Notes under the pieces: generated by a model
Seen by the model: only the letters and a program-made list of their open reading frames with translations
Databases searched by the model: none
Told to the model about the DNA's origin: nothing
Source: Myxococcota bacterium
GTDB taxonomy: Bacteria; Myxococcota_A; Bradymonadia; UBA7976; UBA1532
NCBI GenBank assembly: GCA_018813065.1
Contig: JAHJCH010000010.1
Location: 1-37,005 of the forward strand
DNA: 37,005 nucleotides
Direction: 5' to 3'
Shown: positions 1-37,005 of the stretch, in pieces
How the letters are laid out: each line of letters begins with the position of its first letter
How positions within the stretch are numbered: position 1 is the first letter of the stretch
Made by a program: the position numbers and the translations under genes

Positions 1-1
1 C

Positions 2-1501
2 GCCGCGCTGCGCCGCGCGCCAGGTCGTGAGGCGCTGTGGTTGGCGGTTGAGGCGGAGGCGGCGTGGGCGCGCGCTCAAGGCGAGGCGGGCGCTGTGCTG
101 CGCGTCCGTTGGCTGCGGCTCCTGGGGCGGCTGCCCAAGGCGGCGCCCATCATCGCCTTGCTGCGCGGCGTCGAGGATCAGGCTTGGTCTGTCCGTGCTG
201 CCGCCTACGCCGCCTTGGGGCGCCGCGCCAACACCCTTGAGCCAGGCGAGATCGAGGCGGTCAACGCGGCCCTCAAGGCGGGCCTCTATGATCCTGATCC
301 CTCCGCGCGTGAGGCGGCGGCGGAGGCCCTCGCGGCGGAGGCCCTCGCGCCCCACGCCGCCCACGCGCTGATCGACGTCGCCCGCCGTGACGCCTCCCCA
401 CGCGTCCGCGCCGCCGCCCTCATCGGCCTTAACCAGCGCGCGCGCTCTCCTCAGGCCGTTGAGGTGGCCCAGCGCGCCTTGGATGATGAGGACACGGCGG
501 TTCGCTGCCACGCCGCAGATCTGCTCTCTGGCCAGGGTGAGGCCGCCCGCCCCGCGCTGCCGAGGATGATCGATCGCCTCAGCGATGGCGCGCAGGTCGG
601 CTTCGCCTTGAAGCGCAGCCTCGCCGCGCTCGGGCGGGCTGATCCGTGGGTGGTGGAGCGTCTTTGGGCGGCGCTGGATCATCCCCAAGCGGTGACGCGC
701 TCCAGCGCCCTGCGGGTCTTGGGGGACATCGGCCCCAACACCAGCCTGGAGGATGAGCGGCGTGTGCTTCGGCTCATCGATGATCCCAGCCAAGCCGTCT
801 GGAGCGCCGTGGGTTGGTTCGTTCAACGCGCACCAGCGTGGTCAGCGGAGGGCGTGGCGGGGCTCTGCCAGCGCGCCGAGAGCCGCGCATATCATAAACG
901 CCTGCGGGCCTTAGAGCTGCTGCACAAGGTTGATCTAGATCGCGATACCCTACACCAAGTCCTCTGGTGGAGACTTCGTGACTCTGTGCCAATGGTGCGT
1001 CGAGAGGCGATTGATCTGCTCGAAACAAAGAAAGATCATGCATCTTCTGCGCTCCCTCAGTTTATTCGCAGGCTTTATGATCGTGATGAGTATGTGTATA
1101 ATATGGCAAAGCATACATTAACACGCCTTGATGGTCGCTTGCCCGCTTGGTTTGATGAAGGCGCGCTCAAAGATCCTGCCGCGACGCTGCTGTGTCAGCT
1201 GGCGCGGCGCCCCGAGGCGCTTCAGGCGCGCCTGTCGCGGCGGGCGGCCGCTCACGCGGCGTGGTACGCGGGGCTGCTGCGCCGCGCCCACCCTCAAGGT
1301 GAGCAGCTCGTGGAGATCTTGAGGCCAAAGGTCGAGGCCCCTGATGCCTGGATGGAGGCGGCGATGGCCCACGCAGAGGCGTTCGCGGCGCGGCGTGGTG
1401 GGCGTCAAGCGGAGGCGCAAGCAGAGATCGCCTTGAGGGCGAGAGCGCGTGAGGCGGCGTGGCTGTTGGCGGGGCTGTTGGAGCTGGACTTGGCGGGTTA
1501 A
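2..1501 (+). CDS. HEAT-repeat protein, 5' end outside window
   Basis: The reading frame is open from base 2 with no stop, so the start lies upstream of the window. A TTG at 41 is the first possible in-window start, but it has no ribosome binding site and is probably internal. The visible ~500 residues are alpha-helical repeats of about 30-40 residues with the HEAT signature: alanine- and leucine-rich helices with motifs such as VRAAALIGLN, VRCHAADLL and VRREAIDLL. No enzyme motif is present. HEAT proteins act as scaffolds or binding surfaces; the partner cannot be read from the sequence. Bases 1010-1140 are distinctly AT-rich (24 of 60 G+C at 1081-1140) within an otherwise GC-rich gene. It converges with the next gene across only 3 bases. 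Confidence 0.8.
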   Translation, partial: AALRRAPGREALWLAVEAEAAWARAQGEAGAVLRVRWLRLLGRLPKAAPIIALLRGVEDQAWSVRAAAYAALGRRANTLEPGEIEAVNAALKAGLYDPDPSAREAAAEALAAEALAPHAAHALIDVARRDASPRVRAAALIGLNQRARSPQAVEVAQRALDDEDTAVRCHAADLLSGQGEAARPALPRMIDRLSDGAQVGFALKRSLAALGRADPWVVERLWAALDHPQAVTRSSALRVLGDIGPNTSLEDERRVLRLIDDPSQAVWSAVGWFVQRAPAWSAEGVAGLCQRAESRAYHKRLRALELLHKVDLDRDTLHQVLWWRLRDSVPMVRREAIDLLETKKDHASSALPQFIRRLYDRDEYVYNMAKHTLTRLDGRLPAWFDEGALKDPAATLLCQLARRPEALQARLSRRAAAHAAWYAGLLRRAHPQGEQLVEILRPKVEAPDAWMEAAMAHAEAFAARRGGRQAEAQAEIALRARAREAAWLLAGLLELDLAG

Positions 1502-1504
1502 GGC

Positions 1505-2125
1505 TTACTTGTCCTTGGGCTCAAGCTCAAAGTAGGTGGAGATCTCGCCTTGTTGGATCACAGAGGCGACGCTGAACTCTTTCTTCTGGGGATAATAGCC
1601 CTTCTTGCTCACCTCAAGGACAATGGAGACAAACTTCATATTTTGTTGGGTCAACCCCTTGATGTCGAGGCGCTTTACCGCCTCATGCGGGGTGCGCTCA
1701 AGGTAGATGCTGCCCGTGCTGGCGATCTCTTCGCTGGAGGAGTTGATGCGATAGTTGATGATCGCGCCGCGCGGCTCTGAGTCAATCTTCCAGTGAACGT
1801 TGCGGGAGATATACTTCTCAGCTTCGTCGGCGGTGAGCACCTCAGTGGTGTTGAGCTTGTCGCTGTTGGCCTTGACCGTCGTCTCATTAAAGTACTTCAA
1901 CAGCCACTCGCAGGCTTGTTTGCTGCCTTTCTGGCAGTACGCCTGCCAAGTCTCTTTGGCTTCATCGCGCTTATTGAGCTTATAGGCGTAATAGCCACGC
2001 TTCGCGCACACATCAGGGTTATTTGTGCTGTTACACTCGGCGCTGAAATGCGCATATTTCTTCGCCGCGCCGCCGCAGCCGAGCGTAAAGAGCCCAAGGA
2101 GGAGCAAGAGGGGGAGCTTGTTCAC
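1505..2125 (-). CDS. Lipoprotein with PEGA-like C-terminal half
   Basis: This 206-residue protein begins with a lipoprotein signal peptide: MNK, a leucine-rich stretch, and a lipobox ending LGCG, so Cys17 is the likely lipidated residue. Residues ~25-70 have spaced cysteines (AECN, DVCAKR, AYCQKGSKQACEW), resembling a cysteine-containing Sel1-like or tetratricopeptide-type repeat. The second half, with 'SEPRGAIINYRI' and a later 'VSKKGYYPQKKEF', resembles PEGA-type surface domains, in which a short beta-rich unit includes a phrase like 'kkGYyp'. It is probably anchored to the outer or inner membrane facing the periplasm. Function is unknown. It lies 107 bases downstream of the protease homologue on the same strand, so it may be co-transcribed with it. 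Confidence 0.75.
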   Translation of the reverse strand: MNKLPLLLLLGLFTLGCGGAAKKYAHFSAECNSTNNPDVCAKRGYYAYKLNKRDEAKETWQAYCQKGSKQACEWLLKYFNETTVKANSDKLNTTEVLTADEAEKYISRNVHWKIDSEPRGAIINYRINSSSEEIASTGSIYLERTPHEAVKRLDIKGLTQQNMKFVSIVLEVSKKGYYPQKKEFSVASVIQQGEISTYFELEPKDK

Positions 2126-2232
2126 GGATGATCTCCAGAGATGACGCGTGGGCAGATAAGCACAAGAGGTGGTTAGGGGTCAACGCGGTGAGCCTCGGCG
2201 CGGCTTTATCAAAAGACCGACCGTCTCCGGGC

Positions 2233-3213
2233 TTACAAGACGCCTGAGAGGCTGAGATCCAGCTCCTTGTCCACCTCGACCTCGCGCGCGCTGGGGCGAA
2301 CCCAGCGCTGGATCGGCGCGGTGTCGGGCAGGGGGCGGCCATGCTCATTGACGCGGGTGATGCGGATCAACACACGGCGGGCGTTGAGCGTGTCGATGAA
2401 GGCGTCATAGGAGAGGGTGTAGTGCTTGTCGCTGAGGAGCAGATCGCCCTCCAACGCCAGCATCCGATCGTAGTACTTCTGGAGCTTGGTGATGAGCCCC
2501 CAGGCCTCATCGCTGGGCTCCTTGACCGACAGCCCCGCCGCGAGGCAGTCGCCCTGCGTCAAGGGGAAGCGATCCCCCAGGAGGCCGCAGGAGAAGACGC
2601 TCAAGATCTCCTCCAGCCGCTCAGGCTCAACGACGTGCGTCTCCAAGCACCGCCGCGTGACCGCCTTGACCCTGTCCAGGGCGCGGGTCTGGCGGGCGAG
2701 GGCGACAGGATCGACCCCCGCCCAGATGCGCGCGTGGGCCTCGGGGCTGCTCACCCCCGCCTGCTTGATCCAACGAAAGATCGACATCAAGTCCATCGGC
2801 CCCAGGCCCTCATCGGGCGGCGCTTCGATGGGCGAGAGGCTGGAGACGCCGCTCATCAGGAGGTGGTCGGCGCCCAAGGCCACCTGGCTGACGGCCCCTG
2901 AGGCCGCGTAGGGGATGATGGCGTTGATCTGCTTAAAGCGGCGACGCAGGAGCGAGATGAGCCGCCACGCCTCCTCTGAGGGGGGGCCGAGGAAGCCCAA
3001 GAACAGATCCAAGACCTCCCCCGCTTCGAGGCCGCGCATCACCGACAGCAGCGGCGCGAAGAAGCCGCGCTCCAAGGGGGTGTTGGGGGAGAACATCAAC
3101 GCTAAGAAGGGGTTGTCGCGGTGCTCGATCAGATCCGCGACCAAGGCGCGGTTATGCGTCAAGGGGATGTGCCCCTTGAGGATATCGCTCAGCGTCAGCT
3201 CTGGGTTCGTCAC
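2233..3213 (-). CDS. SDH-type Clp-fold serine protease homologue
   Basis: Start chosen at a GTG at 3213 because GGAGAGG sits five bases upstream; the frame stays open upstream to 3330, but that extension looks non-coding. The 327-residue product resembles the SppA/ClpP-fold 'SDH_sah' family (serine dehydrogenase-type proteinase). A strand-loop ending LFLGFLGPP sits where the family has its glycine-rich oxyanion turn. It is followed by a helix and then IIPYAASGAVSQVALGAD, matching the family's 'iVPyyAxSGGTlIAlaAD' with the nucleophile serine in ASGA, then LSPIEAP like the family's 'lGPvDPQ'. There is no signal peptide, so it is probably cytoplasmic or membrane-associated. The general-base residue could not be identified. 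The usual paired glycine of the oxyanion turn is altered, so activity is uncertain. Confidence 0.6.
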   Translation of the reverse strand: MTNPELTLSDILKGHIPLTHNRALVADLIEHRDNPFLALMFSPNTPLERGFFAPLLSVMRGLEAGEVLDLFLGFLGPPSEEAWRLISLLRRRFKQINAIIPYAASGAVSQVALGADHLLMSGVSSLSPIEAPPDEGLGPMDLMSIFRWIKQAGVSSPEAHARIWAGVDPVALARQTRALDRVKAVTRRCLETHVVEPERLEEILSVFSCGLLGDRFPLTQGDCLAAGLSVKEPSDEAWGLITKLQKYYDRMLALEGDLLLSDKHYTLSYDAFIDTLNARRVLIRITRVNEHGRPLPDTAPIQRWVRPSAREVEVDKELDLSLSGVL

Positions 3214-3285
3214 CTTAACCTCTCCACGGCAGCACGTTGAGGGGGAATTATGGCTTGTTCGCGCGTGAGTGGCACCTGTTATTAT

Positions 3286-3513
3286 CCGCGCCCAAGCGAG
3301 ACAAGTTGGGCAGAAATCCCAATTTGGCACAAAGTGACACGCTCGATCTCCTCTGTTTGGCCTTTTTTTGATTGGCCTACTGTTTGCTTTGGCCGCCCCC
3401 CGTCGCTGGCCTCCTGGCCCCTCCCTCCACTAGGGGGCCAACGACTCCCCTCCCCCCGTTAAGAATTTCTATTTTGGCCCCGTCTCTACTGTTCGCAGAG
3501 GCGGGGCTTTTTT
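3286..3513 (+). ncRNA. Candidate structured small RNA or 5' leader
   Basis: No plausible protein is encoded between 3214 and 3579, yet the plus strand carries three good hairpins ending in an intrinsic terminator. Hairpin 1 pairs 3303-3310 with 3318-3325 (8 pairs). Hairpin 2 pairs 3415-3421 with 3434-3440 (7 pairs). Hairpin 3 is the terminator at 3477-3507. Hairpins 1 and 3 each need one G-U pair on the plus strand, which would be an A-C mismatch on the minus strand, so the RNA is more likely plus-sense. A possible -10 box TATTAT lies at 3280-3285, but no good -35 is visible, so the 5' end is a guess. It could be a free small RNA or an attenuated leader of the gene at 3580. No known RNA family was recognised. 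Confidence 0.35.
3477..3513 (+). terminator. Intrinsic terminator, plus strand
   Basis: A ten-pair stem, GCCCCGTCTC (3477-3486) with GAGGCGGGGC (3498-3507), includes one G-U pair. It is followed directly by six T residues (3508-3513). No plus-strand gene lies upstream, so it must end a small RNA or a leader transcript. Confidence 0.75.
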
Positions 3514-3579
3514 GATCCAGCTACAGCCGCCGCGTGTTTTCGTGATAAGGATGCGCCCTCTCACACAGGACGAGACATC

Positions 3580-4299
3580 ATGCGCAACCTCCTCCTTATC
3601 CTCTACGCCCTCCACGGCCTCGCCTACGCCAGCGCGCCTTCGCCCGCTGGGGACGCGCCACCCCGACGTGAGGTGGAGGTGGGCGTGACGCTGGTCGGGC
3701 GCGTGGTCGGCAGCTTCCTCACCGAGCCCAGCGATAAGACCTTTGAGCGCAACGGCGCGCGCTATCTGATGCCCTACCCCGGCTTCGGCGGCGTCAGCGG
3801 CGGCGGCGGCCTCTCCCTCCAGGCCATGTGGCGCGGCTTCGTCGGCCTTGATTGGGGCTTGATCTATCAGCTGGATCAGGGCAGCGGGGAGATCAACAAC
3901 ATCGACATCACGCTCAAGCAGACCGCTCTGCATATGCCGCTCTATCTGCGGCTTGAGGCGCCGCTGGAGAGCGTGCGCCCCTTCGCCTTCTTCGGCCCAG
4001 TGTGGATCTTCCCCGGCGAGCCGGAGGTGGACGCCGAGGCCACCTCGCCAACCTTTAAGGGCTACGCCGAGGATTACATGGCTTGGGGGTTTGGCTTCGG
4101 CTTCTCCTTCATCATCCCCGTCGAGGGCGTGGACGTGCGCGTCCCGCTGCGCTTCGCTGGCGCCTATAACCCCAACGTGAGCGATGACATCTCAGGCCGT
4201 ATGCGTGATCTGGAGCCCAACACCACTCAGTACACCTATGTCACCGAGTGGTCTTGGCACGCGACGGCCTCGCTGGGCCTCGCTTGGTACTTCTTGTAA
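3580..4299 (+). CDS. Outer-membrane beta-barrel candidate
   Basis: The 239-residue product starts with a signal peptide (MRN, hydrophobic core, likely cleavage after AYASA). The mature part is rich in alternating hydrophobic and aromatic strands with glycines. Examples are a glycine-rich turn near residue 70 (GGVSGGGGLSL), LYLRLEAP, FAFFGPVWIF, MAWGFGFGFSFII and a last strand SLGLAWYFL at the C-terminus. This is the pattern of OmpA/OprF-like or porin-family small barrels. No specific family was recognised, and the assignment rests on composition and periodicity. A weak AGGA-type ribosome binding site precedes the ATG. It sits about 65 bases after a plus-strand terminator and converges with the rhodanese-like gene across 5 bases. 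Confidence 0.65.
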   Translation: MRNLLLILYALHGLAYASAPSPAGDAPPRREVEVGVTLVGRVVGSFLTEPSDKTFERNGARYLMPYPGFGGVSGGGGLSLQAMWRGFVGLDWGLIYQLDQGSGEINNIDITLKQTALHMPLYLRLEAPLESVRPFAFFGPVWIFPGEPEVDAEATSPTFKGYAEDYMAWGFGFGFSFIIPVEGVDVRVPLRFAGAYNPNVSDDISGRMRDLEPNTTQYTYVTEWSWHATASLGLAWYFL

Positions 4300-4304
4300 G
4301 GGGA

Positions 4305-5024
4305 TCAGCCGCAGCCGCCGGCCTTCTTGGCCGCCCCGCCGATCAGCTTGATCTTATGCTCGAAGTGGCGAGCGTGGGCGCCCTCGCCGTGGAGCGCGGG
4401 GGGGGCCGCCCATGGCTGCGTCGCCCCAAAGGCGCGCGCGAAGCGATGACGCGGGGTGTCCGCGCCCTCGACCCGCTTGGCTTGGGCGTTGAAGTGGGGA
4501 TGATGGCCATAGGCATGGCATGGGTTGAGGTGCAGGGTGTCCAGCAGCCAGACGCCTGGCTCATCCTTGGTCAACGCGCACAGCTCAGGGCGGAAGATGT
4601 CTAACCAGAGGTTGACGCCCCCCTCCATGATGTAGGCGTTCTTCTGCCCCTGAACCCACAGCCGCCGCCAAGCACGCTCGGCCTCGGCCTCGTCATTGGA
4701 CATGATCACCACGGCGGTGGCCTTGAGCGGGTAGCCCGCCGCCAGCGTCGAGGCCTCAACCCGACGAGCCCCGGCGAGGTGAAAGAGGTTGTAGTCGCTG
4801 GCTTGGCGGACATCGAGGAGGATCAGCTTCATGCGGTTATTGTGCATCGCCTCGTAGACCTCCCACGGGTCTACATGATGCGCGCGTGAAGCCAAGCGGG
4901 CGTCGAGATCCGGCGCGGCGGCTTGGAGCTGATCTGCGAGGGTGGGGTCGCCGATCAGCAGGATCGCCAGGGCGCCCAGCAGCATCGCCGCCGCCCCCAG
5001 CCGCTTGAGCTGCTTGTCGATCAT
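4305..5024 (-). CDS. Membrane-anchored rhodanese-like protein, no loop cysteine
   Basis: The 239-residue product has an N-terminal membrane anchor (residues ~8-25) and then a rhodanese-like fold: VDPWEVYEAM, LILLDVRQASDYNLFHLAGA (the family's 'lDVR...f..gHipGA') and GGVNLWL near 135-141. Active rhodaneses carry a cysteine at the start of the active-site loop ('vvyC..G.RS'). Here the equivalent is VVIMSNDEAEAERAW with no cysteine, so classical sulfurtransferase activity is unlikely. Other cysteines occur later (LCALTKD, NPCHAYGHHPHF and a C-terminal GGCG) along with a His-rich stretch, and could bind metal or sulfur. It is the last gene of the sulfur cluster. Its ATG overlaps the preceding stop (ATGA), with AAGGAG upstream, so it is translationally coupled. 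Confidence 0.75.
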   Translation of the reverse strand: MIDKQLKRLGAAAMLLGALAILLIGDPTLADQLQAAAPDLDARLASRAHHVDPWEVYEAMHNNRMKLILLDVRQASDYNLFHLAGARRVEASTLAAGYPLKATAVVIMSNDEAEAERAWRRLWVQGQKNAYIMEGGVNLWLDIFRPELCALTKDEPGVWLLDTLHLNPCHAYGHHPHFNAQAKRVEGADTPRHRFARAFGATQPWAAPPALHGEGAHARHFEHKIKLIGGAAKKAGGCG

Positions 5025-5638
5025 GGCTGCTCCTTGTCCGCGCGCTCCGCCTCGGCCAGCGCCTTGGCGCGGATGGGCCCGAAGTGAGCCTCGCTCTTCT
5101 CGGCGAGGAGGAATGAGCCCAAGGTGATGAGGACGATCCCCACCGCGATGACGCCCGTGCTGACACCAAGGGCGTCCATCAAGGTCACCCGCCCCATCGC
5201 CCCGCTCGTCTGGAAGAAGAGCAGGAAGCTCTGGGCGAGGTCATTAAAGATGAAGGTGCCAATCAGCATCCCACCGACGAAGAAGAAGCCGTCGATCTTG
5301 AGGGTCGCCACCGAGGTCAGGGAGGTGCCGGGGCAAAAGCCACCCACGATAAAGCCCGTGCCCAGGAGCAGGCCGCCGATGATCCCCGGCCAGATATAGG
5401 TCGGCGGCACCCACAGCGCGGCGTAGTCCACGTAGCCCAGCTGCACGCCGAGGAAGATGATGAGCATGGCCACGACGAGGGCGGTGAACATCACCTTGAG
5501 CACCCTCATCTCGCCGAGGTAGAACTGCGCGGCGATGCGCCGCGAGTCCGCGAAGCCGCTGCTCTCAAGCACGAAGCCAAAGGCCAGGCCGGTCAGCAGC
5601 GAAACCAGGGCGGAGTCGCCCAGATGAAGAGGCGCCAT
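5021..5638 (-). CDS. YeeE/YedE-family sulfur transporter, half-size (second)
   Basis: This 205-residue integral membrane protein has about five hydrophobic segments and the YeeE/YedE (sulf_transp) signature GGFCPGTSLTSVA near the middle, plus GLAFGFVLESSGF at the N-terminus. E. coli-type YeeE (TsuA) imports thiosulfate by passing it along conserved cysteines and is about 350 residues long. Here the two halves are separate genes, this being the one with the FCPG cysteine. The C-terminus is a charged cytoplasmic-looking tail rich in K, E and A. A strong GGAGGAGGGG precedes the ATG. It lies 12 bases after the other half and overlaps the rhodanese-like gene by ATGA. The exact substrate (thiosulfate, sulfide or another sulfur compound) is inferred. 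Confidence 0.85.
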   Translation of the reverse strand: MAPLHLGDSALVSLLTGLAFGFVLESSGFADSRRIAAQFYLGEMRVLKVMFTALVVAMLIIFLGVQLGYVDYAALWVPPTYIWPGIIGGLLLGTGFIVGGFCPGTSLTSVATLKIDGFFFVGGMLIGTFIFNDLAQSFLLFFQTSGAMGRVTLMDALGVSTGVIAVGIVLITLGSFLLAEKSEAHFGPIRAKALAEAERADKEQP

Positions 5639-5650
5639 CTCCCCTCCTCC

Positions 5651-6184
5651 TTAAATCCACAGCCGCCGCAGCGGGTAGGCCAAGATGTAGCCCATACCGA
5701 AGACGGCGATGATGAAGAGCCAAGAGCCCAAGGAGAGCGAGGCGCCGCCGGAGAGGGCCTGGCCCGAGGCGCAGCCCCGCGCCAAGCGCGCGGCGAAGCC
5801 CGTGATGATGCCACCCAAGAGCGCCAAGACCCAGCGCTGCTTGACCGTGATGCGCGGCCCTTTGCGCGTCTCCAGCTTCACACGCCCGCGCATCGCGCCA
5901 GAGAGGAAGCCGCCGATCAGGGCGCCCAGCGCCATCCAGACCATGCGGTGGTTGAGCGGGCTGGCGTCGCCGCCAACCCAAGCGGCGATCAGCGGGTTGC
6001 GCTCAGCGTAGCGAGGGGCGAAGAGATCGGTCAGGGCCGCGACGACGCGCGAGAGCCCACCTGAGCCGCCGAGGCCCTCCCCCGCCAAGATGAAGGCGCC
6101 GCCGAGGACAAGCCCGAGGAGCGCCCCGCCCACATAAGGGTTCCAGTAGACCTCAGGATCACGCTTGAGCCAGTTCAAGTTCAC
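5651..6184 (-). CDS. YeeE/YedE-family sulfur transporter, half-size (first)
   Basis: Start chosen at GTG 6184 (MNLNWLKRDP...). AGAGGAGG lies six bases upstream, and the start falls one base beyond the stop of the cytochrome b gene; the longer frame would run 55 bases into that gene. The 177-residue product has several membrane segments and the family motif ARLARGCASGQALSGG. This matches the YeeE/YedE 'GCtSGh' motif, with one cysteine that in the thiosulfate importer TsuA forms part of the sulfur relay. The region near residues 20-40 is a glycine-rich membrane segment. With the next gene it makes up a full two-half YeeE/YedE unit. It is the fourth gene of the sulfur cluster. Confidence 0.85.
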   Translation of the reverse strand: MNLNWLKRDPEVYWNPYVGGALLGLVLGGAFILAGEGLGGSGGLSRVVAALTDLFAPRYAERNPLIAAWVGGDASPLNHRMVWMALGALIGGFLSGAMRGRVKLETRKGPRITVKQRWVLALLGGIITGFAARLARGCASGQALSGGASLSLGSWLFIIAVFGMGYILAYPLRRLWI

Positions 6185-6185
6185 C

Positions 6186-6836
6186 TCAAGCCTCCTCTTT
6201 CTTATGCTGATGCTTCTCTTCGATGACCTCATAGCCAACGACCATCGTCATAACATGTTGCATGACAGTATCGCCTGTGGTCGTTAAATACATATGCATA
6301 ATGATAAATGTGAAGAAAATCCAAGCGGCGCCTGCATGAACCTCTAAAAGTACAGGCAATCCACCAATGGGTGTAATCCACGCAGAGAGTTCAGCTGCAA
6401 AGAAAATTAAAACACCTGAGATGACTTGAAGTGGCAAAAGAACATTAAGCAAAAACAAATAGCTCATTCTTTGGAGGAGATTTAGCCTCTTTTCTTCGCT
6501 TGGATGAAAAGGATGGACAGCGCCCTTGAAAATACCGTAACTGTAGTAAATTACTTGCTTAACAAGTCCATTTACGAGCCCACTTCGTTCGATCTTGTAC
6601 TGTTTTATCTGACCTGACGTAAAAAAGTAGAAGAGGGCGAGCAGCGCGTGGGCGAAGAGCAAGAACGCCAGCACGTTATGCACATAAATGCTGATCTCAA
6701 AGTTGAAGAAGCTCAGGGCTGATGGATAGCGGATCACGGCCCCTGTAAAGAGCAAACCAAAGATCAACGCCGCCTGCACCCAGTGCCAGAAGCGCTCTTG
6801 GGCGGAGTAGAGGAAGAGCTTGCGCGTCGTCATCAT
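6186..6836 (-). CDS. Cytochrome b561-type quinol oxidoreductase subunit
   Basis: This 216-residue protein has four membrane spans and fits the prokaryotic cytochrome b561 / Ni-Fe hydrogenase and thiosulfate reductase cytochrome b family. Candidate haem-ligand histidines are His18 (FWHWVQ), His53 (YVHNVL), His63 (FAHALL), His167 (EVHAGA) and His181 (IMHMYL), placed in the spans as the family expects. It most likely carries electrons between the quinone pool and the periplasmic multihaem cytochromes encoded immediately upstream. The ATG overlaps the stop of the heptahaem gene (ATGA). Its middle, about 6240-6610, is unusually AT-rich (24 of 60 G+C at 6241-6300), unlike both ends of the gene. Confidence 0.88.
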   Translation of the reverse strand: MMTTRKLFLYSAQERFWHWVQAALIFGLLFTGAVIRYPSALSFFNFEISIYVHNVLAFLLFAHALLALFYFFTSGQIKQYKIERSGLVNGLVKQVIYYSYGIFKGAVHPFHPSEEKRLNLLQRMSYLFLLNVLLPLQVISGVLIFFAAELSAWITPIGGLPVLLEVHAGAAWIFFTFIIMHMYLTTTGDTVMQHVMTMVVGYEVIEEKHQHKKEEA

Positions 6837-8746
6837 TTGCTCCGTTGGCGGCGCGCCGCGAGGAAGCGCAGCCCGCCATGACCGGTGACGCCGAGGAGGA
6901 CCCCCAGCAGGCTGAGGAGGCCGAGGAGATCAGCGTAAGGGGTGCTGTTATGACCAAGGATGTAGTGCCCCGCCTCGCGGGTGTCTGGCTTGAACACCAG
7001 CCGCCCCGCCTCGCCGACGATCTCGCCGTTGAGGCTGACGTTGGTGTCGCCGACGAGCCTCGCGGTGGCGCCAAAGGGGACATAGCTCGACAGCTCAAAG
7101 GGCCGCGTCAGGTGAGAGGACTCATCATGGCACGCCTCGCAGGACTTGAGCACGAACCGCCCAGCGGCGACGCCGTGATGCAGGCTGTAGGGTTGGATCT
7201 CACCGCTGATCTGAGGATCGGAGACGCCCACGGCGATAAGGCGGGCGCGGGCAGCGGCGACCTTGTCTGCGGTGTCCAAGCGCAGCTCTGCGCCCTTCAA
7301 CGCGCCGTCCCCATCTGTGTCTAGGGCCTTGATCAAGTCGGGGTGGTGGCGATCCCCGATGAGGAAGGCCGCCTTGAGATCCACCAGCCGCGCGGGCGTA
7401 TGCGTCGCCCCTGATCGCTCGATCCAGAACCAGCTGGTGATCAGGTTATGCGGCGCCAGCTTCTTGGGCGCGGTCGCCTCACCATCACGCGGCAGGATCA
7501 CCGGGTGAAAGCCCGTCACCAGCGCCGCGCGATCTTCACCATCACCCTCAAGCCCACGATAAGCCACGAGAGGTTGAGCTTGCGTATCGATCAAGGTCCA
7601 ATCTGTCTGTTGACGCGCAGGCGCATAGAGCTTGGGGATATGGCACGTCTCACAGAGCAGCGCCTGCATATGTCTTGACTTGTAGGGCAGCCAATCATGA
7701 ACCGCGTTGGCGTCATGGCAGCCTTCGCAGCGACGCATCGAGTGATCAAGGCTCTCCTCAATCGTACCTTGAGCAGAGTCACCCTTTGTAAAATTATGAT
7801 TTGGTCTGTGTAGGTACTGGCTCATGGTCAGGATACGTGCGTCATGCTTGAGATGGTCAGGCCTCGTCTCTGATCGTTCCGCGAACGCAGACGGATGATT
7901 GGCCGCATGATGGCATGATGTGCAGCTTAACATGCGCTCAGAGTGGACATCCCAAGGGCGACCGAGCTGTGTCTTCTCCTCAATGTTTATCTGAGAGCGT
8001 TTGATGCGTTGGGCTGAAAAGATCTGCCCTGTCGTCTCAGTCTCCCAATGCTCGATGCCCGTTGAGAGGGTGATTTCATCCTGGAGCCCCGCTACGGCGC
8101 CGTGGCAGAGGCCACAGTTCTTATCGCTGGGCGTTTGTAGGTTGAGCGCGCCGCGCTTGAGGTGACCGTCGGGCTCAAAGGCCGCAGGGTCATAGCGCCA
8201 GGGCCGGGCGGGATCATCGCTGGGGATGATAAACGCTGGCCGTGCGCCGCTGAGGGTCGCCGTGGCCGCCCAGGCCCCTTGACCGGCGCTGAGGGCGCGC
8301 AGGCGGGCCTCATGATCAGGATCGTTGACGTGACAGAGGAAGCAGTCGAGCTGCGCGCCGACGGCGGGGCCGCCGCCCACGTGTCGGGTGCCTTGGCGCG
8401 TCCAGGCCTCGGGCGTGAGATCCACGCGCGGATCGTCCTTGGGGCTCAAGCGCCGATAGGTCAGCGGATCCCAGCGCCCAAAGAGGCCTGGGCTTAAATC
8501 CCAAGGGCGCGCGCCTGGGTGAGTGGGCTCGCCCTGACCCGCCTGACTGTGGAAGTGATGGGCCTGGATATAGGCCGCGTCGTGGCAGCCATCGCAGGTC
8601 TTGAGCGTGTCAATGGGCGCGCCGGTCTGGACCACGGGCTGGCCCTGGGCGTCGAGGAGGCGCACCTGAGGGTGAAGCCGCTGGCCGCTGGCCGCGCTGA
8701 CGCAGGCCAAGGCGAGGCACAAGGTGAGGTTGAAGCGCGCGCTCAT
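6833..8746 (-). CDS. Heptahaem c-type cytochrome with EF-hand loop and membrane anchor
   Basis: Start chosen at ATG 8746, which has GAGAGGAG upstream and overlaps the preceding stop (ATGA). The product is 637 residues. A signal peptide precedes seven CxxCH haem-binding motifs at residues 51-55, 135-139, 211-215, 275-279, 340-344, 365-369 and 536-540. Between haems six and seven there is a canonical calcium-binding EF-hand loop at 476-487 (DTDGDGALKGAE). Near the C-terminus a hydrophobic stretch (~604-622) followed by a basic tail looks like a membrane anchor with the cytochrome on the periplasmic side. It probably relays electrons between the cytochrome b and the octahaem enzyme. It does not match a multihaem family I can name. 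Its own catalytic activity is unknown. Confidence 0.85.
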   Translation of the reverse strand: MSARFNLTLCLALACVSAASGQRLHPQVRLLDAQGQPVVQTGAPIDTLKTCDGCHDAAYIQAHHFHSQAGQGEPTHPGARPWDLSPGLFGRWDPLTYRRLSPKDDPRVDLTPEAWTRQGTRHVGGGPAVGAQLDCFLCHVNDPDHEARLRALSAGQGAWAATATLSGARPAFIIPSDDPARPWRYDPAAFEPDGHLKRGALNLQTPSDKNCGLCHGAVAGLQDEITLSTGIEHWETETTGQIFSAQRIKRSQINIEEKTQLGRPWDVHSERMLSCTSCHHAANHPSAFAERSETRPDHLKHDARILTMSQYLHRPNHNFTKGDSAQGTIEESLDHSMRRCEGCHDANAVHDWLPYKSRHMQALLCETCHIPKLYAPARQQTDWTLIDTQAQPLVAYRGLEGDGEDRAALVTGFHPVILPRDGEATAPKKLAPHNLITSWFWIERSGATHTPARLVDLKAAFLIGDRHHPDLIKALDTDGDGALKGAELRLDTADKVAAARARLIAVGVSDPQISGEIQPYSLHHGVAAGRFVLKSCEACHDESSHLTRPFELSSYVPFGATARLVGDTNVSLNGEIVGEAGRLVFKPDTREAGHYILGHNSTPYADLLGLLSLLGVLLGVTGHGGLRFLAARRQRSK

Positions 8747-10365
8747 CGTCGCCACTCCTCTCGGGTCCAACCCTCATACTGATCGATCAGATTCATCTGT
8801 AAGCGCCCACCCTGCCGCGCGGGATCGCCTTCATAGCCCAAGGCTTTCCAATCCAAACGCCCTGCTTGACCATTCTCGGTGTGGCAATCATTGCACTGCA
8901 ACGCCTCATCGGCGGAGGCGACCATATGTGTTTGGGGCCAGAACATCTCTGTCTCAAGCCAACCGAAGGTGTGTTGATCTGTCTCTGAGCCGCGATACTT
9001 TAAACCATGCTCTGCTGCGCCGTTTTTAAATGAAATGTGCCAACGTGTTTGAATGTCATGTTTTTGTACCTCAGTCATACCCCAGAAGCCATCTTCACCA
9101 TAAGTCTTAGGCACAAGCAAGTGTTTGTAATAAGTATCGTAAGGTTGCTTCCCGCGATGAACCTTAAAGGGGAAGATTCGCGCGTTCGGATCGCGAACAT
9201 CGCCTAATGGGTAATTTATTGAGAGCAATTTTGTTGGATCATCAATTTTATCACCTGTAATATGCCTATTAGCATGGCCATTATACCAGTAATATTCTGG
9301 CTCTACATCAGAAGCATATTTAAACACACCTTTAATGGGGTTATAGTCATGTGGATCGGTAAGCCCAAACTTTTTCATCGCGGCTTCTTGAGTCATACCG
9401 GCCTCTGACCAGTCCCACCACATTTTTGTGGCAGCGCCCTTGGCGAAGGTCGGGATATGGCAAGTCTGACAGGCTACGGTGTGTGTATGCGCGTTTAAAC
9501 GATCTTGTTGATGTGGCTGCTCACTGTGACAATCAGTGCAGCGCACTAAATTTTTTGGATCAAAAGAGACGCCCATTGAGCGACCTTTAATCTCGTGGTT
9601 TTCAGTACGATGGCAATCAACACAGTTCAGATTATGACGGCCCATATGAATATCAATATTTTCACTCGGATTATACATAAATCCGTTAAGATCACCATGT
9701 TTAACAGCATCACCACCACCGCCAGCGAAGTGGCATGTCCCACAGTTATCTCTTGAGGGAAAATTTACTGATTTTGCAAAGTTTAGCATATAATCAACTT
9801 TGTAGTTTGGATGATCGCCTTCTGGTTTTTTAGGCTCCTCTGGATAACCAGAATCACCGCTTGGCTTAACATATGTGCCTGTGGATTCATGGCAAACCAG
9901 GCAATCAATGTTTTTTTCATCTTCAAAGTTAAAATTAGCGTCTTCCCAGCCATAACCGATATGACAACTCGTACAACGAGGCCAATTTGATTGGACTGAT
10001 ATACAAAAATTGTTGATCAGATTTGCCTTGCCAACCCGAACTTTCTCCTCTTTGCCTGGAACGCTCATCGCCTCACCACGCCAGTGCCAATGAGAGGTCG
10101 CCATGACGGATTCAGCGGCGTCAGGGTGACAGTCGAGGCACTTCTGAGTGAGGCGATGGGCGATCTGCTTTACGTCATCACGGACGTCAGCGAAGTCCTC
10201 AGCGTTAAAGAACTGACGATGATCCACATGCTCGGAGCGCTGTGGGAGCGCGGCGCGTGGATCGTCCTTTTGGGCTTCACGAGGGGGTGGCTCTCCGGCC
10301 ATCAGGACCCCGATCACCACCAGGCTGGCAGGGACCAGCGCTGGAAAGATGATGGAAACCTTCAT
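8743..10365 (-). CDS. otr: Octahaem tetrathionate reductase-type cytochrome
   Basis: The 540-residue secreted protein has eight CxxCH motifs at residues 76-80, 131-135, 155-159, 208-212, 248-252, 276-280, 299-303 and 491-495. Number, spacing and phrases such as RCTSCHIGYGW and NIDCLVCHE match the octahaem tetrathionate reductase (OTR) family described from Shewanella. That enzyme reduces tetrathionate in vitro, and also nitrite and hydroxylamine, through one haem with a lysine ligand. Lys151, just before the third motif, is a candidate for that ligand, but this is inference. The N-terminus (residues 1-23) is a signal peptide or anchor. It is the first gene of the sulfur cluster. The middle of the gene (about 9030-10030) is strikingly AT-rich (20 of 60 G+C at 9241-9300), while both ends are GC-rich. 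Confidence 0.85.
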   Translation of the reverse strand: MKVSIIFPALVPASLVVIGVLMAGEPPPREAQKDDPRAALPQRSEHVDHRQFFNAEDFADVRDDVKQIAHRLTQKCLDCHPDAAESVMATSHWHWRGEAMSVPGKEEKVRVGKANLINNFCISVQSNWPRCTSCHIGYGWEDANFNFEDEKNIDCLVCHESTGTYVKPSGDSGYPEEPKKPEGDHPNYKVDYMLNFAKSVNFPSRDNCGTCHFAGGGGDAVKHGDLNGFMYNPSENIDIHMGRHNLNCVDCHRTENHEIKGRSMGVSFDPKNLVRCTDCHSEQPHQQDRLNAHTHTVACQTCHIPTFAKGAATKMWWDWSEAGMTQEAAMKKFGLTDPHDYNPIKGVFKYASDVEPEYYWYNGHANRHITGDKIDDPTKLLSINYPLGDVRDPNARIFPFKVHRGKQPYDTYYKHLLVPKTYGEDGFWGMTEVQKHDIQTRWHISFKNGAAEHGLKYRGSETDQHTFGWLETEMFWPQTHMVASADEALQCNDCHTENGQAGRLDWKALGYEGDPARQGGRLQMNLIDQYEGWTREEWRR

Positions 10366-10459
10366 GGGATGTGCCTCCTGAGCTTGGGTAGGGCGTAGGT
10401 GCCTTCATGGCAAAACTTGAGGGACGTCAAAGGGGCTCGCGAGGCGAGCGTGGGCATGG

Positions 10460-10510
10460 AATATCCGAATTCAATGATGCTCGCAATATACGAATATAAC
10501 CGCGAATTCA
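10460..10510. promoter_or_regulatory. Iterated CGAAT repeats, candidate operator of the otr cluster
   Basis: AATATCCGAATTCA (10460-10473) and AATATACGAATATA (10485-10498) are near-identical direct repeats 25 bases apart. A third partial copy, CGAATTCA, lies at 10503-10510. They sit about 95-145 bases upstream of the start of the octahaem cytochrome gene, in an AT-rich stretch, so a regulator binding site is plausible. No known regulator motif was recognised. Confidence 0.35.
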
Positions 10511-10688
10511 GATAGTTATGGTTGGTTATAGGTTAAATGTTTAAATTCTGTGGTGAAAGTGAATGCCAATCGGAATGGTCGCCTTTTCTTTTTTTTTGAC
10601 GCAGCGCGGCAATCGAATCGAGCTGAGGGCCACACGCGCTCAAGGGATAATTTTCTCGATTTCTCGATGGAGGAGAGCAGCCGGGTGA

Positions 10689-10722
10689 GGGCGAAGGCAG
10701 GCGGCGGGCGAAGGCAGGTGGC
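10689..10722. repeat. 17-base tandem repeat, two copies
   Basis: GGGCGAAGGCAGGCGGC (10689-10705) is followed directly by GGGCGAAGGCAGGTGGC (10706-10722), with one mismatch. It lies immediately downstream of the stop codon of the minus-strand gene at 10726. Confidence 0.75.
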
Positions 10723-10725
10723 GGG

Positions 10726-11427
10726 CTATGCCTCTTCGTCTGCTTTGCGGATCTGCTCGCGGACATAGCGCGCGACGACCGCTGCGGCGACGCAGTTGAG
10801 CGTAAGGTTGCGTAGGAGCTTGCGGTTGATGGTCTTGCCGTCGTTGTAGAGCTCTAGATCGCCGAGGTAGAGCAAGGTCGCCGCTTCGCGCTCAACGAGC
10901 CCTGGGATTTGATCCTCAGGGTAGCCCTCCGGCAGCGCCTCGGCGAAGCCCTCCAAGCAGGCCTCCAGGGGCAACGGGTGACGCTCCACGGTCATCAAGG
11001 CGCCAGTGTGATAGAAGCGCAGGCGCAGCGGCTCCTTGGAGAGCTTCTCGATCCGGGTCGAGACGCGCGTGCTTTGGCTGAAGCTGAGGTAGAGCGCAGG
11101 GCGCAGCGGCTCAGAGCTCTTCGTCAACGCTCGGCAGATGTACACCACCAGCTCAGGCAGCCCTGAGGGTTGACGGTGAACGCGGACCATGGCGGTGAAG
11201 CGCCGAGGGTAGACGTTGAAGGGCTCAATCAAGCCCGAGAAGGGCTCAAAGGTGAAAGAGAGCCAGGGGACAAGGGCTGGCTTCTTACCCACACCGATGG
11301 GGCGATAGATGCTTTGGATGTCCTTGATCTCTTGGATGAGCGCGTGGGCGTCACCCTCCGCGAAGAGCGCCTCAAGGTCATCCTCCAGCACCTCTCGAAC
11401 CCGCTCGCTGACATCTCGTAGGCGCAT
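10726..11427 (-). CDS. Unrecognised 233-residue protein
   Basis: Start chosen at ATG 11427 (MRLRDVSERV...), since GAGGAGG lies about four bases upstream; a TTG one codon earlier is less likely. No signal peptide or membrane segment is visible, so the protein is probably cytoplasmic. The N-terminus is helical and acidic (VREVLEDDLEALFAEGDAHAL). It is followed by mixed strands and helices, with motifs such as PRRFTAMVRVHRQ and RIEKLSKEPLRLRFYHTG, and a basic C-terminal helix (LNCVAAAVVARYVREQIRK). No family or catalytic motif was recognised. It lies upstream of the sulfur cluster on the same strand, but a 360-base gap makes co-transcription doubtful. It is divergent from the 5'-nucleotidase pair. 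Confidence 0.7.
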   Translation of the reverse strand: MRLRDVSERVREVLEDDLEALFAEGDAHALIQEIKDIQSIYRPIGVGKKPALVPWLSFTFEPFSGLIEPFNVYPRRFTAMVRVHRQPSGLPELVVYICRALTKSSEPLRPALYLSFSQSTRVSTRIEKLSKEPLRLRFYHTGALMTVERHPLPLEACLEGFAEALPEGYPEDQIPGLVEREAATLLYLGDLELYNDGKTINRKLLRNLTLNCVAAAVVARYVREQIRKADEEA

Positions 11428-11563
11428 CAATCCTCCTCATCACCACCGTTCCAGGCGCCGCGCGCTCGCGTAGCGTCGCGCCGCAGCGATTCTCCGCTGA
11501 GGCCGTCCAGAGATACAGAGCCCGGCGTGGATCGTCAATCTATCGGAGGTCAGATTTCCTGAT

Positions 11564-12325
11564 ATGATGCCCCCTATGCGAAGCAAATTACTCCATTTTT
11601 CGGCCACCTTCCGGCTCCTCCTCGCGGCGCTCATCTTCACGCAAGGCCCCCTCAATCCTGCATCAGCGGCGCCCCCGATCCCGGTCAATGAGGTCGTCAA
11701 AGGCGCTGAAGACGTCGAGGCAATCGTCGCGATCTATAAACGACAGCTCGGCGCGCGGCTCTCGGCGCCCCTCGCCACGGCCACCACGGATCTCAGCTCA
11801 GAGGGGGCACCCTCCAGCCCGCTGGGGCTCATCGTCGCCGAAGGGGTCCTCCGTCAAGCGCAGCGCTTGGCGCCCAAGACCCAGATCTTTATGACCAACG
11901 ACGGCGGCCTGCGCGTCAGCCTCAGCCAAGGGACCATCACCCTGGCCCACGTCTATGAGCTGATGCCCTTTGATAATGAGGTGGTCCTCCTCACCGTCTC
12001 CGGGGCGGTCCTCGCCGACATCTGCGACGCCATCGCCCTCAAGCGCGGGGAGCCAGTGGCGGGCCTCTCCGCCACGCTCGATCCTCAGGCGGGGCGCGCG
12101 ACGGACGTGCGGATCGGCGGCGCGCCCCTCGATCCGCAGGGCGTCTATCACTTGGCGACCTCGGATTACTTGGTGGAGGCGGGGTGGATGCGCGACGCCG
12201 TGAAGGGGATCGCCGTGGAGCGCACAGGGCTCCTCCTGCGCGACGCCATCGCCGCCGCCTTTAAGGCCCACGTCGGCCCCCTGACCCCCCCCGCCACGCA
12301 GCCCTTTAAGTGGAGCGCCCCATGA
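11564..12325 (+). CDS. 5'-nucleotidase C-terminal domain as a separate secreted protein
   Basis: The 253-residue product has a signal peptide (hydrophobic core ~17-27, cleavage likely after ASA near 36) and then a domain matching the C-terminal, nucleotide-binding part of UshA-type 5'-nucleotidases. The family's 'NgGgiR' appears as TNDGGLRVSL, and its 'fPFdN.vv...ltG..l...le' as YELMPFDNEVVLLTVSGAVLADICDAI. The 'GGDGy' near the end of the domain is not preserved (SDYLVEAGWM). The ATGs at 11564, 11567 and 11576 are all possible starts; GGAGG lies at 11545-11549. The metallophosphatase half is the next gene, overlapping by ATGA, so the enzyme is split and the domain order reversed. The pair probably acts in the periplasm on nucleotides or related phosphoesters. 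Confidence 0.8.
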   Translation: MMPPMRSKLLHFSATFRLLLAALIFTQGPLNPASAAPPIPVNEVVKGAEDVEAIVAIYKRQLGARLSAPLATATTDLSSEGAPSSPLGLIVAEGVLRQAQRLAPKTQIFMTNDGGLRVSLSQGTITLAHVYELMPFDNEVVLLTVSGAVLADICDAIALKRGEPVAGLSATLDPQAGRATDVRIGGAPLDPQGVYHLATSDYLVEAGWMRDAVKGIAVERTGLLLRDAIAAAFKAHVGPLTPPATQPFKWSAP

Positions 12326-13209
12326 GCCTTGATCGCCGCGATGTCCTCAAGCTGCTGGGCGGCGCCGCCGCCTTGAGCGCCACCCCCGCCCTGGCCGCGC
12401 CCGCCGCCGCCGAGGTGACGATCCTCCACACCAACGACACCCACGCCCGCTTAGAGCCCTTTGAGGGAGGGCGCTACGCGGGCTTGGGGGGGATCGCCCG
12501 GCGCGCCGCCCTCATCCGCCAGATCCGCGCAGCCCGCCCCGCCACCCTGGTGGTGGACGCCGGCGACACCTTCCAAGGCACGCCCTACTTCAATCAGTTC
12601 GGCGGGGTGGCGGAGCTGCGCACGATGAGCGCCGCAGGCTATGACGTGGTGACCTTGGGCAACCACGACTTTGACGCTGGGGTGGATGCCCTTTTGCGGG
12701 CCATGGCCTACGCGCGCTTCAGCTTCACCAACAGCAACTTCATCATCACCCGCCCGGAGCTGGCGGCGCGGGTTCAGCCTGAGATCTTGCGGCGGGTCGG
12801 GGGGCGTTGGATCGGCCTCTTTGGCTTGGGCGTCTCCTTCGAGGGCCTCGTCTCGCCCAAGCATCACCTCGGGCTGCGCTACACCGATCCCCTCGTCGCC
12901 GCCCGCCGCAGCGTGGCGCGGCTGCGCGCCCAGGGCGCTGAGGCGATCATCTGCCTCTCTCACTTAGGCATCGAGGGCTATCAAGGTGAGCCGGGCGATG
13001 TTCACGTCGCCGATCAGGTGGAGGGCGTCGATCTGATCGTCGGCGGCCACAGCCACACATTCCTAGAGGCCCCTCGCCGCGTAAAGCAGACGGCGATCGT
13101 GCAGGTGGGTCACTCGGGGACGCACCTGGGGCAGGTCACGCTGCGCTTCACCCCCCAAGGCGTAGAGGTCGCAGGCGAGGCCCTGCCCGTCGCTGAGCGC
13201 TGGGCCTGA
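12322..13209 (+). CDS. 5'-nucleotidase-type metallophosphatase with Tat signal
   Basis: Start chosen at ATG 12322, which overlaps the previous stop (ATGA); an upstream in-frame codon is less likely. The 296-residue product begins with a twin-arginine signal (DRRDVLKLLGG) and an AxA cleavage region. It then carries the calcineurin-like metal-binding motifs of 5'-nucleotidases in order: LHTNDTHARLEP, VVDAGDTFQGT, TLGNHDFDAG, ICLSHLG and VGGHSHTF. It lacks the C-terminal domain found in UshA, which the previous gene supplies. It would bind two metal ions and hydrolyse phosphoesters such as nucleotides in the periplasm. The Tat signal suggests folding and metal loading before export. Confidence 0.88.
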   Translation: MSLDRRDVLKLLGGAAALSATPALAAPAAAEVTILHTNDTHARLEPFEGGRYAGLGGIARRAALIRQIRAARPATLVVDAGDTFQGTPYFNQFGGVAELRTMSAAGYDVVTLGNHDFDAGVDALLRAMAYARFSFTNSNFIITRPELAARVQPEILRRVGGRWIGLFGLGVSFEGLVSPKHHLGLRYTDPLVAARRSVARLRAQGAEAIICLSHLGIEGYQGEPGDVHVADQVEGVDLIVGGHSHTFLEAPRRVKQTAIVQVGHSGTHLGQVTLRFTPQGVEVAGEALPVAERWA

Positions 13210-13215
13210 ATGAAC

Positions 13216-13247
13216 CCGCGCTTCGGCGCGTCTCGGCGCGTTTTTTT
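13216..13247 (+). terminator. Intrinsic terminator after the split 5'-nucleotidase
   Basis: CGCGC-TTCG-GCGCG (13217-13230) is followed by a second CGCG-containing segment that can pair alternatively, and then by seven T residues (13241-13247). It begins a few bases after the stop codon at 13209. Confidence 0.75.
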
Positions 13248-13262
13248 GGCACACCTTATGCT
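13246..13262 (+). promoter_or_regulatory. Candidate sigma-54 promoter
   Basis: TTGGCAC followed by CATGCT-like bases (TTGGCACACCTTATGCT, 13246-13262) matches the -24/-12 consensus: TGGCAC is intact and the GG and GC dinucleotides have the required spacing. The -12 box is ATGC instead of TTGC. It lies 38 bases upstream of the ATG at 13300 and directly after the terminator, the right place for the beta-propeller lipoprotein gene. No enhancer site was identified. Confidence 0.45.
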
Positions 13263-13299
13263 CGACAGGGCTTCGTGCTTTAAACGAGGTCCAAAGTTC

Positions 13300-15495
13300 A
13301 TGAAAATCGGCAGCTTGACGCTCAAAAATCCACGCCGCTGGCCTCAGATTACGGCGGCGATCCTCACCCTCAGCTTGGCGGCCTGCGCTGACACCGACGA
13401 TGACCGTGGCCCCAGCGATCCCTTCGCGGAGAAGACCGTCGGCTTGACCGCCTTTGAGTCCTGCCAGCCCCTCCTCGATTACATGCAGCGTGAGGCCATC
13501 GAGCGCGTGGAGCGCGGCGAGTGGGGCGGCTACTACGGCGTGCGCGGCGGCGCTGAGATCGATCTGACTGAAGCCGCCCCCTCAGCCGATGATGCCAGCG
13601 GCGGCGGTCAGAGCGCGGCGCACTCCGAGACGAACAATCAAGAGGCCGGCGTCGATGAGCCCGACATGGTCAAGACCGACGGCGAGTTCATCTACCTGCT
13701 CCACGCGGGCAGCGTGTTTATCTATCGCGCCGAGGACTTGACCCTGGAGAGTGAGACGCCCGTGGGCCAAGGCAACGCCTCTAGCCTGCTGGTGGATGAA
13801 GATCAGCTCTTGGTCTTTGAGCACCTCTGGGGTGGAGACGCGGCTTTCCCCGAGGCGACGCGGCTCCAAGATCGTGCATCCACGGCCATGAGCCTGTTTG
13901 ATATCTCTGATCGCGGCGCCCCGACGTTGCAGCGTCGGCTGATCGTTGAGGGTAATTTTATCTCCGCTCGCCTCGTGGGCCGCGTCGTGCGCGCGGTCAT
14001 CAGCAGCGACAACACGCCTAATCTCACCCCCGCCTATGAAGCCGCCTATGCCCAAGAGCGCCAAGATTACGGTGAGCCCCCCATGGCCCAAGGCGGCGCG
14101 GGCGGCGCGATGGGCACAGAGCCCGGGCAGGCCACCGAGGTTGAGCCTCAAGAGGCGCCCGCGCCCAGCCCCGCTCCGGTCGAGACCCGCCGCAGCGCCC
14201 TGACCTCTGAGGAGATCTTGATCGCTGAGGCCACCCGCATCATCCGCGCCTCCACCCTCGAAGACTGGATCCCCTATGCCTATGATCTCGTCGGCGAGGA
14301 GCGCACCTCTGGCCAGCTCTCCAGCTGCGGTCACTTCTATCGCCCCGGCGAGCGCGGCGGCTTGGGCGTCACCAGCGTCATCACCCTCGATCTGGATCAG
14401 CCCACCGCGCGCTTCGATGATCCCGCCATCATCGCCGAGGGCGCCACCGTCTACGCCAGCGCCACGGGCCTCTATGTGACGACGCATAACTGGCATGACT
14501 TCCGCCCAATCGCCATGACCGGCGTGGCCATCGGCGGCGATGTGGCCGTCAGCGCGCCCGCCAGCGAGCCCGCCACGGGCACCGCGACCCGCGAGGCGGC
14601 CCTGGAGGCCGATGAGCAGCGCCAGGCGACTCAAATCCACCGCTTTGACATCAGCCGCAGCGCCGCCGCCGCGCGCTACACGGGCTCAGGCCGCGTCTTT
14701 GGCACTGTCCTCAATCAATTCAGCCTCGGCGAGCACGAGGGCCACCTGCGCGTCGCCACCACCGAGCAGCGCTATGAGCTCGAGTGGCGCCGCGTCAACC
14801 ATGTCTTCGTGTTGGGTCAAGGCGGCGAGCATGGCTTGGAGGTCAAGGGCACCGTGACCGACATCGCCGAAGGGGAGTCGATCTACGCCGTGCGCTTCCT
14901 CGGCGATCGTGGCTTCATCGTCACCTTCTTACAGGTGGACCCGCTCTTCACCCTCGATCTGAGCAACCCCAGCGCGCCTCGCCTCGTCGGCGAGCTGAAG
15001 ATCCCTGGCTTCTCGACCTACCTCCACCCCGTCGATGATGACTTCATCTTGGGGATCGGTCAGGCAGGGGATGAGTCAGGCTTGACCGGCGGGATGCAGC
15101 TGAGCCTCTTCGATGTCTCTGACTTCGCCGATCCCAAGCTGGCCGACACCCAAGACCTCGGCCAAGATGGCTGGAGCCCCGCTGGCTACGATCATCACGC
15201 CTTCTTGTATTGGGCGCCCGAGGCGCTCTTGGCCATCCCCGTCAGCGGTTGGGATCAGCGCGACGGCGGCTATACCTCCAGCTTGGATCTCTTCAGCCTG
15301 GACACCGCCAACGGCTTCGGCGCGCGTGGCAGCGTCGATCACGCAGATCTCAACAATGACTATGAGGGGCAAATCCAGCGCAGCCTCATCATCGGCGACG
15401 CCCTGTACTCCATCAGCATGGCGGGGCTTAAGAGCCACGCGCTGTCCGATCTCAGCCCTCGCGCCGCCGCGCGCCTGCCCGCTCGGGGCTACTGA
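13300..15495 (+). CDS. Beta-propeller domain lipoprotein
   Basis: Start chosen at ATG 13300, with ACGAGG upstream. An in-frame ATG at 13210 would run through the terminator and the candidate promoter. The 731-residue product has a signal peptide ending in LAAC, so it is a likely lipoprotein. The segment SETNNQEAGVDEPDMVKTDG with the following FIYLLHAGSVFIY is the hallmark of the secreted 'beta propeller' family (Beta_propel, DUF-type proteins of about 600-750 residues). Propeller-type repeats follow (GASLFDISD-like phrases such as TLDLSNPSAPRLVGEL and LFDVSDFADPKL). An Ala/Pro-rich linker lies near residues 265-300. The role is unknown; the family is extracytoplasmic. Confidence 0.85.
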   Translation: MKIGSLTLKNPRRWPQITAAILTLSLAACADTDDDRGPSDPFAEKTVGLTAFESCQPLLDYMQREAIERVERGEWGGYYGVRGGAEIDLTEAAPSADDASGGGQSAAHSETNNQEAGVDEPDMVKTDGEFIYLLHAGSVFIYRAEDLTLESETPVGQGNASSLLVDEDQLLVFEHLWGGDAAFPEATRLQDRASTAMSLFDISDRGAPTLQRRLIVEGNFISARLVGRVVRAVISSDNTPNLTPAYEAAYAQERQDYGEPPMAQGGAGGAMGTEPGQATEVEPQEAPAPSPAPVETRRSALTSEEILIAEATRIIRASTLEDWIPYAYDLVGEERTSGQLSSCGHFYRPGERGGLGVTSVITLDLDQPTARFDDPAIIAEGATVYASATGLYVTTHNWHDFRPIAMTGVAIGGDVAVSAPASEPATGTATREAALEADEQRQATQIHRFDISRSAAAARYTGSGRVFGTVLNQFSLGEHEGHLRVATTEQRYELEWRRVNHVFVLGQGGEHGLEVKGTVTDIAEGESIYAVRFLGDRGFIVTFLQVDPLFTLDLSNPSAPRLVGELKIPGFSTYLHPVDDDFILGIGQAGDESGLTGGMQLSLFDVSDFADPKLADTQDLGQDGWSPAGYDHHAFLYWAPEALLAIPVSGWDQRDGGYTSSLDLFSLDTANGFGARGSVDHADLNNDYEGQIQRSLIIGDALYSISMAGLKSHALSDLSPRAAARLPARGY

Positions 15496-15534
15496 GCCTC
15501 ACCCGCCGCCGCCTCGCTGATCCAAAGAGCCCGA

Positions 15535-15563
15535 TTGACAGCCCCCCGCCGTTGACTTAGAAG
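15535..15563 (+). promoter_or_regulatory. Candidate sigma-70 promoter of ribF
   Basis: TTGACA (15535-15540), a 17-base spacer and TAGAAG (15558-15563; four of six -10 positions). A start about seven bases on would fall at or next to the ATG at 15569, so the mRNA would be leaderless, or another promoter is used. The -35 context GATTGACAGCCCCCC is shared with the pilB promoter. Confidence 0.4.
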
Positions 15564-15568
15564 GCGCC

Positions 15569-16510
15569 ATGCTCGTCTTCGATGACCACCGCGCCGCGCG
15601 CGGCCATGTCCAGGCGGCCGCGGTCACCATCGGGAACTTCGACGGCCTCCACCAAGGCCACGCCGCGCTGCTCAACGTCGCCCGCGCGCTGCCAGGCCCC
15701 ACCGTGGCGCTGACCTTCACCCCCCACCCCCTTCAGCTGTTCGCGCCCGATCAGGCGCCGCCGCAGATCTACAGCCACGAGGATCGTCAGACGCTGATGC
15801 GCCGTGTGGGCGTAGACCTCTTGCTCGCCCAACGCTTCGATCACGCCTTCGCCGCCCTCAGCCCCGAGGCCTTCGCTGGCGAGGTGCTCAAGGCCAGCCT
15901 CGACGCTCGCCATGTCATCGTCGGCTATGACTTCGCCTTCGGCGCGCGGCGCGCCGGGGATCTCGACGCCCTGCGCCGCCTCGGCGCGGCCCTTGGCTTT
16001 GAGGTCCATGTCTGCCCGCCGGTCCGCGACGAGGCGGGGGCGATCATCTCCAGCACCCTGATCCGCCAGCGCGTGGAGGCGGGTGACGTGACGGCGGCCT
16101 GCGCAGCGCTGGGGCGGCCATATCACCTCGCGGGGCGGATCGTCCAAGGCGCGCGGCGGGGGCGGCGGCTGGGCTTCCCCACCGCCAACCTGGAGGCGGA
16201 GGGGGCGCTGCGCCCCAAGCCGGGCGTGTACTCAGGCTGGCTTGATTGGGGCGATGGGCCACGCCCGGCGGTGATCAACGTCGGCGCCAACCCCACCTTC
16301 GTCGCTGAGCAGCCGCTCTCCGTGGAGGCCCACGTCCTCAACGCCGTGGGCTTGGCGCTCTACGCCACCCACTGCCACCTCTACTTCGGCCACCGCCTGC
16401 GCGACGAGCGGCGCTTTGATGGCCCCTCGGCGCTCATCGCCCAGATCCACATCGACATCGAGCGCGCCGCCGCCCTGCTCGACGGCGCGTGTCAGCCCCA
16501 GCCCCTGTGA
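15569..16510 (+). CDS. ribF: Bifunctional riboflavin kinase / FAD synthetase
   Basis: The 313-residue product makes FMN from riboflavin and then FAD in the cytoplasm. The N-terminal FAD synthetase domain carries GNFDGLHQGH (residues ~22-31), the nucleotidylyltransferase motif, and later SSTLIRQRVEAGD. The C-terminal riboflavin kinase domain has the motif RRLGFPTANL and the stretches PGVYSGW and INVGANPTF. Length is typical for RibF. AAGG sits just upstream of the ATG. The next gene, aroE, overlaps its stop by GTGA, so the pair is probably one transcript. Confidence 0.95.
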   Translation: MLVFDDHRAARGHVQAAAVTIGNFDGLHQGHAALLNVARALPGPTVALTFTPHPLQLFAPDQAPPQIYSHEDRQTLMRRVGVDLLLAQRFDHAFAALSPEAFAGEVLKASLDARHVIVGYDFAFGARRAGDLDALRRLGAALGFEVHVCPPVRDEAGAIISSTLIRQRVEAGDVTAACAALGRPYHLAGRIVQGARRGRRLGFPTANLEAEGALRPKPGVYSGWLDWGDGPRPAVINVGANPTFVAEQPLSVEAHVLNAVGLALYATHCHLYFGHRLRDERRFDGPSALIAQIHIDIERAAALLDGACQPQPL

Positions 16511-17361
16511 GGCGCTATCGCCTCGCCCTCATCGGCGACCCGATCGCCCACAGCCGCTCCCCGGAGATCCACCAGCGCGCGGCGTCCCAGACCGGCTGCG
16601 ATGTGGACTATGCGCTTTGGCCCCTGCGCCCCGAGGGGCTCATCGCCGCGCTGCCGCGCCTGCGCGCCCTCGACGGCTTTAACGTCACGACCCCGCTCAA
16701 GGCGGCCATCCTGCCCCACCTCGATGGCCTCTCAACCACGGCGCGGCGCCTCGGCGCGGTCAACACGGTCTGCGTTCAAGGTGGGCGGCTGTGGGGTGAC
16801 AACACGGATCTGGAGGGCTTTGAGCGGACCTTACCGGCGGGCTTGGCGGGGCGGGCGGTGATCTTGGGGGCGGGGGGCGCGGCGCGGCCCGTCTTGGCGG
16901 CCTTGGCGGGGCGCGGGCTGCGCTTGACGATCCTCAACCGCAGCCGCGCGCGGGCTGAGGCGACCCTCGACGCCCTGGGCCTTGAGGCGGAGATCGCCTC
17001 ACTCGACGCCTACGAGGCCCTGGTGGGGGCCAGCGCCCTGATCAACACGCTGCCCCGCGAGGCTGAGATCATCACACGCCTACCGCTCGACGGCTTAGCC
17101 ACCTCAGCCCTCGTCTACGATCTCGATTATCGCCCCAACCCGCCGCTGTTGGCGCGGGCGGCGGCCTCTAGGGCCACGCGCGGCGGCTTAGAGATGCTCG
17201 TCTATCAAGCCCTCGCCGCCTTCGCCCGATGGACAGGGCGCCGCGCGGAGGGGGGCGCGATCTTGGCGGCGATGCAAACCCACGGGGTGATTGACAGCCC
17301 CCCCCGCACGCCTTCTAATAGCCCCATCGGAGACGGCAACCCGTCACCCTCAATTAGGTAA
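16507..17361 (+). CDS. aroE: Shikimate dehydrogenase
   Basis: The product reduces 3-dehydroshikimate to shikimate with NADPH in aromatic amino-acid synthesis. It begins MRRYRLALIGDPIAHSRSPEI, including the substrate-binding SRSP. The catalytic lysine lies in NVTTPLKAA, followed by GAVNT, GDNTDLEGF (catalytic Asp) and the nucleotide-binding GAGGAARPV with NRSRARA. Start: a GTG at 16507 overlaps the ribF stop (GTGA); a GTG at 16489 in the same frame is the alternative. The end is odd: after the usual family ending near QTHGVI, the frame runs another ~22 residues rich in Pro and Ser through the DNA of the pilB promoter. Confidence 0.93.
   Translation: MRRYRLALIGDPIAHSRSPEIHQRAASQTGCDVDYALWPLRPEGLIAALPRLRALDGFNVTTPLKAAILPHLDGLSTTARRLGAVNTVCVQGGRLWGDNTDLEGFERTLPAGLAGRAVILGAGGAARPVLAALAGRGLRLTILNRSRARAEATLDALGLEAEIASLDAYEALVGASALINTLPREAEIITRLPLDGLATSALVYDLDYRPNPPLLARAAASRATRGGLEMLVYQALAAFARWTGRRAEGGAILAAMQTHGVIDSPPRTPSNSPIGDGNPSPSIR
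17291..17319 (+). promoter_or_regulatory. Sigma-70 promoter for the pil operon
   Basis: TTGACA (17291-17296), a 17-base spacer and TCTAAT (17314-17319; five of six). The predicted start near 17326 gives a leader of about 40 bases before the pilB ATG at 17366. It lies inside the 3' end of the aroE frame. Confidence 0.65.
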
Positions 17362-17365
17362 GCGT

Positions 17366-19063
17366 ATGTCAGAACGTCTCGGTGAACTCCTTGTCCGTGA
17401 GAACCTCATCAGTCTCGGTCAACTCAAACAGGCTCAAGAGGCGCAGAGACGTACAGGAGAGCGGCTCACATATACGCTGACGAAGCTCGGCCTGGTGGGT
17501 CAGGGCGATCTCACAACCTTCCTCAGCGCGCATTATGGCGTCCACGCCATCAACCTCGATGAGTTTCAGATTGATGATGAGGTCATCAAGCTGATCCCAC
17601 GAGAGCTGGCCAATCAGCACCAAGTCCTCCCCGTCAACCGCGCGGGCTCAACGCTGATCGTGGCGATGAGCGATCCGTCCAACCTCCACGCCATCGACGA
17701 CATCAAGTTCAACACGGGCTTGATGATCGAGGTCGTCGTCGCCAGCGAGGAGGCGCTGCGGTCCGCCATCGAGCGCTACTATGATGAGTCAGTCACCTAC
17801 GAAGAGATCATCGATGATATGGACATCGATGATGTAGAAGTGGCGGACTCTGAAAGCGAAGAGGACGTCGTTGATCTGGAGCGCTCCTCGGAAGACGCCC
17901 CGGTGGTGCGCCTGGTTAACTTGATCCTCATCGACGCGATCAAGCGAAACGCCTCCGATATCCATATTGAGCCCTATGAGAAGTCTTTTAGGGTGCGCTA
18001 TCGCATTGACGGCGTGCTCTATGAGATCATGAATCCGCCGCTCAAGCTCAAAAACGCGATCACCAGCCGCATCAAGATCATGTCGGCCCTCGACATCGCT
18101 GAGCGACGCTTACCACAAGACGGCCGCATCAAGATCAAGCTCGGCGGCGGCAAAGAGATGGACTTCCGCGTCTCGGTCTTACCCACGCTGTTTGGTGAAA
18201 AGATCGTCATGCGTCTGCTCGACAAGAGCAACCTCCAGTTGGACATGACCAAGCTGGGCTTTGAGCCGCATCAGATTGATATCTTTAAGGACGCCATCCA
18301 CAAGCCCTTTGGCATGGTCTTGGTCACAGGCCCCACCGGCTCAGGGAAGACGACGACGCTCTACTCCGCCCTCTCCGATCTCAACAAGACCTCTGAGAAC
18401 CTCTCCACCGCGGAAGATCCTGTCGAGTTCAACCTCGCGGGGATCAACCAGGTGCAGATGCACGACTCCATCGGCCTCAACTTCGCGGCGGCGCTGCGCT
18501 CCTTCTTGCGCCAAGACCCCGACATCATCATGGTGGGTGAGATCCGTGACTTTGAGACGGCAGAGATCGCGGTCAAGGCGGCCTTAACGGGCCACATGGT
18601 GCTCTCAACGCTGCACACCAATGACGCGCCCTCGACGGTACACCGCCTCTTGAACATGGGCATGGAGCCCTTCTTGGTCACAGCCTCCGTCAACGCGATC
18701 TTGGCCCAGCGCCTGGCGCGGCGGGTCTGCAAGGACTGCAAGGAGCCCATCCCCACCAATGACATCCAAGAGCTGATCAAGCTGGGGATGACCGCGGAGG
18801 TGGCCGCGCGCACCCAGCTGGTGCGTGGCTCGGGCTGCCGCACCTGCAATGAGACGGGCTACAAGGGCCGTGTGGCGCTCTATGAGATCATGAGCATGAG
18901 CGATGAGATCAAGGAGCTGGTCTTGGAGGGCGCCTCAACGGTGGAGCTTAAGCGCGGCGCGATGCGCTATGGGATGAAGACCCTGCGCCAAGCGGCGCTG
19001 AGCAAGCTTGAAGAGGGCATGACCACGGTCTCTGAGGTGGTCCGCTGCTCCGTGGCGGATTAA
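17366..19063 (+). CDS. pilB: Type IV pilus assembly ATPase PilB
   Basis: Start chosen at ATG 17366 (MSERLGELLV), with AGGTAAG upstream; the frame extends upstream only through promoter DNA. The 566-residue hexameric ATPase powers pilus extension at the inner membrane. Residues ~1-150 form the MshEN/T2SSE_N domain. An acidic linker follows (~150-180). The ATPase core has a Walker A, GPTGSGKTTT (~322-331), and an Asp box. A zinc-binding tetracysteine motif (CKDC ~455 and CRTC ~491) marks PilB rather than PilT. It is the first gene of the operon, four bases before pilT. Confidence 0.95.
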   Translation: MSERLGELLVRENLISLGQLKQAQEAQRRTGERLTYTLTKLGLVGQGDLTTFLSAHYGVHAINLDEFQIDDEVIKLIPRELANQHQVLPVNRAGSTLIVAMSDPSNLHAIDDIKFNTGLMIEVVVASEEALRSAIERYYDESVTYEEIIDDMDIDDVEVADSESEEDVVDLERSSEDAPVVRLVNLILIDAIKRNASDIHIEPYEKSFRVRYRIDGVLYEIMNPPLKLKNAITSRIKIMSALDIAERRLPQDGRIKIKLGGGKEMDFRVSVLPTLFGEKIVMRLLDKSNLQLDMTKLGFEPHQIDIFKDAIHKPFGMVLVTGPTGSGKTTTLYSALSDLNKTSENLSTAEDPVEFNLAGINQVQMHDSIGLNFAAALRSFLRQDPDIIMVGEIRDFETAEIAVKAALTGHMVLSTLHTNDAPSTVHRLLNMGMEPFLVTASVNAILAQRLARRVCKDCKEPIPTNDIQELIKLGMTAEVAARTQLVRGSGCRTCNETGYKGRVALYEIMSMSDEIKELVLEGASTVELKRGAMRYGMKTLRQAALSKLEEGMTTVSEVVRCSVAD

Positions 19064-19067
19064 GCAG

Positions 19068-20135
19068 ATGGCCAACCTGCATCAGCTCCTCAAGCTCATG
19101 GTGGAGAAGGGCGCCTCTGATCTTCACATCACGGCGGGCTCACCACCTCAGCTGCGCATTGATGGTCACCTCGTGCCCCTCAAGACCCCGCCGCTGGCCC
19201 GCGAGGAGACACAGCAGCTCTGTTATGCCTTCCTTACGGAGTCTCAAAAGCACGCCTTCGAGGAGCACAACGAGCTTGACTTGAGCTTTGGGGTCAAGGG
19301 GCTTTGCCGCTTCCGCGCCAATGTCTACATGCAAAAGGGCTGCGTGGCGGGCGCCTTCCGGGTGATCCCCTCCAAGATCCACAGCTTTACGGAGCTGGGG
19401 TTACCCGACGTCGTGGCGACCTTTACAGAGCGCAACAACGGCCTTGTCCTGGTCACTGGGCCTACAGGATCAGGCAAATCCACCACGCTGGCGGCGATGG
19501 TGGACAAAATCAACCAAGAACACCACCACCATATCCTGACGATTGAAGACCCGATTGAGTATCTTCACAATCACAAAAGCTCAATCGTCAATCAGCGTGA
19601 GGTCGGCGCCGACACCAGCAACTTTAAGACGGCGCTGCGCTACGTCCTGAGGCAAGACCCTGACGTCGTCTTAGTCGGCGAGATGCGCGACCTTGAGACG
19701 GTCGAGGCGGCCCTACAGATCAGCGAGACGGGCCACCTCTGCATGGCCACGCTCCACACCAACTCTGCGGTGCAGTCGATTCACCGCATCATCGACCTCT
19801 TCCCGCCCCACCAGCATGGCCAGGTGCGCGCGCAGCTCAGCTTCGTGATGGAGGGGATCGTCAGCCAGCAGTTGATCCCCAAAGCCTCGGGCGCGGGGCG
19901 CGTAATGGCCTGTGAGATCTTGGTGCCGACGCCCGCGATCAGGAACCTGATCCGTGAAGACAAGATGCACCAGGTTTACAGCCAAATGCAGGTGGGTCAA
20001 AAGAAATACTTCATGCAGACCATGAATCAGGCCCTCTACGAGCTGTACTCCACAGGGCAGATCACGCTGGAAGACGCCTTGATTAACTCCAACGATCTCG
20101 ATGAGCTGCGATCGATCATCGCGGCGGGTCGCTGA
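19068..20135 (+). CDS. pilT: Type IV pilus retraction ATPase PilT
   Basis: This 355-residue hexameric ATPase powers pilus retraction (twitching and gliding). It has the N-terminal GASDLHITAGSPP motif, Walker A GPTGSGKSTT (~131-140), Walker B region PDVVLVGEMRD and the C-terminal AIRNLIRED motif that is characteristic of PilT and needed for retraction in other bacteria. Length is typical. There is no tetracysteine motif. It starts four bases after the pilB stop, which suggests coupled translation. Confidence 0.96.
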   Translation: MANLHQLLKLMVEKGASDLHITAGSPPQLRIDGHLVPLKTPPLAREETQQLCYAFLTESQKHAFEEHNELDLSFGVKGLCRFRANVYMQKGCVAGAFRVIPSKIHSFTELGLPDVVATFTERNNGLVLVTGPTGSGKSTTLAAMVDKINQEHHHHILTIEDPIEYLHNHKSSIVNQREVGADTSNFKTALRYVLRQDPDVVLVGEMRDLETVEAALQISETGHLCMATLHTNSAVQSIHRIIDLFPPHQHGQVRAQLSFVMEGIVSQQLIPKASGAGRVMACEILVPTPAIRNLIREDKMHQVYSQMQVGQKKYFMQTMNQALYELYSTGQITLEDALINSNDLDELRSIIAAGR

Positions 20136-20160
20136 GCCCTTTTTTCACTATTTTTGCTCA

Positions 20161-20189
20161 TGGGTCTTGATCAAACAGATCAACACCCA
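20161..20189 (+). other. Strong hairpin between pilT and pilC
   Basis: TGGGTCTTGATC (20161-20172) pairs with GATCAACACCCA (20178-20189) in 11 base pairs with one C-C mismatch and an AAACA loop. No T-run follows, so it is not an intrinsic terminator. It lies just upstream of the pilC ribosome binding site (AGGAGG at 20195-20200). It could be an mRNA processing or stability element, or an operator palindrome. Confidence 0.6.
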
Positions 20190-20206
20190 AATCGAGGAGG
20201 CGCCGC

Positions 20207-21409
20207 ATGGCTGAGTGGGTTTGGGAGGGTCGAACCCGGAGCGGAGAGGTCCGAAAAGGGACCATTGAGGCGGACACTGAGAAGGACGCCCACCTTAAGC
20301 TCCGCCAGCAGAACATCAAGCCTGATAAGATCAAGAAGAAGGGGAAGACCTCGGGCTTTCAGATGCCAACGGGCCGGGTCAAGGCCTCCCAGCTTGTCAT
20401 CTTTGTCCGTCAGTTCTCGACGATGATCGACGCGGGCCTACCGCTGGTGCAGTGCCTTGACATTCTCTCCAGCCAGGAGCCGCACAAAGGCTTCAAGCGC
20501 ATCCTCTTGCAAGTCAAGCAAGACGTTGAATCAGGCGCGACCTTCGCCGACTCGCTGCGCAAGCACCCCAGCACCTTTGACACGCTCTTCGTCAACCTCG
20601 TCGCGGCCGGTGAGATTGGTGGTATTCTCGATACCATCCTAAACCGCCTGGCTGCCTACATTGAGAAGAACGTCAAGCTCAAGCGACAGGTCAAGAGCGC
20701 CTTAACCTACCCCATTGGCACCTTAGTGGTGGCCATGGGTGTGGTCTTCGCGTTGCTGAAGTGGGTCATCCCAACCTTCGAGGGCATGTTTAAAGACATG
20801 GGTGGGCAGATGCCTGCCTTGACACAGCTGGTCATCAACGCCTCGCACTGGTTCCAATCCTATTGGTACTACGTCGTCGGCGCGATCATGGCCTTCCTAT
20901 GGCTCTTTAAGAAGACCCTCTCTACGGAGAAGGGGCGCACCGCGTTTGACACGACGATGCTCAAAATGCCGCTGATCGGCTCACTGATACGCAAGATCGC
21001 CGTCGCCAAGTTTACCCGCACGCTGGGCACCATGGTGTCCTCGGGCGTGCCCATCCTCGACGCCTTGGAGATCGTGGCCAAGTCAGCGGGGAACAAGGTG
21101 ATTGAGTCGGCGATCTACTTCGTGCGCGACAAGATCTCCGAGGGCAGCAACATGGCCGATCCGTTGGCCAAGACCAACGTCTTCCCCTCGATGGTCGTAC
21201 AGATGATCGCGGTCGGCGAGAGCACCGGCGCGATGGACACCATGCTCCAGAAGATCGCCGACTTCTATGAGGATGAGGTCGAGGTCGCCGTTGAGAGCGT
21301 CACCAAGATGATCGAGCCGTTGATGATGGTCTTCGTCGGCGGCATCGTCGGTACGGTGCTCATCGCCATGTACCTGCCCATCTTCTCCATGGCGGGCAAC
21401 GTCAAATAA
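20207..21409 (+). CDS. pilC: Type IV pilus inner-membrane platform protein PilC
   Basis: The 400-residue protein is the GspF/PilC-family platform that couples PilB and PilT to pilus assembly. It has two cytoplasmic T2SSF domains, the first with RQFSTMIDAGLPLVQCLDIL and the second with FTRTLGTMVSSGVPILDALEI. Membrane segments lie near residues 165-190, 220-240 and 370-395. The first ~60 residues (WVWEGRTRSGEVRKGTIEAD) are typical of the family. AGGAGG lies six bases before the ATG. The upstream gap of 71 bases holds the hairpin at 20161. Confidence 0.96.
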   Translation: MAEWVWEGRTRSGEVRKGTIEADTEKDAHLKLRQQNIKPDKIKKKGKTSGFQMPTGRVKASQLVIFVRQFSTMIDAGLPLVQCLDILSSQEPHKGFKRILLQVKQDVESGATFADSLRKHPSTFDTLFVNLVAAGEIGGILDTILNRLAAYIEKNVKLKRQVKSALTYPIGTLVVAMGVVFALLKWVIPTFEGMFKDMGGQMPALTQLVINASHWFQSYWYYVVGAIMAFLWLFKKTLSTEKGRTAFDTTMLKMPLIGSLIRKIAVAKFTRTLGTMVSSGVPILDALEIVAKSAGNKVIESAIYFVRDKISEGSNMADPLAKTNVFPSMVVQMIAVGESTGAMDTMLQKIADFYEDEVEVAVESVTKMIEPLMMVFVGGIVGTVLIAMYLPIFSMAGNVK

Positions 21410-21469
21410 GCCAACCTCTGTCGAACGCCTTGAGGCCCATCCCACCGCGCGACGCCCACGGAGCATAAC

Positions 21470-23065
21470 GTGGAGCAACTCGAACTCACCCTCAAGCTTG
21501 AGCGCTTGATGTTCTTCCGGGTGATGATGATCACCATCCTCCTCGGCGCCAACCTGGTGTTTGGCTTCGCTGGGGACGATCCCATCCTGGCCCCGGAGCA
21601 GGTGGTGTTGATGTGGCTGATCGTCGGCACCTATGGGCTGACGATCATCTACGCGCTCTTGCTCAAGAAGCTGGAGGGCCGCCTGGAGCGGCTCTTCGCC
21701 ATCGCGCAGCTGCTCATTGATCTGACCACCAGCGCGGCGATCATCAGCCTCACGGGTTGGATGGACAGCCCCTTCCTCTTCCTGCTCTCGCTGACCACGC
21801 TCAACGCCGCGATCTTGCTCTACCTGCGTGGCGCCCTCTACATCGCCACCCCGGCCATCGCCTTCCTCGCGGTGCTCAGCTACTTCGAGAGCATGCGACC
21901 TGGCGACCCTGCGTTAGAGGATCTGCGCCTGCGTGGTTTATTTATCGCGGGCTTCACCAACATGATCGCCATCTTCCTGGTGGCGATTTTGGCCGGCTAC
22001 CTCAGCGATCGGCTCCGCTACGCTCGAGAAGACCTAGAGGCGGTCGTCGCGCTCCACGAGCACGTCATCGCCAGCATCAGCAGCGGGATGATTGGCTTCT
22101 CCTTGGACTACAGGATCCTGCTCTTCAACCCCTCCGCCTCCAAGATCATGGGCATCAGCCCGCCGATCAACCTTGACGTACGACAGTTCTTCCAAGAGGT
22201 CGATGGGATCAGCGTCGAGGCCTACACGCCGCAATGGGAGGTCGAGTTTACGCGCCCCAACGGCGCGCGGCGCATCCTCAGCCTCAGCCTCTCCCCGATC
22301 ATGCGAGATCTCCAGATTCACACGGGTTGGACCTTAATCTTTCAAGACCTGACGCAGATTCGGCAGATGGAGAAGGAGATGTGGCGTCGAGAGCAGCTGG
22401 CGGCGGTGGGTGAGATGGCCACGGGCTTAGCACATGAGCTGGGTAACCCCTTAGCCAGCATCAGTGGCAGCGTACAGATGCTCAAAACGCGTGTAAACGG
22501 CGCGATGGAAGAGCGATTGATGGGGATAATCCTTCGGGAGATCAAACGACTCGACAAGCTCCTAGACAACTTCCGTCGATTCGCCAAACCCTCGGCGCCG
22601 GAGCTTAAGCCGGTCAATTTGAACCGCATGATTGAAAACATACTTGAGATATTCCAATACCTTGACCGCGACCAATCAAAAGAGATGATGCTTATCAAGG
22701 AGTTTGATGACGAAATTCAGATTGAAGGCGACGCATCCAAACTCAAGCAGGTCTTTTGGAACCTCTTAACCAACGCCTACGAAGCCTGTGGCCCGAAGGT
22801 CGAGATCACCTTCCGGCTCTCCGAATCGGACGGCTGGGCGCGCGTCGAGATCTCTGACAACGGCGAGGGGATCTCAGAGGAGATCAGCAAACAGATCCTC
22901 AACCCCTTCTTCACCACCAAGGACAAAGGCACGGGGCTGGGGCTACCGTTGGTGATGCGGATTGTCCACGATCACAACGGCACCCTCGACATCGAATCCA
23001 CACAGGGCCAGGGCAGCACCTTTATCGTGACGCTGCCACGCGCGCGGCGAGTTGAGGCGGCATGA
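21470..23065 (+). CDS. pilS: Sensor histidine kinase PilS
   Basis: Start is GTG 21470 with GGAG upstream. The 531-residue product has about six N-terminal membrane segments (to ~190), a PAS domain (~205-290) and a HisKA domain with the phospho-acceptor His322 (GLAHELGNP). The HATPase has a G1 box (ISDNGEGI) and a G2 box (KGTGLGL). It senses a signal at the inner membrane and phosphorylates PilR, in other bacteria controlling pilin transcription. The pilR ATG overlaps its stop (ATGA). Bases ~22490-22740 are AT-rich relative to the rest. Confidence 0.92.
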   Translation: MEQLELTLKLERLMFFRVMMITILLGANLVFGFAGDDPILAPEQVVLMWLIVGTYGLTIIYALLLKKLEGRLERLFAIAQLLIDLTTSAAIISLTGWMDSPFLFLLSLTTLNAAILLYLRGALYIATPAIAFLAVLSYFESMRPGDPALEDLRLRGLFIAGFTNMIAIFLVAILAGYLSDRLRYAREDLEAVVALHEHVIASISSGMIGFSLDYRILLFNPSASKIMGISPPINLDVRQFFQEVDGISVEAYTPQWEVEFTRPNGARRILSLSLSPIMRDLQIHTGWTLIFQDLTQIRQMEKEMWRREQLAAVGEMATGLAHELGNPLASISGSVQMLKTRVNGAMEERLMGIILREIKRLDKLLDNFRRFAKPSAPELKPVNLNRMIENILEIFQYLDRDQSKEMMLIKEFDDEIQIEGDASKLKQVFWNLLTNAYEACGPKVEITFRLSESDGWARVEISDNGEGISEEISKQILNPFFTTKDKGTGLGLPLVMRIVHDHNGTLDIESTQGQGSTFIVTLPRARRVEAA

Positions 23066-24456
23066 GTCGGATTTTGATCATCGACGACGAGCTCTCCATG
23101 CGTGAGATGCTCGAGATCTTCTTTATCGGCGAGGGCTATGAGGTCGAGACCGCCGAGGACGGCCTGATGGGGATCAACAAGCTCAGCGAGGGCGAGTTTG
23201 ATCTGATCATCACCGACCTACGCATGCCCAAGACCCACGGGCTGGTGGTGTTAGAGCGGGCGCAGATGCTCTACCCCAACACCCCGGTGCTGGTGATGAC
23301 CGCCTACGCCTCGACGGAGACGGCGGTCAAGGCGATGAAGATGGGGGCTGAGGACTACTTCACCAAGCCATTCCAACTCGATGAGGTCAAAGCTGTGGTG
23401 GCCAAGGCGCTGGAGAAGCGCCGCTTGATCTTGGAGAACCGCTCGCTGCGCCGTGAGCTTAATGATCGCAACCGCACCGGCGACATGATTGGCCGCAGCC
23501 CCAAGATGCAGGTGCTCTTTAAGCTGATCCATCGCATCGCCAGCACAAAAACCAACGTGCTGATCCTGGGCGAGAGTGGCACGGGCAAGGAGCTGGTGGC
23601 GCGGGCGATCCACGACCTCAGCGAGCGCAAGCACAAGCCCTTCTTAGTGATCAACTGCGCGGCGATCCCCGAGCAGCTCTTAGAGAGCGAGCTATTTGGG
23701 CACAAGCGCGGCACCTTTACGGGCGCCACACATGATCGCGAGGGGCTCTTTCAAGCCGCCCACGGTGGCAGCCTGCTCTTGGACGAGATTGGCGAGATGC
23801 CGCTGTCGATGCAGGTCAAGCTCCTGCGCGTCTTAGAAGGGCGCAAGATCAAGATCGTCGGCGAGCACCGGGAGATCCCGGTCGATGTGCGTGTGATCGC
23901 CGCCACCAACCGCGACCTCAAGGCGGAGGTCAAAGCGGGGCGCTTCCGCGAGGACCTCTTCTACCGCCTCAACGTCATCTCCTTGGAGCTGCCGCCGCTG
24001 CGGGAGCGGCCCACGGACATCCCCCTGCTGGTCCACCACTTTCTCAGGCGCTACGCCCATGAATTTGGCAAAGACCTCAGCGAGATCGAGCCAGACGCCA
24101 TGCAAGCGCTCTTGGGCTACGACTTCAGCGGCAACGTCCGGGAGCTGGGCAACATCATCGAGCGGGCGGTGGCCTTAGAGGAGAGTGGGCGGGTGCGACG
24201 CCAGAGCCTCCCGCCGTTTTTACAGGCGTCCTCAAGCGTGGCGACGCCCGCCCCGGAGGCGCCCGCCTTAGAGATCCCCGAGGCGGGCATCAACCTAGAG
24301 GGCGTCGTCGATGATCTGGAGCGGCGGCTGATCGGCGAAGCCCTCAAGCGCACGGATGGGCACAAAAAAGAAGCGGCCAAGCTCCTGGGCATCTCCTTCC
24401 GCTCGCTGCGCTATCGCCTCACCAAGCTCAACATCGAGGGATCGAGCGACCCATGA
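23062..24456 (+). CDS. pilR: NtrC-family response regulator PilR
   Basis: The 464-residue sigma-54 activator has a receiver domain with the acidic pair at 8-9, phospho-acceptor Asp52 (TDLRMP) and a KPF motif. The AAA+ domain has Walker A GESGTGKE (~171), the sigma-54-contacting loop GTFTGA (~217; a variant of GAFTGA seen in PilR proteins) and Walker [12 protein letters not shown] Fis-type helix-turn-helix is at the C-terminus ([16 protein letters not shown]). In other bacteria PilR activates pilA from a sigma-54 promoter, but no pilA is present here. The next gene overlaps the stop by ATGA. Confidence 0.93.
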
Positions 24457-25181
24457 AGCGACGACGGCGGCGGCCCTCGATCAAGGCGATCCGGGGTCGC
24501 CTCAAGAGCGTCTCCACCAGCCCCAAGCGTCGTTGGGGGGGGCGTGTGATCAAAATTGGCCTCACCTTCGCGCTCATCAGCCTGCTCGCCGCCCGGCTCT
24601 TCTTCTACGAGCTGGTCCAAGCGCGTGGCGAGGCCATGGCGCCGGCGCTCTTTACGGGGGACGTGCTCTTGCTTGAGCGTGGAGGGGGCGTGGCCCTGGG
24701 CGACGTGATCCTGATTGAGCACCAGGGGCGCTCAGCGCTGCGGCGGATCTTAGCGGGGCCGGGGGTCCAGCTGGGATCGCTCAACGGCGGGCTGACGCGC
24801 GACGGCGTGCCGCTGCACCTCAGCGAAGCTCAAGCCCACAGCGACGAGGCGAGTGGACCACGGCGCCCACAGCGGCGGCGGCTGGAGTGCATCGACGCCC
24901 AGCGTTGCCATGAGATATTGGGCGACTACATCGGAGGAGGGCACAGCTGGCAGCTGGAGATCCCCGACATCGAGGTGCCGCCGGGCCACCTCTTCGCCTT
25001 CTGCGACAACCGCCGCGCCTGCCCGCTTGACGAGTTCTCAGGGGTGATCCCCCTTGAATGGATCACGGGGCGGATAGAGGGCGTCGTGTGGCGACGGGGC
25101 ACCGAAGAGAGCGAAGACGAGGGCTTGGGGCTATGGCCGATCAGCAGCCAGCCGCGCGAGCCTGGGCCTACGGGGCGCTGA
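24453..25181 (+). CDS. Signal peptidase I homologue lacking catalytic Ser and Lys
   Basis: The 242-residue protein has a basic N-terminus (MKRRRRR), one membrane segment (~32-52) and a type I signal peptidase (S26) fold on the outer side. The family's nucleophile region 'G.SM.PTL' is here RGEAMAPAL, so Ser is replaced by Ala61. The general-base region 'KRv.g.PGd' is ALRRILAGPG, so Lys is replaced by Arg97. The last conserved box, FCDNRRACPLDEF, resembles the family's 'GDNR..S.DSR'. The DNA at these codons is unambiguous (gcc, cgg). It is therefore probably an inactive, pilus-associated membrane protein. It overlaps pilR by ATGA and occupies the place where Myxococcus has pilA. Confidence 0.8.
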   Translation: MKRRRRRPSIKAIRGRLKSVSTSPKRRWGGRVIKIGLTFALISLLAARLFFYELVQARGEAMAPALFTGDVLLLERGGGVALGDVILIEHQGRSALRRILAGPGVQLGSLNGGLTRDGVPLHLSEAQAHSDEASGPRRPQRRRLECIDAQRCHEILGDYIGGGHSWQLEIPDIEVPPGHLFAFCDNRRACPLDEFSGVIPLEWITGRIEGVVWRRGTEESEDEGLGLWPISSQPREPGPTGR

Positions 25182-25908
25182 AGTAGACGGGCAAGAGCGT
25201 GGGAGGGCCGAAGGGCGGGGCGGCGCCGCGCAGCGCCGCCAAGACACAGCGGGTCAGCTTGGGATAAACCAGCCCATCCACCACGACCCGAGTCCAAGCC
25301 GCCTGACCGGGAGGCCCTTCATGCAGGGCCAAGATCAGCGCGCCGTTGAGCCGCGCGGCGGCGCGCCCCTCGGCGAGGCTGACCCAGCAGCCACGCGCGG
25401 CGGCGACGACGCGGGCTTGAAGGGCCGGGCTCAGGGGCGGCCCTTGAACGCGACCGAGGCGCACGTTGAGCCCGGCGTAGGCCGCGCTTGAGGCGATGGG
25501 GCGGCGCTCATCCAAGAAGACCACCTCGGCGATCTCCGCCTGATCGATCTCCGCCTGATCACGCCCCACCTCACCCACGGCGAAGCGCAGATCCAAGCGC
25601 AGGGTCCGGCGGGCCTGCGTCGCCAAGACCTCAAAGAGAGCCTCGCGGGTGAGATAAACATCAAGGGGGGACAGCTCAGGCGAAGACAGATCAGAAGGAA
25701 ACGAAGCCGCGCTGATCTCAAAAGAGATCCTCAAGGCGCGGCCCTCGGGATGGGGCACCTCAAGGTGAAACTCCGCCTCGCTGAGCCGCAGCGCGCGGGC
25801 GGTGGGAGATGACGACGGCGCCATGAAAGGCGGCGTGGCGTGACCGCGCCAAGGCGAGGAGAGGGCGGCCAAGATCAAGAGATTGAGGGCAAGGGGCTTG
25901 AGCGTCAT
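25168..25908 (-). CDS. Secreted protein with AgmX-like C-terminus
   Basis: Start chosen at ATG 25908 (MTLKPLALNL); an ATG four codons earlier is the alternative. A signal peptide with cleavage near HAT is followed by a proline- and serine-rich stretch and a mainly beta-stranded domain of ~200 residues. The C-terminus (LTRCVLAALRGAAPPFGPP and then VYFSAP) resembles the short 'CV..aL.g..FP...v.ypf.f' tail found in myxobacterial AgmX/PglI-type and TonB-like motility proteins. That similarity is from memory of the motif and is weak. Its stop overlaps the converging signal peptidase-like gene by 14 bases. Confidence 0.6.
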   Translation of the reverse strand: MTLKPLALNLLILAALSSPWRGHATPPFMAPSSSPTARALRLSEAEFHLEVPHPEGRALRISFEISAASFPSDLSSPELSPLDVYLTREALFEVLATQARRTLRLDLRFAVGEVGRDQAEIDQAEIAEVVFLDERRPIASSAAYAGLNVRLGRVQGPPLSPALQARVVAAARGCWVSLAEGRAAARLNGALILALHEGPPGQAAWTRVVVDGLVYPKLTRCVLAALRGAAPPFGPPTLLPVYFSAP

Positions 25909-25955
25909 GGGGGCAGGCAACCGGGGGGCTGAGGGGATTATTTCGAGCCGCCCCC

Positions 25956-25983
25956 TTGCGATCTTGATCCCTGTTCCTATGGT
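25956..25983 (+). promoter_or_regulatory. Candidate promoter of htpG
   Basis: TTGCGA (25956-25961), a 16-base spacer and TATGGT (25978-25983). A sigma-32 reading (CTTG and a CC-TAT element) is also possible. It sits 35 bases upstream of the ATG at 26019. It is tentative. Confidence 0.3.
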
Positions 25984-26018
25984 TGCCGCGGATTGACCGA
26001 GCAGACTCAGGAGCCTTG

Positions 26019-27968
26019 ATGAGCGCCCAGACCTACGAGTTTAAGACCGAAGCCCAGCAGCTCTTAGATCTCATGATCCACTCCCTCTACTCCACCAAGG
26101 AGATCTTCCTTCGGGAGCTGATCTCCAACGCCTCGGACGCGCTGGACAAGCTGCGCTTCGAGGCCCTGACGGTGGAGGGGCTCATCGAGCGCGAGCCGCT
26201 TGAGATCAAGATCGAGGCGGACGCCGAAGCGCGCACGCTGACCATCGACGACAACGGCATTGGGATGAGCCGCGAGGAGATCATCGAGAACCTCGGCACC
26301 ATCGCCCACTCGGGCACCAAGGCCTTCAGCGAGAAGCTCGCGGAGCTAAAGGCGGAGTCATCCCCTGAGTCGCTGATTGGGCAGTTTGGTGTCGGCTTCT
26401 ACTCGGCGTTCATGGTCGCCTCTGAGATCACGGTCATCAGCCGCCGCGCGGGGACGACGGAGGCCACGCGCTGGACCTCCCGTGGCGACGGCCAGTTTGA
26501 GGTGGACGAGGCCGAGCGCAGCGATCATGGCACCCGCATCACGCTCAAGCTGCGCGACACCGACGAGGACAACGGCCTGGCGGACTTCACGGCGGAGTAC
26601 ACGCTGCGCCAGATCATCAAGAAGTACTCTGACTTCGTGACCTGGCCCATCGCGCTCAAGATCGAGCGCCAGGAGCCCATCGGCGGGGCTGAGGACGAGG
26701 GCGAGGACGAGGACGAGACGCCGCCGGAGACGGAGACGGTGGTCAAGTGGGAGGTGATCAACTCCCAAAAGGCCATCTGGACGCGCAACCCCAGCGAGGT
26801 CACCGCCGAGGAGTACGCTGAGTTTTACAAGCACATCTCCATGGACTGGGAGGCGCCCTTTGAGACGATCTCCTTTAAGTCTGAGGGGACATTTGAGTAC
26901 CACAGCCTGCTCTTCATCCCCGATCGCCCGCCGTTTGACCTGTTCTACCGCGAGCACAAGTACGGCCTGCGCCTGTACGTCAACCGCGTCTTAATCATGG
27001 AGAACAACGAGGAGCTGCTGCCGGACTGGCTGCGGTTCATCAAGGGCGTGGTGGACTCCCCGGACCTCTCCCTCAACGTCTCGCGTGAGATCCTCCAAAA
27101 AGACCGCCGAGTCTCCAGCATCCAAGCGCGGGTGATCAAGAAGGTCATTGACACGCTGAGCAAGATGCACAAGGAGGAGCGCGACCGCTACATCAGCTTC
27201 TGGGAGAAGTATGGGCGGGTGCTCAAGGAGGGCACCACCGACTACAAGCACGCCGACAAGCTCAAGGGGCTGCTCTTATTCCAAAGCAGCCACCATGACA
27301 GCGAGCTGACCAGCCTCGCCGAGTACATCGAGCGGATGAAGCCGGAGCAGGAGGACATCTACTTCATCACGGGCGAGTCACGCGCCGCCGTGGAGCGCTC
27401 CCCGCACCTGGAGGCCTTCCGCGACAAGGAGATCGAGGTGCTCTACCTCATCGATCCGGTCGATGAGATCCTGGTCAGCCATGTCACTGAGTTTGAGGGC
27501 AAGGCGCTGAAGTCGGTGGGCAAGGGCGACGTGGAGCTGGGCAGCGAAGAGGAGAAGAAGGCGGCAGAGGAGGCGCGCAAGGAGAAGGCGCAGGCCCACA
27601 AGGACCTCTTTGAGTTCATCCAAAAGACCCTCGACGAGCACATCAAGGAGGTGCGCCTCAGCGCGCGGCTCAAGGACTCCGCCGTCTGCCTTGTGGGCGA
27701 CGACCAGGACATGAGCCCGGGCATGGAGCGGCTGCTGCGGCAGGCCAACGCCATGAACATGCCCAAGCAGAAGCGGATCTTGGAGATCAACCCCGGCCAT
27801 GGGATCTTGACGCGGATGCAGGCCATCTTCGAGCTGACGCCTGAGGCGCCGGTGCTTGAGGACTACGCCCACCTGCTCCACGGCCAGGCGTTGATCGCCG
27901 AGGGCTCGATGCCCGTCGATCCCGTCGCGTTCAGCAAGCGCGTCGCCGAGCTGATGCTCAAGGACTGA
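26019..27968 (+). CDS. htpG: Molecular chaperone HtpG (Hsp90)
   Basis: Start chosen at ATG 26019 (MSAQTYEFKTEAQQLL), which has CAGGAG upstream; a TTG at 25983 in frame is not needed. The 649-residue cytoplasmic chaperone has the N-terminal ATPase motifs ISNASDALDKL, TIDDNGIGMS and GQFGVGFYSAFMV, then an acidic charged loop (GEDEDETPPET) before the middle domain, and a C-terminal dimerisation domain. Length is within the usual 620-650. The acidic linker is longer than in E. coli HtpG. It converges with the next gene across 3 bases. Confidence 0.96.
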   Translation: MSAQTYEFKTEAQQLLDLMIHSLYSTKEIFLRELISNASDALDKLRFEALTVEGLIEREPLEIKIEADAEARTLTIDDNGIGMSREEIIENLGTIAHSGTKAFSEKLAELKAESSPESLIGQFGVGFYSAFMVASEITVISRRAGTTEATRWTSRGDGQFEVDEAERSDHGTRITLKLRDTDEDNGLADFTAEYTLRQIIKKYSDFVTWPIALKIERQEPIGGAEDEGEDEDETPPETETVVKWEVINSQKAIWTRNPSEVTAEEYAEFYKHISMDWEAPFETISFKSEGTFEYHSLLFIPDRPPFDLFYREHKYGLRLYVNRVLIMENNEELLPDWLRFIKGVVDSPDLSLNVSREILQKDRRVSSIQARVIKKVIDTLSKMHKEERDRYISFWEKYGRVLKEGTTDYKHADKLKGLLLFQSSHHDSELTSLAEYIERMKPEQEDIYFITGESRAAVERSPHLEAFRDKEIEVLYLIDPVDEILVSHVTEFEGKALKSVGKGDVELGSEEEKKAAEEARKEKAQAHKDLFEFIQKTLDEHIKEVRLSARLKDSAVCLVGDDQDMSPGMERLLRQANAMNMPKQKRILEINPGHGILTRMQAIFELTPEAPVLEDYAHLLHGQALIAEGSMPVDPVAFSKRVAELMLKD

Positions 27969-27971
27969 GGC

Positions 27972-28478
27972 TTAGGGCGGATCACCGCCCGTCGCCGCGT
28001 GGGCGCGGCGCAGATGATCCTGCGCCCAAGCGTCCAAAGCGAAAGCCAACCGCCCGAGATCTGCCGTCGAGGCGGCCAAATGTATCCCCTCCACCTCACC
28101 CACCCCGGCGTCGAGGGCCGCGCCGGTCAAGCGCGCGCCCTCCAAGGCCCCGCTGATCGTCGCCAAGCGTCGCCCGGAGGCGCGCCAAGCCACCGCTGCT
28201 GCGCGCCCCTCATCGGTCAAGGCCGCCTCGGGGGTGATAAAGAGCACCTGCCCCCAGCCATCGGCGCGGGCGGCGGGCGAGTCCATGCGCGCGATCCAGC
28301 CCAGGGCGGTCAAGGCGTGACCGAGGGCGGCGGGGGTGGTGACATCCAAGGCCGAGGCGCTGAGGATCAGCAGCTCAAAGGGTCGGGGCTGAGAGGCCTG
28401 AGTGGAGGCGCCCCAGACCGGATGGAAGTCGAGGGGCGGGGCGCCCAGCAGCGCGACGGCGAGGAGGAGGGTCTGCAT
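27972..28478 (-). CDS. Small secreted protein, YfiR-like fold possible
   Basis: The 168-residue product begins with a short signal peptide (MQTLLLAVALLGAPP). It then shows alternating strands and helices: FELLILSA, ALGHALTALGWIA, QVLFITPEAALT and ARRLATISGALEGA-type segments. This pattern resembles YfiR-type periplasmic proteins (DUF4154), where 'ilfis....l..l......vltvsd' recurs, but the resemblance is not strong. CTGGAG precedes the ATG by six bases. A second reading frame on the plus strand is open over the same region; the minus strand is preferred because it has the ribosome binding site and signal peptide. Confidence 0.55.
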   Translation of the reverse strand: MQTLLLAVALLGAPPLDFHPVWGASTQASQPRPFELLILSASALDVTTPAALGHALTALGWIARMDSPAARADGWGQVLFITPEAALTDEGRAAAVAWRASGRRLATISGALEGARLTGAALDAGVGEVEGIHLAASTADLGRLAFALDAWAQDHLRRAHAATGGDPP

Positions 28479-28513
28479 CTGCGTCTCCAGGGAGTTTGAT
28501 GCCCTCTATTTAC

Positions 28514-28534
28514 CCTCCGCCACAAGCGCGGAGG
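28514..28534. other. Perfect inverted repeat in a divergent intergenic region
   Basis: CCTCCGC (28514-28520) and GCGGAGG (28528-28534) form a seven-pair stem with a seven-base loop. It lies in the leader of the minus-strand gene (36 bases before its ATG) and upstream of the promoter at 28599. A short T4 run on the plus side could make it a weak terminator, but no plus-strand gene is near upstream. It could be an operator. Confidence 0.45.
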
Positions 28535-28598
28535 AGACTTTTAATCAGGTGAGATGTCATAGCCGCCGCCTTCTCAGTCACCTTGAGGCGCGGGGCCC

Positions 28599-28628
28599 TT
28601 GACAATCGAGCGGCGTTGTCTCTATTTT
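28599..28628 (+). promoter_or_regulatory. Sigma-70 promoter of the 28666 gene
   Basis: Perfect TTGACA (28599-28604), an 18-base spacer and TATTTT (28623-28628; four of six). A start near 28635 gives a leader of about 30 bases with GAGG before the ATG. Confidence 0.6.
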
Positions 28629-28665
28629 TGCGCGCCTTTAGACCATCCATCGTTGAGGTTTACCG

Positions 28666-28950
28666 ATGAATGAAGAGACGCAGATGACGGAGTTCGAAAA
28701 CGATAACTATATCGAGGAGTCTGAGCGCGATATCCCCACGTACTATATTGAATCCAACAGCTACAACGTCACGCTTGGCACAGACACCCAGATCATCGAG
28801 GGCCGTCTAGAGGCCGTCGAGGCCGCCAAGAGCATGAGCGTTGAGCACGATCGCCGCGTCACGGTGGAGCGCACCGATGGCCGTGTCCTCATGCACTTTA
28901 GCAATGGCAGCCTTGACAGCTTTGTCTGGGAGACGCGCCCCGGCAAGTAA
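28666..28950 (+). CDS. Small acidic hypothetical protein
   Basis: The 94-residue protein has no signal peptide or membrane segment. The N-terminus is acidic and disordered-looking (MNEETQMTEFENDNYIEES). Residues ~40-90 look like a small alpha/beta unit with NVTLGTDTQIIEGRLEAVEA, then a strand-rich end (DGRVLMHFSNGSLDSFVWE). It resembles a short DNA- or RNA-binding-type alpha/beta hairpin, but no family was recognised. It has its own good promoter and a GAGG ribosome binding site, which argues that it is real. It is followed by a hairpin overlapping the stop. Confidence 0.7.
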   Translation: MNEETQMTEFENDNYIEESERDIPTYYIESNSYNVTLGTDTQIIEGRLEAVEAAKSMSVEHDRRVTVERTDGRVLMHFSNGSLDSFVWETRPGK

Positions 28951-28957
28951 GCTTGCC
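28942..28957 (+). other. Hairpin spanning the stop codon of the 28666 gene
   Basis: GGCAAG (28942-28947) and CTTGCC (28952-28957) pair around a TAAG loop that holds the stop codon. No T-run follows, so it is not a classical terminator; it may limit read-through into the converging gene. Confidence 0.4.
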
Positions 28958-28984
28958 CCGGCCAGACCTGCCCCGGCATGAGGC

Positions 28985-29839
28985 TCAGCCTCCCTCCACC
29001 GCCAGCACCACCGCGTAATCTTCAGCGGGGCTGAGGTGGAAGCCGCCCCACCGGCCTTTACGCCGCATATCCTCATCAAAGACGACGATGACGCGCGTGC
29101 CCCAGAGGGCCACCCCCTCTGGCTTCGCTGAGAAGCGCGCCACGACGCGGGCGGGGCCGATGACGCCGTTTGTGATCGGCGCGCGCGCCAACAGCCCGGC
29201 GACCTCCGCGCGCAGCGACAGGCCATTGAGTGCGCCCTCACTCGCCTCGATCTCCAAGCTCCAGGTGGTCCACAGCGCCCCCTCGCCGTGGGCCGCGCCG
29301 CTCAAGCCCAGGGGGTGGCCATCGATCATGGGCGGCGCCCAGCGCCAACCGCGTGTTGGGCCTAAGAGGCGGGGTTGAGGCTCAAAGCGACCGTCGATGA
29401 CCCAGCCACGGCTCCCGGTCCACAGCGCGCCTGCTTGATCGACGCTCAGGGCCTCCAGGCCCAGATAGGGGGTCGGCGCGCCGATGACCTTGGCCCAGCG
29501 AGCGGCGATGGGCGTCGCGGGTTGCAGATCGGGGCAGCCCGCCTCGGGCGCCGCGCAGCGCCAGACTTGGCGTGAATACGCCTCCAAGAGATAAAGAACC
29601 TCACCATGCGCCGCCAGACCCTCCCACTTCACCTGACCCGGATGAGGCCGCAGGGCATGGGCGACATCGGGGAGATTCACGGGCTGCAAGGGCAAGCGAT
29701 AGCGGGCGATGTGCCCGCCGCGATCGCTGGCGATCCAGAGGTGATCACCGATGACGGCCGCGCCGCTGGGCTCCCAGCGATCGACCCCCTCGGGCGCTTT
29801 AAGGATGAGGGCCAGGAGCACGAGCTTAGAGATGACCAT
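28985..29839 (-). CDS. Secreted phytase-like / SdiA-regulated-type beta-propeller protein
   Basis: The 284-residue product starts with a short hydrophobic signal (MVISKLVLLALIL) and has beta-propeller phrases: SGAAVIGDHLWIASDRGG, KWEGLAAHGEVLYLLEAYSR and, near the end, KPEGVALWGTRVIVVFDED. 'EGLa...lyll' and 'KPEGvA...vvfDeD' recur in esterase-like phytase-domain and SdiA-regulated propeller proteins, which are extracytoplasmic and of mixed or unknown function. No catalytic residues could be assigned. It overlaps the preceding gene by 14 bases (29826-29839), so the two are probably co-transcribed. Confidence 0.65.
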   Translation of the reverse strand: MVISKLVLLALILKAPEGVDRWEPSGAAVIGDHLWIASDRGGHIARYRLPLQPVNLPDVAHALRPHPGQVKWEGLAAHGEVLYLLEAYSRQVWRCAAPEAGCPDLQPATPIAARWAKVIGAPTPYLGLEALSVDQAGALWTGSRGWVIDGRFEPQPRLLGPTRGWRWAPPMIDGHPLGLSGAAHGEGALWTTWSLEIEASEGALNGLSLRAEVAGLLARAPITNGVIGPARVVARFSAKPEGVALWGTRVIVVFDEDMRRKGRWGGFHLSPAEDYAVVLAVEGG

Positions 29840-31391
29840 GCGGCGGCCTCACGGGACGGCGGCGGGGCATCTCCACGCGGGCGCGGCGCAAGATCAGGGA
29901 TGTGGGCGCGCCTTGACCGCCGCGCTTGACCCACAAACGCACCTCGCTGCCGGGCTCACCGCGGATGGCCTGAGCGGCGCGGCGCACATCGAGGCCACCG
30001 GGGCGCGCGCCGACGCCGACGACGACATCTCCGGGGGCCAAGACCTCCGAGGCGGGGCCGCCCTCCACGAGCTGATCGATGAGCACCCCTTGAGGATGCG
30101 CGCGCAGCACCGCGCCGATCCCGGTCAGCTCCCCCGTACCTTGACGCTCCCCCTCCGCCAAGGCGGTGAGGCGCAGATCACGATTGACCGTCGCGCCGGG
30201 GCGCCCCTCGACGCCGCCGACGAGGAGGCGGCGATAGCCCTCGGCCTCCACATAGAGGCTGGATCGCGCGCCGGGCAGGGTGCTGAGGCGATAGCGGCCT
30301 TGGGCATCCGTATAAACCGCCGCTGTCTCGGCCAAGACCTGGGCGCGCCACTCGGCGGGGGTCAGCGAGGCGCCCTCGATGGGCCGCCCGGTTTGAGCAT
30401 CGAGGACGCGCCCGATCAGGACGATGGAGCGGCGCAAGCGCAGGACGACGCCCTCCACCTCGGCGCCCGCCTGCACATCGAGGGCGGGGCTATCGACGGG
30501 CTGATAGCCCTCCGCCGCCGCCCAAAGACGCGCGCTGCCCGCCGCGAGGGGACCGAGGCGAAAGCGCCCATCGGGATCATCAAAGGCTTGCGCGGAAGCG
30601 CCGCCTGCGCCGCTGAGGAGGGGCGAGGCGGTCACCGAAAATTGAGAGATGGGCTGGTTATCCTCATCGACGACCTGGCCGGAGACGAAGCCGCCGCCGG
30701 GCAGGGTGAGGGTGTACTCACCGGGGCCGAAGATCTCCTCGCTGATCTCGCCGTGCTGCCCGTGGCGGGCCACCAAGCTCAGGGCCGCGCGGTCCTTGGG
30801 CCAGGGCAGAGCGAAGCGACCCAAGCGATTGGCGCGATCGGCCACCTCGGGGAAGCGCCGCCCCTCGGCGCGCAGGAAGACCCAAGCGCCCTCCACGACG
30901 GCGCCGTCTTGGGTGCGGACGATCCCACGCGCCATGGGGGCGGGCTCAAGGGTAAAGCGCCATGTCACCTTGCTTTGAGCGGGGAAGGGCAGGGCTTGGG
31001 CGTCGAGATTGAGCGGCGAATAGCCCAGGGCGGTGACGCGGGCGCCCTGAAAGCCGGGGGCGAGGCGCTCCAAGCGAAAGCGGCCCTCATGATCGCTCTC
31101 TGCGCGACGGGGCTGCGCGGCGTCGCGGGTCACGATGATCTGCGCGCCGGCGATGGGCGCGCCCTCGGGGTCTTCGACGAGGCCCAGCACCAAGCGCGGC
31201 GCGGTGGCGGGCCAGGTGACGGGCGCGTCGGGCGCGTCGGGCGTGGCCGGGCTGGGCGTGGGCGTCGAGGCGGCGATGGGCGGTCTGGATGTGGAGGTGG
31301 CGGGGCGAGGTCGATCCAGGGCGAGGGCGATGGCGAGGGCCAGGAGGGCCAGGACGAGGGCGACTTGAAAGATGAGCTTGATGTGACGCAT
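29826..31391 (-). CDS. Carboxypeptidase-regulatory-like domain protein with C-terminal PDZ
   Basis: Start chosen at ATG 31391 (MRHIKLIFQV), just before a membrane anchor (~5-25); a longer frame to 31442 is not supported. The 522-residue product has a Pro/Ala/Thr-rich linker (~27-65) and several tandem carboxypeptidase-regulatory-like (beta-sandwich) domains, each with phrases like GRVLDAQTGRPIEGASL and TDAQGRYRLSTLP. It ends in a PDZ-type domain (GIGAVLRAHPQGVLIDQLVEGGP, then LAPGDVVVGVGARPG and VRLWVKRGG). A fusion of these with no catalytic domain suggests a binding or sensing protein on the periplasmic face. Substrate unknown. Confidence 0.78.
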   Translation of the reverse strand: MRHIKLIFQVALVLALLALAIALALDRPRPATSTSRPPIAASTPTPSPATPDAPDAPVTWPATAPRLVLGLVEDPEGAPIAGAQIIVTRDAAQPRRAESDHEGRFRLERLAPGFQGARVTALGYSPLNLDAQALPFPAQSKVTWRFTLEPAPMARGIVRTQDGAVVEGAWVFLRAEGRRFPEVADRANRLGRFALPWPKDRAALSLVARHGQHGEISEEIFGPGEYTLTLPGGGFVSGQVVDEDNQPISQFSVTASPLLSGAGGASAQAFDDPDGRFRLGPLAAGSARLWAAAEGYQPVDSPALDVQAGAEVEGVVLRLRRSIVLIGRVLDAQTGRPIEGASLTPAEWRAQVLAETAAVYTDAQGRYRLSTLPGARSSLYVEAEGYRRLLVGGVEGRPGATVNRDLRLTALAEGERQGTGELTGIGAVLRAHPQGVLIDQLVEGGPASEVLAPGDVVVGVGARPGGLDVRRAAQAIRGEPGSEVRLWVKRGGQGAPTSLILRRARVEMPRRRPVRPPHGHL

Positions 31392-31486
31392 GGGGGCACC
31401 ATAAACACGCGGCGTTGGGGGCGCCAGCGGCGCGGGGATCAAGCTCTGGGGCGCGGATCAACGCAGCCCAGGCGGTCGAAGAGCCC

Positions 31487-34012
31487 TTAAAGCGGCGCGT
31501 AGTCAAACCCATAGGTGTCGAGGCTGGTGGCGAAGTCGGGGCGCAGTTTATAGAGATGGCCTTCGCTCGTCTCGATGAGGATGACCACCGGCCCAACCTC
31601 GCCAAACATGAGATCGGGCTCAAGGCTGACGTCCAAGACGTCAAACATGAGGCCCGCCGCGTCCTGGGCGGTGAGGGTGTCGTAGAAACCCGGCGACAGC
31701 CGGGCCACGCGGGCGCCGCCGATGGGGCTGAGCTGGGCGGGAAAGCCATTGGCTTGTGCGCGCAGGGTGAAGTCGGGCGTCCCGTTGTCGGGGAGGCCCG
31801 TCTCTAGATCAAAATCGCGCATATACGCCACCTCGACCCGAGGCAGCGCGAAGCCCACCGGCGCATAGTCAAAGCCGATCTCGTCATCGTTGATCCTTTG
31901 AACATGCCCCAACTTGTAGAGGCGCCCCTGGGCGGTGCGCACCAAGAAGACAATCCGGCGCGGCTCATCCATCAGCGGATCAAGCGCCACGTCAAACGCC
32001 TCGAAGCGCGCCTGGGCCAGATTGACAGGCGCGATGCTCTCGTAGACGGCGCCTGGCAGGCGCGCAACAGTGACCCCCTGGAGAGGACGCAGGGCGCCCG
32101 TGGCGCCCCCGCCCATCGGCTCAAAGCGGATGTCATCGTTGACGGTGTTGCGCTGCCCTGAGTCCAGATCGAAGCCCTCGTGATAGGCCAATCGCGCGTC
32201 CAGCGTCGCGCCCTCGATGCGCGCCGCTTGGATCGCGAGGCGCCCGTCCGCCATGCGGTAGATCGCGCCGATCTTGTAGATGTTGCCCTCCTGGGTGCGC
32301 ACCAACACGACCACCGGTCCGCTCTCTCCAGGGGGCGGCGAGATCGGGATGCTGTTCTCTTGGAAGGCCGCGCCCATGGCATGGGCCGCCCCGACTTGAT
32401 CGAAGGGCAGGCCCAGCAGGCGCGCCAGCTGGATCGAAGGTTGGGCAGGGTTGATCTCATCGCCGTCGCCGCCTTCAAACACGCGGATATCATCACGCCA
32501 AGGCTGCCCGCTGTTGGTTTGGCCTGATTCCAGGTCGATGGCGTCGCCGACGCGCGCCTGGAGCGGAGGGAGATCAAAGCTCAGGGGCGTGTAGTCAAAG
32601 CCGCAGCGCCCGTCCCCCAGGTCTTTAAAGTTGCCCAGCGCGTAGAGGCCGCCTGCGGCGGTCCTCACCAGCATCACCACCTGGCCCTGCTCGCCCGCCA
32701 GCGGCGCCAGCGGCGCCTCGGTCCCGCGCTCAAAGGTCACGCTCGCCAGCGCCGCCATCGTCACCTGGGGATAGAAGCCCGGCGCGAGGCGCCCCAGCTC
32801 GGCGTCCCACTGCCCCATCATCATCATGGGGTCGAGCCCGTCGCTGGCGATGACGCGCAGATCATCGCCCGGCATGTTCTCTCGCCCTGTCTCCAGATCA
32901 AACCCAGCGTCAAAGGCCACGGAGAACGCGGGCTCGCCCAGATCAAGGGTGGGGTCCTCGATCACCACAGGCTCGGCGCCCGGGCAAGTGATGGTGGTGG
33001 TGCCCGCCTGCTCATCGCGCTCGATGACACAGGGTTGGCCGTCTTGGCCGTCTTGGCCCGGCGCGCCATCCTGGCCCGGCGCGCCATCCTGACCCGGCGC
33101 GCCGTCCTGGCCGTCCTGGCCGTCTTGGCCGTCTTGAATCACCACAGGTTGTGCGCCCGGACAGGTGATCGTGGTGGTGCCCGCCTGATCGTCGCGCTCG
33201 ATGACGCACGGTTGGCCGTCTTGGCCGTCTTGGCCCGGCGCGCCATCCTGGCCGTCTTGGCCCGGCGCGCCATCCTGACCGTCTTGGCCGTCTTGTCCAG
33301 GTGCGCCGTCTTGGCCGTCTTGGCCCGGCGCGCCATCCAGGCCATCTTGGCCGTCTTGAATCACCACAGGCTCAGCGCCCGGACAGGTGATCGTGGTGGT
33401 GCCCGCCTGATCATCGCGCTCGATGACGCACGGCTGGCCGTCTTGGCCGTCTTGGCCCGGCGCGCCCGGTTGACCGTCCAGGCCCGGCGCGCCCGGCTGA
33501 CCGTCTTGACCGTCTTGACCGTCTTGACCATCCAGGCCGTTCTGACCTGGCTCACCCGGCGGGCCGTCCTCACCTGGTTGGCCGTCCTCACCCGGTTGAC
33601 CCGGCGCGCCTGGTTGGCCGTCCTCACCCGGTTGACCCGGCGCGCCGTCTTGACCATCGGCGATGATCACAGGCTCAGCGCCTGGACAGATCACGGTGGT
33701 GGTCCCCGCCAGATCATCACGCTCAAGAGCGCAGGGGGCCGCCGCCTCCCCCACGCCGTCGCAGATGAAGCGTTGATCTCGCGCCTCGCCCTCCAGCGTG
33801 CCATCCCCATCGAGATCCTCGCCGCTGTAGACGATGACCCCGCCTTCGGCGCAGTCGGCGCCTGCGGGCGCCTCCTCCATCAAGACCAACCAACGAGGGG
33901 CGTCGCCCGTCTGCGCGGCCTCATCGCTTCCACAGCCAGTCAGCGCGCTGACACACAGCGCGATCCATATCGCTCGACGCCTCAAAAGCGTGAGAGGAGG
34001 GCGTGTACACAT
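31487..34012 (-). CDS. Collagen-like repeat lipoprotein with four C-terminal modules
   Basis: Start chosen at ATG 34012 with CTGGAG upstream; an upstream ATG at 34093 is less likely. The 841-residue product has a lipoprotein signal ending LTGC. An N-terminal domain follows, of the type seen in Myxococcota (GADCAEGGVIVYSGEDLDGDG and then ERDDLAGTTTVICPGAEP). It then has 52 Gly-X-Y triplets in three runs of 25, 16 and 11, mostly GQD, GAP, GQP and GED. The runs are separated by repeated ~25-residue units containing CVIERDDQAGTTTITCPGA. The C-terminal ~480 residues are four modules of ~120 residues, each with a phrase like FDLETG, VARLPG and GPVVVLVRT.EG.LYK. The module role is unknown. It is likely surface exposed. 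Confidence 0.85.
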   Translation of the reverse strand: MCTRPPLTLLRRRAIWIALCVSALTGCGSDEAAQTGDAPRWLVLMEEAPAGADCAEGGVIVYSGEDLDGDGTLEGEARDQRFICDGVGEAAAPCALERDDLAGTTTVICPGAEPVIIADGQDGAPGQPGEDGQPGAPGQPGEDGQPGEDGPPGEPGQNGLDGQDGQDGQDGQPGAPGLDGQPGAPGQDGQDGQPCVIERDDQAGTTTITCPGAEPVVIQDGQDGLDGAPGQDGQDGAPGQDGQDGQDGAPGQDGQDGAPGQDGQDGQPCVIERDDQAGTTTITCPGAQPVVIQDGQDGQDGQDGAPGQDGAPGQDGAPGQDGQDGQPCVIERDEQAGTTTITCPGAEPVVIEDPTLDLGEPAFSVAFDAGFDLETGRENMPGDDLRVIASDGLDPMMMMGQWDAELGRLAPGFYPQVTMAALASVTFERGTEAPLAPLAGEQGQVVMLVRTAAGGLYALGNFKDLGDGRCGFDYTPLSFDLPPLQARVGDAIDLESGQTNSGQPWRDDIRVFEGGDGDEINPAQPSIQLARLLGLPFDQVGAAHAMGAAFQENSIPISPPPGESGPVVVLVRTQEGNIYKIGAIYRMADGRLAIQAARIEGATLDARLAYHEGFDLDSGQRNTVNDDIRFEPMGGGATGALRPLQGVTVARLPGAVYESIAPVNLAQARFEAFDVALDPLMDEPRRIVFLVRTAQGRLYKLGHVQRINDDEIGFDYAPVGFALPRVEVAYMRDFDLETGLPDNGTPDFTLRAQANGFPAQLSPIGGARVARLSPGFYDTLTAQDAAGLMFDVLDVSLEPDLMFGEVGPVVILIETSEGHLYKLRPDFATSLDTYGFDYAPL
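33033..33655 (-). repeat. Gly-X-Y coding repeat tract
   Basis: The DNA coding for the three collagen-like runs is a dense array of nine-base units such as GGCCAAGAC-type codons (on the plus strand, 'gccgtcttggcc' recurs). It is interrupted by three ~87-base copies encoding the CVIERDD unit (about 33353-33447, 33130-33216 and 32957-33042). The tract is prone to slippage and copy-number change. Confidence 0.85.
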
Positions 34013-34089
34013 CGGGTTTGTCTCCAGGTCAACAACTCCAGTGAGCCAAGCGAGGTTATCGCGCAGGAGACGCCCTCGCCACTCAACAC

Positions 34090-34109
34090 CCACGCCACAC
34101 GCGGCGTGG
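34090..34109. other. Inverted repeat between the collagen-like and psd genes
   Basis: CCACGCC (34090-34096) and GGCGTGG (34103-34109) form a perfect seven-pair stem with a six-base loop. A second pair, CCTTGCG near 34121 and CGCAAGG near 34160, lies downstream. The region is divergent between the two genes, so either could act as an operator or leader structure. No promoter was fixed. Confidence 0.4.
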
Positions 34110-34186
34110 CGGCTTGAAAACCTTGCGGCGCCCCACGCCGCGCGCTAAACCCTCACCGCGCAAGGCCCTGTCAATGAGGAGCGCCC

Positions 34187-35056
34187 GTGACCGACCGCCC
34201 ACTGATGCGAGATCGCCTGCTGATCGGGGGGCTGCGCCTGCTCCCCAAGAGCGCCTGGAGCCGCTTCGTCGGCGCGCTGACCCACGCGCCCATGCCACGC
34301 CCGCTGGCGACGATGCTCATCAAGGGCTTCGCGCGGCTCTATGACATCAACCTCGATGAGGTCGAGCAGCCGATTAAGTCGTTCCCCCACCTCGGCGCCT
34401 TCTTTATCCGCGCCCTCAAGGACGGCGCCCGCCCCCTCGACCTCCGCCCCGGCGTGGCCATCAGCCCCGCCGATGGGCACATCCTCAACGCAGGGCGGAT
34501 CACCGAAGGGCGGCTTGTTCAAGCCAAGGGGCGCGCGTTCACCGTGGGAGAGCTGCTGGGCGATGAGGCCCTCAACGCCGTCTATGAGGGCGGCGCTTGG
34601 GTGACGGTCTATCTCAGCCCCCAGGATTATCACCGCGTGCATCACCCCGTAGAGGGGCGCATCACCGCCGCGCGCTATATCCCCGGTCACCTCTGGCCGG
34701 TGAATCGCGCCGGTGTCCAGCTCATTGACCGCCTCTTCTGCGTCAACGAGCGCCTCATCACCTTCGTCGATGGCCCCTTCGGTCAGGTCGCCACGGTCAT
34801 GGTCGGCGCCACCTCCGTGGGCCGCATCAGCGCCGCCTACGATCCCACGCTGGAGACGAATCGAGGCCGCCCCGCCGCTGAGCAGTCCTATGAGGACACG
34901 CGGGTCGCCCGAGGCGATGAGCTGGGCGCCTTCCACCTGGGGTCCACCGCCGTCGTCCTCTTCTCCTCGAAGGCCATCGAGCTGGAGCCTCTTGAGGCGG
35001 GCGCGGAGATCAAGCTGGGTCATCCCATCGCGCGTCGCCGCGACTTGATGGCTTGA
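34187..35056 (+). CDS. psd: Phosphatidylserine decarboxylase proenzyme
   Basis: The 289-residue membrane-associated enzyme makes phosphatidylethanolamine from phosphatidylserine. Start is GTG 34187 with GAGGAG five bases upstream. It has SPADGHILNAG, the conserved DYHRVHHPVEG and, at the C-terminus, FHLGSTAVVLF. The proenzyme cleaves itself between Gly252 and Ser253 there and Ser253 becomes the pyruvoyl group. Length fits the family. No adjacent phosphatidylserine synthase is visible. Confidence 0.93.
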   Translation: MTDRPLMRDRLLIGGLRLLPKSAWSRFVGALTHAPMPRPLATMLIKGFARLYDINLDEVEQPIKSFPHLGAFFIRALKDGARPLDLRPGVAISPADGHILNAGRITEGRLVQAKGRAFTVGELLGDEALNAVYEGGAWVTVYLSPQDYHRVHHPVEGRITAARYIPGHLWPVNRAGVQLIDRLFCVNERLITFVDGPFGQVATVMVGATSVGRISAAYDPTLETNRGRPAAEQSYEDTRVARGDELGAFHLGSTAVVLFSSKAIELEPLEAGAEIKLGHPIARRRDLMA

Positions 35057-35155
35057 CGGGGCCATCTTGGCGCTTATCCATCGCGGGCATATCACCGGAT
35101 TTTGTTCGATTCAGCCACGCCGACGAGGGCTGAGCCATCAGAGAGGAGGCCAAGG

Positions 35156-35857
35156 ATGATCTACTCAAATCAGCTCGCGTTGGGCACGGCGTTTTTTGAG
35201 CTGGCGGCGGCGGCCTGGGCGCTCAACGGGCCTGGGCGTCGCGCGGTGGTTCGCCCCGCTGCGGGGATCTTGATCTTGCTGGCGGGCTATCAGCTCATGG
35301 AGGTCCTCGTCTGCGCGCAGCCCACCAACCTCACCCTCGCGCGCATGGCCTTCGCCGACATCACCTGGCTGCCTGCCATGGGCGTCCTGCTCATCGCGCG
35401 GCTGATCGAAGGTGAGGAGGGGCGGCTTAATCGCTTCGCGCAGGGGATGCTCAGCCTCGCCGCCGCCCTGACGCTGTGGATTCTCACCGATCCCCTCTTC
35501 GTGCGCGGGGCGACCTGTAAGGCGGTCTTCGCCTTCTACGCTCACCCCACGCCCTTCTACTTTGGCTATGGCGCCTACTATCAGTTTGGCCTCGCCGCCA
35601 TGCTGGTGATGGCGGCCTATGGCATGGCCAAGCTCGATGATAAGCACACGCGGCTGCATCTGGCGGATGTCCAGGTGGGTACGATGGCCTTCCTGATCCC
35701 CGCCATGATCTATGAGATCGTCGCGCTCAAGGCTCAAGGCGCCCTGCCCTCGGTGATGTGTCACTTCGCCATCTTCCTGGCGGTCTTTATCACGCGGCTG
35801 ATCGCCCGCGAGCGCCAAGCCTATGAGGGCGTCGTCCACAGCGAGGCGCGGCTCTAG
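35156..35857 (+). CDS. Multipass membrane protein, about seven spans
   Basis: Start chosen at ATG 35156 with AGAGGAGG seven bases upstream; the longer frame from 35102 lacks a site. The 234-residue product is mostly hydrophobic with about seven membrane segments: FFELAAAAWAL, GILILLAGYQLMEVL, WLPAMGVLLIARLI, LSLAAALTLWIL, FYFGYGAYYQFGL, AFLIPAMIYEIVAL and CHFAIFLAVFI. It is similar in layout to 7TM sensor-type integral membrane domains, but no conserved motif that I can name is present. It has no attached signalling domain. Function is unknown. Confidence 0.7.
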   Translation: MIYSNQLALGTAFFELAAAAWALNGPGRRAVVRPAAGILILLAGYQLMEVLVCAQPTNLTLARMAFADITWLPAMGVLLIARLIEGEEGRLNRFAQGMLSLAAALTLWILTDPLFVRGATCKAVFAFYAHPTPFYFGYGAYYQFGLAAMLVMAAYGMAKLDDKHTRLHLADVQVGTMAFLIPAMIYEIVALKAQGALPSVMCHFAIFLAVFITRLIARERQAYEGVVHSEARL

Positions 35858-35880
35858 CCCCTTCAACTCGCGATCAACAC

Positions 35881-35900
35881 GGCGGCTTGCTACAACCGCC
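35881..35900 (+). other. Hairpin after the membrane protein gene
   Basis: GGCGGCTTG and CAACCGCC pair in an eight-pair stem with one bulged base and a three-base loop. No T-run follows, so termination is uncertain. It lies 24 bases after the stop codon at 35857. Confidence 0.4.
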
Positions 35901-35929
35901 TTACCTCAAATGATCTCAAGGAGCCCATG

Positions 35930-36352
35930 ATGAAGCGCCTCCTCCCGTTGATCCTCGTGGCGGGCTGTGGCTGGGGTTACGCGACGACCGCGCCCGAGGC
36001 GCGCCAACTCCAGGCCGCGCGCGCGGAGGCTCAACCCGCCCCAGAGCCGACCCTGAGCACCTTTCGGGTGCGCCTCCTCGATGCCCATAATGTCGCCCAT
36101 CGTGAGATCCACGAGATCAGCGGCAAGATCCTCGCGCATGATCGCTTGACGCCGAGGGCCGGTGAGGTGGAGGCGGCCCGTCGTCAACGGGTGCCGCTGG
36201 GTGTCTGGATTCTTGAGGTTGATCCTCAAGGCCGTGATCCAGAGATGGCCACCCTGGATCTTTATCAGCGGGTTCAGCAACGCCACCGCCTCAGGTTCAT
36301 CGATCGAGGTGTAGATGGGCGTATTATCTACGAGTACATCGGCTTGAAGTAA
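35930..36352 (+). CDS. Small lipoprotein of unknown function
   Basis: Two ATGs are adjacent (35927 and 35930). The second is preferred because AAGGAG then has a six-base spacer. The 140-residue product begins MKRLLPLILVAGCGWG, with lipobox LVAGC and likely lipidation of the cysteine. An Ala/Gln-rich linker follows, then a mixed domain with RVRLLDAHNVAHREIHEIS and a strand-rich end (HRLRFIDRGVDGRIIYEYIG). No family was recognised. It lies 19 bases upstream of the metallo-beta-lactamase gene and may be co-transcribed. Confidence 0.7.
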   Translation: MKRLLPLILVAGCGWGYATTAPEARQLQAARAEAQPAPEPTLSTFRVRLLDAHNVAHREIHEISGKILAHDRLTPRAGEVEAARRQRVPLGVWILEVDPQGRDPEMATLDLYQRVQQRHRLRFIDRGVDGRIIYEYIGLK

Positions 36353-36371
36353 CCCACTCAAAGCAGGCCCC

Positions 36372-37005
36372 ATGAACAGGCGAGCCCTCTCTCTCCTCCT
36401 CCTCACCCTCCTCTCGGCGTGGGCGTGCCCCGTCGTCGCCGCACCCATCGACGCGCCGCGCGCCGCCCGCCTCAAGGGCGCCTTGGGGGAGATCAAGGCC
36501 CCCGCCGCGACGGTGCGCTTCATCGACGTTGATCAAGGCGACGCGACGCTGATCTCCATCGACGGTAAGCATGTCCTCATCGACAGCGGCCCGCCCAAGG
36601 CCGCCGATGGCCTGGTGCGCGATCTGCGCGCGTGGGGGGTGACGCAGATCGATCTGCTGATCAACACCCACGCGCACGCCGATCACATCGGCGGCGCCGC
36701 CAAGCTCATCGAGGCGATCCCCGTCAAGGCGGCGCTTGATCCAGGCGTGATCCACCCCTCCAGCGCCTATAAGAAGATGCTCAAGGCCCTTGAGGATCAT
36801 CAGATCCCCGTGCGTCAGGCCCGCGCGGGTCGAGAGATCAAGATCGGCTCGGCCAGGCTCAAGATCTTGGCCCCCAAGGACCCCCTCTTTACAGGCACAC
36901 GCTCCGATCACAACGCCAACTCGGTGGTCACGCGGTTGGACGTCGGCGGGGTGCGCTTCCTCTTTATGGGCGACGCCGAGGCGGAGACCGAGGAGCGGCT
37001 GATCA
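36372..37005 (+). CDS. Secreted ComEC-like metallo-beta-lactamase-fold protein, 3' end outside window
   Basis: The gene starts at ATG 36372 and runs off the window; 211 residues are visible. A signal peptide (MNRRALSLLLLTLLSAW) is followed by a metallo-beta-lactamase fold: FIDVDQGDATLISIDGK, DSGPPKAADG, and the metal-binding THAHADHIGG (His100, His102, Asp104, His105). It has RSDHNANSVV and FMGDAEAETEERL near the end, typical of the soluble ComEC/Rec2-type hydrolase family. The signal peptide places it outside the cytoplasm, so it may act on extracellular or periplasmic nucleic acid or another phosphoester. The true substrate is unknown. Confidence 0.85.
   Translation, partial: MNRRALSLLLLTLLSAWACPVVAAPIDAPRAARLKGALGEIKAPAATVRFIDVDQGDATLISIDGKHVLIDSGPPKAADGLVRDLRAWGVTQIDLLINTHAHADHIGGAAKLIEAIPVKAALDPGVIHPSSAYKKMLKALEDHQIPVRQARAGREIKIGSARLKILAPKDPLFTGTRSDHNANSVVTRLDVGGVRFLFMGDAEAETEERLI

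What the first reader, a model, noticed from the sequence alone, without database searches (positions are those of the whole stretch)
4305..10365. Six-gene tetrathionate/sulfur-oxyanion respiration and uptake cluster
Five of the genes are joined by overlaps of one to four bases or gaps of 12 bases or less. In order: octahaem tetrathionate reductase-type cytochrome, membrane-anchored heptahaem cytochrome, cytochrome b561, both halves of a YeeE/YedE transporter and a rhodanese-like protein. This would link the quinone pool to periplasmic reduction of a sulfur oxyanion and to import or retention of the sulfur product (thiosulfate) in one unit. The combination is not one I can match to a named system. 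The catalytic role of the heptahaem protein and the transporter substrate are inference.
Basis: partly seen in the sequence, partly recalled or inferred. Interest (0 to 1): 0.75.

Follow-up and report, generated by a model that had tools for sequence, protein, structure and literature searches.

The report
Haem reductase wired to sulfur pore
Six adjacent genes, kept in the same order in distantly related bacteria, encode an eight-haem enzyme, its likely electron supply line and a two-part pore of a sulfur-transport family whose attached domain ends in a cysteine, and together they would reduce a sulfur compound outside the inner membrane and probably hand the product to the pore.

Summary
In detail: six minus-strand genes (10365-4305) with junctions of -4, -4, +1, +12 and -4 bases. 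Order and strand are the same in 80 of 80 relatives' loci kept; 67 hold all six modules and 13 are cut by contig ends. C7-b561 and YeeE-half-rhodanese are mostly fused genes. In one sampled class (that of an Anaerolineales genome), 32 of 33 genomes with the heptahaem protein also have the octahaem enzyme. The 'rhodanese' has no catalytic Cys but ends in a conserved GGC[G/S], reminiscent of SoxY. In some relatives in-frame TGA stands at the Cys codon of OTR (Cys64-equivalent), of the YeeE half (Cys91-equivalent) or of the tail, which suggests selenocysteine and hence catalytic thiols. Best reading: a quinol-linked reductase coupled to a cysteine arm and a split YeeE pore. Substrate and direction are inferred. 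I found no description of this unit in the papers whose passages I opened; most listed papers were seen as listings only.

The parts
8743..10365 (-). OTR-type octahaem cytochrome c with N-terminal signal/anchor (residues 5-23)
   Evidence: 8 CxxCH; TIGR04315 522.4 bits over cut-off 375; 1SP3 E 2.7e-125; hydropathy
10003..10005 (-). Codon of Cys121, equivalent of residue 64 of 1SP3 (active-site Cys); TGA in one relative (L170)
   Evidence: Alignment; Cys in 73 of 73 unit OTRs kept; TGA at this place in L170
9700..9702 (-). Codon of Lys222, equivalent of Lys153, ligand of catalytic haem 2
   Evidence: Alignment; Lys in 73 of 73 unit OTRs kept
6833..8746 (-). C7: heptahaem OTR-fold protein with C-terminal TM; lacks haem 2, Lys and active-site Cys
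6186..6836 (-). Cytochrome b561-type membrane protein, four TM by hydropathy, likely two b haems
   Evidence: PF01292 73.8 bits; His18, 53, 108, 167 in 81 of 81 and His181 in 80 of 81
5651..6184 (-). YeeE C-terminal half (PmpA-like), Cys138 = Cys293-type (GCASG)
   Evidence: PF04143 profile 167-306; Cys in 76 of 76 aligned
5021..5638 (-). YeeE N-terminal half (PmpB-like), Cys102 = Cys91-type (GGFCPG)
   Evidence: PF04143 profile 11-153; Cys in 69 of 70 aligned, one gap; TGA at this place in L063, L069, L091, L104
4305..5024 (-). Rhodanese-fold protein without catalytic Cys, N-terminal anchor (6-24), predicted periplasmic; fused to the YeeE N-half in most relatives
   Evidence: PF00581 36.6 bits; Foldseek rhodanese matches, best E 4.0e-4, on the fused relative; fused in 66 of 71 loci
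4689..4703 (-). MSNDE loop at the place of the rhodanese Cys loop
   Evidence: S109 in 54, N110 in 56, E112 in 56 of 56 aligned; no Cys
4308..4319 (-). C-terminal GGCG with Cys238 as the last residue but one
   Evidence: GGC near the C-terminus in 75 of 84 untruncated relatives; four more have GLC, four have TGA at the Cys, one is interrupted by TAG before a GGCG end

Best explanation
The six genes form a conserved unit that most likely encodes one inner-membrane complex in which electrons from quinol would pass through cytochrome b561 and the heptahaem protein to the octahaem enzyme, which is predicted to cleave a sulfur-sulfur bond of a periplasmic sulfur compound such as tetrathionate, while a cysteine at the tip of the rhodanese-fold domain likely carries the sulfur product to a two-part YeeE pore for import. 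Shown by sequence: the parts, their conserved order, the fusions, absence of the catalytic haem in the heptahaem protein, absence of the rhodanese Cys, conservation of the reactive cysteines and their replacement by in-frame TGA in some relatives. Inferred: complex formation, electron direction, substrate, the cysteine relay, import. Proposed cycle: the tail Cys accepts or presents a sulfane or thiosulfonate group; OTR (haem 2, Lys ligand, neighbouring Cys) reduces it; the thiosulfate or sulfane then meets the pore cysteines (Cys293-type, then Cys91-type).
Against: No activity, expression or structure of any member was seen. OTR of Shewanella also reduces nitrite and hydroxylamine (PMC11024163 passage), so sulfur chemistry is not proven by family. 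The MSNDE loop is acidic, unfavourable for an anion in the usual rhodanese pocket. No TusA/TsuB-like partner was found among the nine window proteins scanned, although TsuB is essential for TsuA uptake in E. coli. The third YeeE cysteine (Cys22-type) is absent: the window N-half has one Cys only. Two genomes of the class sample have OTR without C7 and one has a C7 fragment without OTR over cut-off; 11 of 24 OTR genomes of the own phylum lack C7. SelB does not separate TGA genomes from others (20 of 23 have it over cut-off; two of the five TGA genomes tested have only matches below it). tRNA-Sec is borderline in G286. SECIS-like hairpins did not stand out for the YeeE or OTR sites. Two of 73 unit OTRs show seven CxxCH.
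Confidence: 0.45

Rival explanations
1. Same complex run in the oxidative direction: OTR would couple thiosulfate, sulfite or sulfide oxidatively to the tail Cys (as SoxXA does with SoxY), pass electrons to quinone through C7-b561, and the sulfane sulfur would be imported through YeeE.
For: GGC tail resembles SoxY GGCGG, whose Cys has an established sulfur-binding role (PMC6067878 passage); SoxXA-SoxYZ-SoxT logic (PMC11582611 passages); import makes most sense if the sulfur is used further in the cytoplasm.
Against: MmcA haems lie at about -100 to -450 mV and those of Shewanella OTR were described as similar, low for taking electrons from thiosulfate (tetrathionate couple about +198 mV as quoted in PMC8528874). 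The only neighbour recurring in more than nine of 92 loci is an ArsR regulator; Sox, Dsr or Hdr genes were not searched for by family.
Confidence: 0.25
2. Nitrogen reductase: the OTR reduces nitrite or hydroxylamine, and the YeeE-rhodanese genes protect or supply it without taking part in catalysis.
For: Shewanella OTR reduces nitrite and hydroxylamine (passage); a Lys-ligated haem is also found in NrfA (PMC7096707 passage).
Against: YeeE halves and the rhodanese domain are in every one of the 80 units with room for them and persist in the short variant that lacks C7-b561; TGA at the OTR Cys, the pore Cys and the tail Cys points to thiol chemistry.
Confidence: 0.1
3. Selenium or tellurium oxyanion handling: the pore moves a selenium species and OTR reduces it.
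For: Weak YeeE-half matches to selenium YedE models (NF033796 42 bits, cut-off 350; TIGR04112 about 20 bits, cut-off 200); some members are predicted selenoproteins.
Against: Scores are far below cut-off; selenoprotein status reflects catalysis, not cargo; most units use Cys.
Confidence: 0.07
4. Sulfur acquisition only: a thiosulfate uptake system for assimilation, with OTR merely converting tetrathionate to the transportable form.
For: Split YeeE with both key cysteines.
Against: A quinone-linked b561 and 15 c haems are costly for assimilation; no neighbour other than an ArsR regulator recurs in more than nine of 92 loci, though assimilation genes were not searched for by family.
Confidence: 0.1

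Closest known systems
Octahaem tetrathionate reductase (OTR, TIGR04315; Shewanella oneidensis 1SP3)
   Same: Eight haems, Lys ligand and active-site Cys conserved; score over cut-off
   Different: Falls in a separate clade tied to C7-b561, a split YeeE and a rhodanese-fold arm; activity untested
MmcA of Methanosarcina (TIGR04314), an electron conduit
   Same: OTR-related heptahaem protein without haem 2 and Lys (PMC11024163 passages; here)
   Different: C7 scores 32.8 bits against a cut-off of 250, has a C-terminal TM and is mostly fused to b561
CbcL of Geobacter (PMC9129911 passages)
   Same: Multihaem c domain joined to a b-type membrane domain as quinone oxidoreductase
   Different: CbcL has nine c haems; C7 has seven and the OTR fold. 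A nonahaem gene with a weak b561 match stands in place of C7-b561 in two short variants
PmpAB / TsuA (YeeE) / SoxT transporters
   Same: PF04143, split halves with Cys91-type and Cys293-type residues as described for PmpB and PmpA (PMC11582611 passage)
   Different: C-half gene first; N-half mostly fused to a rhodanese-fold domain with GGC tail; no TusA-like partner among the proteins scanned; no third Cys
SoxYZ carrier with SoxXA
   Same: C-terminal glycine-flanked Cys next to a haem enzyme that could load or unload it
   Different: Carrier is a rhodanese-fold domain tethered to the permease; motif GGC[GS] at the very end, not GGCGG, in most; no SoxY domain found
YTD cluster of sulfur disproportionators (PMC8528874 passage)
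   Same: YedE-type permease with a rhodanese-type protein
   Different: YTD has TusA and DsrE-like proteins; no cytochrome is named in that passage

Membership tests
OTR family (TIGR04315) | Score over curated cut-off and eight CxxCH | tested here: met
   522.4 bits against 375; 8 motifs
OTR family (TIGR04315) | Lys ligand of haem 2 | tested here: met
   Lys222 aligned to Lys153; 73 of 73
OTR family (TIGR04315) | Tetrathionate reductase activity | not testable with these tools
   Needs enzyme assay
PF04143 YeeE/YedE, split PmpAB type | Two halves with Cys91-type and Cys293-type residues | tested here: met
   Profile ranges 11-153 and 167-306; Cys conserved 69 of 70 (one gap) and 76 of 76
TsuA thiosulfate transporter (NF052577, NF041049) | Score over cut-off; third Cys; TsuB partner | tested here: not met
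   31.5 bits against 400 and 11.8 against 645; one Cys in the N-half; no TusA-like among nine window proteins scanned
Rhodanese sulfurtransferase | Rhodanese fold | tested here: met
   PF00581 36.6 bits, cut-off 22.2; Foldseek matches for the fused relative
Rhodanese sulfurtransferase | Catalytic Cys in the active loop | tested here: not met
   No Cys at loop positions in 56 aligned
SoxY | C-terminal GGCGG | tested here: not met
   Window protein ends GGCG
SoxY | SoxY domain | tested here: not met
   Pfam scan gives Rhodanese as the only match over cut-off
PhsC thiosulfate reductase cytochrome b (NF011582) | Score over cut-off | tested here: not met
   124.8 bits against 204
MmcA (TIGR04314) | Score over cut-off | tested here: not met
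   32.8 bits against 250
CbcL | Nine c haems plus six-TM b domain | tested here: not met
   C7 has seven CxxCH; b561 four TM by hydropathy
Selenoprotein variants of the unit (relatives) | In-frame TGA at Cys codon with Sec machinery in the genome | tested here: met
   Nine TGA sites; tRNA-Sec 65-75 bits in five of six genomes, borderline 47.1 in the sixth, G286; SelB over cut-off in three of the five TGA genomes tested, only matches below cut-off in the other two; G462 not tested for SelB
Selenoprotein variants of the unit (relatives) | SECIS hairpin after the TGA | tested here: inconclusive
   Three of four tail sites fold strongly; YeeE and OTR sites do not stand out from Cys sites

The most novel reading that the evidence does not exclude
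A new kind of respiratory complex: a multihaem reductase works not on a free oxyanion but on a sulfur group held by a cysteine (or selenocysteine) arm that is built into the transporter itself, so that quinol-driven sulfur chemistry and membrane transfer of the sulfur are one coupled machine with chemically linked thiols.
Probability: 0.3. Interest if true: 0.9.

Novelty: new variant of a known kind. Interest (0 to 1): 0.72.

Why it matters
[quoted passage not shown] This unit gives a large, conserved OTR branch a fixed electron supply, a fixed permease and a reactive-thiol map, so its substrate becomes directly testable. In the sampled class of G288 (Anaerolineales genome), 32 of 34 genomes with an over-cut-off OTR also hold C7, so counts of 'tetrathionate reductase' genes there probably count this system. 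A haem reductase coupled to a permease through a tethered cysteine arm would be a new design.

Tried and rejected
Heptahaem protein as second enzyme: its mass per haem (9.9 kDa) falls in the range that PMC7096707 calls catalytic (over 7 kDa, passages), but the fold comparison and haem mapping show no catalytic haem, so I rejected it as the main reading. Sequence search of C7 against solved structures gave chance matches only; the OTR relation came from the predicted model and the profile comparison. N-terminal profile alignment alone could not decide which haem is missing; three full alignments agreed. SECIS folding and SelB tally did not discriminate. Foldseek on the fused YeeE-rhodanese model (pLDDT 86.5) shows rhodanese matches at the top and no YeeE chain in the 50 rows shown; this absence means nothing. 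The Lys153/Cys64 keyword search found no papers. YTD-like sulfur disproportionation was set aside because no TusA or DsrE family was among the nine window proteins scanned; relatives' neighbours were clustered but not scanned by family, except the ArsR gene and the nonahaem genes. The window's phylum is not named by any tool; I do not name it.

Dropped rows and limits: the locus scan kept the best 80 of 351 relatives, so order counts are for close relatives. Unit OTR frames of 420 residues or fewer were left out (73 kept, the window's among them). The tree used 45 of 86 unit OTRs, one second OTR of L064 counted as other. The rhodanese alignment kept 56 rows with at least 80% length and 70 bits. 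The genome searches scored a limited number of first-look candidates per genome (4 to 8), so their counts are lower bounds.
Full report
Observation. The window holds six minus-strand genes between 10365 and 4305. Junctions are -4, -4, +1, +12 and -4 bases. Family assignments are OTR (TIGR04315, 522 bits, cut-off 375; PF11783), a seven-CxxCH protein without a family over cut-off (here C7), cytochrome b561 (PF01292), two PF04143 halves (the first gene is the C-terminal half, the second the N-terminal half) and a rhodanese domain (PF00581). The nearest same-strand frame upstream that I scanned (10726-11430, no family found) is 360 bases away; the downstream gene (3580-4299) is convergent.

Conservation. 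A search with a 29-row alignment of C7 homologues found 351 relatives in species-representative genomes, of which the best 80 were kept: Chloroflexota, Planctomycetota, KSB1, Deltaproteobacteria and one Lysobacterales by record title. All 80 keep order and strand; 67 have all six modules and the other 13 run off a contig end. C7 and b561 are one protein in 71 of 80; the YeeE N-half and the rhodanese domain are one protein in 66 of 71, and of the other five, four are split only by an in-frame TGA. Of the 12 relatives' C7 loci fetched there, ten show all six modules, one is cut by a contig end, and one (L161) has OTR fused to C7 and no b561 hit. In the class of G288 (genome of L036, titled Anaerolineales bacterium; 199 genomes) the numbers are 34, 33 and 32. 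These are lower bounds, as only 4 to 8 candidates per genome were scored. Unit and short-variant OTRs fall in one clade, SH-aLRT 98, apart from the Shewanella enzyme and 11 other OTRs, in a quick tree. Four short variants (OTR, YeeE halves, rhodanese, no C7-b561; three of them nearly identical) lie inside the clade. Downstream of the three that I looked at is a nonahaem gene; two of these match b561 weakly, 26 and 27 bits against a cut-off of 30.

OTR. The window enzyme aligns to 1SP3 at E 2.7e-125. A Lys (153 in 1SP3, here 222) and a Cys (64 in 1SP3, here 121) are conserved in 73 of 73 unit OTRs and in eight of eight others; two of the 73 show seven CxxCH rather than eight. That the second haem is catalytic and Lys-ligated is from PMC11024163 (passages); that Lys153 is that ligand and that Cys64 lies by that haem is recalled.

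Permease and arm. Both YeeE halves keep their key cysteine, equivalents of the Cys91 and Cys293 that PMC11582611 describes for PmpB and PmpA (passage). The third Cys of TsuA is absent. The rhodanese domain is predicted to be periplasmic: its N-terminal hydrophobic segment (6-24) has three K/R (residues 4, 7, 8) at its start and none in the 15 residues after it; this is an inference. Its active loop reads S-N-D-E in most, without Cys in 56 aligned. Its C-terminus holds GGC followed by at most four residues in 75 of 84 untruncated relatives; of the other nine, four have GLC, four have TGA in place of the Cys codon and one is interrupted by TAG before a GGCG end. SoxY's C-terminal GGCGG Cys has an established sulfur-binding role (PMC6067878 passage).

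Selenocysteine. Among 96 loci scanned, TGA inside module matches occurs at the YeeE N-half Cys (L063, L069, L091, L104), at the tail Cys (L039, L063, L069, L104) and otherwise only at gene ends. Another type of OTR (L170, followed by b561) has a single TGA at the Cys64 equivalent. tRNA-Sec is found at 65-75 bits in five of the six genomes concerned and at 73.5 in the window's own genome; the sixth (G286) has a borderline 47.1, a score also reached by second-best matches elsewhere. SelB is over cut-off in 20 of 23 genomes, including three of the five TGA genomes tested; the other two have only matches below cut-off, so this is consistent but not discriminating. A 2026 review table lists selenoprotein forms of YeeE/YedE and, as GenBank-annotated, of TIGR04315 (PMC13188914, passages); in those passages no gene neighbourhood is drawn.

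Regulation. An ArsR-family gene is found in 46 of 92 loci; 45 of its 48 copies lie upstream on the same strand and 45 of 48 share one Cys. The frame upstream in the window matched no such family.

Interpretation. The parts, fusions and module swap fit a quinol-linked reductase whose product or intermediate is handled by a cysteine arm on a split YeeE pore. Direction and substrate are not shown. Reduction is favoured because MmcA haems lie at -100 to -450 mV with OTR in a similar range, while the tetrathionate couple is about +198 mV (quoted in PMC8528874), and because an OTR transcript responded to tetrathionate there (36-fold at day 8, p = 0.0488; 1.8-fold at day 1, not significant). That OTR's neighbourhood was not examined here.

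Novelty. Full-text searches listed up to 40 papers each. I opened passages of 14 papers; none of those passages described OTR with C7-b561 and YeeE halves as one unit. The other listed papers were seen as listings only, and most subscription papers are not in the library, so a description elsewhere is not excluded.

Noticed in passing
L027 and L028 (window's own genome, contigs C79 and C244): Two further OTRs: a long one (811-aa frame) with no YeeE-half hit in the stretch fetched, and one followed by b561 without C7, YeeE or rhodanese genes. Three OTR architectures in one genome.
   Followed up: partly
L170:6191: OTR followed by b561 in a genome (G462) that also has a full unit (L176); its Cys64-equivalent codon is TGA.
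   Followed up: partly
L165:10443-12380, L021:6485-8584: Nonahaem cytochrome with a weak b561 match downstream of the short variant, apparently in place of C7-b561 (CbcL-like).
   Followed up: partly
L036:6965-7300 and 45 other loci: ArsR-family regulator next to the unit with one conserved Cys; possible sulfur-responsive repressor.
   Followed up: partly
L029, L030, L031 (own genome): Three more loci with PF04143 halves elsewhere in the genome; no OTR hit in the stretches fetched.
   Followed up: no
own genome G000:C219:18558-18651: tRNA-Sec match at 73.5 bits, so the window's organism probably uses selenocysteine, though this unit has Cys.
   Followed up: no
L107:7649 and L085:7998: In-frame TAG in the OTR frame of L107 and in the rhodanese frame of L085; perhaps assembly errors or decay.
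   Followed up: no
window 12310-15495: Plus-strand pair that reads like a 5'-nucleotidase/metallophosphatase (my reading of the translation, no family scan) and a large secreted protein, unrelated to the unit.
   Followed up: no
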